Position numbers and translations under genes: made by a program. A model generated the notes under the pieces. The model ran no database searches and was not told where the DNA came from. It saw only the letters and a list, made by a program, of their open reading frames with translations. A stretch of 64,000 nt of DNA from Erwinia sp. JUb26 (GTDB lineage: Bacteria > Pseudomonadota > Gammaproteobacteria > Enterobacterales > Enterobacteriaceae), in the NCBI RefSeq assembly GCF_003751505.1, contig NZ_RJVB01000007.1:186001-250000 (forward strand). Direction: 5' to 3'. Shown here piece by piece: positions 1 through 64,000 of the stretch; position 1 is the first letter of the stretch, and every line of letters begins with the position of its first letter.

Positions 1-268
1 GATGATGCAGCAGAACCTCTATCTGGAATGTTATGAAAAGATAGAGGATGTTTTAAAACAGTGCATCGTGGCAAAACAGCTGCCGGATAACCTTAACACT
101 TCACGTGCGGCCATCATCATCCGTGGCTACATCAGCGGAATTATCGAAAACTGGCTGTTTATGCCCGATAGCTTTAACCTCGCCGAAGATGCGCCACAGC
201 TGGTCGATACGCTGATGGAAATGCTGATGTTTTGCCCCACGCTGCGCCACCCGACGCCCGACCGCTAG
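1..268 (+). CDS. acrR: AcrR, TetR-family repressor of acrAB (C-terminal part)
   Basis: Only the last 88 or so residues are inside the window; the gene enters from the left in frame. The visible part is the ligand-binding and dimerisation half of a TetR regulator. The stretches [17 protein letters not shown] and [19 protein letters not shown] closely resemble E. coli AcrR as I remember it. AcrR represses the acrAB multidrug efflux operon, which would lie to the left. The DNA-binding helix-turn-helix is outside the window. Its TAG stop overlaps the stop of the convergent ybaM gene, whereas E. coli has mscK between these two genes. Confidence 0.9.
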
Positions 269-414
269 GCTTTTTCAGCGATTTTACGCTCGAAGTCCCG
301 CTGAACGATCGCCAGCGCGGCCAGCACCGTTTGCGGATCCAGCCGATTTTCCTCCAGCAACATGATCAAATCGACGGCCAGCTTGACCTCTTCGGGGGCG
401 TTTTCCAGCGACAT
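265..414 (-). CDS. ybaM: YbaM-like small protein, DUF2496 (49 aa)
   Basis: Translating the minus strand gives a 49-residue protein beginning [20 protein letters not shown] and ending ERKIAEKA. This is nearly the same as E. coli YbaM (53 aa, DUF2496), whose function is unknown. It is a soluble, probably all-helical protein. An AAAGGAAA ribosome-binding site sits just upstream of the ATG. In E. coli ybaM is followed directly by priC. Here a small membrane-protein gene lies upstream of it and priC beyond that. Its stop codon overlaps the acrR stop on the other strand, so the two genes converge with no spacer. Confidence 0.88.
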
Positions 415-428
415 ACCATTTCCTTTTT

Positions 429-674
429 TCAGATGCGCAAAATCTTAATCACCACGCCCATCACCAGTGCGCCAGCCAGCGCAATCAGTTCTGAGCGCAC
501 ATCCATCAGCGCCAGCGAGCCAAAACCAAAATAGCTGCTGATATAGCCGCCAATCAGTGCACCTATCGTGGTCAGGACCAGCGTTGCCGTTCGTCCGCCG
601 GGGCGGCCGGGGAAGTAGCGCCGAATAAATATACCAACCAGTAACCCAATGATTATCCAGGAAAGCAGCCCCAT
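429..674 (-). CDS. GlsB/YeaQ/YmgE family small membrane protein
   Basis: This 81-residue protein has three hydrophobic segments (about residues 3-15, 29-46 and 60-80). Between them is the basic, glycine-rich loop [11 protein letters not shown] typical of the GlsB/YeaQ/YmgE ('transglycosylase-associated') family. These are small inner-membrane proteins linked by annotation to stress responses, without an established activity. The ATG is followed by [13 protein letters not shown], the usual family start. It lies between ybaM and priC on the same strand, a position not occupied in E. coli, so it is probably a lineage-specific insertion. Confidence 0.85.
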
Positions 675-722
675 TTTACCTCTCCAGCCAGATTGTGCTG
701 TTAGTATAGTTCGCCATTGCGA

Positions 723-1259
723 CTAACGATCGCGCTCGCGGTTTTCAATACTGCGTTCAATGCGTTTCAGCGCCTGCAGACATCGTTGCAGGCGGCCCTC
801 CAATGCGGCCAGTTCGCGCTGGAGCTGCTGCTGTTGCGCCAGCGTCTCCTGAACCGAAAGCAGGCTTTCGCGATCGGCAATCATCGCGCGTAGGCGGCGC
901 TCAAATTCCTGATGCTGGGAGAGTTTCTCGTAAAGATTCTCCTTTTCCACCACCGGTTCGGCTTCGCGGCTGCGCAGCGTCTGGGTGGCCAGCTCGCGCT
1001 GTAATGCGCCCATTTGCAACACCACGCGTTCGGCCATCCAAGCGACGCGATCCGCGCGATTGTCCTGCACGCTTTGCTTGAGTTGCATCATCGTCTGCTG
1101 CACTTCCAGCAGATAATCCCCCAGCCGGGTGGAATGGCCGTGAAACAGCTGATGGTCGAAACGCGCCTTAGCCGTACGCTGGTTGGCGTGTGGCTCCACG
1201 GCGCGCGCTAACTGTGCCAGCTGAGTATCCAGCTGCTGCAGTAACCCTGCACTTTTCAT
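723..1259 (-). CDS. priC: Primosomal replication protein N'' (PriC)
   Basis: The 178-residue, highly charged, helical protein matches PriC (about 175 aa). Diagnostic stretches are the N-terminal KARFDHQLFHG and the C-terminal EFERRLRAMIADRESLLSVQ. PriC recognises stalled forks with a leading-strand gap and loads DnaB helicase, working with PriA, PriB and DnaT in replication restart. The ybaM-priC-ybaN order with ybaN divergent matches E. coli. Only 65 bp separate its start from the ybaN start, so the two promoters must share this short gap. No damage to the reading frame is visible. Confidence 0.93.
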   Translation of the reverse strand: MKSAGLLQQLDTQLAQLARAVEPHANQRTAKARFDHQLFHGHSTRLGDYLLEVQQTMMQLKQSVQDNRADRVAWMAERVVLQMGALQRELATQTLRSREAEPVVEKENLYEKLSQHQEFERRLRAMIADRESLLSVQETLAQQQQLQRELAALEGRLQRCLQALKRIERSIENRERDR

Positions 1260-1324
1260 GTTCTTCTCCGTGGTCGCGATTGCGATATGATAACCTGTTT
1301 ACGACCTGTTTTTACGGATACGCC

Positions 1325-1702
1325 ATGCAACGTTATATTTTATTGATTCTCGGCTGGCTGGCGATGGTGCTGGCCACCCTCGGTGTTATCCTGCCGCTGT
1401 TGCCGACCACACCTTTTCTTTTGCTGGCCGCCTGGTGTTTCGCCCGATCGTCCCCGCGTTTTCATCACTGGCTGCTTCATCGTTCGGTATTTGGTCGCTA
1501 CCTGCGGCACTGGCAGCAGCATCGCGCCATGCCCCCGGGGGCAAAAAGCAGGGCGATCGTTTTTATTCTGCTGACCTTTGCTTTTTCACTGTGGATGGTG
1601 AAAATTCTTTGGGTTCGCCTGATGTTACTGGCGATCCTGTGCTGTCTGCTGGTGTTTATGGCCCGGCTGCCGGTGGTTGAGGAAGAGCAAGAAAATCGCT
1701 GA
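1325..1702 (+). CDS. ybaN: YbaN, DUF454 inner-membrane protein
   Basis: Translation from ATG 1325 gives 125 residues beginning MQRYILLILGWLAMVLATLG. It has a hydrophobic N-terminal helix, the family-typical proline turn PLLPTTPFLLLAAWCF and two further hydrophobic stretches near residues 80-115. This is the DUF454 family (YbaN), predicted to sit in the inner membrane. No biochemical role is known. The longer reading frame upstream lacks a ribosome-binding site and would overlap priC, so this start is preferred. It is followed by apt, as in E. coli. Confidence 0.88.
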   Translation: MQRYILLILGWLAMVLATLGVILPLLPTTPFLLLAAWCFARSSPRFHHWLLHRSVFGRYLRHWQQHRAMPPGAKSRAIVFILLTFAFSLWMVKILWVRLMLLAILCCLLVFMARLPVVEEEQENR

Positions 1703-1858
1703 TTTTCTCAAACACGGTTGCAATTGCCGGTCAGTTTGCATAGATTTGGTCGTTTTCGTGCGCGGCTTCCCTTTCTCGTTTGAATTTCACCCGACCGATC
1801 CACGGCCTGGGGAATGGAAGCTGTGCGAGTCAGATTTGTATTTACCAGGCATAACATT

Positions 1859-2410
1859 ATGACCGCGACTGCGCAGCAGCTAGATTTTCTTAAAAACAGT
1901 ATCAAAAGCATCCCGGACTACCCAAAACCGGGCATCCTGTTTCGTGATGTCACCAGCCTGCTGGAAGACCCGAAAGCGTATGCGCTGAGCATTGAGCTGT
2001 TAGTTGAACGCTACCGTAATGCGGGTATCACGAAGGTTGTGGGTACTGAAGCGCGTGGCTTCCTGTTCGGTGCACCCGTTGCGCTGGGTCTGGGAGTGGG
2101 TTTTATTCCCGTGCGTAAACCGGGCAAACTGCCGCGTCAGACTTTCTCCGAAAGTTACGAGCTGGAATACGGCACCGACCGTTTAGAGCTGCACTGCGAT
2201 GCCATCCAGCCGGGTGATGTGGTGCTGGTGGTGGACGATCTGCTGGCGACCGGCGGGACGATTGAAGCGACCGTTAAGCTGATCCATCGCGCGGGCGGCA
2301 CGGTGAAAGACGCTGCGTTTATTATCAATCTGTTTGATCTGACGGGCGAATCGCGCCTGAAGGCGCTGGGTCTGGACGTTTACAGCCTGGTGAACTTCCC
2401 GGGTCACTGA
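1859..2410 (+). CDS. apt: Adenine phosphoribosyltransferase
   Basis: Apt makes AMP from adenine and PRPP in purine salvage. From ATG 1859 the product is 183 residues, the same length as the E. coli enzyme. The PRPP-binding signature [13 protein letters not shown] spans residues 122-134, with the acidic pair D126-D127. The adenine-site region RKPGKLP lies near residues 86-92. Sequence identity to E. coli Apt is very high by eye. In E. coli apt is directly upstream of dnaX. Here two minus-strand genes (a skp-like gene and a bamA) separate them, so the junction after apt marks an insertion. Confidence 0.97.
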
Positions 2411-2500
2411 TGATATCCGGTGGGCGGCCGTCGCTGACCCACCGTCATCCCTTCTGCCTTCTGCGCTGTTATCGTTAGCGGCTTTAGCGCTACTTATCCA

Positions 2501-3214
2501 TTAATCCGCCGCTGAAGTATTGGAAGATCGTTTTGTACCTTCTGACTCCGTCGCTTGCCCTGCAACTCCGTCCGTTTGCGTTCCCATCGTGGCCGTAGCC
2601 GCTGCAGAACGTTTTTGTTGCCGATCGTTCGTGTCGTTTGGTTCGGTCACTTCAGGTACAGTGGTTTTCTCGTCCGCTTTTTTCTTAGCAAACGGTGAAA
2701 CGGGTGCGATTGCTGGCGGCTGGTTAATCTGCAACACCGGGAGGTCCGCAAAGGTGATTTGCCGTTGGTCAACCGTGGCCAGTATTTCATCGGTACAGTC
2801 CAGTTGCCGATCGCTGCTCACCAGCGCCAGTTGAGCTGGGAAGATGGCGCCAACGTCATGTTGCTTACGCCACTTTTCTGCTTCCTCATAAATAATCTTT
2901 TTTAGCGCATCACTCACGCGGCGCTCTTCCACGCTGAACTGCCCGACCAGCGTTTCTTCTGCATGGCTCATTACGCGCTGCTGTTCTTCCTCCGATGCGT
3001 TTCGATAGCTGTTAAGTAAATCTTCCATGCCCTTCTGGAAGCCCCGGTCGATAATGTTAAGGTGCTCACGGCCGGCCTTACCTGGCGCGGACTCGGCGAT
3101 GATTCGTTCCACATCCAGTAGGGCAATCTTTTCCGGCGCTCCCTGATGCTGAAGAAAAATATAGCCAAGAGCCACGAGCAGCAGAACGCTCAGTACCGCG
3201 CAAAGTATTTTCAT
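2501..3214 (-). CDS. Skp/OmpH-like periplasmic chaperone family protein with long tail
   Basis: The 237-residue product starts with a strongly hydrophobic segment (residues 2-21). This could be an uncleaved membrane anchor or a signal peptide; no clear AxA cleavage site follows. Residues 29-145 look like the OmpH/Skp family: a beta start IALLDVERI, a long charged helical arm with many Q, E and R residues, then a strand-turn pattern FPAQLALVSSDRQLDCTDEILATV like the Skp C-terminus. Unlike Skp (161 aa), it has an extra tail of about 85 residues rich in Ser, Thr, Ala, Gln and charge, probably disordered. It lies downstream of the bamA gene on the same strand, copying the bamA-skp order of the canonical locus. 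Family assignment is by pattern; the exact function is unknown. Confidence 0.7.
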   Translation of the reverse strand: MKILCAVLSVLLLVALGYIFLQHQGAPEKIALLDVERIIAESAPGKAGREHLNIIDRGFQKGMEDLLNSYRNASEEEQQRVMSHAEETLVGQFSVEERRVSDALKKIIYEEAEKWRKQHDVGAIFPAQLALVSSDRQLDCTDEILATVDQRQITFADLPVLQINQPPAIAPVSPFAKKKADEKTTVPEVTEPNDTNDRQQKRSAAATATMGTQTDGVAGQATESEGTKRSSNTSAAD

Positions 3215-3231
3215 TCGGTGTTCTCACTTAA

Positions 3232-3345
3232 TTAAAAATTGACCAGCGGCAGGGCTGGCAGGAGTAAACGGCAGGTAGCACTGAAACCCGGTGCAGAATG
3301 CTGCTCCGGGTGAATGATGGAATGGGTGTTCAGGGGGAAGGTCAT
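3232..3345 (-). CDS. Possible 37-residue small ORF upstream of the skp-like gene
   Basis: On the minus strand an ATG preceded by AAAAGGAAATTGACT, a good Shine-Dalgarno at sensible spacing, opens a 37-codon frame. It starts MTFPLNTHSIIHPEQHS and ends LPLVNF. It stops 17 bases before the skp-like start codon. It could be a translated leader or a small protein; I recognise no family. The evidence is only the ribosome-binding site and the position, so it may be chance. Confidence 0.25.
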   Translation of the reverse strand: MTFPLNTHSIIHPEQHSAPGFSATCRLLLPALPLVNF

Positions 3346-3513
3346 AGTCAATTTCCTTTTGACGTTATGGGTCGTATCCGATCCTTAAAAGAAGGCTAAA
3401 TTCTTTAGCGAGAAGACTTCTCCGCAATATCTGGCGCTATCTTGCATATTATTTTTGTTTTTTTTTGGCTTTTAGTGTGGTGGGGTTTTTATTAAGTGGA
3501 TTTAATGAAAAAT

Positions 3514-3543
3514 AAAGGTCACCGGCGAAGGTGACCTTTTTTT
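3514..3543. terminator. Hairpin terminator between bamA and the skp-like gene
   Basis: A 10-bp perfect stem (AAAGGTCACC / GGTGACCTTT) with a 6-base loop is followed by a run of T on the plus strand. On the minus strand it is followed by TATTTTT. It lies in the 470-bp gap downstream of bamA, so it probably ends most bamA transcripts and suggests that the skp-like gene has its own promoter. The remaining AT-rich part of the gap (3346-3513 and 3544-3684) shows no gene that I can support. Confidence 0.75.
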
Positions 3544-3684
3544 ACTCTATAACAACGATGGTGAGGAGTTTGCTCATAACCCTTTCACGATCGAATAATA
3601 ACATTCATCTGAGTAATGAATCTGTCAAAGATAAATATGATCGGGTAATGTTTTTGTAATTTTCTACAATTAAAATATCGCCGA

Positions 3685-6102
3685 TCACCATGTTTTACCA
3701 ATATTGAACTGGAACTGCTCCGATTTATCACCGTCATACTTTTTCAGCGGCAGCGCATAGGAGAAGACCAGCGGCCCCAGCGGTGACTGCCACTGCACGG
3801 CCAGACCGGAAGAGACGCGAACCTGCGAAGGATCGCCGTAATCCGGGATCCCTGCCGCTTCGGTCTGCTCGGTGTTTTGCCACTGTGTATCCCACACCGT
3901 TCCGGCGTCGACGAACAGCGAGGTGCGCAGCGAACTGGCATAGCGATCGCCGATAAACGGCGTCGGCAGGATCAGCTCGGCGCTGACGATAGCCATCGCA
4001 TCGCCGCCCACAGCATCGGTTGATTTTTCCACCGGGCAGGCTCCGTAGCTGCTTTCGCTGCCGTTGCAGCGGTAATACGCCGCCTTCGGGCCGATAGTGT
4101 TCGACGAGAAGCCACGGACGGTGCTGGAGCCACCGGCGTAGAAATTGTCATAGAAGGGCACATCGCTGCCGCCCAGTCCACCTGCATAGCCCAGTTTGGT
4201 GCGGGTTAACAGCACCCAGTTATGGCTGTCGCTGAGCGGCAGGTAGGCGCTGGCGTTCAGGGTATTTTTAAAGTAGCTGTTGCTGGATCCCGGCAGGGTG
4301 ATTTTGCTGGTGAAGCTGGCACTCACGCCGGAAGTGGGGAAGAAGCCCCGGTCCAGCGAGTTATAGCTCCAGCCGATGCTGGCGAAGACATCGTTGGCGA
4401 CAAAATCGGAGTCGCTGTCGCCGTCCTTAGTGACCACCGCCGGGTCGATCCCGCGCGAAGCCAGATAGCGCCAGGTGGCCAGCTGTGGCTCCATATCGGT
4501 CAGGCTGTTGTAAACATAGTCCAGCCCCAGATTCATCATGCTGTGTTCGCTGACCGGCAGGCCAAGGTTGCTGCCGAAGCCGAAGCTTTTCAGGTTATAT
4601 TCCGCCAGCGAGTTATCTTCGGCGCTGTAATCGTTATAGAAAAACTTGCCGCCGAGGCTGACACCGTCCACGGTGAAATAAGGATCGGTGGCGGAGACTT
4701 CAACATAGGTCTGATAGTCGTTTTTGGTGCCGCTAAAGCTGACGCTGTTGCCGGTGCCCAGCCAGTTATCCTGCGTCACGCCGACCTGGAAACTGATACC
4801 GCTGTCGGTGCCGTAGCCGATACCGAAGTTCAGGGTGCCGGTATTGCGCTCCTTCACCTTATACACCACATCAACCTGGTCGCTGCTGCCGGGAATGCGC
4901 TGCGTTTCGGTTTCCACGCTCTCAAAATAGCCCAGTCGGTTAAGCCGCTCTTTCCCCTGTTCCACCAGATCGCTGCCCAGCCAGGCCCCTTCCATCTGGC
5001 GCATTTCGCGCCGCAGCACCGTATCACGCGAGGTGTCATTGCCGTTAAAGATAATATGGCGCACGGTAAAGCGATTACCAGCATCGACGTTGATGCGCAG
5101 CTTGACGGTTTTCGTCGCGTCATCGATCTCCGGCTGAGTCTGCACCCGAGGCCAGGCGTAGCCGTAGCGTCCCAGCAGCTTTTTGATATCATTCTCAATG
5201 CGCGTTACCTGAGCCGCGCTGTAGGTTTCACCCGGCTTGATGCGAGCAAGCTCTTCGATCTGCGCGGAATAGCCGGCCAGATTACCGCTGACTTCTGCCG
5301 ACGACAGGGTATAGCGCTGGCCTTCGGTAAGATTGACGGTAATAAATAAGCTCTTTTTATCCGGCGTCATGCTGATTTGCGTGGAGTCGACGGAAAAACG
5401 GGCGTAGCCGCGATCGAGATAGAAGCTGCGCAGCGTTTCGATATCGCCCGCCAGTTTTTGCTTTTGATATTTCCGATCGCCGACCAGATTCCACCAGGGC
5501 ACCTCATCGCGCAGCTGGAACTGAGAAAGCAGTTCGTCAGAGCTGAAGGACTGGTTACCGATCAGGTTAATTTGCTGGATTTTGGCGGAAACCCCTTCAG
5601 TAAACACCAGCTTGAGATCGACGCGGTTGCGCGGCAGCGGCGTGACAACCGCCTTAACGTTGGCGCTGTATTTGCCCACGCTGAAGTAGAAATCCTCCAG
5701 CCCTTTTTCGATGGAGGTTATCGTTGTGCGATCCAGCGCTTCCCCCACGCGAACGCCGGATGCCTCCAGGTTTTGCGTCAGCATGTCATCTTTTATCGCT
5801 TTATTACCGGCGAAGGTGATGCTGGCGATGGTGGGCCGCTCTTTGACCTGCACGATCAACGTCGTGCCGTCGCGAAGTACCTGCACATCCTCAAAGTTAC
5901 CGCTGGCAAACAGGGCGCGTACCGTCTCGCTGAGATCCTGCGCGGAAACCGTATCACCGGTTCGTACCGGCATATTCAGCAAAACGGCACCGGGCGTAAC
6001 GCGCTGCAGGCCACTAAAGGTAATATTATTTACCTTAAAGTCATCGGCACCATAGGCAGCCAGGCTACTTAATAAAAGCAATCCAGGAAAATTCTTTTTC
6101 AT
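3685..6102 (-). CDS. bamA: Outer membrane protein assembly factor BamA (extra-locus copy)
   Basis: The 805-residue protein is a complete BamA. It has a signal peptide (residues 1-18, cleaved before ADDF) and five POTRA repeats over about residues 20-420. A 16-strand barrel follows, with the lid-loop motif STVRGF, a cysteine pair in extracellular loop 6 spaced as in E. coli ([11 protein letters not shown]), and the C-terminal beta-signal [10 protein letters not shown]. BamA is the core of the machine that inserts outer-membrane barrels. The normal bamA lies in the rseP-bamA-skp-lpxD locus, so this copy between apt and dnaX is probably a second, paralogous gene; the canonical locus is outside the window. 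The POTRA part looks more like E. coli BamA than the surface loops do. All key motifs are intact, so it should be functional. Confidence 0.93.
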
Positions 6103-6532
6103 CGGGTTTCTGTCAGGAACCTGTATTGAACGATGGGGAACACAATAAAATTAAATCGTGTCAGTAAGTGGCGGTTGCGTTTGCCAAGCCGACTCTGTTG
6201 ATAACTGACTGTATTTTATTTTTTTGATTCCCTTGTGTTTGGCTATTTTCAAAAAAATTACATCTTGCTGGGGCTTCTTTTACAGAAGGCGGGATAGCGT
6301 ATTTTTTAAATTATGAGCTGACGAAAAAATAACTCTGTGAGTTTTTCATCATTAAAGCGTAAATAAACTGCCTGATTAAAATTGACTGAAAAAACATCTT
6401 TTTCCCGCTGGCGTTTTCAACAAATTTGTCGTGCGCGCTCCGCAGGGGGAACGATCCGACAGGAACCGCGACGGGCAGGAGAGGATTCTGTTATAGTATC
6501 TTCTTTTGATTCAGAACAATGATGAAGTCCGA
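6103..6532. other. Intergenic region between divergent bamA copy and dnaX
   Basis: This 430-bp gap must carry both promoters. The bamA side (6150-6400) is AT-rich with many A/T runs. On the dnaX side a TATAGT sequence at 6492-6497 could be a -10 element, with no convincing -35. I see no gene, repeat or RNA in it. Confidence 0.5.
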
Positions 6533-8473
6533 ATGAGCTATCAGGTACTGGCCCGTAAGTGGCGTCCACAAGCGTTTACTGAAGTCGTTGGGCAGGAGCA
6601 TGTCCTGACCGCGCTGGCTAACGGTCTTTCGCTGGGCCGTATCCATCACGCTTATCTTTTTTCCGGCACCCGCGGCGTTGGGAAAACCTCGATCGCCCGT
6701 CTGCTGGCCAAGGGGTTGAACTGCGAGACCGGCATCACCGCCACCCCGTGCGGGCAGTGTGATAACTGCCGTGAGATCGAACAGGGCCGTTTTGTTGATC
6801 TGATTGAGATCGATGCCGCTTCGCGGACCAAAGTCGAAGACACCCGTGACCTGCTGGATAACGTGCAGTACGCACCGGCGCGCGGGCGCTTTAAAGTCTA
6901 TCTGATCGATGAAGTCCACATGCTCTCGCGCCACAGCTTCAACGCCCTGTTGAAGACGCTGGAAGAGCCGCCCGAACACGTCAAATTCCTGTTAGCGACC
7001 ACCGATCCGCAGAAGCTGCCGGTGACCATCCTGTCGCGCTGCCTGCAGTTTCATCTGAAAGCCTTAGATCAGGATCAGATCCGCGGTCAGCTGGAGCACA
7101 TCCTGCAGGTTGAGCAGATTTCCGCCGAAACGCGGGCGCTGCAGCTGCTGGCGCGCGCCGCCGACGGCAGTATGCGTGATGCGCTCAGCCTGACCGATCA
7201 GGCTATCGCCATGGGGCAGGGCGCGGTCACCACCGTGACGGTGAACGATATGCTCGGCACGCTGGACGATGAACAGCCGCTGGCGCTGATTGAAGCGCTG
7301 GTCAGCGCGGACGGTGCGCAGGTGATGGCGCTGCTCAACCAGGCGGCCTCGCGCGGCGTGGAGTGGGAAGCGCTGCTGGTTGAAATGCTGACGCTGCTGC
7401 ACCGCATCGCGATGGTTCAGCTGCTGCCCTCGGCGCTCGGCGAGGACATGGCTGTCATTGAACAGCGTCTGCGCGAGCTGGCGAGAGTGCTGCCGCCTGC
7501 TGACGTGCAGCTTTACTACCAGACGCTGCTGGTGGGGCGTAAAGAGCTGCCGCTGGCACCGGATCGCCGCATGGGCGTTGAGATGACGCTGCTGCGTGCG
7601 CTGGCTTTTCATCCTAAAGCGGTGATTGCCGAACCGGCTGCCCGCCCGGCGATCGTTGCCCAGGCCGTGCCCCAGCCTGCACCCCAGGCACCGCTGACTC
7701 CGCCGTCCGCACCGGCCGCCGCGCATACCATCCCGGATGCGCCGCCGCCTCAGGGACTTCCCGACAGCACCAGCCAGCTGCTGCAGGCGCGTACCCAGCT
7801 AATGCGGCAGCAGGGAGCGACCAAACCAAAAAAGAGTGAGCCGGCAGCGCAGGGTGCGCGGCCGGCCAGCTCTGCACTGGAGCGTCTGGCTGCCGCAACC
7901 GAACGTGGGCAGAATCGCCCGCGACAGGATGCTGCCCCCGCCGCACCGGTAAAAGAGGAAGCGTACCGCTGGAAGGCGCAGACCCCGAAGGTTGAGGTAA
8001 AAGCCGAACCGGTAGCGACGCCGAAAGCGCTGCGCAGCGCGCTGGAGCATGAAAAAACGCCGGAGTTGATCGTCAAACTGACGGAGGAGTCGCTGGAGCG
8101 CGATGCCTGGGCGGCAGAAATTGCTACCCTGACCATGCCGCGCCTGGTGCAGCAGCTGGCACTGAACGCGTGGAAAGAGGTGACGGACGGCGGCGTTTGT
8201 CTGCATCTGCGATCCAGCCAGCGGCATCTGAATTCCCCTTCTGCGCAGAAGGCGCTGAGTGACGCACTGAACAACGCCGCCGGTCATCCCATTGAATTAA
8301 CCGTGGTGGAAGATGATAATCCGGCAGTGCTGACGCCGCTGGAGTGGCGGCAAAAAATTTATGAAGAGAAACTGGCGCAGGCGCGTCAGTCGATTATCGC
8401 GGATACTAATATTCAGACGCTGCGACGCTTTTTTGACGCCGACGTGGATGAAGAGAGTATCCGCCCTGTGTAA
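6533..8473 (+). CDS. dnaX: DNA polymerase III subunits tau and gamma
   Basis: From ATG 6533 the tau product is 646 residues (E. coli 643). DnaX is the AAA+ motor of the clamp loader that places the beta clamp on DNA and links the polymerase cores. Visible features are Walker A GTRGVGKT (45-52), the zinc cysteines C64, C73, C76 and C79, Walker B LIDEVHML (about 124-131) and sensor motifs near TTDPQKLP. A proline/alanine-rich linker (about 375-480) precedes the tau-specific domains IV-V. An in-gene frameshift signal makes the shorter gamma. It heads the conserved dnaX-ybaB-recR operon. Confidence 0.98.
   Translation: MSYQVLARKWRPQAFTEVVGQEHVLTALANGLSLGRIHHAYLFSGTRGVGKTSIARLLAKGLNCETGITATPCGQCDNCREIEQGRFVDLIEIDAASRTKVEDTRDLLDNVQYAPARGRFKVYLIDEVHMLSRHSFNALLKTLEEPPEHVKFLLATTDPQKLPVTILSRCLQFHLKALDQDQIRGQLEHILQVEQISAETRALQLLARAADGSMRDALSLTDQAIAMGQGAVTTVTVNDMLGTLDDEQPLALIEALVSADGAQVMALLNQAASRGVEWEALLVEMLTLLHRIAMVQLLPSALGEDMAVIEQRLRELARVLPPADVQLYYQTLLVGRKELPLAPDRRMGVEMTLLRALAFHPKAVIAEPAARPAIVAQAVPQPAPQAPLTPPSAPAAAHTIPDAPPPQGLPDSTSQLLQARTQLMRQQGATKPKKSEPAAQGARPASSALERLAAATERGQNRPRQDAAPAAPVKEEAYRWKAQTPKVEVKAEPVATPKALRSALEHEKTPELIVKLTEESLERDAWAAEIATLTMPRLVQQLALNAWKEVTDGGVCLHLRSSQRHLNSPSAQKALSDALNNAAGHPIELTVVEDDNPAVLTPLEWRQKIYEEKLAQARQSIIADTNIQTLRRFFDADVDEESIRPV
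7812..7865 (+). promoter_or_regulatory. dnaX programmed -1 frameshift signal (gamma subunit)
   Basis: The slippery heptamer A AAA AAG (7828-7834) is in frame. About 10 bases upstream is a Shine-Dalgarno-like AGGGAG (7812-7817). Downstream is a stem, CCGGC-A-GCGC (7841-7850) pairing with GCGC-G-GCCGG (7856-7865). Slipping back one base gives AAA AAA GAG TGA, ending gamma at 435 residues (431 in E. coli). All three elements of the E. coli signal are present, with compensating sequence differences. Confidence 0.95.
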
Positions 8474-8525
8474 CCCGCCGCATCACCGTGTTGTTGGTGT
8501 GGCCTGAGCGAAAGAGAGAGAACTT

Positions 8526-8855
8526 ATGTTTGGTAAAGCCGGATTGGGTAACCTGATGAAGCAGGCCCAGCAAATGCAGGACAAAATGGCGCAGGTTCAG
8601 GAAGAGATCGCCAAAATGGAAGTGACCGGTGAATCCGGTGCCGGCCTGGTGAAAGTGACCATCAACGGCGCGCACAACTGCCGTCGCGTGGAAGTGGATC
8701 CAAGCCTGCTGGAAGACGATAAAGACATGCTGGAAGATCTGGTTGCTGCGGCATTCAACGATGCGGCCCGCCGCGTTGCTGAAACGCAGAAAGAGAAAAT
8801 GGCCGCCGTGTCCTCCGGTATGCAGCTGCCGCCTGGCTTCAAGATGCCGTTCTGA
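8526..8855 (+). CDS. ybaB: YbaB/EbfC nucleoid-associated protein
   Basis: The 109-residue protein starts [18 protein letters not shown] and carries the family's central strands [18 protein letters not shown]. YbaB/EbfC forms a tweezer-like homodimer that binds DNA and is counted among nucleoid-associated proteins. It is nearly always encoded between dnaX and recR, as here. A purine-rich Shine-Dalgarno (GAAAGAGAGAG) precedes the ATG. Its TGA stop overlaps the recR ATG by one base, implying translational coupling. Confidence 0.97.
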
Positions 8856-9460
8856 TGCAAACCAGCCCGCTCCTTGAAGCATTAATGGAGTCGCTGCGCT
8901 GCCTGCCGGGCGTTGGGCCAAAATCGGCCCAACGCATGGCTTTTCAGCTGCTACAGCGCGATCGCAGCGGCGGTATGCGTCTGGCGCAGGCGTTGACCCG
9001 CGCGATGTCCGAAATCGGACACTGTGCGGACTGCCGGACTTTCACCGAGCAGGAGATCTGCACCATCTGCGCGAACCCGCGTCGCCAGCAGAACGGCCAG
9101 ATCTGCGTGGTGGAGAGCCCGGCGGATATCCATGCCATCGAACAGACCGGGCAGTTTTCCGGCCGTTACTTTGTGCTGATGGGCCACCTTTCCCCGCTGG
9201 ACGGTATCGGACCGGGAGATATCGGCCTGGATCGTCTGGAGCAGCGACTGGAAAAAGAAACCATTCAGGAAGTGATCCTCGCCACCAATCCGACGGTAGA
9301 AGGCGAGGCCACCGCCAACTACATTGCCAGCCTGTGTGAACAGTATGGCGTGGAGGCCAGCCGCATCGCTCACGGCGTGCCGGTCGGCGGTGAACTGGAA
9401 ATGGTGGACGGTACCACGCTGTCCCACTCCCTGGCCGGACGCCACAAGATTAAATTCTGA
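8855..9460 (+). CDS. recR: Recombination mediator RecR
   Basis: The 201-residue product has the length of E. coli RecR. It has an N-terminal helix-hairpin-helix region ([15 protein letters not shown]), a four-cysteine zinc finger at C57, C60, C69 and C72, and a TOPRIM domain starting [14 protein letters not shown]. RecR acts with RecF and RecO to load RecA on SSB-covered gaps. It is translationally coupled to ybaB. A palindrome follows the stop and runs into the heat-shock promoter of htpG. Confidence 0.97.
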
Positions 9461-9469
9461 CCATTCAAA

Positions 9470-9489
9470 CGGCACGAATTTTCGTGCCG
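9470..9489. terminator. Hairpin after recR
   Basis: CGGCACGA / TCGTGCCG with a 4-base loop lies 10 bases after the recR stop. No T-run follows. The flanks TTCAA and TTGAA extend the symmetry. Its 3' side abuts the -35 of the htpG sigma-32 promoter (9491), so it may both attenuate recR read-through and shape that promoter. Confidence 0.5.
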
Positions 9490-9490
9490 C

Positions 9491-9519
9491 CTTGAAAATC
9501 CTGCGCTTCTCCCCCATCT
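9491..9519 (+). promoter_or_regulatory. Sigma-32 heat-shock promoter of htpG
   Basis: CTTGAAA (9491-9497), a 14-base spacer and CCCCATCT (9512-9519) match the sigma-32 consensus exactly and resemble the E. coli htpG promoter. It lies 42 bases upstream of the htpG start, so htpG should be strongly heat-induced apart from the dnaX operon. Confidence 0.88.
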
Positions 9520-9560
9520 CTACCCTCAACGTTCATCAACCTGTTTTAGTTGAGGTAGCA

Positions 9561-11435
9561 ATGACCATGAAAGGACAAGAGACGCGTGGCTTCCAGTCAG
9601 AGGTGAAACAGCTTCTGCACCTGATGATCCACTCACTCTATTCAAACAAAGAAATCTTCCTGCGCGAGCTGATCTCTAACGCCTCGGACGCCGCCGATAA
9701 GCTGCGTTTCCGTGCATTATCGACCCCCGATCTGTACGAGGGTGACGGCGAACTGCGCGTGCGTGTTTCTGTCGACAAGGAAAACCGTACCCTGACGCTG
9801 AGCGATAACGGCATCGGTATGCGTCGTGACGAAGTCATTGAAAACCTGGGCACCATTGCCAAGTCCGGTACCAAATCCTTCCTTGAATCGCTGGGTTCTG
9901 ACCAGGCGAAAGACAGCCAGCTGATCGGCCAGTTTGGCGTGGGCTTCTACTCGGCGTTTATCGTCGCCGATAAAGTTTCCGTGCGCACCCGCGCTGCCGG
10001 TGCCGCCGCCGATGAAGGCGTATTCTGGGAGTCCGCTGGCGAAGGTGAATACACCATCGCGGACATCACTAAAGAGGATCGCGGTACCGAAATTACCCTG
10101 CACCTGCGTGAAGGCGAAGACGAGTTCCTGGATGCGTGGCGCGTGCGCAGCATCATCAGCAAATACTCCGACCATATCGCCCTGCCGGTTGAGATTGAAT
10201 CCCACAACGAAGAAGACGACACCACCAGCTGGGAAAAAATCAACAAGGCCCAGGCGCTGTGGACCCGCAGCAAGTCTGAAATCAGCGAAGACGAATACAA
10301 AGAGTTCTACAAGCACGTTGCCCACGACTTCACCGACCCGCTGACCTGGAGCCACAACCACGTGGAAGGTAAGCAGGAATACACCAGCCTGCTGTACATT
10401 CCAGCCCAGGCGCCGTGGGATATGTGGAACCGCGATCACAAGCACGGCCTGAAGCTGTACGTACAGCGCGTATTCATCATGGATGACGCCGAGCAGTTTA
10501 TGCCGAACTATCTGCGCTTCGTGAAGGGGCTGATCGACTCCAACGATCTGCCGCTGAACGTCTCCCGTGAGATCCTGCAGGACAGCCGCATCACGCAGAC
10601 CCTGCGCAGTGCGCTGACTAAGCGTTCCCTGCAGATGCTGGAGAAAGTGGCGAAGGATGACGAAGAGAAGTATCAGAAATTCTGGCAGCAGTTCGGTCTG
10701 GCACTGAAAGAAGGCCCGGCGGAAGACAGCGCCAACATCGAGACCATCGCGAAACTGCTGCGCTTTGCTTCAACCAGCAGCGAAGGCCCGGCGCAAACCG
10801 TGTCGCTGGAAGACTACATCAGCCGCATGGTGGAAGGTCAGGAGAAGATTTACTTCATTACCGCCGACAGCTATGCCGCGGCGAAGAGCAGCCCGCACCT
10901 GGAACTGTTCCGTAAAAAAGGTATTGAAGTCCTGCTGCTCTCCGATCGCATCGACGAATGGATGATGAGCTACCTGACCGAGTTCGACGGCAAGCCGTTC
11001 CAGTCCGTCAGCAAAGCCGACGATGCGCTGAGCAAACTGGCCGACGAAGAAACCGAAGAGCAGAAGGAAGCCGAGAAGGCGCTGGAGCCGTTCGTTGAAC
11101 GTGTGAAAACGCTGCTGGGCGAGCGTGTGAAAGAAGTCCGTCTGACCCACCGTCTGACCGATACTCCGGCTATCGTCACCACCGATGCCAACGAAATGAG
11201 CACGCAGATGGCCAAGCTGTTTGCCGCTGCGGGCCAGGACGTGCCGGACGTGAAGTACCTGTTCGAGCTGAACCCGGATCACGCGCTGGTTAAACGCGCC
11301 GCCGATACCCAGGACGAAGCACGCTTCGCCGAGTGGATCGAGCTGCTGCTGGATCAGGCGCTGCTGGCCGAAAAAGGCTCGCTGGAGGATCCAAACCAGT
11401 TTATCCGCCGCATGAACCAGCTGCTGCTGGGCTAA
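9561..11435 (+). CDS. htpG: HtpG, bacterial Hsp90 chaperone
   Basis: From ATG 9561 the product has 624 residues, as in E. coli. It is a homodimeric ATP-dependent cytosolic chaperone that remodels clients with DnaK. The GHKL ATPase domain shows [14 protein letters not shown] (about 36-49), DNGIGM and the lid glycines GQFGVGFYS. The middle domain has the catalytic arginine region [12 protein letters not shown]. The C-terminal dimerisation domain ends [15 protein letters not shown] at 9552-9555 is better placed for this ATG than for the second ATG at 9567 (622 aa). It has its own heat-shock promoter and terminator. Confidence 0.97.
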
Positions 11436-11455
11436 TTACCGACGCGTAAGCTGAA

Positions 11456-11483
11456 AAGGGCCAGATAATCTGGCCCTTTTTTA
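11456..11483 (+). terminator. Rho-independent terminator of htpG
   Basis: An 11-bp perfect GC-rich stem (AAAGGGCCAGA / TCTGGCCCTTT) with a 3-base loop and a T-run lies just after htpG. The upstream AAAA could also help stop the convergent LysR gene ending at 11505. Confidence 0.9.
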
Positions 11484-11504
11484 TGCCTCAATATCCCGCC
11501 CGGT

Positions 11505-12380
11505 TCAGACGCCGCCGGATGCTTCTTCCAGCAGCCAGCGGCGGAACAGAGCGATCTCCTGCTCCTCGCGGCGGGTCTCTTTCACCATCATCCAGGTGGC
11601 GCGATCCACCTCGGCAAAGCCCAGCGGCGCAATCAGCGATCCTTCCTGAATCTCTTTTCTCACCAGAATTTGCGGCGTCATGATAATGCCCATGCCGCTG
11701 CGTGCGGCCTGGATTGCCAGCGTCAGATTATCGAAGTGGCGTCCGGCCCAGAAATCGCCGCGTGCCCCGGTCTTTTTTGCCCACTCAGCCCAGGCGTGCA
11801 GCTTGGTATCGGCATGCAGCAGCGGCAGGGTGGCGAAGTCAGTTTCATAGGTGAAGCGGTTGGCGAACTCCGGCGAACAGACCGGACCAATGTAATCAAC
11901 GGTGATCAGCGTGGCGGCGATATCGTCGCCAACCGGCTGCTCATGGCTGACGATCAGCAGATCGCAGTGTTCGTTACGTACGCGCTCAATGTCGACATGG
12001 GTCTGGAAGGTCAGGGCGATCTCGGCGTGGCGGCTGGTAAAACGGCTGATCCGCGGGATCAGCCACTGGGCAAGAAAACTGGGGGCGCAGGAAATCGTCA
12101 GGCTGTGCAGATTGCGCGCGCGGATCTTTTCACAGGTTGATTCAATCTCGCCGAAGGTTTGTATACAGCAGACCTTCAGCCGCTCGCCGTCCGAGGTCAA
12201 CTGGACCCGGCCGCCAACCCGCAGAAACAACGGCTTATCTAACCACTCTTCCAGAAGTTTGATTTGATGGCTGACCGCGCTATGCGTCACGTGCAGTGAT
12301 TGTGCAGCAAGGCTAAAGCTTTGATGCAGCGCTGCCTGATGGAAATAGCGCAGGGCGCGCAGTGAAGGTAGTCCGGACAT
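11505..12380 (-). CDS. LysR-family transcriptional regulator (GcvA-like)
   Basis: This 291-residue LysR-type regulator has an N-terminal winged helix-turn-helix (about residues 5-64; SFSLAAQSLHVTHSAVSHQI) and a periplasmic-binding-protein-like effector domain. The beginning MSGLPSLRALRYFHQAALHQSF is of the GcvA/AmpR type. It diverges across a 204-bp gap from the PP-loop/Nudix/PLP/EamA operon and probably controls it. Both lie between htpG and adk, which are adjacent in E. coli, so regulator and operon look like one acquired unit. The effector is unknown. Confidence 0.85.
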   Translation of the reverse strand: MSGLPSLRALRYFHQAALHQSFSLAAQSLHVTHSAVSHQIKLLEEWLDKPLFLRVGGRVQLTSDGERLKVCCIQTFGEIESTCEKIRARNLHSLTISCAPSFLAQWLIPRISRFTSRHAEIALTFQTHVDIERVRNEHCDLLIVSHEQPVGDDIAATLITVDYIGPVCSPEFANRFTYETDFATLPLLHADTKLHAWAEWAKKTGARGDFWAGRHFDNLTLAIQAARSGMGIIMTPQILVRKEIQEGSLIAPLGFAEVDRATWMMVKETRREEQEIALFRRWLLEEASGGV

Positions 12381-12518
12381 GGCCCCATCCGTTAGAAAAT
12401 CTCACATCCAGTGTCTGTTTATATCATTTTAAAGTCCAGCCGAATTTACCTACTCTGACCCCGGAGTCATCAACAGGCCCGTTGCCCTGTGAGGATATTT
12501 TCTCTTTTAACTCCATAG

Positions 12519-13289
<771 letters not shown>

Positions 13290-13303
13290 GTTAAACCGCT
13301 AAT

Positions 13304-13331
13304 CGTGGCGTAACCGGCGGGTTACGCCACG
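13304..13331 (+). promoter_or_regulatory. Intercistronic hairpin before the Nudix gene
   Basis: A 12-bp perfect stem (CGTGGCGTAACC / GGTTACGCCACG) with a GGCG loop fills the 53-bp gap between the PP-loop and Nudix genes. The Nudix Shine-Dalgarno CGGAG follows immediately. There is no T-run, so a role in mRNA stability, partial termination or setting protein ratios is more likely than full termination. Confidence 0.6.
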
Positions 13332-13342
13332 CGGAGTTTGCC

Positions 13343-13741
13343 ATGAAAGTTATCGTTAAATGCGCAGCCATTATCATCAATCAACGCTCGCTGTTGCTGA
13401 CGCGTAAACGCGGTACCAGCATCTTTATTTCCCCCGGCGGCAAGCCGATGGCTGGGGAAGATCACCTCAGCTGTCTGAAAAGAGAACTTCAGGAAGAGCT
13501 GGGCGTCCAGGTCAAAGCCTTCCGCCCGTTTGGCCTGTTCCACGGCCGGGCCGAATTTGAACAAACGGCGATTGAAAATCACGTTTATCACGTCGAAATC
13601 AGCGGGCAGCCGCGCGCGGGTTCTGAGATTGAAGAAATTGCCTGGGTGAACTACCGCCTGCCTCCCTGCGAGATCGCCGTGGGTTCAATATTCCGCGATA
13701 ACGTGATGCCGCTTCTTTTCCAGCAAGAGTTAATTAATTAA
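13343..13741 (+). CDS. Nudix hydrolase (YcfB-type candidate)
   Basis: The 132-residue protein is a single Nudix domain. The box reads G33-x5-E39-x7-R47-E-x-x-E-E-L-G, complete with the metal-binding glutamates. Nudix enzymes hydrolyse nucleoside diphosphates linked to another group, so in this operon it may convert a nucleotide intermediate or product. Its TAA stop overlaps the start of the next gene by one base, indicating coupling. The exact substrate is unknown. Confidence 0.85.
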
Positions 13742-14616
13742 TGGATACCTCCTCACTCTCCCTTCAGTTACAGCAGGTCCACGGCGACCAGTTTTATAAG
13801 CGAGCGCGTATGCTGAGAGATGAACTCCGCGAAGAACTGACCCACGTCTACGGACTGGAAAAGTACGAGTTATTCTTTATCCAGTCGGTGCGGGTCGGGC
13901 TGGTGATCCTGTCCCATCTGTTTCACAAGCAGGAAACCACCCTGTGCCTGGCGCGGCATTCCCACTATCAGCCGGTCAGCGAGCTGTTTAACTTCCCCAA
14001 TACCCATTTTACCGGGCCGGGAGCGGTGCCGATTATCACCCACGTCAATCCCTACACCGCCGAAGTTAACGCCCTGAAGGGCAGTAAGGGCAAAGGCGTT
14101 GTCGATGCCTCCCACAGCTTCGCGACCTGCCGCCATGCGGAACTGATCGCCGACAGCTCGATATTCGTTGCCCCGCTGCACAAGCATGCCTCTTTGACTA
14201 TCGGGCTGGCGATCATTGCCCTGCGTCCGGAAGACTTCAGCACTCTGATGCGCAGTGAACTGCTGCTGTTTGAGGAATCCACCGCGTCGGATAAACCGCT
14301 GACCGAGGCGCTGGACAATCTCCGCAGCCCCGACTGGCAGCCGTTTAATATGGCCAGCGTCGGCGCCATCAGCCTGAAAGACGTGGGCGGGATGGATTTT
14401 GATTCGATCGGTGAGGCGGGTGGACCGTTTAGCTGCTTTAACGTGCCGCCACTCAGCGAAGCCCTGAAGCAGCAGGTGAAAGCGGCCGGTGCGAGCTATT
14501 TCGAGCAGACCGGCACGCTGCGGCTCTCCAGCTGGGCGCGCGGTGATGGCAGCCAGTCGATCGATATGACGGATGAAACAGAACAACAACTACGCGCCCT
14601 GTGGGAGGGGAAATGA
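13741..14616 (+). CDS. Class-V aminotransferase-like PLP-fold protein (YcfC-type candidate)
   Basis: The 291-residue protein is shorter than usual class-V enzymes (about 370-400). It keeps their core pattern: V-D122-ASHS, where the Asp would contact the PLP ring nitrogen, then FVAPLHK148H, where K148 is the likely PLP lysine. A typical strand, [10 protein letters not shown], follows. Class-V enzymes include cysteine desulfurases, so it could supply sulfur to the PP-loop partner. C130 and other cysteines are possible persulfide carriers, but the desulfurase loop is not obvious. It overlaps the next gene as ATGA. I would otherwise call it a conserved protein of unknown function. Confidence 0.6.
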
Positions 14617-15515
14617 AAAACGCACTGCCGGTGAATGGCAACCTGATTGGCATTATGGGTGGCATTATTCTCAGCACCGATTCGGTGTTTATCCGCATGA
14701 TGGGCATCGAAAATTCGTGGCTGATCGTTGTGCTGCGCGGCATCTTTATGTGGGGCACGTGTCTGCTGGTCTGGCTACTATGGCGGAAAAGTCGTTCAAC
14801 GTTAGGCACCCCCTGGCTGACCCAGGATAATGCGCTGTCGACGCTGTTTTTCTGCATTTCCTCGGCCTGTTTCGTCAATGCGCTGAACCGCGGCAGCGTG
14901 GCGACGGTGCTGGTGATCATCTCCTCTACGCCGTTTATTTCGTCGCTGATTTCCCGTCTGTTCTTTAAGATGCGCATCGACCGCAGCGTGATGCTGGCAT
15001 CGCTGGCGGGCATTATCGGCGTGGCGGTGGTGATGTCCGGCCGCAGTGAGGGCCATAGCGGCATTGCCAACCTTTACGCGCTGGGGACGGCATTCTCCAT
15101 GGCACTGGCCTTTATTTTTACCTCGCGCGTGAGCGGCGGGACGGCCGGGCTGCCTTCGCTGGGAGCGATACTGGCTTCGGTGGTGATTGCGCTGTGGTCC
15201 GGCACCGATCTCCTCGAAAGTCTGAAAATGCTGACGCCCGCGCAGTATGGCTGGTCGGTTGCCGAAGGCGCGCTGATTATGCCGCTGGCAATGGGATTGA
15301 TCACATTATCGACCCGTTTTGTTTCTCCGGCCAATGCCGGGCTGTTTCTCCTGCTTGAGACGGCATTGGCTCCGCTATGGATGTATCTGTTTATGGATGA
15401 AATCCCTACTATTCATGCAGTTATTGGCGGGGCGGTCATTATTATGGCGGTGGTGTCCCAGACCGTTTATGCCCGTCGCCGGGTGGATGTACAACGCTAC
15501 GCGGATGCAGGATAG
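14613..15515 (+). CDS. EamA/DMT-family transporter (YcfD-type candidate)
   Basis: The 300-residue protein has ten hydrophobic segments in two EamA halves, for example [20 protein letters not shown] near the N-terminus and [20 protein letters not shown] near the C-terminus. DMT carriers commonly export small metabolites, amino acids or purines. ATG 14613 overlaps the stop of the previous gene and is preceded by GGGAGGGG, so this start is better than the GTG four codons upstream. As last gene of the operon it probably exports the product and gives the producer self-protection. This is inferred from context. Confidence 0.85.
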
Positions 15516-15585
15516 CCGCGCGCTTCCTTGTGGTGGGCGGGCCATTAATGGTATGTTCATACACTTGGATAAAGTAAACATATAA

Positions 15586-16254
<669 letters not shown>

Positions 16255-16259
16255 GTCTG

Positions 16260-16289
16260 AAAGGGGTCGGATAATTCTGGTCCCCTTTT
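16260..16289 (+). terminator. Probable terminator of adk
   Basis: A 7-bp stem AAAGGGG / CCCCTTT closes an interior loop of 15 bases and is followed by T4. It lies just after the adk stop and before the hemH leader. The stem is modest and interrupted, so termination may be partial. Confidence 0.6.
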
Positions 16290-16372
16290 ACAGCAATTGG
16301 TTTTTCCCCCGCTATTTTCCGTTAGAATGAGTCTCGTTTTCATCTCCGCTGATGCCATCAAAAGGAATAACA

Positions 16373-17332
16373 ATGAGGCAAGATAAGCCAGGCGTACTGC
16401 TGGTCAATTTAGGCACACCAGATGCTCCGACCACATCCGCAGTAAAACGATATCTTAAGCAGTTCCTCAGTGATAAACGCGTGGTTGATACGCCGCGCTG
16501 GCTGTGGTGGCCGATTCTGAATCTGGGTATCCTGCCGATTCGATCGCCGCGCGTAGCAAAACTTTATGCTTCCGTCTGGACCGACGAAGGCTCGCCGCTG
16601 CTGGTGTTCAGCAAGCGTCAGCGCGATGCGCTGGCGGCGAAACTCGATATTCCGGTCGCGCTGGGGATGAGCTACGGCAATCCCAGCCTGAAAAGCGCCG
16701 TTGACGATCTGATGGCGCAGGGCGTGAATAAGCTGATCGTTCTGCCGCTGTATCCGCAGTTCTCCTGCTCGACGGTGGCCTCGGTGTGGGACGGCCTCAG
16801 CAGCGTGTTTGCCGGCTACCGCAGCCTGCCAACGGTGCATTTTATTCGCGACTATGCCGATCATCCGGCCTATATCGCCGCGCTGAAGGCGTCAGTCGAG
16901 CGTTCTTTCGCGCAGCACGGTAAGCCGGATTTGCTGGTCACTTCGTTCCACGGCATTCCGCAGCGCTTTGCGGATGAAGGTGACGACTATCCGCAGCGCT
17001 GCTACGACACCTTTAACGGGCTGAAAGCCTCGTTGGGTCTGAGTGACAGCGAAGCCATGCTGACCTTCCAGTCGCGCTTTGGCCGCGAGCCCTGGCTGAC
17101 GCCGTACACCGATGAAACCATGCAAGGTCTGCCCGCCAAGGGCGTGAAGCACGTGCAGGTGATGAGCCCGGGCTTCTCTGCCGACTGCCTTGAAACGCTG
17201 GAAGAGATCAACGAACAGAACCGTGAATTCTTCCTGCACGCGGGCGGCACGCGGTTTGAGTACATCCCTGCGCTGAACGACGATGAAGCGCATATCGCCA
17301 TGATGCTGGAACTGGTTAATCAGTACCGCTAA
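16373..17332 (+). CDS. hemH: Ferrochelatase
   Basis: HemH inserts ferrous iron into protoporphyrin IX, the last step of haem synthesis. From ATG 16373, preceded by AAAGGAA, the protein has 319 residues (E. coli 320) and starts [19 protein letters not shown]. The active-site histidine region [17 protein letters not shown] and the C-terminal [14 protein letters not shown] are intact. There is no C-terminal Fe-S cluster extension, as in other enterobacteria. A strong hairpin follows. Confidence 0.97.
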
Positions 17333-17338
17333 CTGAGC

Positions 17339-17368
17339 AGGCGATCGGCCGTTCAGTGCCGATCGCCT
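17339..17368 (+). terminator. Hairpin after hemH
   Basis: An 11-bp perfect stem (AGGCGATCGGC / GCCGATCGCCT) with an 8-base loop starts 7 bases after the hemH stop. Only weak T content follows, so it may act as a terminator or a 3' stabiliser. Confidence 0.6.
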
Positions 17369-17422
17369 CGTTGCGCAAATATGCTATGATTGCGGCCTGC
17401 TTCCCCTTCTGGTCCTGCAATT

Positions 17423-18727
17423 ATGAAATTCCCCGGTAAACGTAAATCCAAACACTATTTCCCCGTCAGCGCGCGCGATCCGCTGTTACAGGTCGCTGAG
17501 CCGGAAAATGAGGCGGCAAATAGCTGGATAGTGGGCATTGACCAGATCCTTGTCGATATTGAAGCCAAAGTGGATGATGACTTTGTGCACCGCTACGGCC
17601 TCAGCGTCGGTCATTCGCTGGTGATTGAAGATGATGTGGCGCAGTCGCTGTATGAAGAGCTGATGCGCGATAATCTGATCACCCATCAGTTTGCCGGTGG
17701 CACCATTGGCAACACGCTGCACAACTATTCCGTTCTGGCCGACGACCGCTCCGTGCTGCTGGGCGTGATGTGCAACCACATCCAGATTGGCAGCTATGCT
17801 TACCGCTACCTGTGCCATACCTCCAGCCGCACCGACCTGAACTATCTGCAGGGCGTTGACGGCGCGATTGGCCGCTGCTTCACGCTGGTGGGCGATAACG
17901 GCGAACGCACCTTTGCCATCAGTCCGGGCATGATGAACCAACTGCGTGCGGAAAGCGTGCCGGAAGAGGTGATTGCGGGCTCATCGGCGCTGGTGCTGAC
18001 CTCCTATCTGGTGCGCTGTAAGCCGGGTGAGCCGATGCCGGAAGCGACCATGCAGGCCATCCACTATGCCAAAAAGCATAACGTGCCGGTGGTGCTGACG
18101 CTGGGTACCAAATACGTCATTGCCGATAATCCGCAGTTCTGGCGCGACTTTATGCGCGATCACGTGTCGATCGTGGCGATGAATGAAGACGAGGCCTTTG
18201 AGCTGACCGGCGAGAGCGATCCGCTCCAGGCCTCGAATATTGCCCTTGACTGGGTGGATCTGGTGCTGTGCACAGCCGGACCGAACGGTCTGTATATGGC
18301 CGGGTTCACGGAGGAAGAGGGCAAGCGCACCACCCGCCATCCGCTGCTGCCCGGTGCTATCCCGGAATTTAACCAGTACGAGTTCAGCCGCGCCATGCGC
18401 CATCAGGACTGCACCGTCCCGCTGCGGATTTTCTCCCATATCGCACCTTATATGGGTGGGCCGGAAAAAATCATGAACACTAACGGTGCGGGTGACGGCG
18501 CGCTGGCGGCGCTGCTGCACGATATTACCGCCAACAACTTCCACCGCAGCAACGTGCCCAACTCCAGTAAACACGGGCGCAGCTATCTGACCTACTCCTC
18601 GCTGGCGCAGGTGTGTAAGTACGCTAACCGCGTCAGCTATCAGGTGCTGAACCAGCATTCACCGCGCCTGTCGCGTGGTCTGCCGGAGCGGGAAGACAGC
18701 CTGGAAGAGTCTTACTGGGAACGTTGA
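17423..18727 (+). CDS. gsk: Inosine-guanosine kinase
   Basis: Gsk phosphorylates inosine and guanosine in purine salvage. From ATG 17423 it has 434 residues, exactly the E. coli length, and begins MKFPGKRKSKHYFPVSARDP. It is a PfkB/ribokinase-fold sugar kinase. The C-terminal NTNGAGDGALAALLHD is the anion-hole motif with the catalytic aspartate. The upstream in-frame extension has no ribosome-binding site and is rejected. It converges with ybaL across a shared hairpin. Confidence 0.97.
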   Translation: MKFPGKRKSKHYFPVSARDPLLQVAEPENEAANSWIVGIDQILVDIEAKVDDDFVHRYGLSVGHSLVIEDDVAQSLYEELMRDNLITHQFAGGTIGNTLHNYSVLADDRSVLLGVMCNHIQIGSYAYRYLCHTSSRTDLNYLQGVDGAIGRCFTLVGDNGERTFAISPGMMNQLRAESVPEEVIAGSSALVLTSYLVRCKPGEPMPEATMQAIHYAKKHNVPVVLTLGTKYVIADNPQFWRDFMRDHVSIVAMNEDEAFELTGESDPLQASNIALDWVDLVLCTAGPNGLYMAGFTEEEGKRTTRHPLLPGAIPEFNQYEFSRAMRHQDCTVPLRIFSHIAPYMGGPEKIMNTNGAGDGALAALLHDITANNFHRSNVPNSSKHGRSYLTYSSLAQVCKYANRVSYQVLNQHSPRLSRGLPEREDSLEESYWER

Positions 18728-18795
18728 TGCGGGGATAGGAAAAGCAGGGAAGGTTAAATCAGCCGATCTGCCCTCTCTGGCGTTGAGCCGATGGG

Positions 18796-18830
18796 ATAAA
18801 AAAGGGACGATGTGAATCGTCCCTTATTAC
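18796..18830. terminator. Bidirectional terminator between gsk and ybaL
   Basis: AAGGGACGAT / ATCGTCCCTT with a GTGA loop. Read on the minus strand it ends in a run of six T, which makes it a good terminator for ybaL. On the plus strand TTATT follows, weaker for gsk. Confidence 0.85.
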
Positions 18831-18835
18831 GGGCA

Positions 18836-20518
18836 TCAGATCGGGCACTCTGCCGGCGCTTCAACCGGGTTGAGCAGGATCAGATTGAGCATGCTGTTGG
18901 CGATCTCACGCTCGCCCATCACCACGCGGTCAGCTCCGCGCTCCATAATGTAATCCACTTCATCGTCGTAGTGGGCGCGGGCGATAATTTCAATGTTAGG
19001 GCGCTTTTCACGGGCGGCGGTGACGATCTCTCCGGCCTCGTAGCCGTTCGGGATGGTCAGCAGCATCCAGCGCGCGCAGTCGAGGCGCGCCAGGTCCATG
19101 ATATCGCTCCGGGCGGCGTTGCCTAATACCGCCTTAATTCCCTGCTCGCGCAGCGCTTCGACGCGCGGGCGGCTGTTTTCAACGACCACAATTGGAATAC
19201 CGGCTTCCATCAGGCGGCTGCCCAGCAGGCTGCCAACGCGGCCAAAACCGACCACAACGGCGTGATTGCACAGGTCCACCGGGATCTGCTTCTCTTCTTC
19301 AATCGCCTCTTCCATGGTCTGTTCTTCAATGGTTTCGGTTTTTTCCAGATAGCGCTCGAGCACGGCAAACAGGATGGGGTTCAGCATAATCGACAGAATG
19401 GCGCTCGCCAGCACCAGATTACGACCGGTTTCCGGCAGCAGGTTCAGGGATACGCCCAGTCCGGCCAGGATAAAGGCAAATTCACCGATCTGCGCCAGGC
19501 TGACCGAAATGGTCAGCGCGGTGCGTTTCGAGTGACCGAACAGCCGCACCAGGAACAGCGCGGCAAGGGATTTACCGAAGACGATAATCGCCAGCGCGCC
19601 CAGCACCGCCAGCGGCTGCTGCACCAGAATCATCGGGTCAAACAGCATGCCGACCGACACGAAGAACAGCACCGCAAAGGCGTCGCGCAGCGGCAGCGTA
19701 TCGTGGGCGGCGCGGTGGCTCAGCTCGGACTCGTTAAGCACCATACCGGCAAAGAAGGCACCCAGCGCGAAGGAGACATCAAAGAACTCGACCGCGCCGA
19801 AAGCGATACCCAGCGCCAGCGCCAGCACCGCCAGGGTAAACAGCTCGCGTGAGCCGGTTGCGGCGCTGCGGGCGAGGATCCACGGCACCACGCGGCGGCC
19901 AACCACCATCATCAGCACCATAAAGGCCACCACTTTACCGATGGTGATCACCAGATCGAGCAGCAGCAGGCCAATGCTGGCATTACCCTCTTCAAACATC
20001 CCGGCGATGGCAGGCAGCAGCACCAGCGCCAGCACCATCACCAGGTCTTCTACAATCAGCCAGCCAATCGCAATCTGCCCGCGCTGGCTGTCAATCAGCT
20101 GACGCTCTTCCAGTGCACGGAGCAGCACCACCGTACTCGCGGTGGAAAGGCACAGCCCGAACACTAATCCGGTCAGCATTGACCAGCCCATCGCCCACGA
20201 AAGCCCCATTCCCAGCAGCGTCGCCACGGCTATCTGCGCGATAGCGCCGGGAATGGCGATCGACTTTACCGCCATCAGGTCTTTCAGCGAGAAGTGCAGA
20301 CCCACGCCGAACATCAGCAGGATCACGCCCAGTTCAGCCAGTTCGGGAGCAAGATTGGTATCGGCGACGAAGCCAGGGGTAAAAGGACCAGCAAGAACGC
20401 CAGCCAGCAGGTAACCAACAAGGGGAGAGATGCGCAGGCGGTTAGCCAGCATACCGAGGAGGAAGGCGAGAACTAAGCCTCCTACTATGGTGGTGATAAG
20501 CGGTGTGGTGTGGTGCAT
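18836..20518 (-). CDS. ybaL: YbaL, KefB/KefC-type cation:proton antiporter
   Basis: The 560-residue protein begins with a CPA2 monovalent cation/proton antiporter domain of about 12 membrane segments (residues 5-385). A charged linker EEQTMEEAIEEEKQIP follows. The C-terminal RCK/TrkA-N domain starts near residue 418 with the nucleotide-binding turn VVGFGRVGSLLG. Relatives KefB and KefC are glutathione-gated K+ efflux systems; the substrate of YbaL is not settled. It is followed, in divergent-looking but same-strand order, by fsr, as in E. coli. Confidence 0.94.
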   Translation of the reverse strand: MHHTTPLITTIVGGLVLAFLLGMLANRLRISPLVGYLLAGVLAGPFTPGFVADTNLAPELAELGVILLMFGVGLHFSLKDLMAVKSIAIPGAIAQIAVATLLGMGLSWAMGWSMLTGLVFGLCLSTASTVVLLRALEERQLIDSQRGQIAIGWLIVEDLVMVLALVLLPAIAGMFEEGNASIGLLLLDLVITIGKVVAFMVLMMVVGRRVVPWILARSAATGSRELFTLAVLALALGIAFGAVEFFDVSFALGAFFAGMVLNESELSHRAAHDTLPLRDAFAVLFFVSVGMLFDPMILVQQPLAVLGALAIIVFGKSLAALFLVRLFGHSKRTALTISVSLAQIGEFAFILAGLGVSLNLLPETGRNLVLASAILSIMLNPILFAVLERYLEKTETIEEQTMEEAIEEEKQIPVDLCNHAVVVGFGRVGSLLGSRLMEAGIPIVVVENSRPRVEALREQGIKAVLGNAARSDIMDLARLDCARWMLLTIPNGYEAGEIVTAAREKRPNIEIIARAHYDDEVDYIMERGADRVVMGEREIANSMLNLILLNPVEAPAECPI

Positions 20519-20679
20519 GCCTGTCTCCTTATGTATGCCTGCTCGTCATACTTCAAGTGGCAGATGCCCTGTTTGTTGCCCTGGTCACTGTGCGATCCGT
20601 GCGCCGGGCTGGGGGGCCTTCCGCTGTACTGCAACTCGAATTAATTAGAGTATAAATGTGTCCAGTTGTAAGTTTTCAG

Positions 20680-20846
20680 TGTATGGCATAATCCGCCCTC
20701 GCGCTTGTGTTTATTGAGACTAAGGGAAAAAAATATGAGCCATACGGTGAAATTTGTCAGTAAGTGCGATTTTACACACTTATCAGATTACAGTGCTGGT
20801 GTTACCGGAGCGTGAACCGGTGCAAAAATCAGACAATTGCACCGGT
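20680..20846 (+). other. Possible short transcript with a 26-codon ORF between ybaL and fsr
   Basis: An extended -10-like TGGCATAAT ends near 20692. Downstream, AAGGG precedes an ATG at 20735 that opens a 26-codon frame, MSHTVKFVSKCDFTHLSDYS and so on, ending with TGA at 20813-20815. Immediately after the stop is a 10-bp perfect stem, ACCGGTGCAA (20816-20825) / TTGCACCGGT (20836-20845), without a T-run. Fsr ends at 20853 on the other strand, so the hairpin might instead serve fsr. Coding potential is unproven. Confidence 0.3.
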
Positions 20847-20852
20847 AAGGGA

Positions 20853-22052
20853 CTATTTACGCCGGTTATCAGGCAGGAAAGCCGTAAGAATACCGAGAAG
20901 CGGCAGATAAGCGCAGATTTGGTAGACCAGTTCGATGCTGGTGTGGTCCGCCAGCAGCCCGAGCAGGGCGGCACCCAGTCCACCCATACCGAAGGCAAAA
21001 CCAAAAAACAGTCCGGAAACCATACCGATACGTCCCGGCATCAGCTCCTGGGCATAGACCAGAATGGCGGAAAACGCCGAGGCCAGCACGAAGCCGATAA
21101 TCACCGACAGCACGCCCGTCCACAATAAGTTCATATGCGGCAGCAGCAGCGTAAAGGGGGCCACGCCGAGAATAGAGGCCCAAATCACCCGCTTACGACC
21201 AATCTTATCGCCGATCGGGCCACCGATCACCGTTCCTGCCGCCACGGCAAACAGGAAAATAAACAGGTGGAGCTGCGCGCTTTGTACCGACAGGCCGAAT
21301 TTCTGCATCAGATAAAAGGTGTAGTAGCTGCTCAGGCTGGTGAGATAGAAATATTTGGAGAAAATCAGCACTAGCAAAATGCTAATCGCAAAGGCCACCT
21401 GACGGCGCGGCAGCGAGCTGTCGGCTGGCACGGTGCTTTTTTTCGCCATGCGATTCTGCGTCTGATACCAGCGGCTGATTTGCAGCAGCACCACAATCGC
21501 CAGCAGCGCCGCCAGCGAGAACCACGCAACGTTGCCGCGACCGTAGGGCGCAATCACCAGCGCGGCCAGCAGCGGGCCAAGCGAGCTGCCAAAATTACCG
21601 CCGACCTGGAACAGCGACTGCGCCAGACCATGACGCCCGCCTGATGCCATCCGCGCGACGCGTGAGGATTCCGGGTGAAATACCGACGAACCGGTGCCGA
21701 CCAGCGCGGCGGCCAGCAGAACGGTGGTGAAGCTTCCGGCCAGCGCCAGCAGGATCAGGCCAGAAAGCGTAAAGCCCATGCCGATGGGCAACGACCACGG
21801 CTGCGGATGCTTATCGGTGTAATGTCCAATCAGCGGCTGTAACAGAGACGCGGTGAGCTGATAGGTCAGGGTGATCAGGCCTATCTGCACGAAGCTGAGC
21901 GAGAAATCCGCACGCAGCAGCGGGTAGATCGCCAGAATCAGCGACTGGATCATATCGTTCAGTAGATGGGCAACGCTGATGGCACCGAGAATGCCAAAAG
22001 CCGTGCGCCGGAGGGGCGATGTCGGAGAAGAGAGCGGGGATTCACTTGCCAT
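20853..22052 (-). CDS. fsr: Fsr, fosmidomycin-resistance-type MFS exporter
   Basis: The 399-residue, 12-segment major facilitator is very close to E. coli Fsr. Shared stretches include AISVAHLLNDMIQSLILAIY, SSVFHPESSRVARMASGGRH and FGFAFGMGGLGAA. Overexpressed Fsr pumps out fosmidomycin; its natural substrate is unknown. The ybaL-fsr-ushA order is conserved, with fsr and ushA divergent over a 226-bp gap. Confidence 0.95.
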   Translation of the reverse strand: MASESPLSSPTSPLRRTAFGILGAISVAHLLNDMIQSLILAIYPLLRADFSLSFVQIGLITLTYQLTASLLQPLIGHYTDKHPQPWSLPIGMGFTLSGLILLALAGSFTTVLLAAALVGTGSSVFHPESSRVARMASGGRHGLAQSLFQVGGNFGSSLGPLLAALVIAPYGRGNVAWFSLAALLAIVVLLQISRWYQTQNRMAKKSTVPADSSLPRRQVAFAISILLVLIFSKYFYLTSLSSYYTFYLMQKFGLSVQSAQLHLFIFLFAVAAGTVIGGPIGDKIGRKRVIWASILGVAPFTLLLPHMNLLWTGVLSVIIGFVLASAFSAILVYAQELMPGRIGMVSGLFFGFAFGMGGLGAALLGLLADHTSIELVYQICAYLPLLGILTAFLPDNRRK

Positions 22053-22278
22053 TAAATTAACCTGTCATCCAATTATGTTTTTATGAGTGCAGAGAAGCAA
22101 AATCACTGCAAAGCCCTCTTTTATAGCGAACAACCTTCGCGCGAGTAATTACCATTTAGAGCTATTTCGGCGCTACGGTTGCGGGGCTGTCACAAAAAGT
22201 GAATACTTTTGCTGATTATTTTGGCAGAGCTGCATTTATGCGGTTTTGTTTGCGGTTGATGAAACAAGGAGAAGTGCA

Positions 22279-23940
22279 GTGCCGGTATTCAATAAACGTA
22301 TCTTGAGTTTGCTGACCGTGGGGCTGCTCAGCGCGCCGCTGATGGCGCAGGCATGGGTAAAAGACCGTACCTATAAATTCACCGTGTTGCATACCAACGA
22401 TCATCACGGTCGCTTCTGGAACAATGAGCACGGTGAATACGGGCTGGCGGCGCAGAAAACCATGATGGATAAGATCCGTCTGGACGTGCAGTCACACGGT
22501 GGGGCGGTGCTGATCCTGTCAGGTGGCGATATTAATACCGGCGTACCGGAATCCGATCTGCAGGATGCCGAGCCTGATTTCCGCGGGATGAACCTGATTG
22601 GCTACGACGCCATGGCGATTGGTAATCACGAGTTTGATAATCCGCTGCCGGTGCTTCGCCAGCAGCAGAAGTGGGCGAAGTTCCCACTGCTCTCCGCCAA
22701 TATCTATCAAAAAAGTACCGGCCAGCGCCTGTTCCAGCCCTATGCGCTGTTTAACCGTAAGGGACTGAAAATCGCGGTTATCGGCCTGACCACCGACGAC
22801 ACGGCCAAGATTGGCAACCCGGAAAACTTCACCGATATCGTCTTCCATAAACCGGCAACCGAAGCGAAAGCGGTGGTGGAAGCTCTGCGGGCGAAAGAAA
22901 AACCGGATGTGATTATTGCCGCGACCCATATGGGGCACTATGACAACGGTAATCACGGATCGAATGCGCCGGGCGATGTGGAAATGGCCCGCGAGCTGCC
23001 TGCAGGCTACCTGGATATGATTGTGGGTGGGCACTCACAGGATCCGGTCTGTATGGCGCAGGAGAACGTCAAGCAGGCGGACTACGTGCCGGGCACACCC
23101 TGTACGCCGGATCGCCAGAACGGCACCTGGATCGTGCAGGCCCACGAGTGGGGCAAGTACATTGGCCGCGCCGACTTCACCTTCCGCAACGGCCAGCTGA
23201 AGCTGGAACATTACGAACTGGTGCCGATCAACCTGAAGCATAAAGTCACCAACGCCGACGGCGGCACCAGCTGGGTGAACTACACGGCTGAAATCGACAA
23301 AAATCCGGCGATGATGAAACTGCTGACGCCGTTCCAGAAAAAGGGTGAAGCGCAGCTTGGGGTGAAAATTGGCAGCGTTAACGGCCACCTTGAAGGCGAT
23401 CGCAGCAAGGTACGCTTCGTGCAGACCAATATGGCGCGGCTGATCCTGGAAGGACAGATTGAACGCACCAACGCCGATTTTGCGGTGATGAGTGGCGGCG
23501 GCGTACGCGACTCGATCGAAGCCGGAGACATTACTTATAAAGACGTGCTTAAGGTGCAGCCGTTTGGCAATACTCTGGTTTACGTGGATATGAAAGGCAG
23601 CGAAGTGCGCGATTATCTGGCGGTGGTGGCGAATAAGCAGGTGGATTCCGGCGCCTATGCGCAGTTTGCCCGCGTCAGCCTGATTGCCGACGGCAGCGGA
23701 GTGAGCGAGGTGAAAATTAACGGCGAACCGCTGCAGGACGATAAGGTTTACCGCATGGCCACCCTGAGCTTCAACGCCACCGGTGGCGACGGTTATCCGC
23801 AGGTCGATAAGCAGGCCAGTTATGTAAACACCGGTTTTGTCGATGCAGAGGTGCTGAAGCAATACATTCAGGGCCACTCGCCGCTGGATGCGGCGAAGTA
23901 TCAGCCTGCTGGAGAAATCGTCTACAAAAAAGCAGAGTAA
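22279..23940 (+). CDS. ushA: UshA, periplasmic UDP-sugar hydrolase / 5'-nucleotidase
   Basis: UshA cleaves UDP-sugars and nucleotides in the periplasm. The chosen GTG start at 22279 follows AAGGAGAAG and gives 553 residues (E. coli 550). A signal peptide ends about LMAQA-W. The metallophosphatase domain shows HTNDHHG, GNHEFDNP and GGHSQDP. The C-terminal nucleotide-binding domain shows NATGGDGYPQ. An in-frame ATG at 22246 lacks a ribosome-binding site and would spoil the signal peptide. A long hairpin follows. Confidence 0.95.
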   Translation: MPVFNKRILSLLTVGLLSAPLMAQAWVKDRTYKFTVLHTNDHHGRFWNNEHGEYGLAAQKTMMDKIRLDVQSHGGAVLILSGGDINTGVPESDLQDAEPDFRGMNLIGYDAMAIGNHEFDNPLPVLRQQQKWAKFPLLSANIYQKSTGQRLFQPYALFNRKGLKIAVIGLTTDDTAKIGNPENFTDIVFHKPATEAKAVVEALRAKEKPDVIIAATHMGHYDNGNHGSNAPGDVEMARELPAGYLDMIVGGHSQDPVCMAQENVKQADYVPGTPCTPDRQNGTWIVQAHEWGKYIGRADFTFRNGQLKLEHYELVPINLKHKVTNADGGTSWVNYTAEIDKNPAMMKLLTPFQKKGEAQLGVKIGSVNGHLEGDRSKVRFVQTNMARLILEGQIERTNADFAVMSGGGVRDSIEAGDITYKDVLKVQPFGNTLVYVDMKGSEVRDYLAVVANKQVDSGAYAQFARVSLIADGSGVSEVKINGEPLQDDKVYRMATLSFNATGGDGYPQVDKQASYVNTGFVDAEVLKQYIQGHSPLDAAKYQPAGEIVYKKAE

Positions 23941-23954
23941 AGTCGGCTGCGGCA

Positions 23955-23988
23955 GTGGATATGGAGCACACGAGTGCTCCATATCCAC
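23955..23988. terminator. 15-bp hairpin between ushA and the PACE efflux gene
   Basis: GTGGATATGGAGCAC / GTGCTCCATATCCAC is a perfect 15-bp stem with an ACGA loop, located between convergent genes. No T-run is present on either side, so it may act as a shared terminator or a 3' mRNA stabiliser. Confidence 0.55.
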
Positions 23989-23992
23989 ACCA

Positions 23993-24445
23993 TCAGGAAG
24001 AGGTATGAGCCTGACGGCGCTGTTCGCGCGAACGGATCAGGCGCTCGCGGAGCTTATCGTAGGCCCAGTTATAGACCACCGTGTAGGGCAGGAAGAACAG
24101 GAAAAAGCCCAGCTCAACCAGAAATGCCTGCCACAGCGTCACACCCAGCATCCAGGCCGCCAGCGGCAGACCAATCAGAATAAAGCCACCTTCAAAGCCC
24201 AGCGCATGCATCACGCGCAGCGCCAGCCCGCGCTTCACCCGCTCACGCGGGAACAGGCGATCGAACCCGGCGTTGTAAATCATGTTCCAGATCATCGCCA
24301 CCGTGGAAAGCATAATAGCCAGTGCGCCCATCTGAAAAAGCGGTTTGTTCATAAGCCAGGCGGCAACGGGAGAAACGATCGCGATGGCCACCAGTTCAAA
24401 GCCTGCAGCATGATAAAAACGTTCTTTCAGTGTACGAGTGGACAT
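23993..24445 (-). CDS. PACE-family (AceI-type) multidrug efflux protein
   Basis: The 150-residue protein has four membrane helices in two 'bacterial transmembrane pair' repeats (residues 8-75 and 80-140), the organisation of PACE transporters. These small proton-driven pumps export chlorhexidine, acriflavine or short diamines such as cadaverine. The motifs RFYHAAGFELVAIAI and RVMHALGFEGGFILI mirror each other, each with a conserved Glu inside a helix. The gene diverges from a LysR regulator over a 90-bp gap, the usual PACE arrangement. Confidence 0.88.
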   Translation of the reverse strand: MSTRTLKERFYHAAGFELVAIAIVSPVAAWLMNKPLFQMGALAIMLSTVAMIWNMIYNAGFDRLFPRERVKRGLALRVMHALGFEGGFILIGLPLAAWMLGVTLWQAFLVELGFFLFFLPYTVVYNWAYDKLRERLIRSREQRRQAHTSS

Positions 24446-24535
24446 ATGTCCTCCAGAGTGATTAGAAAGCGTATTTTCTATCCTTTTGCTGCTAAGATAA
24501 AATGATTATCCATCGATAAAAGCGATACATCAGCG

Positions 24536-25402
24536 ATGCGTTATTCACCGGAATCCCTTGAGGCCTTTGTACAAACTGTAGAAAGCGGTTCGTTCTCCGC
24601 TGCGGCGCGGGCGCTGCGCAAAAGTCAGTCGACGGTCAGCACCGCAGTGGCTAACCTGGAAAGCGATCTCGGGCTGATTTTGTTCAATCGTGAAGCCCGC
24701 ACACCGGTACTGACCGAAAACGGCCAGCGGGTGCTGACGCAGGTCAATGCGATTCTGAATGCCGCCGCGCAGCTGGACGAACTGGCCATGCGGCTGGCGG
24801 GTGATGTCGAGCCCTGTCTACGCCTGGCGATCTCCGATTTCTGGCAGGCCGATCATCACGAGCATCTGCTGAAACGCTTTGCCAGCCGTTACCCGGATAT
24901 TGAGTTTGAATGCATGATTGCCGAGGACGGCGACGTGATCGATCTGCTGCAAAGCGGCAGGGCGCATATCGGCGTGATCCGCGTGCAGGATCGCTATCCG
25001 GCGAATATCAGCCTTCGCCGGCTACAGGTGGAGGCGAAAATGGCGATTTACCTGCATAAGGATCATCCGCTGGCGCAGCAGGACAGCGTGACGGAAGCCG
25101 AGCTGCAGGGAGTCAGGCAGCTGCGGCTGAATACCTGGACTGAACAGGAACCGGTGCCGGGAGGCAAAATCTGGCTGGCGCCGTCGTATCTGCTGCTGCT
25201 GGAGATGGCGGAGCAGGGATTTGGCTGGAGCGTGCTGCCGCGCTGGCTGACCGAACAGTTTGGCCACCGGCTATTGCGCGAACTGCCGGTGGCGGGCTGG
25301 CCGCAGAATATCCGTGTGGACGTTGCCTGGTCACGGCTTTCACCGCCCGGCCCGGCGGGGCGCTGGATGATCGATCAGCTGATTAATCAGCGGCCGGATT
25401 AA
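24536..25402 (+). CDS. LysR-family regulator of the adjacent PACE efflux gene
   Basis: The 288-residue LysR protein has an N-terminal helix-turn-helix ([22 protein letters not shown], about residues 18-38) and an effector domain. It starts [18 protein letters not shown]. Divergent orientation to the PACE pump suggests that it senses a pump substrate and activates the pump gene, as AceR does for aceI. Its stop overlaps that of convergent ybaK by 4 bases. Confidence 0.88.
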
Positions 25403-25878
25403 TCGCGTTTGGCGATATCGGCAAACGTCGCGCTCAGCAATTTTGCCAGGTCGCCTGGTGCCAGTTCGAGATCCAGCCCGCGCCTGCCGCCGGAAACATA
25501 GATCGTTGCGAAATGCTGCGCCAGATGGTCGATTACCGTCGGCAGGCGTTTTTTCTGCCCCAGCGGGCTGATGCCGCCCAGTAGATAACCGGTACTGCGC
25601 TGGGCAAACTGCGGGTCGGCCATCTCGACCTTTTTCGCCCCTAGCGCTTTCGCCACTTTTTTCAGATCGAGCTGCCCGGCCACCGGCGTGACGGCAACCG
25701 CGAGGGTTTTATTGTCGCCGTTAAGCGCTACCAGCAGCGTTTTATAGACCCGCTCGGCGTCAAGATTGAGCTTGCGCACCGCCTCGTCACCGAAGTTGGT
25801 TTCGTTGCTGTCGTGCTCGTAAGGATGCAGCGTAAAGCTTACTTTCTGTTTTTCTAAAAGTTTTACCGCCGGAGTCAT
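25399..25878 (-). CDS. ybaK: Cys-tRNA(Pro)/Cys-tRNA(Cys) deacylase YbaK
   Basis: The 159-residue protein matches YbaK almost throughout: [10 protein letters not shown] at the start, then [20 protein letters not shown] and [21 protein letters not shown]. YbaK is a free-standing editing domain that removes cysteine misattached to tRNA(Pro). It lies left of chiX and ybaP, as in E. coli. Confidence 0.96.
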
Positions 25879-25978
25879 CGCCTAAATCCTTCCCGTATTA
25901 ACCGCGTACATGCCGCTTAAAATTGGTGAATAAAAGTACTGGAGAAAAAGTGCGCATTGAGCGACAATCTGCCCCGCG

Positions 25979-26060
25979 TCAGCACCCGTGCTGATAGATA
26001 ACCAAAATCATAAAAAAATTCCTTATTGACTGGCCGATAGCGATATCGGCCATTTTTTTT
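25979..26060 (+). ncRNA. chiX: ChiX (SroB/MicM) small regulatory RNA
   Basis: This is the ybaK-ybaP intergenic position of E. coli chiX. A 5' stem-loop (TCAGCA / TGCTGA, 25979-25994) is followed by an A-rich single-stranded part and the pairing region TTCCTTATTGAC (26019-26030). The 3' hairpin TGGCCGATA-GCGA-TATCGGCCA (26031-26052) ends in T8. The hairpin and A-run match remembered E. coli ChiX nearly base for base, with compensating changes. ChiX is an Hfq-dependent silencer of the chitoporin mRNA chiP. The exact 5' end is a guess. Confidence 0.88.
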
Positions 26061-26859
26061 AGCGCCCCAGCAGCTCGGGGAGATTTCCCTCACCGTAAAG
26101 ATGCAGCGCGCCAACCGCCAGGACATAGCGGCCAGGCGGCAGCGCATGCAGCTGCTCGCACCATCGCTGATTGCGCTGATGCATCAATAAATCACTCAGG
26201 CTGCTGCTGAAGGTATCCGGCAGTACCGTTTTGCCGCTGCTGCCCGGCGGCGCTTCCAGCCACCAGCTGACCATCGTTTGCAGCAGCCGGGCATTGACGT
26301 GCCAGTGCTGTAACGTATCTTCCAGCAGCGTCATGCCCTCATCCGGCAGCGACTTCAGCAGCGCCAGCTGGGTTTCCGGCCCCTCAAGCTCAATGATTTT
26401 TATCTGCCGCTCTTTCGCCGCCTGCAGCAGCTGATAGTCAATGCCGCAATCGGCACGCAGGCCCAGGCGCTGTGCCTGCTGCGCCTGAAGCATCAGCGCG
26501 ACCTGCCAGGCGGGCAGGGTATCGATACGCTGCAAATCGATATCCAGTTCGCCGCACCGTTTCTCCAGCTGCTGGAACCGATCCGCCGACAGGCGCTGCT
26601 CCAGCGGCGGACACTGCGCGCTGTCGCTGAACGGGGATCCACCGGCGGTAATATCCGCTTCCACAATCAGCGCATCGACAGCCTGTAGCTGGTTGAGCAG
26701 TTCTCCGGGCAGCGGAGACATATTACGCGTGCCCATATGGATACTGCCTACCAGATGCAGGTGCCGTTGGCCGAGGGAAATATCCAGCGCCGGATAACGA
26801 TACTCTACCGGCCAGAGCCTGCGCGACAGCCGCCGCAGTGCGTGAATGACTTTCCCCAT
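26059..26859 (-). CDS. ybaP: YbaP, TraB/GumN-family protein
   Basis: The 266-residue protein carries the TraB/GumN signature LHLVGSIHMGTRNMSPLP near residues 30-47 and ends with YVLAVGALHLYGEGNLPELL, where the second conserved His lies. The family resembles Tiki-type metalloproteases, but the role of YbaP is unknown. E. coli YbaP has an N-terminal hydrophobic segment that is not obvious here. A start further upstream has no better support. Its stop abuts the T-run of chiX on the other strand. Confidence 0.88.
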   Translation of the reverse strand: MGKVIHALRRLSRRLWPVEYRYPALDISLGQRHLHLVGSIHMGTRNMSPLPGELLNQLQAVDALIVEADITAGGSPFSDSAQCPPLEQRLSADRFQQLEKRCGELDIDLQRIDTLPAWQVALMLQAQQAQRLGLRADCGIDYQLLQAAKERQIKIIELEGPETQLALLKSLPDEGMTLLEDTLQHWHVNARLLQTMVSWWLEAPPGSSGKTVLPDTFSSSLSDLLMHQRNQRWCEQLHALPPGRYVLAVGALHLYGEGNLPELLGR

Positions 26860-26960
26860 TATCCCTCCGCCGGATCGCGTTAATAGCCCTCATGCTAACG
26901 CGATAAGTCGCTGAGCGACAGGGCAAAACGCAGCACGCTGGCCTGCCCCGGCCTGAAACG

Positions 26961-29474
26961 TTAATCCTGCGGCGGGCGGAAGCGGATCAGGCGATTTGCA
27001 TTGCTCACCACGGTGATGGAAGAGAGCGCCATCGCTGCACCGGCCACCACCGGATTGAGCAACGTGCCGGTCAGTGGATAGAGTATTCCGGCCGCAATCG
27101 GAATACCGCAGGCGTTATAAATAAACGCGCCCAGCAGGTTCTGCTTCATATTGCGCAGCGTGGCTTTGGCAATCGCCAGCGCATCCGCCACGGCGTTCAG
27201 GTCCTGGCGCATCAGCGTGATCGCCGCCGTTTCAATGGCAACATCGCTGCCGCCGCCCATCGCAATGCCGACATCGGCCTGCGCCAGCGCCGGGGCATCG
27301 TTGATGCCGTCACCGATCATCGCTACCTGCTGACCCTGCCGCTGTAGTTCGCTAATCGCCTTTGCTTTGCCTTCAGGCAGCACTCCGGCGATCACCCTGT
27401 CGATTCCTGCTTCCCGGGCGATGGCGTTGGCGGTGATTTCGTTATCGCCGGTCAGCATCACCAGTTGGTAGCCGCGGCGATGCAGGCGCTGTAATGCGCT
27501 GACGCTTTCCTGACGCAGCGGATCGCGGATGGCAAACAGCGCGACGATTTTCCCGTCCGCCGCCAGCAGCACCGGCGTAGTACCGTTGGCGGCATGCTCA
27601 GCCAGCGGTGTGGCAGCGTCCCGGGTATCAATCTGCTGCTGCTCCATCAGCGCCAGGTTACCCAGCAGCAGCGGCTTACCGTCGAGTATGCCGCTAACGC
27701 CGAGGCCCGGTATTGTACGAAATTGCGCAACGTCCGGCAGTGACGCCACCGCGGCGTGGTCGATAATCGCCCGCGCCAGCGGATGGCTGGAACCCTGCTC
27801 AAGGGCCGCCGCCTGGCGCTCCACGTCCGCTGCCGCCGCATCGTTGAACAAGACAACCTCAACCACGCGCGGTGCGCCTTCGGTTAGCGTGCCGGTTTTA
27901 TCGAACACCAGCGTGGTCAGCGTGCTGGCGCGCTGAAGTGCATCGGCATCGCGCACCAGCACGCCAAACTCGGCCGCCCGGCCCACGCCGGAAATAATCG
28001 ACATCGGCGTTGCCAGCCCCAGTGCACAGGGGCAGGCGATAATCAGCACGGTGGTGGCAATCACCAGCGTGTAGACAATCTGCGGCGCGGGGCCGATGAA
28101 ATACCAGATTGCCGCACTCAGCAGGGCAATCAGAACGACCGCCGGGACAAACACCGCCGAAATTTTATCGGCCAGCTGGCCAATTTCCGGCTTGCTGCTC
28201 TGCGCCTGGCGCACCAGCTGGATAATGCGGGACAGCGTGGTGTTTTTGCCGATGGCCTGCGCGCTGAACAACACGCTGCCGTCCTGAAGAACCGTCCCCG
28301 CATGAATCGTATCGGCCGGGGATTTCTGCTGCGGGATCGCCTCACCGGTCAGCATCGCTTCATCCAGCCAGGCTTCACCCTGCACAATGGTGCCATCGAC
28401 CGGCACGCGGTCACCGGTAGTGACGCGTAGCGTCATACCGAGTTGGACTTCGCTCAGCGGCAGCACGCGCTCACCGCTTTCGGTGACAACGCGGGCGGTC
28501 GGCGGCGTCAAATCCAACAGTTTTTCCAGCGCCTGCGAGGAGCGCTGGCGGGCACGCTGTTCCAGCATATGGCCGAGGTTAATCAGGCCGATAATCATCG
28601 CGCTGGCTTCGTAATAGAGGTGGCGGGCTTCCATCGGGAACCATTCAGGCCACAGATTGACGCTGATGGAGTAAAGCCACGCCGCACCGGTGCCGAGGGC
28701 CACCAGGGTATCCATCGTCGCGGTACGGTTCAGCAGGCTGCGCCAGGCGCTGCGGTAGAAATGGCCACCGGCTATTACCATGACCGCCAGCGTGAGCACG
28801 CCGATCGCCAGCCAGCCGCTGCGGTTTTCCGCAGTGAGCATCATATTGTCGCCGATCATCCCCCAGCCCATCAGCGGGATGCCGAGTGCAAGAGCCAGCG
28901 CGGCCTGCCAGCGGAAGCGGCGCGTGGCGGTCTGCGCACTCAGCTGCTGCTTCTCGCGGCGTTCGGTTTCATCTTCAATAATTTCGGCGGCGTAGCCGGC
29001 ACTGCTGACCGCATCGATCAGCGTTTGCGGCGAGGCGGTGCCGAGCACCAGCGCGCTGCGCTCGGCGAGATTAACCCGCGCCTGGCTGACGCCCGGCACG
29101 TTTTGTAAGGCATTCTGTACTCGTCCTACGCAGCTGGCGCAGCTCATGCCGTCAATTAACAGCTGATAGCTGTCGCCAGCGTCGGATGCCGGAAGCTGGG
29201 AAACGGCCGCTGTCAGCGCTTCCGGCTGAGATTCTGATTCTGTCAGCGGATCAGGCTTTGGGTGGCTGTCGTCCGCTGACAGGGTTGCGTGATAGCCTGC
29301 GCCTTCCACGGCGGCAATCAGCGCTTCTGCGCTGGCGCTGCCGGTGATGCGTGCATCGTTAATCGTGACCTCGGCCTGTTCAACACCGTCCAGTTTAGAC
29401 AGCGTTTCCGTTACCCGTTTAACGCAGTGGCCGCAGGTCAGGCCATCCAGCGCCAGTAGCGTGGTGTGTGACAT
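26961..29474 (-). CDS. copA: Copper-exporting P1B-type ATPase CopA
   Basis: CopA pumps Cu(I) from cytoplasm to periplasm. The 837-residue protein has two heavy-metal domains with CxxC motifs at C14/C17 and C112/C115. It then has eight membrane segments with the ion-path motif CPC ([11 protein letters not shown]), the phosphorylation site DKTGT, and the hinge [21 protein letters not shown]. It diverges from cueR over 94 bp that hold the CueR operator. A slippery sequence after the first metal domain should also make the short chaperone CopA(Z). Confidence 0.97.
29251..29262 (-). promoter_or_regulatory. copA programmed -1 frameshift site (CopA(Z))
   Basis: On the coding strand C CCA AAG (29262-29256) is a slippery heptamer at codons 71-73. 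One step back gives CCC AAA GCC TGA, ending translation at 29251. The product would be about 74 residues: the first metal-binding domain alone. E. coli copA has the same heptamer at the equivalent place and makes the copper chaperone CopA(Z) of about 70 residues. Confidence 0.75.
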
Positions 29475-29528
29475 AGAAAACTCCTTATTGCCCGGTTTGA
29501 CCCGGTGCGCGATTTGCAGTAGTTATGA

Positions 29529-29559
29529 AGGTTAAACCTTCCATCAAGGTGAAGGTCAA
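29529..29559 (-). promoter_or_regulatory. copA promoter with CueR operator
   Basis: Read on the minus strand: -35 TTGACC (29559-29554), an unusually long 19-bp spacer holding the CueR dyad ACCTTCACCTTGATGGAAGGT (29556-29536), and -10 TAACCT (29534-29529). This reproduces the E. coli copA promoter. The 19-bp spacer is the hallmark of MerR-type activation by DNA distortion. Confidence 0.92.
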
Positions 29560-29568
29560 GGAGCAAAA

Positions 29569-29979
29569 ATGAATATCAGTGAGGTCGCCAGAAAAACCGG
29601 CCTGACCAGCAAAGCGATTCGCTTCTATGAAGAGAAAGGACTGGTGACGCCGCCGCTGCGTAGCGATAACGGCTATCGCACCTACTCGGCGAAACAGCTG
29701 GAAGAGCTGACGCTGCTGCGCCAGGCGCGGCAGGTGGGATTTAATCTGGACGAGTGTCGGGAAATGGTCAGCCTGCTTAACGATCCGCAGCGCCACAGCG
29801 CCGATGTGAAGGCTCGCACGCTGGAGAAGGTGAAAGAAATTGAGAGCCATATCGAGCAGCTGACGCAGATGCGTCTGCGGCTGCTCGATATGGCGGCCAG
29901 CTGCCCCGGTGATGACAGCGCGGACTGCCCGATTATCAATCACCTGGCGGGCTGCTGCACCACGAAGAAACCGGCTTAG
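29569..29979 (+). CDS. cueR: CueR, copper-responsive MerR-family activator
   Basis: The 136-residue MerR protein starts [20 protein letters not shown]. The Cu(I)-binding cysteines are C112 and C120 ([11 protein letters not shown]), the same numbering as E. coli CueR. A C-terminal CC pair (129-130) is also typical. CueR activates copA and, elsewhere, cueO. AAGGAG at 29558-29563 is the ribosome-binding site and lies inside the operator region. Its stop overlaps that of convergent ybbJ by 4 bases. Confidence 0.97.
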
Positions 29980-30428
29980 TCCTCGCGGCGCGCCACCTGC
30001 AGGGTAATGCCCTCAACTGCCACCACTACGATATTGCAGCCCGCAGGCAGGTCTTCCGCTGCCTGCACCCGCCAGTTGCCGTCCCCGATACGCACGTGGC
30101 CAAAACCGTTGACCAGCGCGCTGTCCAGCGTCAGTCGGCGACCGATAAGCTGCTGCCCGCGCTGATTCAGCGAGGAGGGGGGCTGGCGACGTTCCCGGCG
30201 CTGCAGCCAGCGATGCCACCACAGTGCGGCGAGTACGGTGAGTACCGCGAAGCTAATCCCCTGCCACTCCCACGGCATTGGCACCAGCCATACCAGCAGT
30301 GCAACCAGTACGGCAGCAATGCCGCTCCACAGCAGATATCCGCTGGTGCCCAGCATCTCGGCAGCCAGCAGCAGGCCGCCCAGCGTCAGCCACAGCCACC
30401 AGGGATTGGCCAGCAGTTCAACCAGCAT
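29976..30428 (-). CDS. ybbJ: YbbJ, NfeD-like membrane protein
   Basis: The 150-residue protein has hydrophobic helices at about residues 10-30, 32-47 and 53-70. A C-terminal OB-fold NfeD domain follows ([28 protein letters not shown]). NfeD proteins are encoded with SPFH/stomatin proteins and probably work with them in membrane microdomains. Its ATG overlaps the qmcA stop by one base, so the two are translationally coupled. Confidence 0.92.
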
Positions 30429-31342
30429 CAGCGGTTCCGCTCCGTTTTACGATCGCCCAGCAGTTCGCTGATACCGGCGATCGACCCCAACAGGCTGCTG
30501 GCATCCAGCGGCATCATCACCACCTTACTGTTGTTTGCCGCACCGATATTTTGCAGCGCATCGGTATATTTCTGCGCGACAAAGTAGTTAATCGCCTGGA
30601 TATCCCCAGCGGCAATCGCTTCTGACACCATTTTCGTGGCCCGCGCTTCGGCCTCTGCACCGCGTTCGCGGGCTTCGGCAGCAAGGAATGCGGACTGGCG
30701 CTCACCCTCGGCCTTCAGGATCTGCGATTGTTTTTCTCCTTCTGCGCGCAGGATCGCCGCCTGGCGTACCCCTTCGGCTTCAAGGATATCAGCACGCTTG
30801 GTACGTTCCGCCTTCATCTGGGCGTTCATTGAGGCGATCAGCTCTGCGGGGGGCCGCACGTCGCGGATCTCGATACGGGTGATTTTCACCCCCCACGGAT
30901 TGGTGGCTTCATCAACGATTTGCAGCAGGCGGGTGTTGATACTGTCGCGCTGAGAGAGCATCTCATCCAGTTCCATCGAGCCGAGAACAGTACGCATATT
31001 GGTCATGGTGAGGTTGATGATCGCCAGCTGAAGATTGCTGACCTCATAGGCCGCGCGGGCCGGATCGACCACCTGAATAAAGCAGACGGCATCGATGGTG
31101 ACGCTGGCGTTATCCTTCGAAATAATCTCCTGAGAAGGAATATCCACCACCTGTTCCATCATATTAATTTTGCGCCCAACGCGGTCCATAAACGGCACCA
31201 CCAGGTTTAAGCCTGGCTTTAGCGTGGTGGTATAGCGGCCAAAGCGTTCGACGGTCCACTGATAGCCCTGCGGGACAATTTTGATCCCGGACCAGACGAT
31301 AATCAGCGCCAGAATGATAATGACGGGAATAACAGCAAGCAT
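30428..31342 (-). CDS. qmcA: QmcA, SPFH/stomatin-family membrane protein
   Basis: The 304-residue protein has an N-terminal membrane anchor (residues 3-20), then the SPFH domain ([21 protein letters not shown]) and a long alanine/glutamate-rich coiled coil (about 170-250). A C-terminal [14 protein letters not shown] segment follows. QmcA (YbbK) is an inner-membrane band-7 protein whose overproduction suppresses loss of FtsH and HtpX in E. coli. It forms an operon with ybbJ. Confidence 0.95.
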
Positions 31343-31474
31343 TAATAACCTCCGGATTGTTATTATCAGGGCCGATCCGCTTCAGCCCTGCCGCGACCAG
31401 TTTGCTGTATTTATGTGCGCTAGCATAGCCGCGCGGGCAATTTTTTGCCCTGCCTGCGAACGAAGTGCGAGGCG

Positions 31475-32395
31475 TTACGCAGGAAGGTCGATATTTTGCA
31501 GAAAATCGCGGATGGGCCCGGCCTGCTGCTGGAATAAGGAGACGATCTCCTCTACCGCTTTCCCCGCCTCATTTTTCCAGGCAAGCGAAAGCGGGGAAGG
31601 CTGCCGCTGATTGGCCACTTCGCAGCTGACTAGATGGCCGCTGCTGATGTAGCGCTGGCAGAGTTCAGCAGGCAGAAAGCCGACGCCCAGCCCCTGCAGA
31701 TGGCACTCCAGCTTGCTGCTTAAATCGGGAACGATAATCTCTTTTTGACCCGGCAGCAGCCAGGCGACGCGTTTGGTGAGGTTGCGTGAGGTATCTTCAA
31801 TATTAATGGCGGGCCACGCGCGGAGCTTGTCCTCATGCAGTGGCCCTTCGCTCTGGGCGAGCGGGTGGCTGGATGCCACCACAAACAGCCAGCTGATGCC
31901 GCCCAGCTCCAGCAGACTGACGTTGTTGGCCAGCGCTTCGGATCCGGTCACGCCGATCGCCAGCTGGAAATCATCGTGCAGCAGGGAATCCCACACCCCC
32001 ATATACACCTGACGGGAGATAAGAAACTGGGTCAGCGGGAATTTCTGATGCAGATGCGCCAGCAGTTTTGCGACGGCCTGCGGCGAGTAGAGCAGGTTAT
32101 TAATCACGATATTGACCTGGCGCTCAACGCCGTGATTAATCTGCTGCAGCTCACCCGGCATCGCGTCCAGCCAGGCCAGCCACTGTCGGCAGCGCTCCAG
32201 CAGGTGATCGCCCGCGGGCGTTAACTGAACGATGCGGGTGGTGCGCATAAACAGCTGGGTGCCGACATCCTCCTCCAGCATTTTTATCCGGTAGCTGATC
32301 GCCGCAGGGGTTTTGAACAGCGCTTCGGCCGTTTTCGAAAAGCTGTGGCTTTCCGCCACGTGGATAAAGGTACGGATAGTTTCCTGGTCAAGCAC
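31475..32395 (-). CDS. allS: AllS, LysR-type activator of allantoin genes
   Basis: From a GTG at 32395 the product has 306 residues (E. coli AllS 308) and closely resembles it. Shared parts include [20 protein letters not shown] (helix-turn-helix), [34 protein letters not shown] and [19 protein letters not shown]. AllS activates the allDCE operon under anaerobic nitrogen limitation. A longer frame upstream (ATG 32560) would add 55 residues with no family match. AGGAG sits 12 bases before the GTG. The gene adjoins the operon it should control. Confidence 0.92.
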
Positions 32396-32577
32396 AGAGA
32401 ATAGGCTCCTGATAAACGCGTTCCGTAACCGGACGGTAAACGCTAAGCCTAACAGGATAACAGCAGACGAATGATGATGCAGAGCCAGAAAAGAGTTGAT
32501 GAATGTTGCAGAAAGTTGAAAGGAGCCTGCGGATAAAGCAGGCCATGCAGCAAACGGCATGACCTGCCCGGTTTACA

Positions 32578-33363
32578 TCAGCAGTCTACATCGCGATTGC
32601 AGTCTTTCGAGTAGATGTAGCTGAACTCTTCTTTACCGACCGCGTAGCCCGCCTGCGGCACATAGGCACCCATAAAGATGTAGTCGCCTTTTTTCACCGG
32701 GATCCATTCGTTATCCAGGTTATACACGCCTGCGCCGGTCAGCACATAGGCACCGTGCTCCTGCACGTGCGTTTCCACGTAACCGTGGCTTGCACCGGGC
32801 TTGAAGGAGAGGATATGCATGTTCATATCGAAGCCCAGCTCTTTCGGCAGCAGGTCCTGCAGGGTGACGTCGCTCATCCCCTCGTAGTGAATTTTTTCGA
32901 GGTTCTTGACGTTGTCGCTGACCACGTGGGCCTCGTAGCCTTTGATGCGCTGGTAGGTCCGCTTGTAGAGGAACAGCTGGCTTGGCTGGCCGCCGTTGGT
33001 GTTCTCCAGGCGCAGCGTCACGCCCGCCGGGCAGAATAAATAGCCGCCGCTGGTCAGCGGATAGTCGGTGCTGTCGGCGGAGGCCGTGACCTTACCGTCA
33101 ATCACATAGACGAAGGTTTCAACGTTTTCTCCGCCAAACCCCTGCTGGTTGCGCCCGCCGTCATGCAGGGTAACCAGATAATCCACAAAGGTTGCGCCCA
33201 GTTTTGGCGTGGCCAGAATGGTGACGTCGCAGTTTTCAAAACCGGGGATCACGTTTCTGACCAGGCCTTCAGGTGGGATCAGCGCATAGTTTTTACGTTT
33301 GATAATGGAGCGCGATGCCAGAAGGTCTGTCGGATAGCCGATCTGATTCGTAAAGTATCCCAT
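32578..33363 (-). CDS. allE: (S)-ureidoglycine aminohydrolase AllE
   Basis: AllE releases ammonia from ureidoglycine, giving ureidoglycolate. The 261-residue protein is a double cupin. The C-terminal cupin has the metal-binding set HILSFKPGASHGYVETHVQEHGAY in register with E. coli AllE. The chosen ATG (33363) lies 7 bases after AGGAG; an ATG two codons upstream is too close to it. It is the last structural gene of the minus-strand allD-allC-MFS-allE run. Confidence 0.95.
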   Translation of the reverse strand: MGYFTNQIGYPTDLLASRSIIKRKNYALIPPEGLVRNVIPGFENCDVTILATPKLGATFVDYLVTLHDGGRNQQGFGGENVETFVYVIDGKVTASADSTDYPLTSGGYLFCPAGVTLRLENTNGGQPSQLFLYKRTYQRIKGYEAHVVSDNVKNLEKIHYEGMSDVTLQDLLPKELGFDMNMHILSFKPGASHGYVETHVQEHGAYVLTGAGVYNLDNEWIPVKKGDYIFMGAYVPQAGYAVGKEEFSYIYSKDCNRDVDC

Positions 33364-33416
33364 AATCATTCTCCTTTAAAATTTAAGCGGCCACTCACCC
33401 GTGGCCGGATACCGCG

Positions 33417-34697
33417 TTATGCCTGTGCCGCAGTCTGACGTTTGCTTTTCTGCTTCATCAGTACGTTCACAATGAAGAAGACCAGTGTGCCCACCACCAG
33501 AATGCCAGCCGAAATATAGAAGCCCATCACCTTGGAACCGGTGTTGTCGGAAATCACCCCTGTCAGGAAGGGGGCAATCACCGAAGAGGACATGCCGAAG
33601 AAGTTAAAGACGCCAAAGCTGGTGCCGTAGCCTTTTTTCGGTGCGTTATCGGCAACGAACGAGATCATGATCGGGTCGACCGCCAGCTTGCCCAGCAGTC
33701 CGTACAGGATCAGGCTGATCAGCAGCGTGGTGGCGTCAGGTGAGATCACCGTACAGACCAGCATCACCGCCGCGCACAGCTCCAGGAAGATGATCAGCTG
33801 GACTTTTTTGTTGCGGAAACGATCCGACATGCGGCTGAAGAACAGCGCGCCCGGCACGGAAGCAAAAGCCACCAGCGCGGAGGAGAAGCCAATCGCCACA
33901 CCTTCGAATCCGCGTTCCTGCTGCAGGAACGACGGCAGCCAGGTGACGATCATGTAGTAGCCGTAGCAGGTGGCGAAGTACATCACGTAGGCCGAGATCA
34001 TGCGTATGCTGAACAGGCCGCTGGCTTCGTTCGTTTCTTGCGGCGCTGCGGCAGCGGTGGTGCTGGCAGGCTGACTGGCTAAATGGCTGCTGTAAGAGCC
34101 ACTCTTAATCACCACGGCAAAGACGAGCGTCATAATTACCAGCAGGGCGGTGATCATAAATATCGTCAGCTGCCAGTCCATGCCCATGCTTTTCACCAGC
34201 AGGCTGGAGGCGATAAGCCCGATAGCCATCCCCAGCGCGGAGCCGCTGTTAATGATCGCCGTGGCCAGGCCGCGGCGTTCCAGCGGAATGTTTTCGGACG
34301 ACAGTGAATAGGCCGATCCGTAGTAAGAGCCGCAGCCCATACCGGCCAGCAGGCTACCGACGTAAACCATGGTCAGGCTGGTGGCGTTACCGATCAGCAG
34401 CGTGGCGACGATAAACAGGCAGAAGCCCGGGATCAGCACCACTTTTTTACCAAACTTATCAACCAGAATCCCCGACGGGATCTGCATACCGGTATAGGCG
34501 AAGAAGTAGAAGCTGGCGATCAGCCCCATTTCCGCGTTGGAATGCGCGCCAATGGTGGCCTGAATTTCAGGGAAAATCGGCGTCAGGATGGTGCGGTAAA
34601 TCCAGATCACCGCCCAGCCAAGGCAGAGGACAACAACGATCTTTTTCCAGTACAGCGGGTCAGATCCGTTACCGGATGCCACTTTGCTAGTGCTCAC
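33417..34697 (-). CDS. MFS transporter, anion:cation symporter type (allantoate/ureide uptake candidate)
   Basis: The 426-residue protein has 12 membrane segments. It has the MFS signature DKFGKK after segment 2 (SGILVDKFGKKVVLIPG) and a cytoplasmic loop rich in Ser, Thr and Ala (about 205-225). By organisation it belongs with the phthalate/hexuronate-type carriers. Its start overlaps the allC stop by 4 bases and it precedes allE, so it probably imports allantoate or another ureide. E. coli has no carrier at this point between allC and allE. Confidence 0.82.
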   Translation of the reverse strand: MSTSKVASGNGSDPLYWKKIVVVLCLGWAVIWIYRTILTPIFPEIQATIGAHSNAEMGLIASFYFFAYTGMQIPSGILVDKFGKKVVLIPGFCLFIVATLLIGNATSLTMVYVGSLLAGMGCGSYYGSAYSLSSENIPLERRGLATAIINSGSALGMAIGLIASSLLVKSMGMDWQLTIFMITALLVIMTLVFAVVIKSGSYSSHLASQPASTTAAAAPQETNEASGLFSIRMISAYVMYFATCYGYYMIVTWLPSFLQQERGFEGVAIGFSSALVAFASVPGALFFSRMSDRFRNKKVQLIIFLELCAAVMLVCTVISPDATTLLISLILYGLLGKLAVDPIMISFVADNAPKKGYGTSFGVFNFFGMSSSVIAPFLTGVISDNTGSKVMGFYISAGILVVGTLVFFIVNVLMKQKSKRQTAAQA

Positions 34698-35941
34698 AGG
34701 CTGCCTCCCTCTTCGGTCCAGGCGAGTTGATAAAGCGTATGGGCGAGGACTTTCACCCCTTCAGCCAGGTCATCGAGATGGGTTTTTTCCGCCGGGTTAT
34801 GGCTGATGCCGTCAATGCTCGGCACAAAGATCATCACCGTCGGCACGCGCGGCGAGAAAATCTGCGAATCATGGCCCGCGCCGCTGTGGATCAGGCGGTA
34901 GTTGACCTTGTTTTTCTCGCACAGATGGCTGACGCATTCGACCAGCTGTTTATCCATGGGGATCGGGGTTTCATCCATCCAGCGGTCGATCTCAATTTCA
35001 ATGCCCATTTCAGCAGCGATGCGGCGCATATCCGCCTCAATCTCTTCCGTAAAGCGCACCAGCGTTCCCGCGTCGGTATGGCGGCAGTCCATCGTAAAGT
35101 GGGTAAAGCCGGGAACGACGTTAACGGTGTTCGGTTTGGGTTCGACCTTGCCGAAGGTCAGCACCAGCGGGTCGCCTTCCGCGAGGGCTTTGGTGATGGA
35201 TTCGGTGCAGATGCGGCTGAAGGCATAGACCGTATCGCGGCGATAGCCCATCGGCGTGGTACCGGCGTGGTTGGATTCACCCTTCAGGCGGATATCATAG
35301 CGGCGCTGGCCGACGATGCTGGTGACGACACCGATGGTTTTGCCTTCGGTTTCCAGTACCTTGCCCTGTTCGATATGAATTTCAACGAAGGCGGCAATGT
35401 CTTTGCGCAGTGGCTGATCGTCCGCGCGGAAGTCAAAGCCCGCCTGATGCATCGCGTCAACAAAGTTCACGCCTTTGGCATCGCTGATATTTTCCACATC
35501 CTGACGGCGCGCCAGGCCGAAGATATTTTTGCTGCCCCAGAAGACGTAAGGGAAACGGCTGCCTTCCTCTTCGGCCATAGCAATCACTTCCAGCGAGCGC
35601 AGCGGCGGGCCGTAGGTGTTTCTCAGGTAGTTAGCGGCAAGGAAAGAGGCTTCAATACCGAACTGGCCGTCGAGATTGCCGCCGTTGACCACGGTGTCAA
35701 TATGGGAGCCGGTCATAATGGTTTGCTCGGGGTATTTCGACCCGTGCAGGCGGGCAAACAGGTTCCCGGTTGCGTCATGTGAAGCGGCAAATCCGGCGGT
35801 TTCGAAGATGTTCTTCAGCGCTTTCTGCGCTTCCACCCACTCTTTGGTGTACAGCAGGCGCGTCATACCCCCGGTAGGATCGGCACCAATTTTGGATATT
35901 TTTCCGGAAATATCGGTTATTTCTTGTCGGAAATCTTTCAT
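34694..35941 (-). CDS. allC: Allantoate amidohydrolase AllC
   Basis: AllC hydrolyses allantoate to ureidoglycine, CO2 and ammonia. The 415-residue M20/M28-type amidohydrolase has the two-metal site motifs GSHIDTVVNGGNLDGQFG and EEEGSRFPYVFWGS, and the C-terminal HSGAGHDSQIFSPRVPTVM. It is close to E. coli AllC in length (411) and order of motifs. It is downstream of allD, separated by 155 bp. Confidence 0.95.
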   Translation of the reverse strand: MKDFRQEITDISGKISKIGADPTGGMTRLLYTKEWVEAQKALKNIFETAGFAASHDATGNLFARLHGSKYPEQTIMTGSHIDTVVNGGNLDGQFGIEASFLAANYLRNTYGPPLRSLEVIAMAEEEGSRFPYVFWGSKNIFGLARRQDVENISDAKGVNFVDAMHQAGFDFRADDQPLRKDIAAFVEIHIEQGKVLETEGKTIGVVTSIVGQRRYDIRLKGESNHAGTTPMGYRRDTVYAFSRICTESITKALAEGDPLVLTFGKVEPKPNTVNVVPGFTHFTMDCRHTDAGTLVRFTEEIEADMRRIAAEMGIEIEIDRWMDETPIPMDKQLVECVSHLCEKNKVNYRLIHSGAGHDSQIFSPRVPTVMIFVPSIDGISHNPAEKTHLDDLAEGVKVLAHTLYQLAWTEEGGSL

Positions 35942-36096
35942 AGTTAACTTCCCGCTTGCAATCCCTGAGTAAAGTAAAGGGCGTTAAACGTACATTTAAT
36001 CAGCAGCCCTGCTTTGCCCGGATTATTTATAAGACATTACGGCGATGGCGTTTATATCAACGATGCCAGCGCCGCAGTAATTTATTGCCAGAGACG

Positions 36097-37146
36097 TCAG
36101 CTGGCAAACGGATCTTTATGGTCGTACGATTTTTGATAAATATCGTCGGAGATCAGGTACTGATATATTTCATCTACGATGTCGATGCCGTCACGATCGC
36201 TTTCAATTTCGCGAAGATGGCTACCCTGGCCGGGATAAAGCACTTTTTCCACGCCCGGTGCCGGTTTCACTTCATTCAGCTCTTTCATGACCTGGCTGAT
36301 ATTTTTACGGAAGCTGCTTTCATTGGTGAAATAGCCCGGGTTCAGTACGATATGCAGCTGCCCCAGTTCGCGACCTGCGCTGAGATCGTGATACATCGAG
36401 CTGACGTGTTTGCCAAACGGCAGGCCGAGCAGCACGCCGGAAAGGATATCGACCATCATCATCAGGCCATAACCTTTCGGGCCGGCGATCGGCAGCAGGC
36501 CGCTCACGGCGAAAGGATCGGTGGTGTTTTTCCCTTCGGCATCGACGGCCCAGGTATCCGGGATCGGTGCGTTGCGGGAACGGGCGTCCAGCACTTTGCC
36601 CCACGCCTGCACGGTCGTGGCCATATCAAATGTAATGTTTTCGTCGCCTTCCGCCGGGGCAGAAAACGCAATCGGGTTGGTTCCGTAGTACACATCCGCG
36701 CCGCCGTAGGGCACGACCATCGGATCGGACTGGCAGACGGAAATCCCGATCATGCCGGCTTTCGACGCCTGCTGCACAAAGTAGGAGAGCGCGCCGCTGT
36801 GGCCGATGCGGCGAACGCCGACGACCGCCACACCGTTTTCCTTCGCCATTTCAATAGCGCGATCCATCGCCAGCTTCGATGCGACGTGCCCGGCACCGTT
36901 GTCACCGTCAAAAATCGCGCTGCAGGGACCGGTCTTTTCAAAGGTGAAGTGGGGATGATTGTTGGTGCCTCCCTTGCTGATGCGCTCAGAGTAATATTCA
37001 ACTCTTACCGCTCCGTGAGAATGGATGCCGCGTGCATCAGCATGAACCAGAACATCCGCGACGATACCGGCATGTTCCTGGCTTAATCCTGCGGAATTAA
37101 TTTTATTCCGAATAAGTTGATATAATTCTTGCTTAGAGACTTTCAT
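36097..37146 (-). CDS. allD: Ureidoglycolate dehydrogenase (NAD+) AllD
   Basis: AllD oxidises ureidoglycolate to oxalurate. The 349-residue protein belongs to the LdhA/malate dehydrogenase-like (Ldh_2) family. Features are HADARGIHSHGAVRVEYY (substrate/catalytic His), DGDNGAGHVASKLAMDRAI and the NAD site VPYGGADVYYGTNPIAFSAP. It starts the minus-strand operon and diverges from fdrA over 364 bp. Presence of AllD together with the fdrA genes points to the anaerobic oxamate branch. Confidence 0.95.
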   Translation of the reverse strand: MKVSKQELYQLIRNKINSAGLSQEHAGIVADVLVHADARGIHSHGAVRVEYYSERISKGGTNNHPHFTFEKTGPCSAIFDGDNGAGHVASKLAMDRAIEMAKENGVAVVGVRRIGHSGALSYFVQQASKAGMIGISVCQSDPMVVPYGGADVYYGTNPIAFSAPAEGDENITFDMATTVQAWGKVLDARSRNAPIPDTWAVDAEGKNTTDPFAVSGLLPIAGPKGYGLMMMVDILSGVLLGLPFGKHVSSMYHDLSAGRELGQLHIVLNPGYFTNESSFRKNISQVMKELNEVKPAPGVEKVLYPGQGSHLREIESDRDGIDIVDEIYQYLISDDIYQKSYDHKDPFAS

Positions 37147-37510
37147 AAATAGTCCTTTGGTTACTGCGGTTTAATTAATCCACCTCTGCGGCCTAATGTA
37201 TAAAGCTGGAAGTTAAAAAATGTGATCCAGACGGGTATTATTCCATTGGTTCAAATTTTCTTTGAATATTCTCGTGATTATTAGAATATTTCTAATAAAC
37301 GGGTCATTCCTTTTTCAGTGATTTTATTAATCAGACTGTTATTCGACGATTTTTTCTAACAATGGGTAAAGTGTGATAGCACTCACCTTTATCTGTCGTT
37401 TTTATTTGTAGTTTTCGGGCAGCAATAATGGCTCGAAAATAGACAGAGTATGAAAATATTTAGCCGCCGTTAATGATTGTGATGTTCACAAGATGTTTAA
37501 GGATATTACT
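37147..37510. promoter_or_regulatory. Divergent allD-fdrA control region with dyads
   Basis: This 364-bp AT-rich gap separates the two halves of the allantoate island. It contains an 8-bp perfect dyad, TTATTAGA-n5-TCTAATAA (37278-37298), and a 6-bp dyad, TTCAAA-n5-TTTGAA (37250-37266). These are candidate operators, for AllS or another regulator. The ribosome-binding site of fdrA, AAGGA, is at 37499-37503. I see no gene inside. Confidence 0.5.
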
Positions 37511-39178
37511 ATGGTCCATGCTTTTATCAAAAAAGGGAGTTTTCAGGACTCAGTCAGCCTGATGCTAATTTCCCGTAAACTCAGCGAGTCCCCACGCGTT
37601 GATGAAATATCGGTGATGATGGGGACACCCGCGAACAAATCCCTGCTGGAAGCCACCGGCTTCTGGCACCCCCAGTTTAATGACGCCACCCCGAACGATA
37701 TCTGCGTGGCGATCAAAGCTGACTCCTCAGACGAATCGATCACCTCAGAGATTGTCGACGAACTGGATGCCGCCCTGAAGGCGATTGCCCAGGGCCAGCA
37801 GGGCGGTAAACGTCTGCTCAAGGCCCGCAGCTGGCGCACCGCACGGCAGAAGCTGCCCGATGCCAATCTGGTGCTGATTTCGATTGCCGGTGAATATGCC
37901 GGACAGCTGGCCGATCAGGCGCTGGACGACGGCTGCAACGTGATGATGTTTTCCGACAACGTCAGCGTGGAGCAGGAACGCGCACTGAAAACCAAAGCCA
38001 GCGAGAAAGGGCTGATTGTGATGGGCCCGGACTGCGGCACCGCCAGTATCGCCGGTGCGCCGCTGGCGTTTGCCAACGTGGCCCCCAAAGGCTGCATCGG
38101 CATTATTGGCGCATCGGGCACCGGTATTCAGGAGCTGACCTCGCAAATTACCCTCGCAGGGCAGGGCGTTTCTCACGCAATCGGCCTCGGCGGGCGCGAT
38201 CTGACCGCTGACATCGGCGGCATCAGCGCCCTCAGCGCCCTGCGCATGCTGGCCGCCGATCCACAGAGCAAGGTGCTGGCATTCGTGTCTAAACCTCCTG
38301 CGGAAGCGGTGCGTACGCGGGTAATTGCCGAAATGAAAACCCTCGGCAAGCCGGTGGTGGCACTGTTCCTGGGCGCGAAAGCCGCGCAGAAGCAGGATGG
38401 CAATATCACCTTCGCCGCCACGCTGGATGAGGCCGCACGCCTTGCCGCCATGCTGGGGCACGTGCAGCAGATGGCCGAACAGCAGCCTGCGGTGTGCGGC
38501 GGAAAGATTTCCGGTCTGTACGCGGGTGGGACGCTGGCCGCAGAGTGCGCGATGCTGCTGGCCGACCGTCTCGGCGTTGAAGCCGACAGCAGCCACCATC
38601 ACGGTTCCATGCTGAACGCCGACGGCCATCGCATCATCGATATGGGCGACGACTTCTATACCCAGGGCAAACCGCATCCGATGATTGACCCGTCGACCCG
38701 CAATCAGGAAATCGCCCGTCTGAGCCAGCAGACGCAGGTCAGCGTGCTGCTGCTGGATGTGGTGATCGGCTACGGTGCGCAGCAGGACCCGGCAGGGTCG
38801 ATGGCGGCCGAGGTGAAGCGCCTGCGTGAAAAGCGCGGTTCGGCTCATCCGCTGGCGGTGATCGCCACCGTCACCGGCACAGAACAGGATCCCCAGCAGC
38901 GCTCAGCGCAGATCGCCATCCTCCACGAGGCCGGGATCGCGGTGATGAATTCGCTGCCGGAAGCGGTTGAGCTGGCGGGTTATTTGACCGCCCCGCAGCC
39001 TGTTCCGTCATCCGAGCCGGTTCCCGCGCTGTTGAACGGCGTATCGGTGATCAACGCAGGCCTGCGCAGCTTTGCGGAAGACCTGCAGACTAACGAAATT
39101 TCAGTGGTTCACTATCAGTGGGCTCCGGTTGCCGGCGGCAACCAACGTTTAGCTAACATACTGAAAAAATTAAAGTAA
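37511..39178 (+). CDS. fdrA: FdrA (AllF), oxamate carbamoyltransferase subunit
   Basis: From ATG 37511 the product has 555 residues, as in E. coli FdrA, starting MVHAFIKKGSFQDSVSLM. It resembles succinyl-CoA synthetase: a CoA-binding-like part with GVIGASGTGIQE-type glycines (IGIIGASGTGIQEL) and the histidine stretch DSSHHHGSMLNADGHRIIDMG. Recent work, as I recall, assigns fdrA-ylbE-ylbF as allFGH, the oxamate carbamoyltransferase that turns oxalurate plus phosphate into oxamate and carbamoyl phosphate. It heads the plus-strand operon. Confidence 0.93.
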   Translation: MVHAFIKKGSFQDSVSLMLISRKLSESPRVDEISVMMGTPANKSLLEATGFWHPQFNDATPNDICVAIKADSSDESITSEIVDELDAALKAIAQGQQGGKRLLKARSWRTARQKLPDANLVLISIAGEYAGQLADQALDDGCNVMMFSDNVSVEQERALKTKASEKGLIVMGPDCGTASIAGAPLAFANVAPKGCIGIIGASGTGIQELTSQITLAGQGVSHAIGLGGRDLTADIGGISALSALRMLAADPQSKVLAFVSKPPAEAVRTRVIAEMKTLGKPVVALFLGAKAAQKQDGNITFAATLDEAARLAAMLGHVQQMAEQQPAVCGGKISGLYAGGTLAAECAMLLADRLGVEADSSHHHGSMLNADGHRIIDMGDDFYTQGKPHPMIDPSTRNQEIARLSQQTQVSVLLLDVVIGYGAQQDPAGSMAAEVKRLREKRGSAHPLAVIATVTGTEQDPQQRSAQIAILHEAGIAVMNSLPEAVELAGYLTAPQPVPSSEPVPALLNGVSVINAGLRSFAEDLQTNEISVVHYQWAPVAGGNQRLANILKKLK

Positions 39179-39187
39179 GGGATTGAT

Positions 39188-40453
39188 ATGTACGATTCTA
39201 TTGAACAAGCCAACGCCGCGGTGATTGCCCGTATTCGTGAAGCCCGTCCACACTGGATTGACGTTGATTTAGCGAAAAAACTGGTCCCTGAACTGAATCA
39301 GGGCAGAACGCTGCTGCACGCGGGTCCGCCGGTGACCTGGCAGGAGATGAGCGGCCCGGTTCGCGGAGCCTGTATCGGAGCCTGCCTGTTTGAAGAGTGG
39401 GCCAGTGATGAACAGCAGGCGCTGGCGCTGCTGGAGAACGGCGAAATCAAATTTGTCCCGTGCCACAACGTCAGTGCCGTGGGCCCAATGGGCGGCATCA
39501 CCTCCGCCCATATGCCGATGGTGGTGGTGAAAAACCACACCCACGGCAACTTTGCCTACTGCAACCTGAACGAAGGCATCGGCAAAGTGATGCGCTTCGG
39601 TGCCTACGGTCCGGACGTGCAGGAACGCCACCGCTGGATGCGCGACTCGCTGACCCCAATTCTGAAAGACGTGCTGGCGACCTTTGCTGACGGTATCGAT
39701 CTGACCGCGTTGATGGCCCAGGCCATTACCATGGGTGACGAATTCCACCAGCGTAATATCGCCGCTTCCGCGCTGCTGATGCGCCAGCTGGCACCGAAAA
39801 TCACCCTGCTGGATCGCGATAAGGCCGAGCTGGGCCGCGCGATGCACTTCCTCAGCATCACCGATCAGTTCTTCCTCAACCTGGCGATGGCCTACTGCAA
39901 GGCGGCGATGGATGCCGGTGCGGATATCAAAGAGGGCACGATCGTCACGGTGATGACCCGCAACGGCAAAAACTTCGGCGTTAAGATCAGCGGCATGGGC
40001 GATCGCTGGTTCACCGCGCCGGTGAATACCCCGGAAGGTCTGTTCTTCTCCGGTTACAGCCAGGCCGATGCAAACCCGGATATCGGCGACAGCGCAATCA
40101 CCGAAACCTTCGGTATCGGCGGTGCGGCGATGGTTGCAGCACCTGGCGTGACCCGCTTTGTCGGTGCGGCAGGCGGCATGACGGCCGCCACCGAAATCTC
40201 CGAAGAGATGGCGGAAATCTTCCTTGAGCGCAACATGATGCTGCAAATCCCAACCTGGGATTTCCAGGGAGCCTGCCTGGGCCTGGACGCGCGCCGAGTC
40301 GTCGAAACCGGTATCACGCCGCTGATCAACACCGGCATTGCCCACCGTGAAGCGGGCGTTGGCCAGATCGGCGCGGGTACCGTACGTGCGCCGCTGGGCT
40401 GCTTTGAAAAAGCGATTGAAGCGCTGGCTGAAGAGCTGGGCATCACCGGTTAA
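39188..40453 (+). CDS. ylbE: YlbE (AllG), oxamate carbamoyltransferase subunit, DUF1116
   Basis: The 421-residue protein is a DUF1116 family member with the typical stretches FVPCHNVSAVGPMGGITSAHMP, KNHTHGNFAYCNLNEGIGKV and HREAGVGQIGAGTVRAPLGCFEKAI. It follows fdrA after 9 bases with a TAAGGGATTG ribosome-binding site. E. coli ylbE is annotated as interrupted in the reference strain; here the frame is whole. Its role is inferred from the AllFGH complex. Confidence 0.9.
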   Translation: MYDSIEQANAAVIARIREARPHWIDVDLAKKLVPELNQGRTLLHAGPPVTWQEMSGPVRGACIGACLFEEWASDEQQALALLENGEIKFVPCHNVSAVGPMGGITSAHMPMVVVKNHTHGNFAYCNLNEGIGKVMRFGAYGPDVQERHRWMRDSLTPILKDVLATFADGIDLTALMAQAITMGDEFHQRNIAASALLMRQLAPKITLLDRDKAELGRAMHFLSITDQFFLNLAMAYCKAAMDAGADIKEGTIVTVMTRNGKNFGVKISGMGDRWFTAPVNTPEGLFFSGYSQADANPDIGDSAITETFGIGGAAMVAAPGVTRFVGAAGGMTAATEISEEMAEIFLERNMMLQIPTWDFQGACLGLDARRVVETGITPLINTGIAHREAGVGQIGAGTVRAPLGCFEKAIEALAEELGITG

Positions 40454-40487
40454 GTCAGTACTAGCCGGTTAACCAGGGGGAGGAGAT

Positions 40488-41306
40488 ATGCAGAGTATTG
40501 CGCTGGCCGTCAGCCGTCATGCCACAGAGGACTTCGGTCCACTGCGCTGCATCGGCCATTTTCGCAACGCCATCAATCTCCTCACCCCCGGTCAACAGCT
40601 GCTGACGCTGCACCGGGAAGGGCGCGGACTCAGTCCGATGGGCTGGGAAATTGCCGATGAAGACTTTGACGATTTCTCCGATGAGCTGGTGGAGTCCCCG
40701 GCGTGTGAGCTGACGCCTGAAGGGGTCGTGCTGGCGGATATCTGTCTTTGCCCGCCGGAACATCGCACGGATCTGCATCTGTCGCGCACGGGGCAGATCG
40801 CTACGGCTCCGCTGGACGCGATGCTGGCCGCCACCACGGCGGAAACCGGGTTATTTGGTCGCCTGGATCGCCTCATCACTCCGCCTTTTAACGCGGAAGT
40901 CCTGCAGATGCAGCAGCAGTTCCGTGGGTGGCTGCAGGGCGAAAGCGTTGACTGGAGCAGCGTGCTGGGTAAAGGCCCGGGCCTGACGCCGGGCAACGAT
41001 GACACGGTGCTGGGGATGCTGCTGTGCGCCTGGTTCGATCGGCGTATTGACGTTCCCCGGCTACCCGCATTCTTTGCCGCCAGCCGTCCGCTGGATGAGC
41101 TGACCACGCTTGTCAGCGTCAACTATTTACGGTTTGCCGCGCAGGGGATTTTCGCTTCGCCGCTGCAGCGGTTTGTGGCTGCGCTGTCCGGCGAGCATTC
41201 GCTGCCCGCTGCCGTTGACGAGCTGCTGGCAATCGGCCACTCCTCCGGCGTGGATACGCTGCTGGGCATCTGGTCCGGGGCCAGAGTTATCAACGGTCTT
41301 TATTAA
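40488..41306 (+). CDS. ylbF: YlbF (AllH), DUF2877 protein, oxamate carbamoyltransferase subunit
   Basis: The 272-residue protein has the DUF2877 hallmark GKGPGLTPGNDDTVLGMLLCAW and the C-terminal LLAIGHSSGVDTLLGIWSGA. It is the third gene of the fdrA-ylbE-ylbF set. GGGGGAGGAG upstream is a strong ribosome-binding site. No catalytic assignment for this subunit alone can be made from sequence. Confidence 0.9.
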   Translation: MQSIALAVSRHATEDFGPLRCIGHFRNAINLLTPGQQLLTLHREGRGLSPMGWEIADEDFDDFSDELVESPACELTPEGVVLADICLCPPEHRTDLHLSRTGQIATAPLDAMLAATTAETGLFGRLDRLITPPFNAEVLQMQQQFRGWLQGESVDWSSVLGKGPGLTPGNDDTVLGMLLCAWFDRRIDVPRLPAFFAASRPLDELTTLVSVNYLRFAAQGIFASPLQRFVAALSGEHSLPAAVDELLAIGHSSGVDTLLGIWSGARVINGLY

Positions 41307-41384
41307 ACTTGCAGGAAAAATCGCTGCCGGACGCGCTCCGGCAGGGCTTCCTGTTCCCTGAATTCAGAGAAAACAGAGGTTGGA

Positions 41385-42287
41385 ATGGAAACGTTAGTGA
41401 TTGCTCTGGGGGGCAACGCCCTGTTACAGCGTGGCGAAGTGCTGTCCGCTGAGAACCAGTATCGCAGTATTTCCCTTATCGCCGATGCGGTTGGCAAGCT
41501 GGCGAAAAAGTACCGTATCGCCATTGTGCACGGCAACGGCCCACAGGTCGGGCTGCTCGCCCTGCAGAATCTCGCCTATCGCGACGTACCGCCTTATCCG
41601 CTGGATATTCTGGTAGCGGAAAGCCAGGGGATGATTGGATATATGCTGGCGCAGCAGCTGTCGGCGTATCATCCATCGCAGCCGGTTTCCACGCTGCTGA
41701 CCCGCGTGCTGGTAGACAGCAATGACCCGGCCTATCAGCAGCCGAGCAAGTTTATCGGCCCGGTTTATCAGCCGTCGCAGCAGCAGGAGCTGGAGCAGAA
41801 ATACGGCTGGAACATGAAGCTGGACGGCAGCTATCTGCGCCGCGTGGTTCCGTCGCCGGAACCGAAGAAAATTATTGATATCGAGGCGATTAACCTGCTG
41901 ATGGCGAAAAATCATATCGTCATCTGCAACGGCGGTGGCGGCGTGCCGATGGTTGCTGAGGGCGACAGCCTGGTGGGCAGCGAGGCGGTGATCGATAAAG
42001 ATCTGGCTTCGGCGCTGCTGGCGGAAGCGCTGGATGCCGATCATCTGGTGATCCTCACCGACGCGGATGCGGTCTATGAGCACTGGGGAACGCCGAAGCA
42101 GCGCGCGATCCGCTCCGCCACCACCGCCGAACTGGCACCGATGGCGGTTAACGACGGCGCGATGGGGCCAAAAATCACGGCGGTCAGCCGCTTTGTGCAG
42201 CGCAGCGGCAAAGTCGCGCACATCGGCGCACTGAAGGACATCGACGCCGTGCTGGCAGGAACGGCGGGGACGTTAGTGACCCCGTAA
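41385..42287 (+). CDS. ybcF: Carbamate kinase (YbcF/AllK-type, ArcC family)
   Basis: The 300-residue amino-acid-kinase-fold protein starts METLVIALGGNALLQRGE. It contains AIVHGNGPQVGLLALQN, IVICNGGGGVPMV and VIDKDLASALLAEALDAD, all carbamate kinase landmarks. It converts carbamoyl phosphate plus ADP to ATP, ammonia and CO2, so it harvests the energy of the oxamate step. The gene follows ylbF, as ybcF does in E. coli. Confidence 0.92.
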   Translation: METLVIALGGNALLQRGEVLSAENQYRSISLIADAVGKLAKKYRIAIVHGNGPQVGLLALQNLAYRDVPPYPLDILVAESQGMIGYMLAQQLSAYHPSQPVSTLLTRVLVDSNDPAYQQPSKFIGPVYQPSQQQELEQKYGWNMKLDGSYLRRVVPSPEPKKIIDIEAINLLMAKNHIVICNGGGGVPMVAEGDSLVGSEAVIDKDLASALLAEALDADHLVILTDADAVYEHWGTPKQRAIRSATTAELAPMAVNDGAMGPKITAVSRFVQRSGKVAHIGALKDIDAVLAGTAGTLVTP

Positions 42288-42344
42288 TCGTGTTATCAGG
42301 AATCAGGATGGGCCTTTGCGCCCGTCATACCAGGGAGTCTGGCT

Positions 42345-43562
42345 ATGCAAACAACAAAAAATGAACGGGTCCCGTACTGGATTAAAACCGTTATTATTTT
42401 CTTCCTCGGCTGGGTGGTGATTTACGCCGCACGTTCGGTGCTCAGCCCGGTGATGCCGCAGATCGAGACCGAATTCGGCCTGTCTAAAAGCCAGCTGGGC
42501 TTAATCAGCAGCCTGTTCTTTCTCGCCTACACCCTGCTGCAGGTGCCCGCCGGAATGCTCGGCGACCGGTTAGGTAGAAAGCGCATTCTGGTCAGCGGTT
42601 TTATGCTGTTTACGCTGTTTATGGCCGCCATCAGCATTTCACCGACCTTCCTGATTTTTATGCTGCTGTGGATGCTGACCGGGGCATCGCAGGGCGTGTA
42701 CTACGGCCCGCAGTATGCGCTCTCTTCCGAAGCCATTCCGAAAAAGTGGATCACCCTCGGCAGCGCGGTGATCGGCAGCGGCATGTCGTTTGGTATCGCG
42801 CTGGGTTATTACCTCTCCAGTTTTATGATCGAGCATTACCATACGACGTGGAAGATGCCGTTCCTGGCGATGGCGCTGCCGGTACTGATCGTGGCGCTGC
42901 TGATGCTGGTGTTTATCCGTGAAAAAGCACCGGCACCGGAGGCTAATCCTGCTGCCGGAGCAGAAAAGAAAGGCGACTTCAGGTTTAGCGATCTGTTTAA
43001 AAACCGTAACCTGCTGATGGCCTACATCACCATCTTCTGCTCGATTTACGGCTTCTTCGTCATCATCACCTGGCTGCCTTACTACCTGCAAAAAGAGCGT
43101 GGGATGGATATTGTGCATGCCGCGGGCATTGCCTCGATCGTGCCGTGGATTTCGGTATTGGGGACGCTGATTTGCAGCTATATTTCCGACAGACTGGGCC
43201 GCCGGAAACCCGTTGTGCTGTGCATGCTGCCGTTCTCGCTGCTGGCGATTTTCGGCATCGTCTACTCCTCCAGCGAGGCGGCGCTGATCGGCGTGCTGGT
43301 GCTGTACGGTTTCATCGGCAAAATCAGCCTTAACCCGGTGCTGATTGCGCTGGTGGCGGATAACGCGCCGCGCGCCGCGCTGAGTACCGCCTTCGGCCTG
43401 TACAACTTCTTCGGTATGGCGGCATCGATCTTCGCCCCTTATGTCACCGGATTCATTGCCGACAGCACCGGATCGCTGAATGCGGGCTTCTATTTTGCTG
43501 CAATGATCACCGTGGTGGGATTTGTGGCGATGCTGTTCGTGAAGGAAGGGAAGCGGGTTTAG
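42345..43562 (+). CDS. MFS transporter of the allantoate/oxamate operon
   Basis: The 405-residue, 12-segment major facilitator has the loop signature GDRLGRKRILVSG after segment 2 and a second one, SDRLGRRKPVV, after segment 8. It is related in layout to the carrier at 33417-34697 but not a recent copy by eye. As the last gene of the fdrA operon it may import allantoate or ureidoglycolate, or export oxamate. Direction cannot be read from sequence. Confidence 0.82.
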   Translation: MQTTKNERVPYWIKTVIIFFLGWVVIYAARSVLSPVMPQIETEFGLSKSQLGLISSLFFLAYTLLQVPAGMLGDRLGRKRILVSGFMLFTLFMAAISISPTFLIFMLLWMLTGASQGVYYGPQYALSSEAIPKKWITLGSAVIGSGMSFGIALGYYLSSFMIEHYHTTWKMPFLAMALPVLIVALLMLVFIREKAPAPEANPAAGAEKKGDFRFSDLFKNRNLLMAYITIFCSIYGFFVIITWLPYYLQKERGMDIVHAAGIASIVPWISVLGTLICSYISDRLGRRKPVVLCMLPFSLLAIFGIVYSSSEAALIGVLVLYGFIGKISLNPVLIALVADNAPRAALSTAFGLYNFFGMAASIFAPYVTGFIADSTGSLNAGFYFAAMITVVGFVAMLFVKEGKRV

Positions 43563-43572
43563 CCATTCTTAA

Positions 43573-43598
43573 AGAGGCTCATCGCAGGATGAGCCTCT
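43573..43598. terminator. Hairpin between the MFS gene and ybbN
   Basis: An 11-bp perfect stem, AGAGGCTCATC / GATGAGCCTCT with a GCAG loop, lies between the convergent genes. There is no T-run on the right; TCTTTAAGAATGG follows on the minus strand. Probably a shared terminator. Confidence 0.65.
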
Positions 43599-43607
43599 GA
43601 ATGCCGA

Positions 43608-44465
43608 TCAATACAGCAGGGAATAAAGCTGACGGCGATATTTGCTGGCCAGCGCATCGCCGGTGCCCAGCGCCGCAAGGATTTCCTGCAGGATTTTACG
43701 CGCCTGACCGTCCGCCGCGCCGAGATCTTTCTTCAGGTGAACGAACAGCAGATCCAGCGCCTCTTCGTTACGGCCGACCTGATGCAGCTGGATCGCCAGT
43801 TGGGTTGCCAGTGAAGCGTCTTCCGGGTTCTCGGCGATCTGCTGCTGTAGCTGCTGGATCTCCGGGGTATCCGCCGCCTGTTTCAGCAGATCGATCTGCG
43901 CAATCAGCCCCTGGTAGCGGCTGTCCTGATCCTGCAACGGCACCACTTTCAGTACGGCTTCGGCTTCGTCACTGCGGTTCAGTTCAATCAGCACTTCAGC
44001 CAGCAGAAAACCGATCTCGCTACGCTGATTGCTCAGCTGCCAGGCATCCTTGAGCAGCGGCAGGGCATCCAGCATGTTGCCTTCGTCCATCAACTGCATT
44101 GCCTGCTGCGCCTTCAGCTCTTCTTCCTTCGGCAGCACTTTTTCCAGCAGCGCGCGGACGGCTTCTTCCGGCTGCGGCCCCTGGAAGCCGTCAACCGGCT
44201 GGCCGTTCTGGAACAGATACACGGTTGGGATAGAGCGCAGGCCAAACTGCTGCGCTACGGCAGGCTCTGCATCACAGTCCAGCGTTGCCAGAATAAACTG
44301 ACCGGCATATTCCTGCGCCAGGCGTTCCAGCAGCGGCGTCAACTGCTGGCAGTGCTGGCTTCTCCCGGACCAGAAGTAAAACAGCACGGGAACCTGCATT
44401 GACTGTTCCAGCGTCTGGTGCAGGTTGGTTTCATTAATTTCAACAATCGCAGCGTGTGGTGCCAT
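43608..44465 (-). CDS. ybbN: YbbN/CnoX, thioredoxin-like chaperone
   Basis: From ATG 44465 the protein has 285 residues (E. coli 284). It has a thioredoxin domain (about 1-115) whose active site is S36-QH-C39 instead of CxxC, so it lacks thioredoxin reductase activity. The rest is a TPR-like helical region ending [15 protein letters not shown]. CnoX protects proteins from hypochlorous-acid damage and hands clients to GroEL or DnaK. A GTG six codons upstream is a less likely start. Confidence 0.94.
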
Positions 44466-44534
44466 GAATTCGTCTCTTTTCACATGAGTTTCTTAGTGTA
44501 TTGGGGCAGACCGGCGGGCTTCAAGGTCTACCGT

Positions 44535-45347
44535 CTAATTCTGCCGTAAAAACCAGTCCAGCATCCGGCCCGGCAGCAGCCGTCGCAGCACGGTCATCGC
44601 CCAGGTCACCAGCGTCACCGGATAGCGCAGGCGCGGGTACTGACTTTCCAGCGCGTGATGCAGCTTCGGTAAAATCGCCTCTGGTGGCAGGGTAAATCGG
44701 GCGGCGATGCCCGGGTTTTTCACCGGCTTATCCTGCTGTGCCTGGCTGACGTTATCGGTAAATCGGGTGCTGATTGGCCCCGGTTCAATCAGGCTGACCC
44801 GCACGCCGCTGCTGTGCAGCTCCATACGCAGCGCATCGGACCAGGCCTCCAGCGCATATTTACTGGCGGCGTAAGCACCACGGCCCGGCGTGGAGATTAG
44901 CCCCAGCACCGAGCTGGTGTTGACAATGCGGCCGCTACCGCTGGCAATCAGCGCGGGCAGCAGCAGTATCGTCAGCTGGTGGGTGCCGAACAGATTGGTG
45001 GAAAACTGACGTTCCAGCTGTTCGCGGGTCACGGACTGCAGCGGGCCGTACTGGCCAAAGCCGCCGTTGTTGAACAGTCCGAACAGTCTGCCCTCACACA
45101 GCGTGAGGATCTCCGCCGCTCCGCGCTCCACGCTTTCCGCATCATCCAGATCGAGCAGCACGCCGCTAAAGCCCAGTGCGTTCATCCGCTCCACATCCTG
45201 CGGCTTGCGGCAGGCGGCAATCACATGATAGCCGCGACGCAGCAAATCGCTGGCCGCCGCCAGGCCAATCCCACTGGAACTGCCGGTTATTACGATAGAT
45301 TTTTGCATAACTTTACCTGTCGGGACGTTCGCAGTCGGGTTACTCAT
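44535..45347 (-). CDS. ybbO: YbbO, short-chain dehydrogenase/reductase
   Basis: The 270-residue SDR has the nucleotide-binding TGSSSGIGLAAASDL (about 21-35) and the catalytic YAASK motif (GRGAYAASKYALEAWSDALR). E. coli YbbO reduces aldehydes, retinal-like substrates and oxidised lipids in vitro; its cell role is open. It lies downstream of tesA on the same strand and its start overlaps the tesA stop by 8 bases. It ends with the family-typical VTWAMTVLRRLLPGRMLDWF. Confidence 0.92.
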   Translation of the reverse strand: MSNPTANVPTGKVMQKSIVITGSSSGIGLAAASDLLRRGYHVIAACRKPQDVERMNALGFSGVLLDLDDAESVERGAAEILTLCEGRLFGLFNNGGFGQYGPLQSVTREQLERQFSTNLFGTHQLTILLLPALIASGSGRIVNTSSVLGLISTPGRGAYAASKYALEAWSDALRMELHSSGVRVSLIEPGPISTRFTDNVSQAQQDKPVKNPGIAARFTLPPEAILPKLHHALESQYPRLRYPVTLVTWAMTVLRRLLPGRMLDWFLRQN

Positions 45348-45963
45348 GGTTAACTAAAGGAGCCAATTGTTTCGCCATCAGGTCGGCGATAAACGACTGA
45401 GCGGCAGGGGCCGGATGAATCCCGTCATCCTGCATCCATTCCGGTTTCAGATACACCTGCTCCATAAAGAACGGCACCAGCGGAATGCTGTTGCGTTCCG
45501 CCAGCTGCGGATAGATCGCGGCAAACGATTCGGTATAGCGACGACCATAGTTGGCGGGCAGGCGAACCTGCATCAGCAGCGGCTGTGCCCCGGCGGCTTT
45601 AACCTGCTTAATGGCGCTGTCGAGATCCTGCTCAAGCTGCTTAGGCGGGAAGCCGCGCAGGCCGTCATTGCCACCCAGTTCAATCAGCACCCAGCGGGGC
45701 TGATGTGTTTTCAGTAAAGCGGGCAGACGCGCAACGCCCTGGGCCGCGGTATCACCGCTTATGCTACCGTTAACGATAGCGGGTGATTTTTGCCATTTAT
45801 CATTGAGTAACGCAGGCCATGCGGCACTGGCGGACATGCGGTAACCGGCGCTGAGGCTGTCGCCCAGCACCAGCAGCGTATCCGCCGCCGTCGCGCGCAG
45901 CGTCATCAAAGCCAACAGCAACAGGAAAGGGTAATGCCAGCGGAAAACATTCTTGAAGTTCAT
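45340..45963 (-). CDS. tesA: TesA, acyl-CoA thioesterase I / lysophospholipase L1
   Basis: From ATG 45963 the protein has 207 residues. It has a signal peptide ending LRATA-ADT and the GDSL motif LVLGDSLSAGY with the nucleophile Ser. Then come the GND block ELGGNDGLRG and the catalytic DGIHP near the C-terminus. TesA is a periplasmic SGNH hydrolase. The longer frame that begins 33 bases upstream has no ribosome-binding site. The 5' end overlaps ybbA, which reads the other way. Confidence 0.96.
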   Translation of the reverse strand: MNFKNVFRWHYPFLLLLALMTLRATAADTLLVLGDSLSAGYRMSASAAWPALLNDKWQKSPAIVNGSISGDTAAQGVARLPALLKTHQPRWVLIELGGNDGLRGFPPKQLEQDLDSAIKQVKAAGAQPLLMQVRLPANYGRRYTESFAAIYPQLAERNSIPLVPFFMEQVYLKPEWMQDDGIHPAPAAQSFIADLMAKQLAPLVNHE

Positions 45964-46620
45964 CGTCTTAGTAAGTCCGTCGGTCAGGGTGAGCATCAGC
46001 TTTCCATCCTCACCGGAGTTGAGCTGGTTGTCAAACCGGCTGAAACTATCGCCCTGATCGGCGAGTCGGGTTCAGGGAAATCGACGCTGCTCGGCATTCT
46101 TGCCGGTCTGGATGATGGTAGCGAAGGGGAAGTGATGATGCTGGGTCAGCCGCTGCACAGCATGGATGAAGAACAGCGTGCAGAGCTTCGGGCAAAAAAT
46201 GTCGGCTTCGTTTTCCAGTCGTTCATGCTGGTACCGACGCTGAACGCGGTGGAAAACGTACAGCTTCCGGCGCTGCTGCGCGGTGAGAATGACCGCCAGA
46301 GCCGGGAGCAGGCGGCACAGCTGCTGGGCCAGCTCGGACTGGGTCAGCGCCTCAGCCACCTGCCCGCCCAGCTTTCCGGCGGGGAGCAGCAGCGCGTGGC
46401 GCTGGCTCGCGCCTTTAACGGCCGCCCGGCGCTGCTGTTTGCCGATGAGCCGACCGGAAACCTGGACCGTAAAACCGGCGACCGCATTGCCGATCTGCTG
46501 TTTTCCATGAACCGTGACCTCGGCACCACGCTGGTGCTGGTGACACACGATGAACAGCTGGCGGCGCGTTGCGATCGTCGCCTGCGGCTGCGCGACGGCA
46601 AGCTGTGGGAGGAGTCATGA
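45934..46620 (+). CDS. ybbA: YbbA, LolD-like ABC transporter ATPase
   Basis: The 228-residue ATPase has Walker A GESGSGKST (43-51), the signature LSGGEQQRVALARA and Walker B LLFADEPTGNLD. It is the MacB/LolD type and pairs with the permease YbbP, whose start overlaps its stop (ATGA). The substrate is unknown; proximity to tesA, a lysophospholipase, hints at lipids. Its first 30 bases overlap the tesA coding start head to head, as in E. coli. Confidence 0.94.
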   Translation: MPAENILEVHRLSKSVGQGEHQLSILTGVELVVKPAETIALIGESGSGKSTLLGILAGLDDGSEGEVMMLGQPLHSMDEEQRAELRAKNVGFVFQSFMLVPTLNAVENVQLPALLRGENDRQSREQAAQLLGQLGLGQRLSHLPAQLSGGEQQRVALARAFNGRPALLFADEPTGNLDRKTGDRIADLLFSMNRDLGTTLVLVTHDEQLAARCDRRLRLRDGKLWEES

Positions 46621-49034
46621 TCTGGCGCTGGTTCTGGCGCGAGTGGAAATCGCCCTCGCTGCTGATTGTCTGGCTGGCGCTGACGCTGGCGGTGGCCTGC
46701 GTGCTGGCGCTGGGTTCGCTCAGCGACCGTATGGAAAAAGGGTTAACCCAGCAAAGCCGTGATTTTATGGCGGGTGACCGCACATTGCGCAGCTCGCGCG
46801 AGGTGCCTGCTGAATGGCTGGAGCAGGCGCGCAGCGACGGGCTGCAGGTAGGGCGCCAACTGACCTTTATGACCATGACCTTCGCCGGCGATACGCCGCA
46901 GCTGGCGTCGGTGAAAGCGGTCGATGACGCTTATCCAATGTTCGGCCAGCTGTCAACCGAACCGGCCGGGTTAAAACCAGCGGCGGGCACCGTGCTGGCC
47001 GCGCCCCGGCTGCTGGCGCTGCTCGAGCGTAAAAGCGGCGACAATCTTGACGTCGGCGATGCCACGCTGCGCATCGCTGGGGAGGTCACTCAGGAACCGG
47101 ATGCCGGATTCAATCCGTTCCAGACCGCGCCGCGCCTGTTGATGAACCTGGCCGACGTGGAGAAAACCGGCGCTGTGCAGCCGGGCAGTCGCCTGACCTG
47201 GAATTATAAGTTTGCCGGCAATCCGCAGCAGCTGGCGCGCTTTGACGGCTGGATCGCCTCGCGGCTGACGCCGGACCAGCGCTGGATCAGCGTGGAAAAC
47301 TCGGATGATGCGCTGGGTAAATCCATGCAGCGCGCCCAGCAGTTCCTGCTGCTGTCGGCGCTGCTGACGCTGATGCTGGCGATTGCCGCCGTGGCGGTGG
47401 CGATGAGCCACTACTGCCGCAGCCGCTACGATCTGGTTGCCGTGCTGAAAACCCTGGGGGCGAATCGTAAGGCGTTACGCAAGCTGATTGTCGGACAGTG
47501 GCTGGCGGTACTGTTTTTGGCGGCGGTGTGCGGTGGGGCGATCGGCATGGGGTTTGAGGCGCTGCTGCTGCGCATGCTGCGCCCGGTGCTGCCCGGTGAA
47601 CTGCCTGCCGCCAGCGGCTGGCCGTGGCTGTGGGCGGTGGGCTCGCTGTTTGTGATTTCGCTGCTGGTTGGCCTGCGGCCGTATCGCCTGCTGCTGGCAA
47701 CCCAGCCGCTGCGCGTGCTGCGTCGCGACGCGGTAGCGAATATCTGGCCGTTGAAAATCTATCTGCCGCTTATGGCGCTGGTGGTGGTGGGGCTGCTGGC
47801 CCTGCTGGTGGGCGGCAGCACGCTGCTGTGGGCGCTGGTGGCGGGCATTGTGCTGCTGTCGCTGCTGCTGGGCGCTGTGGGCTGGGGCGGACTGCTGTTG
47901 CTCAGGCGCCTGACGCTGCGTAATTTGGCGTTTCGCCTGGCGGTAAACCGCCTGCTGCGGCAGCCGTGGACCACCCTGAGCCAGCTGGCCGCATTTTCGC
48001 TGTCGTTTATGCTGCTGGCGCTGCTGCTGGTGATGCGTGGCGATCTGCTGGATCGCTGGCAGCAGCAGCTGCCGCCGGGTAGTCCGAACTATTTCCTGCT
48101 GAATCTGACCGCGCAGCAGGTGCCGCAGGTGAAAACCTTCCTTGAACAGCATCAGGTGAAGCCGGAAACGTTCTATCCGGTGGCCCGCGTGCGGCTGACC
48201 GGGATCAATCAGCAGGCGGTCGATCCGAAGCTGGACGAGTCGCTGAACCGCGAGCTGAATCTGACGTGGCAAAGCGATCTTCCCGATCACAATCCGCTGA
48301 CCGCAGGCAGCTGGCCGCCGAAGGCCGGGGAAACCTCGATGGAGGAGGAACTGGCGGGAAGGCTGGGGGTGAAGCTGGGGGATACGCTGACCTTTACCGG
48401 CGATACCCAGGACTTTACGGCGAAAATTACCAGCCTGCGGAAGGTGGACTGGGAAAGCCTGAAGCCGAACTTTTTCTTCATCTTCCCGCCGGGGGCGCTG
48501 GATGCGCAGCCGCAGACCTGGCTGACCAGCTTCCGGCTGGACAATAACAACGCGCTGCTGGTGCAGCTCAACCGCGAGTTTCCTACGCTGAGCCTGCTGG
48601 ATATCGGCAGTATTCTGCGGCAGATCGGGCAGGTACTGGCGCAGGTAAGCCAGGCGCTGGAAATTATGGTGGTGCTGGTAACCGCCTGCGGCGTACTGCT
48701 GCTGCTGGCGCAAATCCAGGTCGGCATGCGCCAGCGGCGGCAGGAACTGGTGGTGTATCGTACATTGGGCGCGGGCAAAAAGCTGCTGCGCGGCACGCTG
48801 TGGTGCGAGTTCGCGCTGCTTGGCGTAGTGTCCGGCGCGGCGGCTGCAATCGGTGCGGAAGCGGCCCTGTGGGGACTACAGCGAAAAGTGTTCGACTTCC
48901 CGTGGCAGCCGGATTTCGTGCTGTGGCTGGTGCTGCCGCTGACCGGTGCGCTGCTGCTTTCCCTGTGTGGCGGCTGGCTGGGCGTGCGGTTGCTGAAGGG
49001 CAGGGCGCTGTTCCGGGGATATGAGGCGGGGTGA
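46617..49034 (+). CDS. ybbP: YbbP, MacB/FtsX-type ABC permease
   Basis: From ATG 46617 the permease has 805 residues (E. coli 804). Its membrane segments are near residues 15-35, 245-280 and 300-325, a central cluster at about 385-500, and three more at about 690-790. This is a double FtsX-domain layout with two large periplasmic parts. With YbbA it would form a complete type VII-like mechanotransmission transporter. GGAGGAG precedes the start. Confidence 0.93.
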   Translation: MIWRWFWREWKSPSLLIVWLALTLAVACVLALGSLSDRMEKGLTQQSRDFMAGDRTLRSSREVPAEWLEQARSDGLQVGRQLTFMTMTFAGDTPQLASVKAVDDAYPMFGQLSTEPAGLKPAAGTVLAAPRLLALLERKSGDNLDVGDATLRIAGEVTQEPDAGFNPFQTAPRLLMNLADVEKTGAVQPGSRLTWNYKFAGNPQQLARFDGWIASRLTPDQRWISVENSDDALGKSMQRAQQFLLLSALLTLMLAIAAVAVAMSHYCRSRYDLVAVLKTLGANRKALRKLIVGQWLAVLFLAAVCGGAIGMGFEALLLRMLRPVLPGELPAASGWPWLWAVGSLFVISLLVGLRPYRLLLATQPLRVLRRDAVANIWPLKIYLPLMALVVVGLLALLVGGSTLLWALVAGIVLLSLLLGAVGWGGLLLLRRLTLRNLAFRLAVNRLLRQPWTTLSQLAAFSLSFMLLALLLVMRGDLLDRWQQQLPPGSPNYFLLNLTAQQVPQVKTFLEQHQVKPETFYPVARVRLTGINQQAVDPKLDESLNRELNLTWQSDLPDHNPLTAGSWPPKAGETSMEEELAGRLGVKLGDTLTFTGDTQDFTAKITSLRKVDWESLKPNFFFIFPPGALDAQPQTWLTSFRLDNNNALLVQLNREFPTLSLLDIGSILRQIGQVLAQVSQALEIMVVLVTACGVLLLLAQIQVGMRQRRQELVVYRTLGAGKKLLRGTLWCEFALLGVVSGAAAAIGAEAALWGLQRKVFDFPWQPDFVLWLVLPLTGALLLSLCGGWLGVRLLKGRALFRGYEAG

Positions 49035-49246
49035 GATCGTCGCGTCGGTCACTGCCGGGCCGGTATTTACGCCGACCGGTGGGTGCCCTGGCCTGGCGGG
49101 TCCTCGCGCCGCGTTGCGGTCCCTTCACTTCGTTCGTCAGCCTGTCGGACCAGCGCAAACCTGACCGACACCGATACGCCCGACGGCGATCTTCCCGCGA
49201 CACAAACCCGACACCGATTAGCAGGATTCAGGGGTAACAGCCATAA
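49035..49246. other. GC-rich non-coding stretch after ybbP
   Basis: About 210 bases follow ybbP with no supported gene. The sequence is GC-rich, with short inverted runs such as GTCGGTC, GACCGAC and GCCGACCGG, and ends in an AT-richer part. Its style differs from neighbouring gaps and could be a dispersed intergenic repeat. Only a genome-wide search would show that. Confidence 0.35.
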
Positions 49247-49274
49247 AAAAACGGACCTGAAAAGGTCCGTTTTT
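49247..49274. terminator. Bidirectional terminator between ybbP and purK
   Basis: An 11-bp perfect stem, AAAAACGGACC / GGTCCGTTTTT with a TGAAAA loop, has T-runs in both reading directions. It serves the convergent ybbP and purK. Confidence 0.92.
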
Positions 49275-49304
49275 CTTAACCAGCAAACCTCAGCAAAAAA
49301 GCAA

Positions 49305-50372
49305 TCAGCTCAGCTTCTCAACCGCCCAGGCAATCCCGCTGGCGTACTCTTCCGGCAGCATCGGTACCAGCGCTTTCAGCGCGTCGCTTAATGCTGCGGT
49401 GCTGACGTCGGAAAGATTCAGGTGGCCGACCTTACGGCCCGGACGCACTTCTTTATCGTACCAGTGCAGATGCACCAGCGGCTGCTGCAGCCAGTCCAGA
49501 TTCACGTCGGTACCGATCAGATTCACCATCACCGCCGGGCTGGTGACGACCGGCTTCGGCAGCGGCAGATCGAGGATCGCCCGCAGGTGCAGTTCGAACT
49601 GACTGATCGATGCGCCGTTCTGCGTCCAGTGGCCGCTGTTGTGCACGCGCGGGGCCAGCTCGTTGATCAGCAGACCTTCCGGCACCACGAAGCACTCCAT
49701 CGCCATCACGCCGACGTAGTTCAGCTCGTTCATGATGGCTGACAGCATCTGCTCGGCCTGCTGCTGATGGGCAGCATTGACCACCGGCAACATGACGCTG
49801 GTGCGCAGAATACCGTCCTGATGCAGGTTATGGGTCAGCGGAAAGAACACCGTGCTGCCATCGTGACCGCGCGCGCCGACCAGCGACACTTCGCCGGAGA
49901 AGTTAATGCCGCGCTCAACGATGCATTCACCGTAGCACTCTTCCGGCAGCGAGCCGGTTTCGGTCGCGCGCAGGCGCCACTGGCCGCGCCCGTCGTAGCC
50001 ACCGGTACGGCGCTTCACGATCGCCAGTTCGCCGAGGGTGGTAAATACCTGTGGCCACTGGTCGGCGGCGGAAAGCAGCTGCCAAGGCGCGGTAGCCAGG
50101 CCTAGCCGGTCAAGCAGCTGTTTTTGCGTCAGGCGGTCAGCCAGCTGGGGGAAAATATCGCGGTTAACGAAGGCGTTATGGCCTGCCAGTTCGCGAGTCA
50201 GCGCGGTTTCCGGCCAGCGTTCGATTTCAGCGGTAATCACACTGGCGGCAATCGGTAGCGCTTCCGGTTCCGCATCCAGCCCGACCGGATAAACGGCGAT
50301 ACCCAGCGGTTCTCCCGCCTGGCGCAGCATGCGCCCCAGCTGGCCGTTGCCTAATACGCAAACCGGTTTCAT
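49305..50372 (-). CDS. purK: PurK, 5-(carboxyamino)imidazole ribonucleotide synthase
   Basis: PurK carboxylates AIR using ATP and bicarbonate in purine synthesis. The 355-residue ATP-grasp protein starts [24 protein letters not shown]. Metal and ATP residues lie in [14 protein letters not shown] and [16 protein letters not shown]. It overlaps purE by 4 bases and shares its PurR-controlled promoter. Confidence 0.97.
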
Positions 50373-50878
50373 GCATCACCCCGTGGATCCGGGTTGTTCA
50401 GCACTTCATCGGTCTGGGACTGACGCCATGCCGCCAGGCGCGTTGCCAGTTCGGCATCGTGCAGGGCAACAATCTGTGCCGCCAGCAGGGCCGCGTTTGC
50501 CGCTCCGGCTTTACCAATCGCCAGCGTACCCACCGGAATACCGCGCGGCATCTGCACGATGGAGTAAAGGCTGTCGACGCCGCTCAGCGCCGCGCTCTGC
50601 ACCGGTACGCCCAACACCGGAACCAGCGTTTTGGCCGCCAGCATACCCGGCAGGTGGGCCGCGCCGCCTGCGCCTGCAATAATCACCTGATAGCCGTTAT
50701 CCGCAGCCTGTTCGGCAAAGCTGAACAGCTTGTCCGGGGTACGGTGGGCAGAAACTACTTCACAGTGGAAGGGAACGTCCAGGCTGGTGAGGATTTCCGC
50801 TGCAAACTGCATGGTTGCCCAGTCACTTTTGGAACCCATAACAATAGCAATGCGGGCCGGTGCGGCGTTAGATGACAT
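50369..50878 (-). CDS. purE: PurE, N5-CAIR mutase
   Basis: The 169-residue protein is a class I PurE, moving the carboxyl group of N5-CAIR to make CAIR. The motif [10 protein letters not shown] and the active-site stretch [10 protein letters not shown] are present, followed by [14 protein letters not shown]. It is the first gene of purEK, with a PurR box about 95 bases upstream of the start. Confidence 0.97.
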
Positions 50879-50971
50879 GCGGGGCTGACTCCTGTGATTT
50901 TAAAACGTCACCGTAGTAACCCTGGGGCTACCCGATGGGAAGGGCTGAGAGAATAGCATGAGTCAGCGGCA

Positions 50972-50987
50972 AGGAAAACGGTTGCGT
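50972..50987 (-). promoter_or_regulatory. PurR operator of purEK
   Basis: On the minus strand the 16-mer ACGCAACCGTTTTCCT fits the PurR consensus ANGCAANCGNTTNCNT at every fixed position. It lies upstream of purE, where E. coli has its purE operator, so purEK should be repressed by PurR with hypoxanthine or guanine. Confidence 0.9.
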
Positions 50988-51024
50988 AGCGGATTATAGG
51001 GCCATCTCAGGGCAATATTTTGAT

Positions 51025-51741
51025 TCAGAACGGGAAGGAAATCAGCGTCGTCTCGTCTGCACTGACTTTAATCATCGATCCCTGCTCGTGCCAGGCGCCC
51101 AGAACGATTCGTTCAGCCGCAGAGCCATCAACGGTCAGCTGATGTACCGCCGGGCGATGGGTGTGCCCGTGGATCAAAATCGGCGCATGATGGCGATGCA
51201 TGGCCGCCACAACCGCCTGCTGATTCACATCCATAATTGCCATATCTTTGCTGTTGTTCGCCTGTTTGCTTCCGGCGCGCATTTTCACCGCAATACGCTG
51301 GCGAATAGACAGCGGCAGGGTGAGGAACAGCCTTTGCAGCCAGGGCTGGCGAACCTTGGCGCGGAAACGCAGATAGCCCACGTCGTCGGTACAAAGCGTG
51401 TCGCCGTGCATAATCAGCACACGCTTACCGTAAAGATCCAGCAGCTGCTCTTCCGGCAGCAGGGTCATGCCTGCGGCGCGGGCAAAGCGTTTGCCGACCA
51501 GGAAATCGCGGTTGCCGTGAATAAAGAAGCAGGGGATGTTGAGCTGGCGCAGGGCCTGAGCGACTTCCGCATGCAGCGGATTCGGATCGTCGTCGCCAAT
51601 CCAGGCTTCAAACAGGTCGCCGAGAATATAGAGGGCGTCAGCATGCTGCGCTTCCCGGCGTAAAAAATGAAGAAAACCGGCAGTAATTGCCGGTTCCTCA
51701 ACGCACAGATGGATATCTGCGATAAACAGCGTGTGCGACAT
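51025..51741 (-). CDS. lpxH: LpxH, UDP-2,3-diacylglucosamine pyrophosphatase
   Basis: LpxH makes lipid X in lipid A synthesis. The 238-residue calcineurin-like phosphoesterase shows ADIHL (metal), [38 protein letters not shown] and the C-terminal [10 protein letters not shown], a full metal-binding set. It follows ppiB after 2 bases on the same strand and probably shares its transcript. Confidence 0.97.
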
Positions 51742-51743
51742 TA

Positions 51744-52238
51744 TTACTCGCTGACGGTAACTTTCTGGATGATCACGTCGTCTTTTGGCACGTCCTGGTG
51801 CATGCCGCTGCGGCCGGTAGAAACGGCTTTGATTTTCTCAACCACGTCCATACCTTCAACCACTTCAGCGAACACGCAGTAACCCCAGCCCTGCAAGCTT
51901 TCGTCACGGAAGTTCAGGAAGTCATTGTCGGCAACGTTAATGAAGAACTGAGCGGTAGCAGAGTGAGGAGCCTGAGTACGCGCCATCGCCAGGGTGCCTT
52001 TGGTGTTCTTCAGGCCGTTGTTCGCTTCGTTGCGGATCTCGTCTTTGGTGTTTTTCTGCTTCATGCCAGGTTCGAAACCGCCGCCCTGAACCATAAAGCC
52101 GTTAATTACACGGTGAAAAATGGTGTTGTCGTAGAAACCTTCACGGCAGTACTCCAGGAAGTTTTTTACGGTTGCCGGCGCTTTGTCATCAAAAGTTTTG
52201 ATTACGATATCGCCGTGGTTAGTCTGGAAAGTGACCAT
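51744..52238 (-). CDS. ppiB: PpiB, cytoplasmic peptidyl-prolyl isomerase (cyclophilin)
   Basis: The 164-residue cyclophilin has [18 protein letters not shown] with the catalytic Arg, plus [22 protein letters not shown]. There is no signal peptide, consistent with cyclophilin B. It is upstream of lpxH and diverges from cysS over 237 bp, as in E. coli. Confidence 0.97.
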
Positions 52239-52475
52239 ATTTTCATCCTGTCAGGGTTAGAGTATTAAGAATGCGCGTCGGGAGGATGGACAAATGTCCG
52301 CTCCAGGCGACAGACGGCTCTTATATCACAAAATGTGATGGCGAGTCAGCCCTGCTGCATAACAACATCCCTGCTATAGCGATACCTGGCGTAGCGCTGG
52401 CATGAAAAATGCGTCAGAATACGGGATTATCATTTTTATTATTAACCCCGCACACGCCTAAAACGGAATGTCTCA

Positions 52476-53861
52476 ATGCTAAAGATTTTCAATACCCTGA
52501 GTCGTCAAAAAGAGGAATTTAAACCTATTCATGCCGGTCAAGTTGGCATGTACGTGTGCGGCATTACCGTTTATGACCTCTGTCACATTGGACACGGCAG
52601 GACCTTTGTGGCGTTTGACGTGGTGTCTCGCTATCTGCGTTACCTTGGCTATTCACTGAAGTACGTGCGTAATATCACCGATATTGATGACAAGATTATC
52701 AAGCGCGCCAACGAAAACGGCGAAACGATTGGTGAACTGACCGACCGCATGATTGCCGAAATGCACACCGATTTTGCCGCGCTGAACATTCTGCCGCCGG
52801 ACCTGGAGCCGCGTGCGACACGCCATATTGATGAAATCATCGAGCTGGTGAGCACGCTGGTCGCCCGCGAGCATGCCTATGTCGCCAGCAACGGCGACGT
52901 GATGTTCTCCGTAGACAGCGATCCGACCTACGGCTCTCTGTCACGCCAGGATCTGGAGCAGCTGCAGGCCGGTGCGCGCGTGGAAGTGGCGGATGTGAAA
53001 CGCAATCCGATGGACTTCGTGCTGTGGAAAATGTCCAAGTCCGACGAGCCGGGTTGGGCATCGCCATGGGGTAACGGTCGTCCGGGCTGGCACATTGAGT
53101 GCTCGGCGATGAACTGCAAGCAGCTGGGTCACCACTTCGACATTCACGGCGGCGGCTCGGATCTGATGTTCCCGCACCATGAAAACGAAATTGCCCAGTC
53201 CACCTGCGCCCATGATGGCCCGTACGTGAACTACTGGATGCACTCCGGCATGGTGATGATTGATCGCGAGAAGATGTCTAAATCGCTGAACAACTTCTTT
53301 ACCGTACGCGACGTGCTGGCGCATTACGATGCGGAAACCGTGCGTTACTTCCTGATGTCCGGCCACTATCGTAGCCAGCTAAACTACGGCGAAGATAACC
53401 TGAACCAGGCGCGCGCGGCGCTGGAGCGCCTGTACATCGCAGTGCGTAATACCGATGCATCGGCCACGCCTGCCGGTGGTGAAGCCTTTGAAGCCCGCTT
53501 CCGTGAAGCGATGGATGACGACTTCAACACGCCGGAAGCCTACTCTGCGCTGTTCGACCTGGCGCGTGAAGTTAACCGCCTGAAGTCAGAAGATAAAGCC
53601 GCAGCCGATGGACTGGCTGCCCGCCTGCGTCATCTGGCCGGCGTGCTTGGCCTGCTGGAGCAGGATCCTGAGCTGTTCCTGCAAAGCGGAGCACAGAGCA
53701 ACGATGATGAAGTCGCCGAAATCGAAGCGCTGATCAAAATGCGCATCGACGCGCGTAATGAGAAGAACTGGGCGCAGGCCGACGTGGCCCGCGACAGGCT
53801 GAACGAGATGGGCATTGTCCTTGAAGATGGCCCTGCCGGGACCAGCTGGCGTCGTAAGTAA
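52476..53861 (+). CDS. cysS: Cysteinyl-tRNA synthetase
   Basis: The 461-residue class I synthetase has the same length as E. coli CysS. Zinc ligands include the Cys in YVCGITVYD and those in HIECSAMNC and HHENE. The HIGH-type motif is HIGHGRTF and the KMSKS loop is [11 protein letters not shown] terminator hairpin follows directly. Confidence 0.98.
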
Positions 53862-53871
53862 CGCCTCACTC

Positions 53872-53899
53872 CGGGCCAGCAATCGCTGGCCCGTTTCAT
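53872..53899 (+). terminator. Terminator of cysS
   Basis: A 9-bp GC-rich perfect stem, CGGGCCAGC / GCTGGCCCG with an AATC loop, is followed by TTTCATT. It separates cysS from the downstream ATPase gene by only about 17 bases before that gene's start. Confidence 0.8.
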
Positions 53900-53915
53900 T
53901 CAGGGATGCGTGACT

Positions 53916-55013
53916 ATGATCCGTCAGTTTGCCCTCACTAACTATCGCTCCATCCGTCATCTTGAGTTTGAACTCGGTCAGTTGAATGTCATCAGCGGAC
54001 CCAACGGCTGCGGCAAATCCAACCTGTATAAAGCGGTGCGTCTGCTGCATGAAGCGGCATGCGAACGCCTGTCGCTGGGGCTGGCACAGGACGGTGGCAT
54101 TCAGAAGGCGATGTGGGCGGGCGGAAAGCGGCCCGGCGAACGCAACAGCGAGCTGAAGCGTATGGTGCTGGCGGTTGAAATGAGCGACTTCGACTATCAG
54201 TTGGAAATTGGCTTTCCCGAGCCGCTGATCAGCCTGTTTAACCTCGACCCGCTGGTGAAAAAAGAACAGCTGTGGCTGAGCGGCCACCGACGCCGCCGAT
54301 CGGCGCAGCTGCTGGAGCGCAATAATCAGACTGCGTTTCTGCAAAATATTGACGGTGAAAGAGTGGCTTACCCGGCCTCGCTGCACGCGGAAGAATCGGT
54401 GTTTGCTCAGCTGGCGGAGCCGCATCTTTATCCAGAGGTGTCGCAGGTGCGTGAGAGTCTGCGCGGCTGGCGTTTCTACCACGAATTTGCCGTGTGGCCC
54501 GGTAGCGCGCTGCGTGCGCCGCAGGTGGGCATTCGCTCACCGGTGCTGGCCCATGACGGCAGCAACCTGGCTGCCGCCTTTGAAACGATTCGCGAACGCG
54601 GGCACAGCGAGCTGCTGTTCTCGACCCTTGAGCGGGCGTTTCCCGACTGTCGCTTTGAAGTAGACGCGCAGGGCGGGCGTTTTCAGCTGCTGATGCATCG
54701 CCAGGGTATTCTGCGGCCGCTGGAATCCGCCGAACTGTCCGATGGCACGCTGCGCTTTCTCTGCCTGGTGGTGGCGCTGCTCAGTCCGCGTCCGCCCGCA
54801 TTTATGGCATTAAACGAACCGGAGAACAGTCTGCATCCCGATCTGTTGCCCGCGCTCGCCGAGCTGATCGCCGAAGCCAGCCGCTACAGCCAGCTGTGGG
54901 TAACCAGCCATTCTCCGCTGCTGGCTCAGCTGATTGCTGAACACGCCGAGGTGCGACACTACCAGCTGGGCCAGGTAGATGGCGCAACGGTGATAAGCGA
55001 TGGCGCCGTCTGA
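53916..55013 (+). CDS. SMC/RecF-like AAA family ATPase (AAA_21 type), function unknown
   Basis: From ATG 53916, with AGGGA 9 bases upstream, the protein has 365 residues. Walker A is GPNGCGKS (28-35) and the N-terminus (IRQFALTNYRSIRHLEFELG) is RecF/Rad50-like. A signature-like ELSDGTLRFLCLVVALL precedes Walker B-like ALNEPENSLHPDLLP and the switch histidine TSHSPLL. It is an ABC-type ATPase without a coiled coil. No nuclease or TOPRIM partner lies next to it, so an OLD- or Gabija-like defence role is not supported. It is absent from this position in E. coli. Confidence 0.8.
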   Translation: MIRQFALTNYRSIRHLEFELGQLNVISGPNGCGKSNLYKAVRLLHEAACERLSLGLAQDGGIQKAMWAGGKRPGERNSELKRMVLAVEMSDFDYQLEIGFPEPLISLFNLDPLVKKEQLWLSGHRRRRSAQLLERNNQTAFLQNIDGERVAYPASLHAEESVFAQLAEPHLYPEVSQVRESLRGWRFYHEFAVWPGSALRAPQVGIRSPVLAHDGSNLAAAFETIRERGHSELLFSTLERAFPDCRFEVDAQGGRFQLLMHRQGILRPLESAELSDGTLRFLCLVVALLSPRPPAFMALNEPENSLHPDLLPALAELIAEASRYSQLWVTSHSPLLAQLIAEHAEVRHYQLGQVDGATVISDGAV

Positions 55014-55028
55014 GCTGCATCGTTCCGG

Positions 55029-56429
55029 TTACCTGGCTTTAGCTGCCCGGCTGGCGCTGTAGATTGCCAGCAGCGGTGCCAGTGCAAGCACGCCAAACAG
55101 TACGCGCGAGGCGCTGATTGCCCCCTCGGTACCACCCGGCACGTTCAGCCCGCCCATATTCGCCAGCATGCCGGAAAGCGCTGCGCCCAGCGCGGTAGCG
55201 AATAGCTGAACGGTAGAAATTGAGGTGGCGGCGGCGTCCTGATCTTCTGCCGGGGTCACCTCCAGCACTCGGGTCAGCAGATGCGGCCAGCCGATGCCAA
55301 TACCGAATCCCACCAGCAGCAGCGCCAGCGAGATCGCCACCAGCAGCGTGATGCCCTCGGTGCTCTGTACCGGCGTTGCTAGCGACAGCATGACCATTCC
55401 AGCCAGCACCAGCACCGGGCCGATAACAATCGCCAGCGTAATACGCTTGCCCTGCCAGCCGGAGCTCCACACCTCGGCCAGCGTCCAGCCTGCCGCCATC
55501 AGGGCCGCCAGATAGCCTGACATCAGCGGAGACTGTCCGTGCAGGTGCTGGAGGAAGTAGGGGACAAAGGTTTCACTGGTCATACCGATGACCAGCAGGC
55601 CAATGGTCAGATACAGCATCAGCAGCGGTGAATGAAGGCGCAGCGCATTGCGCGGCAGAAGGCCAGCGTCGCCTTTCAGTTCACGACGTACCAGTATCGC
55701 CACCAGAAAGATCGCGACGCCAACCCCGAGCAGGTTATAGCTCAGCTCCACTTTGGTGCTGCCGAGGCTGATGGCCAGCACTGCCGCCGTCAACAGCAGC
55801 AGTTGGATACCCGGCAGCGGTGCGGCAGGCCCGCGATCCTGAGCGTCGGCGGGCAGCGCACGCCAGATAAGCCAGGCGTACAGCAGCGATATCGGCACCA
55901 GGAAGCCAAACGCCATTCTCCAGGCGTTGATATCGGCAAAGATACCGCCAATTGCCGGGCCAACCAGCGTGGCAACGCCCCACATGCCCGACACCAGGGC
56001 AAAGGCGCGCGGCCAAAGCGATTTCTCAAACACTTCGTAGATCATCGCGTAGCCCAGCGCGAACAGGAAACCGCCGCCCAGCCCCTGCACGGTTCGGCCC
56101 AGCAGCATCACCAGCATCGAGGGAGCCAGGGCGCACAGCAGGCTGCCTGCAAGGAACAGCGCGATGGCAATCATATAGGCCCCGCGCGCCCCGGTGCGGT
56201 TCAGGGTACGGCTGGTCAGTGCTGAACCGAGGATTGAGGCAACCACAAATAGCGTGGTGTTCCACGCATACAGATTCAGCCCGCCGATCTCCTGAACGAC
56301 CGACGGCAGCACTGTGGTGGCGATATAGATATTGATGGCGTGCAGCGCAACGCCGCCGGAAAGTGCAGCCGAGCGTGCGGCATTCTGACCGGAGAGAAGA
56401 TCTCCCCAGTTCCTTTCATGCGATGACAT
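55029..56429 (-). CDS. MFS multidrug-type exporter
   Basis: From ATG 56429, 7 bases after GGAG, the protein has 466 residues. It has about 14 hydrophobic segments of the DHA2/EmrB-like kind; GRTVQGLGGGFLFALGYAMI matches the antiporter motif C region of drug exporters. It diverges from a cysteine-rich HTH regulator, a layout typical of a locally controlled efflux pump. Upstream in-frame starts lack a ribosome-binding site. Confidence 0.83.
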   Translation of the reverse strand: MSSHERNWGDLLSGQNAARSAALSGGVALHAINIYIATTVLPSVVQEIGGLNLYAWNTTLFVVASILGSALTSRTLNRTGARGAYMIAIALFLAGSLLCALAPSMLVMLLGRTVQGLGGGFLFALGYAMIYEVFEKSLWPRAFALVSGMWGVATLVGPAIGGIFADINAWRMAFGFLVPISLLYAWLIWRALPADAQDRGPAAPLPGIQLLLLTAAVLAISLGSTKVELSYNLLGVGVAIFLVAILVRRELKGDAGLLPRNALRLHSPLLMLYLTIGLLVIGMTSETFVPYFLQHLHGQSPLMSGYLAALMAAGWTLAEVWSSGWQGKRITLAIVIGPVLVLAGMVMLSLATPVQSTEGITLLVAISLALLLVGFGIGIGWPHLLTRVLEVTPAEDQDAAATSISTVQLFATALGAALSGMLANMGGLNVPGGTEGAISASRVLFGVLALAPLLAIYSASRAAKAR

Positions 56430-56542
56430 AGTGACTCCGTGAGGCATAATGGTTATTCGCTCAGATGTTGTCGGCCGCACAGCTCTGAGGTAAATTAATA
56501 AAACAAGAAAACACTTGGAATATTAGTGGGGGTATAAAAATC

Positions 56543-57193
56543 TTGTCAACGGAACCTTCACATGAAGAGCACTTATCGACATCACAGCGGCTGCTTCATC
56601 TGCTGAAAACCCGTGGTCCACAGCAGGCTGCTGAAGCGGGTAAGGTGTTAGGAATGACCGCAGAGGCCGCGCGCCAGCAGTTCAACAAGCTGGCGGCGGA
56701 GGGACTGGTTGCCGCTTTCTCGGAGTCACGAGGCGTGGGCCGACCTTCGCAGTTCTGGCAGCTGACGGCGAAAGGGCAGAAGCAGTTCCCGGATACCCAC
56801 CCCGAGCTGACCGTTCAGCTGCTGGAAATCGTCAGAGAATCCTTCGGTGAGCAGGGGATCGATCTGCTGATTGAAAAACGTGAAAAGAAAACCCGCGAGT
56901 TTTACCGGCATGAACTGGCTGCGCTTGGCGGTTTAACCGAACGTGTCGCGAGGCTGGCGGAGATCCGCTCTGCGGAAGGATATATGGCGGAGTATGAGGC
57001 GCTGGATGACGGCAGCCTGCTGCTGATTGAAAATCATTGCCCCATTTGCGCGGCGGCAACGGTCTGTCAGGGTTTTTGTCGGGCGGAACAGGCCATTTTT
57101 AGTGAAGTGCTGCAAGCCGACGTGGTACGGGTTGAACATATTCTTAGCCAGGCGCGTCGCTGCGCTTACCGGGTACAGTCCTGGCTCGAATAA
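56543..57193 (+). CDS. HTH transcriptional regulator with C-terminal cysteine cluster (COG2345-like)
   Basis: A TTG at 56543, behind GTGGGGGT, opens a 216-residue frame; no ATG occurs before codon 38. The N-terminal winged helix shows LGMTAEAARQQFNKLAAEGLV. The C-terminal part carries C166-PI-C169, C175, C179 and C207 in a pattern (ENHCPICAAATVCQGFC) common to COG2345 regulators such as SufR-like proteins, where cysteines may bind Fe-S or metal. It diverges from the MFS exporter and likely regulates it. The signal sensed is unknown. Confidence 0.78.
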   Translation: MSTEPSHEEHLSTSQRLLHLLKTRGPQQAAEAGKVLGMTAEAARQQFNKLAAEGLVAAFSESRGVGRPSQFWQLTAKGQKQFPDTHPELTVQLLEIVRESFGEQGIDLLIEKREKKTREFYRHELAALGGLTERVARLAEIRSAEGYMAEYEALDDGSLLLIENHCPICAAATVCQGFCRAEQAIFSEVLQADVVRVEHILSQARRCAYRVQSWLE

Positions 57194-57204
57194 CGGTTGG
57201 AGGC

Positions 57205-57231
57205 AACCGACCTGCGGGAAGCAGGCCGGTT
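57205..57231. terminator. Hairpin between the HTH regulator and adhP
   Basis: AACCG-A-CCTGC pairs with GCAGG-C-CGGTT around a GGGAA loop: 10 pairs with one A/C mismatch. It lies between convergent genes, with few T residues after it, so termination strength is uncertain. Confidence 0.5.
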
Positions 57232-57239
57232 AAAGGGGA

Positions 57240-58256
57240 TTATTTCGCCCCTGTAAAATCAATCACCATGCGGCCAACGATGGTGCCGCTTTCCATTTCG
57301 TGGAAGATGGTGTTGATATCCTCCAGAGGACGGCGGGTGACTTTCGGTAATACTTTACCTTCGGCGGCAAACTGGAAGGCTTCGGCGAGATCTTCACGCG
57401 TACCGACCAGCGAACCGACGACCTGAATACCGTCCAGCACCAGCCGCGGGATGTTCAGGCTCATCGACTCCGGCGGCAGGCCAACGGCCACAATACGCCC
57501 ACCGGCACGCATGGCATCCACCGCTGAGTTAAAGGCCGCTTTGGCAACGGCGGTGACCACCGCGGCATGAGCGCCGCCAACACGTTCCTGGATCAGCTTC
57601 GCTGCGTCTTCAGTGCGCGAGTTGATCACCATATCCGCGCCCATATCCTTCGCGAACTGCAGCTGCGAATCGTTGACGTCAACGGCAATCACCTTGGCGT
57701 TAAAGACGTTCTTCGCGTACTGCAGCGCCAGATTGCCCAGCCCGCCAAGGCCGTAGATCACCAGCCATTTACCCGGCGCGATGCCGGAGACCTTCACCGC
57801 TTTATAGGTGGTGACCCCGGCGCAGGTTACGCTGCTGGCTGCCGCGGAGTCCAGGCCGTCCGGCACTTTCACCGCATAGTCAGCCACCACGATGCACTCT
57901 TCTGCCATGCCGCCGTCGGTGGTGTAGCCCGCGTTGATCACTTCACGGCACAGGGTTTCATTACCGCTGTTGCAGTATTCACAGTGACCGCAGCCCTTAA
58001 AGAACCAGGCCACGCTGGCGCGGTCGCCCGGTTTCAGCGACGTAACGCCCGGGCCAATTTCTTTGACGACGCCAACGCCTTCGTGACCAAGAATAATCCC
58101 GGTTTTATCACCGAAATCACCGTTTTTAACGTGCAGGTCGGTGTGGCACACGCCACAACAATCCATTTTTAATAGCGCTTCACCGTGCTTGAGTGGGCGG
58201 AGGGTCTTTTCGACAACGTTCACTTTATGATCGTGTGTGATTACAGCAGCTTTCAT
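57240..58256 (-). CDS. adhP: AdhP, zinc-dependent alcohol dehydrogenase
   Basis: The 338-residue medium-chain dehydrogenase closely matches E. coli AdhP (336 aa). Catalytic zinc ligands include the Cys in [10 protein letters not shown] and the His in GHEGVGVV. The structural zinc site is [15 protein letters not shown], and the NAD fold has [16 protein letters not shown]. It oxidises ethanol and other alcohols or reduces aldehydes. Confidence 0.95.
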
Positions 58257-58423
58257 GCTTTACCTCTTCCGTTTTTAACAGGGGATAAGGAAGGGTAACG
58301 CCTGCTGTCGGCAATTTATTGATATAAATCAACTATCAACGGGGTAATCATTTGTGGGTAGGAGAATGGAGAAATGTTGAACGGGTTGCCGTAAAAATGC
58401 ACTACGGATCTGTGCTCCGGCAT

Positions 58424-58456
58424 GAAAAAAGCCGCTATCCTGGGGAATAGCGGCTT
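58424..58456 (-). terminator. Terminator of folD-ybcJ
   Basis: Stem AAGCCGCTAT / ATAGCGGCTT with an 8-base loop. Read on the minus strand it ends in six T. It lies about 50 bases after the ybcJ stop. The rest of the 249-bp gap up to adhP shows no gene. Confidence 0.88.
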
Positions 58457-58505
58457 AACAGGGTCAACGGGAGAATGTTCGCCCGTTTAGTCACTCTACT
58501 GAGCG

Positions 58506-58718
58506 TCAGGCGGTAACGGTAACCTGGTTGCCATCGAATTCGACGGTCTGACCGGCAACAATTTTGCAGCGCTTGCGGGTTTCCACCGCGCCGTTGACGG
58601 TCACGTAACCGTCGGCAATCAGGGATTTAGCCATTGCGCCGCTTTCAACCCAGCCTTCCAGTTTCAACAGATCGCAGAGATCCACATGTGGGTGATCGCC
58701 AAGGGAAAAGGTTGCCAT
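58506..58718 (-). CDS. ybcJ: YbcJ, S4-domain RNA-binding protein
   Basis: The 70-residue protein is a single S4-like domain (LCDLLKLEGWVESGAMAKSL, then DGYVTVNGAVETRKRCKI). YbcJ binds RNA-like ligands in vitro and may act in translation or ribosome function. Its ATG overlaps the folD stop by one base, so it is coupled to folD as in E. coli. Confidence 0.95.
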   Translation of the reverse strand: MATFSLGDHPHVDLCDLLKLEGWVESGAMAKSLIADGYVTVNGAVETRKRCKIVAGQTVEFDGNQVTVTA

Positions 58719-59584
58719 TATTCTACTGCTCCATCATCGCTGCCTTCACAGGCCTGCAGGGTATTCTGAATCAGGGTGGCCACGGTCATCGGACCGACAC
58801 CGCCCGGAACCGGGGTGATGTAGGAAGCGCGCTCGGACGCGGCTTCAAATTCCACGTCGCCGACCACTTTGCCGCTTTCCAGGCGATTGATGCCGACATC
58901 GATCACAATCGCGCCTGGCTTAATCCACTCACCGGGAATAAAACCGGGTTTGCCAACCGCAACCACCAGCAGGTCGGCGTGCTCCACGTGGTGACGCAGA
59001 TTTTTGGTGAAGCGGTGGGTCACGGTGGTGGTGCAACCGGCCAGCAGCAGCTCCATACTCATCGGGCGACCGACGATATTCGAGGCTCCGACCACCACGG
59101 CATTCAGGCCGAAGGTGTCGATATTGTAACGTTCCAGCAGCGTCACGATGCCGCGCGGCGTGCACGGGCGCAGCTTCGGCGCACGCTGGCACAGGCGACC
59201 AACGTTATAAGGGTGGAAACCGTCCACATCCTTCGCCGGAGAGATATGCTCCAGCACCTTCACGTTATCAATGCCGGCCGGCAGCGGCAGCTGCACCAGA
59301 ATACCGTCAATCGCCGGATCGTTGTTCAGCTCGGTAATCAGGTCCAGCAGTTCGGCTTCGCCGGTCGTTGCGGGCAGATCGTAAGAGCGAGACAGGAAGC
59401 CCACCTCTTCACAGGCACGACGTTTGCTGCCGACATAGATTTGCGACGCCGGGTTCTCACCCACCAGAACTACGGCCAGGCCAGGCGCACGTTTACCGGC
59501 CGCCAGACGCTGCTGTACTTTTTCCGCAACCTCTTGTCGCACCTGCTGCGCAATCGTTTTACCGTCAATAATTTTTGCTACCAT
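58718..59584 (-). CDS. folD: FolD, methylenetetrahydrofolate dehydrogenase/cyclohydrolase
   Basis: FolD interconverts 5,10-methylene-, methenyl- and 10-formyl-THF with NADP+. The 288-residue protein has [13 protein letters not shown] (catalytic Lys), [24 protein letters not shown] and [20 protein letters not shown]. It is the first gene of folD-ybcJ and diverges from tRNA-Arg. Confidence 0.97.
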
Positions 59585-59721
59585 CAGAGAGGGGATCCAT
59601 CTGTGTTGAGTTAAATCGGGGATTGGCTCTATTTTGTCAGAAGCGGGCGCTGCTGTCAGGCGGAGATTGGCAGGATATCGTTCATTACTTCGTCATCGGG
59701 TAGTGAAAGGCGGTAAAATCG

Positions 59722-59749
59722 TTGACTAAGCGGAGGTTGACCGTATAAT
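59722..59749 (+). promoter_or_regulatory. Promoter of tRNA-Arg
   Basis: TTGACT (59722-59727), a 16-base spacer and a perfect TATAAT (59744-59749) place +1 near 59756, about 10 bases before the mature tRNA. This is a strong sigma-70 promoter. Confidence 0.85.
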
Positions 59750-59765
59750 CCGACCCACTCACCGT

Positions 59766-59842
59766 GCGCCCTTAGCTCAGCTGGATAGAGCACCGGCCTT
59801 CTAAGCCGTAGGTCACAGGTTCGAATCCTGTAGGGCGTGCCA
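59766..59842 (+). tRNA. argU: tRNA-Arg, anticodon TCT
   Basis: The 77-nt cloverleaf has acceptor GCGCCCT pairing with AGGGCGT (terminal G-U), D-loop AGCTCAGCTGGATAGAG, anticodon loop CTTCTAA, T-loop TTCGAAT and an encoded CCA. It reads the AGA codon (and AGG less well) and matches E. coli argU, including its place beside folD. argU is a classic integration site (DLP12 in E. coli), and foreign-looking DNA starts right after it here too. Confidence 0.97.
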
Positions 59843-60265
59843 TTAAATTTCAAGTCGTTATCCCATTCTTCATCCAGCCTGTTTCCTTCCTTTTTTCGTA
59901 ATCACGTCATCATCAAAAAATTAGCCTATTACAGCGCTATTGCCTTGTCATTTTTCACGCTCTTTCATCGTGCCTTTAGTAACATGTGTCCGATCGCTCA
60001 CTTCATTTACGGCGTATATAAAACACGCATATCATAAGATTTATTTCAATATAAAAATCGTTACTCATTTGATGTGAAAAAAATTTACATTTCTGTTTTC
60101 ACTACATACTATGTGGGTATGATAACCCTCTGTTAATTTTTATTGATTAAAATTCATAATAATCAATATTTTAATGATTTATTTTCATGGTGGAAAAATT
60201 TAGGATGTTGCTAGCCTGGATTTCAATAGCGACTCACACGCTAAATGTGAGGGTGGTATTTCTGA
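59843..60265. other. AT-rich leader of the hxs operon
   Basis: This 423-bp stretch between tRNA-Arg and hxsD is much richer in A and T than the backbone. It holds no supported gene. Close to hxsD lies an inverted repeat, CTCACA-n7-TGTGAG (60233-60251), whose right half overlaps the GAGGGTGG ribosome-binding region. It could be an operator or an mRNA hairpin controlling translation. Several A/T-only runs could serve as promoter elements; none is decisive. Confidence 0.5.
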
Positions 60266-60553
60266 ATGAGAGCTGTAGATATGCTAAAAACCATTAGAAA
60301 AAAAGAATATTCGGAATGGGTGGTTCGTAACAGCCTTTACTGGATGAGTGCCATTACTCACTGGAAGCTTGATGGGGACGATCGGGATTGGATCGTGTCA
60401 TTTAAATCGTCTGGTGATGAAGTTGAGTTCGAGTTTGAACGGCTGTTGAACGATTACAAGCTCAGAGAGCAACTGCAGGCACATACGGGCCCGGTCAGGA
60501 CTGCAATCATCGACAATGTCCTGAGGAGCATTGATTCGAGACTTGCACAATGA
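60266..60553 (+). CDS. hxsD: HxsD, His-Xaa-Ser system small protein
   Basis: The 95-residue protein shows the HxsD pattern: an aromatic N-terminal block NSLYWMSAITHWKLDGDD, then FERLLNDYKLREQLQAHTG and a helix IIDNVLRSIDSRL. No catalytic motif is visible. It is the first gene of the hxs operon and overlaps hxsB by 4 bases. Size and position suggest a peptide-recognition or scaffold partner for the radical SAM enzymes, but this is inference. GAGGGTGG precedes the ATG. Confidence 0.82.
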   Translation: MRAVDMLKTIRKKEYSEWVVRNSLYWMSAITHWKLDGDDRDWIVSFKSSGDEVEFEFERLLNDYKLREQLQAHTGPVRTAIIDNVLRSIDSRLAQ

Positions 60554-61944
60554 ATACGATGCCATTCAACTTTGACCGTTTGTCTAATGGCAACGTCTTT
60601 ATCAGCAACCTTGCGGGCTTCCACAGCTTCGTCGATAACACCGAGCTTAATTTCCTGGCGGAAAATAACTTCCCGGCGGAGCATCACACTGCCAGACTTC
60701 TCGAGAGTCGGTTGTTTATCGCTGACGATGCTACTAAGTCTGTGTCACAAGCCTCGCTCAGTTCGGCCTTCGCCAGGCGGCTGATGAATGAGCTGGCCGT
60801 TCGGCCCATTTTCATGATTGTGCCGACTCTCAGATGCGATCATACCTGCAAATATTGCCAGGTTAGCAGAGCATCGGCCTCCGCTGACGGCTACGATCTT
60901 GACCCTGAACTGATACCGCAGATCATCACCGCGATTAAGAAGCTTGGCACCGCACCCTATAAAATCGAAGTGCAGGGTGGCGAACCACTCCTCAGATTCG
61001 ATCTTGTCCAAAAAATCTATGAAGAATGTGAGAGTGCATTAGGCATTGATGCTTTCGAAATGGTTATTGCGACGAGCCTGTCTCTGCTTGATACCCGAAT
61101 TGTTGCCTGGGTTAAAGAACGGAACATCACCTTTTCCGTCTCGCTTGATGGCAACGAGGCTATCCATAATAAGAACCGTATTCTTACCGACTTTAAGGCG
61201 CACTCTAAAGCCGTTACGGGTATTCAGAAAATCACAGAGGAGCTTGGAACAGGCAGGGTCGCAACGGTGACCACGGTGACTAAAGAGCTGACAAAAGAGC
61301 CCGCCTCAATAGTTGAGGCTCACCTGTCTTTAGGGCTGACCGATATGTTTATCAGGCCTGTCAGTCCCTATGGCTTTGCCCAGAAGCAGAGCTTCACTTT
61401 CTCAATGCCTGAGTATTTCGAGTTTTATCGAGAATTGATGCAGGAAGTGCTGCTGCAGAATCAGAAGGGCGTTCCTCTCGTAGAGCACTCGGCCTCTATT
61501 CATCTTAAGCGAATTTTCAATCCGGGCTTCAGCGGCTATGCAGATTTGAAATCACCCAGCGGTCTGGTATTGAACTGCATCCTCTTCAATTATGACGGTA
61601 AAGTCTACGGCAGTGACGAAAGCCGTATGCTTCAGAAAGTCAATCCGGAAGCAGATTTCAGTGCCGGAGAATTTGCCTCGTTATCTTTTAGTCGCAACGC
61701 GTACTATCGCTCCTCTCTGGCATCCTCATTTAACTTTGCCATGCCAGGTTGTGATACCTGTGCCTATCAGCCGTTCTGTGGCGCCGATCCTTGCCAAAAC
61801 ATCAGCGTTTATGGCGAACCCGTTGGAGACAAAAGTCGATCTACCTTTTGTCAGTACCATAAAGGTATGTTCCGTTTCCTGCTGGATGAGATCTCTCAGG
61901 ATGGGCCGATGGCAGAAATGCTCAAAGGATGGGCTTATGTCTGA
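60550..61944 (+). CDS. hxsB: HxsB, His-Xaa-Ser system radical SAM maturase
   Basis: The 464-residue protein has the radical SAM cluster motif C96-x3-C100-x2-C103 (RCDHTCKYC) and the SAM-binding VQGGEP (141-146). The C-terminal SPASM-like region has C343, C401, C404, C410, C415 and C434, ready for auxiliary Fe-S clusters as in peptide-modifying maturases. An N-terminal block of about 85 residues may bind the precursor. Family knowledge names it HxsB; its reaction is not known to me. It overlaps both neighbours, which implies fixed stoichiometry. Confidence 0.9.
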   Translation: MNTMPFNFDRLSNGNVFISNLAGFHSFVDNTELNFLAENNFPAEHHTARLLESRLFIADDATKSVSQASLSSAFARRLMNELAVRPIFMIVPTLRCDHTCKYCQVSRASASADGYDLDPELIPQIITAIKKLGTAPYKIEVQGGEPLLRFDLVQKIYEECESALGIDAFEMVIATSLSLLDTRIVAWVKERNITFSVSLDGNEAIHNKNRILTDFKAHSKAVTGIQKITEELGTGRVATVTTVTKELTKEPASIVEAHLSLGLTDMFIRPVSPYGFAQKQSFTFSMPEYFEFYRELMQEVLLQNQKGVPLVEHSASIHLKRIFNPGFSGYADLKSPSGLVLNCILFNYDGKVYGSDESRMLQKVNPEADFSAGEFASLSFSRNAYYRSSLASSFNFAMPGCDTCAYQPFCGADPCQNISVYGEPVGDKSRSTFCQYHKGMFRFLLDEISQDGPMAEMLKGWAYV

Positions 61945-63049
61945 GGTACTGAGAAACGATATTTTCCGGTTTTCATCAGAACTACCCGTTCAGCAGGGAT
62001 TCTATCGCCTGTGCAAATTCAAGCCCGAAAATCCGCAGTTCTATCTGCCAAATTTGCTGATCACTGAAACTCAGCTCGATTCACCGCTATCCGCTTATTT
62101 TGTAGATTCCGTGACGAGCAAAGTACTTTTCGATGCCATCGATGATGGTGATATAGGGATCGTTAATAACGGCAATATGCTCAGAGTGATTTTGTCCCGC
62201 AGAGCTAACCATAATACGGTCCTGGTCACTGAGCGATGTAACAACGGCTGCCTGTTTTGTTCCCAGCCCCCTAAAACGGGAAACGATGACTGGCTCCTGA
62301 ACCAGTCGGCACTCGCGATTGCCTCTTTCTCTTTAAACGGTGTTGTTGGAGTGAGCGGAGGTGAGCCCCTGCTCTATGGCGATGACTTCCTGCACTTTCT
62401 CGATTTTATTATTGAAAATTCGCCTGAAACTGCCCTGCACGTTTTAACAAACGGGCGAAATTTTGCGGATGTTAGATTTACCCAGAGGATGAAAGAACGC
62501 AGTGAAAAGATGCGAATCACCTTTGGCATACCGCTTTATTCCTCCAGACCATCCGTGCATGACTATCTGGTGGGAAGCGAGGGAGCATTTAATGAGACTG
62601 TCAGAGGGCTAATTAATGCGGGGAACTCAGGGATTAACATTGAACTGAGGATCATCCCAACACGGGCTAACTATAACGAGCTGGATAGCATCGTAGAGTT
62701 CGCTGGCCGGGTGTTCTCAAACATTAACCAGATTTCCCTGATGGGGCTGGAATCGACAGGATGGGCCCGCAAAAACTGGTCATCAATCTTTATTGAGCAT
62801 GACATTTATAGCGACAATATTCTTTCTGCTGTGGACAGCGCTTACAGGTCAGGCATTCCGCTTACCATTTTCAATTATCCATTGTGTCATCTTCCTGAAA
62901 GAGCATGGCAGTTTTCCACTCAGTCCATCTCCGATTGGAAGAATTACTATCCCCAGGAATGTGATACATGCACCCGGAAGTCTTCCTGTGCGGGCTATTT
63001 CAGTTCATCAAAAGGACGTTTTCATCAACCCCCGAGACCAATAATATGA
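61937..63049 (+). CDS. hxsC: HxsC, second His-Xaa-Ser system radical SAM protein
   Basis: From ATG 61937 the protein has 370 residues and overlaps hxsB by 8 bases. The cluster motif is C101-x3-C105-x2-C108 (RCNNGCLFC), with GVSGGEP (138-144) for SAM. C317, C342, C345 and C351 near the C-terminus may hold one more cluster, fewer than in HxsB. It also has its own N-terminal domain of about 95 residues. Two dissimilar radical SAM enzymes in one operon suggest two sequential chemical steps. Its stop overlaps the hxsA start (ATGA). Confidence 0.9.
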   Translation: MSEVLRNDIFRFSSELPVQQGFYRLCKFKPENPQFYLPNLLITETQLDSPLSAYFVDSVTSKVLFDAIDDGDIGIVNNGNMLRVILSRRANHNTVLVTERCNNGCLFCSQPPKTGNDDWLLNQSALAIASFSLNGVVGVSGGEPLLYGDDFLHFLDFIIENSPETALHVLTNGRNFADVRFTQRMKERSEKMRITFGIPLYSSRPSVHDYLVGSEGAFNETVRGLINAGNSGINIELRIIPTRANYNELDSIVEFAGRVFSNINQISLMGLESTGWARKNWSSIFIEHDIYSDNILSAVDSAYRSGIPLTIFNYPLCHLPERAWQFSTQSISDWKNYYPQECDTCTRKSSCAGYFSSSKGRFHQPPRPII

Positions 63050-63681
63050 AAAAGTTTAATTTCGCAGCCCTGCTTCCCGGATTTTTGGCTCTGAATAACT
63101 CTGTCTGGGCGAGTGATGCATCTACAGGAGCTAATGATTTACCCAGAATGGCTCTCAATGAACATGACATGGTGATAGCCCCGCTGAATACTGAGGTGCC
63201 GTTTTATATTGCAGGGCACCGCAGTCACAGCTCTCATCGCAGCCACAGTTCTCATCGTTCTTCATCAGGCGGTGGCTATTATGGTGGCAGCACGCCTTAT
63301 TACCCTAAAACGTACAGTTCACCGAGTTCTTCTGGCACTTCAGGTTCAACAACGGGTTCGTCACCCTCTCCGTCATCGGCTCGTTCGCTTCGTTCTAATA
63401 ACATTGATACCTCCACGACCACGAATTCAGCTGGAGTGAACGGAAGTACCCGTGCAAGTAATGGACTGACTTCGGATGCTGAAAAACGTAAACGTTTGAT
63501 CATGCGAGTGCAGTTTGCGTTACTCGACAGGGGATTCTACAACGGGAATATAGACGGGAGTATGGGGCCTGCAACACGAACGGCAATCAAAAATTACAGG
63601 GTGGCGAATGGCTTACCGACTCCGGTAAGAGAGACTCTGGATACGCAGTTATTGAATTCGTTGAATATTCTGGCCCGATAA
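63046..63681 (+). CDS. hxsA: HxsA, secreted His-Xaa-Ser repeat protein
   Basis: From ATG 63046 the product has 211 residues. A signal peptide ends about WA-S (residue 22). Residues 58-72 are five consecutive His-Xaa-Ser triplets (HRS HSS HRS HSS HRS). They are followed by a Gly/Tyr and then a Ser/Thr-rich linker (about 73-145). The C-terminal domain (about 148-207) looks like a peptidoglycan-binding domain (LDRGFYNGNIDGSMGPATRTAIKNY). The triplets are the presumed target of HxsB and HxsC. The mature protein should sit in the periplasm or on the wall. Confidence 0.92.
   Translation: MKKFNFAALLPGFLALNNSVWASDASTGANDLPRMALNEHDMVIAPLNTEVPFYIAGHRSHSSHRSHSSHRSSSGGGYYGGSTPYYPKTYSSPSSSGTSGSTTGSSPSPSSARSLRSNNIDTSTTTNSAGVNGSTRASNGLTSDAEKRKRLIMRVQFALLDRGFYNGNIDGSMGPATRTAIKNYRVANGLPTPVRETLDTQLLNSLNILAR
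63217..63261 (+). repeat. 18-bp tandem repeat coding the His-Xaa-Ser array
   Basis: Two 18-bp units, CACCGCAGTCACAGCTCT and CATCGCAGCCACAGTTCT, differ at only three synonymous bases and are followed by half a unit (CATCGTTCT). Each unit codes HRSHSS. The repeat could expand or shrink by slippage in steps of two triplets. Confidence 0.85.
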
Positions 63682-63813
63682 AATCAGGCTATGTGCGGAT
63701 TTCGATCTGACTTGTGCACTCAGAGCTCTGGACGTAATTCTTTTTGCCTGTTCCCTGCCTTAGTTCGCTCAATGACCGGTAGCGCGAGGGAAAGCTGGGG
63801 CAGACGTAGAAAG

Positions 63814-63839
63814 AAAAACGGTGCTGATACACCGTTTTT
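63814..63839. terminator. Bidirectional terminator after hxsA
   Basis: AAAAACGGTG / CACCGTTTTT with a CTGATA loop has five T on each strand after the stem. It sits between hxsA and the convergent partial transporter gene, closing the hxs operon. The 63682-63813 stretch before it shows no gene. Confidence 0.9.
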
Positions 63840-63855
63840 CACAGCGCTCAAACCA

Positions 63856-64000
63856 TCAAGCCTTAGCCCCGATCGCTGTTACCGGCTTGCCATCCTGTTT
63901 AATCTCCGGACGCACCGAATACATGATCGCCACAGAGACAAACAGCGATACCGCCATCAGCACAAATGACAGGCTCGGGTTACCGGTCAGGCCGTTCAGT
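63856..64000 (-). CDS. C-terminal part of a probable MFS transporter
   Basis: The minus strand is open from the window edge to a TGA at 63858-63856. The last 47 residues include LTGNPSLSFVLMAVSLFVSVAIMY, a hydrophobic final membrane segment, then a polar tail SVRPEIKQDGKPVTAIGAKA. This looks like the end of a major facilitator of the metabolite:H+ symporter kind. Too little is visible to name the substrate. Confidence 0.6.
   Translation of the reverse strand, partial: LNGLTGNPSLSFVLMAVSLFVSVAIMYSVRPEIKQDGKPVTAIGAKA

Follow-up and report, generated by a model that had tools for sequence, protein, structure and literature searches.

An intact hxsDBCA cassette beside a tRNA-Arg gene in Erwinia sp. 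JUb26, and the possible fate of its His-Xaa-Ser array

Which system is encoded by four tightly packed genes next to a tRNA-Arg gene in Erwinia sp. JUb26, and what might its two radical SAM enzymes do to a protein with repeated His-Xaa-Ser triplets? In the window analyzed here, that is, the whole stretch of 64,000 nucleotides from contig NZ_RJVB01000007.1, positions 60266-63681 hold what is, with near certainty, an intact Hxs (His-Xaa-Ser) cassette, hxsDBCA, with all four genes on the + strand (Table 1). A preliminary description of this DNA had claimed a complete system, and four NCBIfam models, Pfam and gene adjacency agree with that claim; when the HMM search it had proposed was carried out with the HxsA-D models, all four proteins exceeded the curated cut-offs (TIGR03976 for HxsD, TIGR03978 for HxsB, TIGR03977 for HxsC and TIGR03979 for HxsA). 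The overlaps it had read, namely 4 bases between hxsD and hxsB, 8 between hxsB and hxsC and 4 between hxsC and hxsA, match the ORF coordinates, and the cluster cysteines, SAM motifs and repeat that it called intact are present as CxxxCxxC and GGE motifs and as five HxS triplets. In 14 well-known genomes used as controls, TIGR03979 never exceeded its cut-off and gave weak matches in five, while TIGR03978, also above cut-off in none, gave weak matches in all 14 because radical SAM proteins are common. PMC9062424 credits the family to Haft and Basu. All four genes occur in 99 of the 104 loci examined, and the order DBCA is shared with 82 of the 104. Nothing essential sets the Erwinia copy apart, the one difference being the absence of a TIGR04141/DUF6119 gene after hxsA; it is an ordinary representative of an already catalogued system.

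Table 1. Features of the hxsDBCA cassette and its upstream flank, in window coordinates
Feature	Position	Strand	Evidence
tRNA-Arg(TCT), insertion site flanking the cassette	59766..59842	+	ARAGORN
AT-rich spacer	59843..60265	.	GC 0.33 vs 0.58 for window 1-59765
hxsD, small partner, 95 aa	60266..60553	+	TIGR03976 91.1 bits (cut-off 50)
hxsB, radical SAM maturase, 464 aa	60550..61944	+	TIGR03978 565.9 bits (cut-off 370)
HxsB CxxxCxxC (C96, C100, C103), SAM-cluster cysteines	60835..60858	+	invariant in 99/99 aligned sequences
HxsB C401, C404, C410, C434, cysteines for one auxiliary cluster	61750..61851	+	invariant in 99/99
hxsC, second radical SAM maturase, 370 aa	61937..63049	+	TIGR03977 399.4 bits (cut-off 267.9)
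HxsC CxxxCxxC (C101, C105, C108)	62237..62260	+	invariant in 104/104
HxsC C317, C342, C345, C351, cysteines for one auxiliary cluster	62885..62989	+	invariant in 104/104
hxsA, substrate protein, 211 aa, no cysteine	63046..63681	+	TIGR03979 170.4 bits (cut-off 121.65)
hxsA hydrophobic N-terminus, probable Sec signal peptide	63046..63111	+	read by eye
HxS array HRSHSSHRSHSSHRS, HxsA residues 58-72	63217..63261	+	sequence
PG_binding_1 (peptidoglycan-binding), HxsA residues 154-191	63505..63618	+	PF01471 26.2 bits (cut-off 23)

The Pfam Radical_SAM domain was detected in both HxsB and HxsC, and all 99 HxsB and all 104 HxsC sequences compared keep the CxxxCxxC and GGE motifs unchanged. Judging from this conservation, the seven invariant cysteines of each enzyme would be enough for the SAM cluster and one auxiliary cluster, with C343 and C415 of HxsB (structure model at pLDDT 88.8) being variable among the 99 aligned sequences. 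For HxsD, no Pfam family was found at E values up to 0.01; its AlphaFold2 model (pLDDT 92.7), examined for the winged-helix fold of a PqqD-like RiPP recognition element, has a beta-alpha-beta-beta-long-alpha topology and gave no confident match.

HxsA has five H-x-S triplets in direct succession, beginning at residues 58, 61, 64, 67 and 70, and its hydrophobic N-terminus, judged by eye, suggests that the protein is exported. The identical 15-residue array is found in 42 loci, where it is written in 26 DNA spellings, and selection therefore acts on the peptide itself. Very probably this array is the substrate of HxsB and HxsC, as had been proposed at the outset; support for that proposal is indirect: 103 of 104 loci have an array protein next to the enzymes, and the peptide stays constant while its codons vary. 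That HxsB would act first and HxsC after it, as the preliminary description also proposed, is an inference, and so are the kind of change and when it happens relative to export. Cysteine is absent at or after the array in 95 of 100 distinct HxsA sequences. As the Erwinia HxsA lacks cysteine altogether, thioethers within it are excluded, and a reading of the product as a thioether peptide (sactipeptide or ranthipeptide) was rejected for want of cysteine donors in the modified region.

The accessible parts of the open-access literature on Hxs yielded no measured chemistry. Our best guess, held tentatively and at somewhat less than even chances, is a crosslink from i to i+2 between His and Ser in each HxS triplet. 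HxsD and the N-terminal domain of HxsB would bring the unexported HxsA to both enzymes, where the SAM cluster would generate a 5'-deoxyadenosyl radical that abstracts a hydrogen from the beta-carbon of a triplet's Ser; the resulting Ser radical would then bond to the imidazole of the His that stands two positions earlier, giving a three-residue His-Ser cyclophane at a cost of 2 Da per triplet. HxsC might introduce a second kind of change, or handle part of the triplets. Once modified, HxsA would leave the cytoplasm by the Sec route and be anchored to the cell wall through PG_binding_1, and the envelope would thereby gain a rigid stretch rich in imidazoles, which might bind metal. Comparable enzymes are the triceptide maturases FxsB (which we take to be MscB), XyeB (presumably XncB), HaaB and YhhB, which, like HxsB, are radical SAM peptide maturases. 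Enzymes of this group are described as acting on aromatic-x-residue triplets that include Phe-x-Ser and His-x-Ala (PMC11002830), and the H-x-S triplets of HxsA likewise have an aromatic residue at i and a modifiable residue at i+2. HxsB, however, passed none of the three triceptide (3-CyFE) models tested and lies far below their cut-offs (FxsB 31.1 bits against 370, XyeB 21.9 against 450, YhhB 47.0 against 445), and the Hxs substrate differs in being a 211-residue protein that carries a domain for binding the cell wall. Within the hxsDBCA cassette we saw neither a protease gene nor an exporter gene.

The main named rival to the crosslink is serine oxidation, in which an anSME-like HxsB would convert the Ser of each triplet to formylglycine, an aldehyde, with the neighboring His serving for recognition or metal binding and HxsC acting on the product. 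HxsB does fit the sulfatase-maturase model better than it fits FxsB or XyeB; its 50.7 bits against TIGR03942, however, fall below the anSME cut-off of 349.45, it keeps cysteines for only one auxiliary cluster whereas anSME has two, and Ser oxidation alone gives no reason for a His two residues ahead of each array Ser, all of which makes this reading unlikely in our opinion. Ranking solved structures by sequence placed CteB, anSME, TigE and ChlB closest to HxsB, and was set aside as a guide since it does not decide the chemistry. CteB (5wgg/5why, which we take to be structures of this SCIFF thioether maturase) joins the sulfur of Cys, whereas HxsA has no Cys. Some other radical change, be it epimerization, a rearrangement of backbone or side chain, or separate changes that HxsB and HxsC would make at different residues, is somewhat less likely than the crosslink but likelier than serine oxidation; it has no specific support, and EpeE ranks far below CteB in the same list. 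It is, lastly, very improbable that the array is a metal-binding stretch left unmodified, or modified incidentally, by enzymes acting elsewhere: the same genome (L002) does encode an HSS x5 array in an unlinked membrane-type protein rich in His and Met, yet enzymes and array protein are found together across distant bacteria, and the array peptide is constant despite codon drift.

The tRNA-Arg reported beside the cassette was indeed located, as tRNA-Arg(TCT); it is the sole tRNA that ARAGORN detected in the window, and it ends 423 bp upstream of the cassette. Five genus mates (G010, G016, G024, G026 and G030) carry, on the same contig and at a distance of 24-48 kb, 45-bp sequences nearly identical to its 3' end. 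This site is an insertion hotspot for variable cargo rather than part of the Hxs system, and the cassette may have been acquired there on a mobile element. A candidate attR, which would repeat the 3' end of the tRNA to the right of the cassette, was sought on L121 over about 13 kb beyond the cassette and rejected within that range: exact tails of 12 to 45 bases occur once, at the tRNA itself, and no other 20-base match comes closer than 6 mismatches. The L127 integrase had no match within the spacer at E values up to 1. The spacer carries six of the eight promoter-like matches of positions 59800-64000, where shuffled sequences average 6.1.

Beyond Erwinia, hxs genes were found in 154 of 5426 E. 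coli genomes, at 156 places that are all chromosomal, and relatives occur on 417 plasmid records, 330 of them typed as conjugative. Each of the three E. coli copies inspected sits in an element that has integrases and a gene for a relaxase; ParB genes are present in two of these elements. In S. Typhi, Hxs is reported to be carried by a prophage (PMC10686908). Of 29 Enterobacterales loci, the window's copy among them, 15 have a TIGR04141/DUF6119 gene behind hxsA (L043 and L050 as partial ORFs), as do 0 of 52 other loci; these counts leave out L076, L126, L127, viral loci, and E. coli and plasmid records. The gene is also present in L003, L004, L005, L111 and L127, and other genes follow hxsA in L029, L031 and L125. 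On this distribution it was rejected as a fifth Hxs gene and is more likely cargo of the element.

Defense-like genes adjoin some Enterobacterales Hxs copies. That Hxs itself is anti-phage or mobile-element cargo, with a modified envelope protein that blocks infection, seems improbable to us. The mobile settings just described are consistent with it, as are an E. coli copy adjoining AbiD/PD-T4-5-like and weakly GajA-like (25 bits) genes, and neighbors that are QatA-like (370.8 bits, cut-off 600; L031), OLD-TOPRIM AAA (L029) or of the SIR2-domain type (L125). Against PADLOC 2023, however, HxsD and HxsA matched no family, and HxsB and HxsC gave only weak viperin (pVip) matches at 24 bits. The PADLOC tally, in which 25 families of each set are listed by name, returned 145 families among 149 neighbor proteins, yet 28 from 49 window genes, and was for this reason discarded as a measure of defense enrichment. 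Ordinary families, LysR regulators and zinc dehydrogenases, are the most frequent among 148 neighbors of 39 other loci, and a phage-defense role is therefore only a weak lead.

This compact, intact and cysteine-free copy, with its strongly conserved array, would offer a clean substrate on which to set crosslinking against serine oxidation, and the presence of relatives on plasmid records and within the three inspected mobile elements of E. coli suggests a trait worth carrying. A bolder reading, to which we give little chance, is that HxsA forms a non-diffusible, wall-anchored and rigid rod of five consecutive His-Ser cyclophanes, lined with imidazoles, that would act in the envelope in metal capture or phage exclusion and be spread by mobile elements. 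If that were true, radical SAM crosslinking would here serve a structural protein, and not a released peptide.

The preliminary description of these genes as a complete hxsDBCA system was correct: four overlapping genes are present (table below), and the check proposed with it, a search with the NCBIfam models of HxsD, HxsB, HxsC and HxsA (TIGR03976, TIGR03978, TIGR03977 and TIGR03979), passed all curated cut-offs. The system is real, complete and of the already known Hxs kind. A Pfam search matched Radical_SAM to both HxsB and HxsC and PG_binding_1 to HxsA, and gave no family for HxsD up to an E-value of 0.01. HxsB and HxsC are called putative maturases, a designation credited to Haft and Basu, in PMC9062424; among the matches listed for the open-access literature, which leaves subscription journals mostly outside coverage, no measured Hxs chemistry was found.

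Genes of the hxsDBCA cassette in the window
Gene	Position	Strand	Remark
hxsD	60266-60553	+	first of four overlapping genes at the window end
hxsB	60550-61944	+	overlaps hxsD and hxsC
hxsC	61937-63049	+	overlaps hxsB and hxsA
hxsA	63046-63681	+	last of four overlapping genes

The tRNA-Arg beside the cassette is an insertion hotspot for variable cargo, as the interval that follows it varies in content and length, copies of the tRNA 3' end recur in five genus mates, and one genome, G019, carries an integrase-like ORF there together with hxs genes. The folD-tRNA region was matched in all 37 genus genomes searched, and the distance from the tRNA to an MFS gene is 4.0 kb in the window, 5.8 kb in genome G027 and about 33 kb in G008. 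In G027, which is 96% identical at the folD-tRNA region, this interval is occupied by different genes and the remnant of an integrase. In G019 (locus L127, 4116-12094), the integrase-like ORF adjoins the equivalent tRNA-Arg and is followed by hxsD, an hxsB split by an IS3-like element (integrase and IS named by eye), hxsC, hxsA and, directly 3' of the latter, a TIGR04141-like gene. The copies of the tRNA 3' end are near-identical, span 45 bases and share a contig with the tRNA, at distances of 24-48 kb from it. With a GC content of 0.48 vs 0.58 for window positions 1-59765, the cassette looks acquired. No integration gene was found accompanying it, no border repeat was seen in the 19 kb that make up the window's locus (L121), and tRNA-Arg(TCT) was not seen in the 19-kb loci of the other above-cut-off genus copies (L122-L125, L126). 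In the closest sister (L128, 1750-6835), CoA transferase-like and thiamine-pyrophosphate decarboxylase-like genes, named by eye, lie between tRNA-Arg and the MFS gene.

Within the genus, TIGR03978 scored above cut-off in 6 of 37 genomes, including the window's own. The cassette was matched in 154 of 5426 E. coli genomes (at least 80% covered in 144), and all 156 places were chromosomal. HxsB relatives occurred in 417 of 72,556 plasmid records (E up to 1e-30), of which 321 were from Klebsiella and 330 were typed as conjugative, and in 2 of 50,697 phage records (E up to 1e-20); IMG/VR contributed 15 loci, and a scan in which each species was represented by one genome, and from which the best 80 of 166 relatives were retained, contributed 77. 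On the one Klebsiella plasmid inspected, which is conjugative (L006, 494-15126), IS elements surround the cassette, with heat-resistance genes clustered on one side and a ferric citrate operon on the other. A human-gut contig labelled as phage (L008, 871-6425) carries HxsD-, HxsC- and HxsB-like genes, an HxsA-like protein with interrupted arrays of His-Xaa-Ser (HxS) triplets and, by eye, a prepilin-peptidase-like gene. Published work lists hxs genes together with conjugative-element and phage genes in P. aeruginosa (PMC8446631), and in S. Typhi describes hxsDBCA as the putative cargo of a prophage (PMC10686908).

Neighbours were taken as simple ORFs of at least 90 aa, so that some are not genes. 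The 149 from 26 Enterobacterales loci (152 had been picked from 27, and three of L050 were left out) included 14 DUF6119, 12 RepB, 6 ParB_N, 5 phage integrases and 2 relaxases. Among 148 from 39 of 53 other loci (14 loci dropped at random, all Pseudomonas except L076), LysR (12) and zinc dehydrogenases (5) were commonest and YhaV toxins numbered 2; DUF6119, RepB and integrase were absent from the 25 of 72 families listed. In 15 of 29 Enterobacterales loci (L030, L033, L035-L037, L040, L042-L046, L049, L050, L123 and L124; ORF partial in L043 and L050) and in 0 of 52 others, hxsA is followed after 5-73 bp by a TIGR04141/DUF6119 gene in the same orientation. Matches to PADLOC defence models among the 149 included LmuB (7), PDC-S06 (3), mad3 (3), GajB (2) and QatA (2), but the comparison is not clean, because the 49 control genes of the window also matched such models (mad3 2; HEC-01A, AriA, AbiLi and others 1 each). 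A P-loop ATPase-like gene, by eye, at window positions 53910-55010 is possibly the source of the AriA, AbiLi and GajA control matches. A defence role for Hxs is thus a lead rather than a finding.

Across 104 loci (a single entry for the window copy, none for L127, and the same-DNA pairs L034/L126 and L007/L114 each counted double), with 102 distinct HxsB proteins, all four components were present in 99. The genes run in the order DBCA in 82 loci; another 14 have ADBC, and HxsA is often shorter in these. An HxsA-type ORF within 5 kb, defined by an uninterrupted run of three or more HxS triplets, or by two adjoining triplets and a total of four, was found in 103 of 104; because such ORFs were picked on triplet content, their array is partly a product of selection by us, and the result is their existence. 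Residues 58-72 of the window's HxsA are HRSHSSHRSHSSHRS. The middle residue of arrays is S, R, Y, A or a rarer residue. The identical 15-residue array recurs in 42 loci in 26 DNA versions, which differ pairwise at 11.4 of 45 bases on average (maximum 21), and some serines change from one of their two codon groups to the other. The array is identical in a Leptospira phage record (L007), where HxsA has 99 aa and 31% identity, and where the wall-binding part is missing. This constancy across varied DNA, and outside the wall-binding form, argues that the array peptide is itself under selection, beyond its place in that form.

In the window's own genome, TIGR03979 found one HxsA above cut-off and one weak match (20.9 bits), a His- and Met-rich membrane-type protein containing HSSHSSHSSHSSHSS on a different contig (L002, 1204-1890; contig C1, about 511.7 kb), possibly a second substrate or a plain metal binder.

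Regarding the modification itself, HxsA has no cysteine and can therefore form no thioether within itself. The fixed pair in arrays is His plus the Ser two residues on, and interrupted arrays (L008, L118, L120) still keep whole triplets. According to PMC11002830, on triceptides, known enzymes bond Phe to the Cbeta of Ser, and C2 of His to the Cbeta of Ala or Arg, at the same spacing as in HxS. Because of this fixed pair and these precedents, we tentatively favour conversion of the triplets to a His-Ser cyclophane. The pairing of His with a later Ser is not universal for stray His, since among 118 found outside the main array, from 40 residues before it onward, 42 have Ser at +2 and 33 have Leu. 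The main named rival is oxidation of the array Ser, for which the better fit of HxsB to anSME than to the triceptide enzymes FxsB or XyeB counts as real evidence. Either route would start with hydrogen abstraction at Ser Cbeta.
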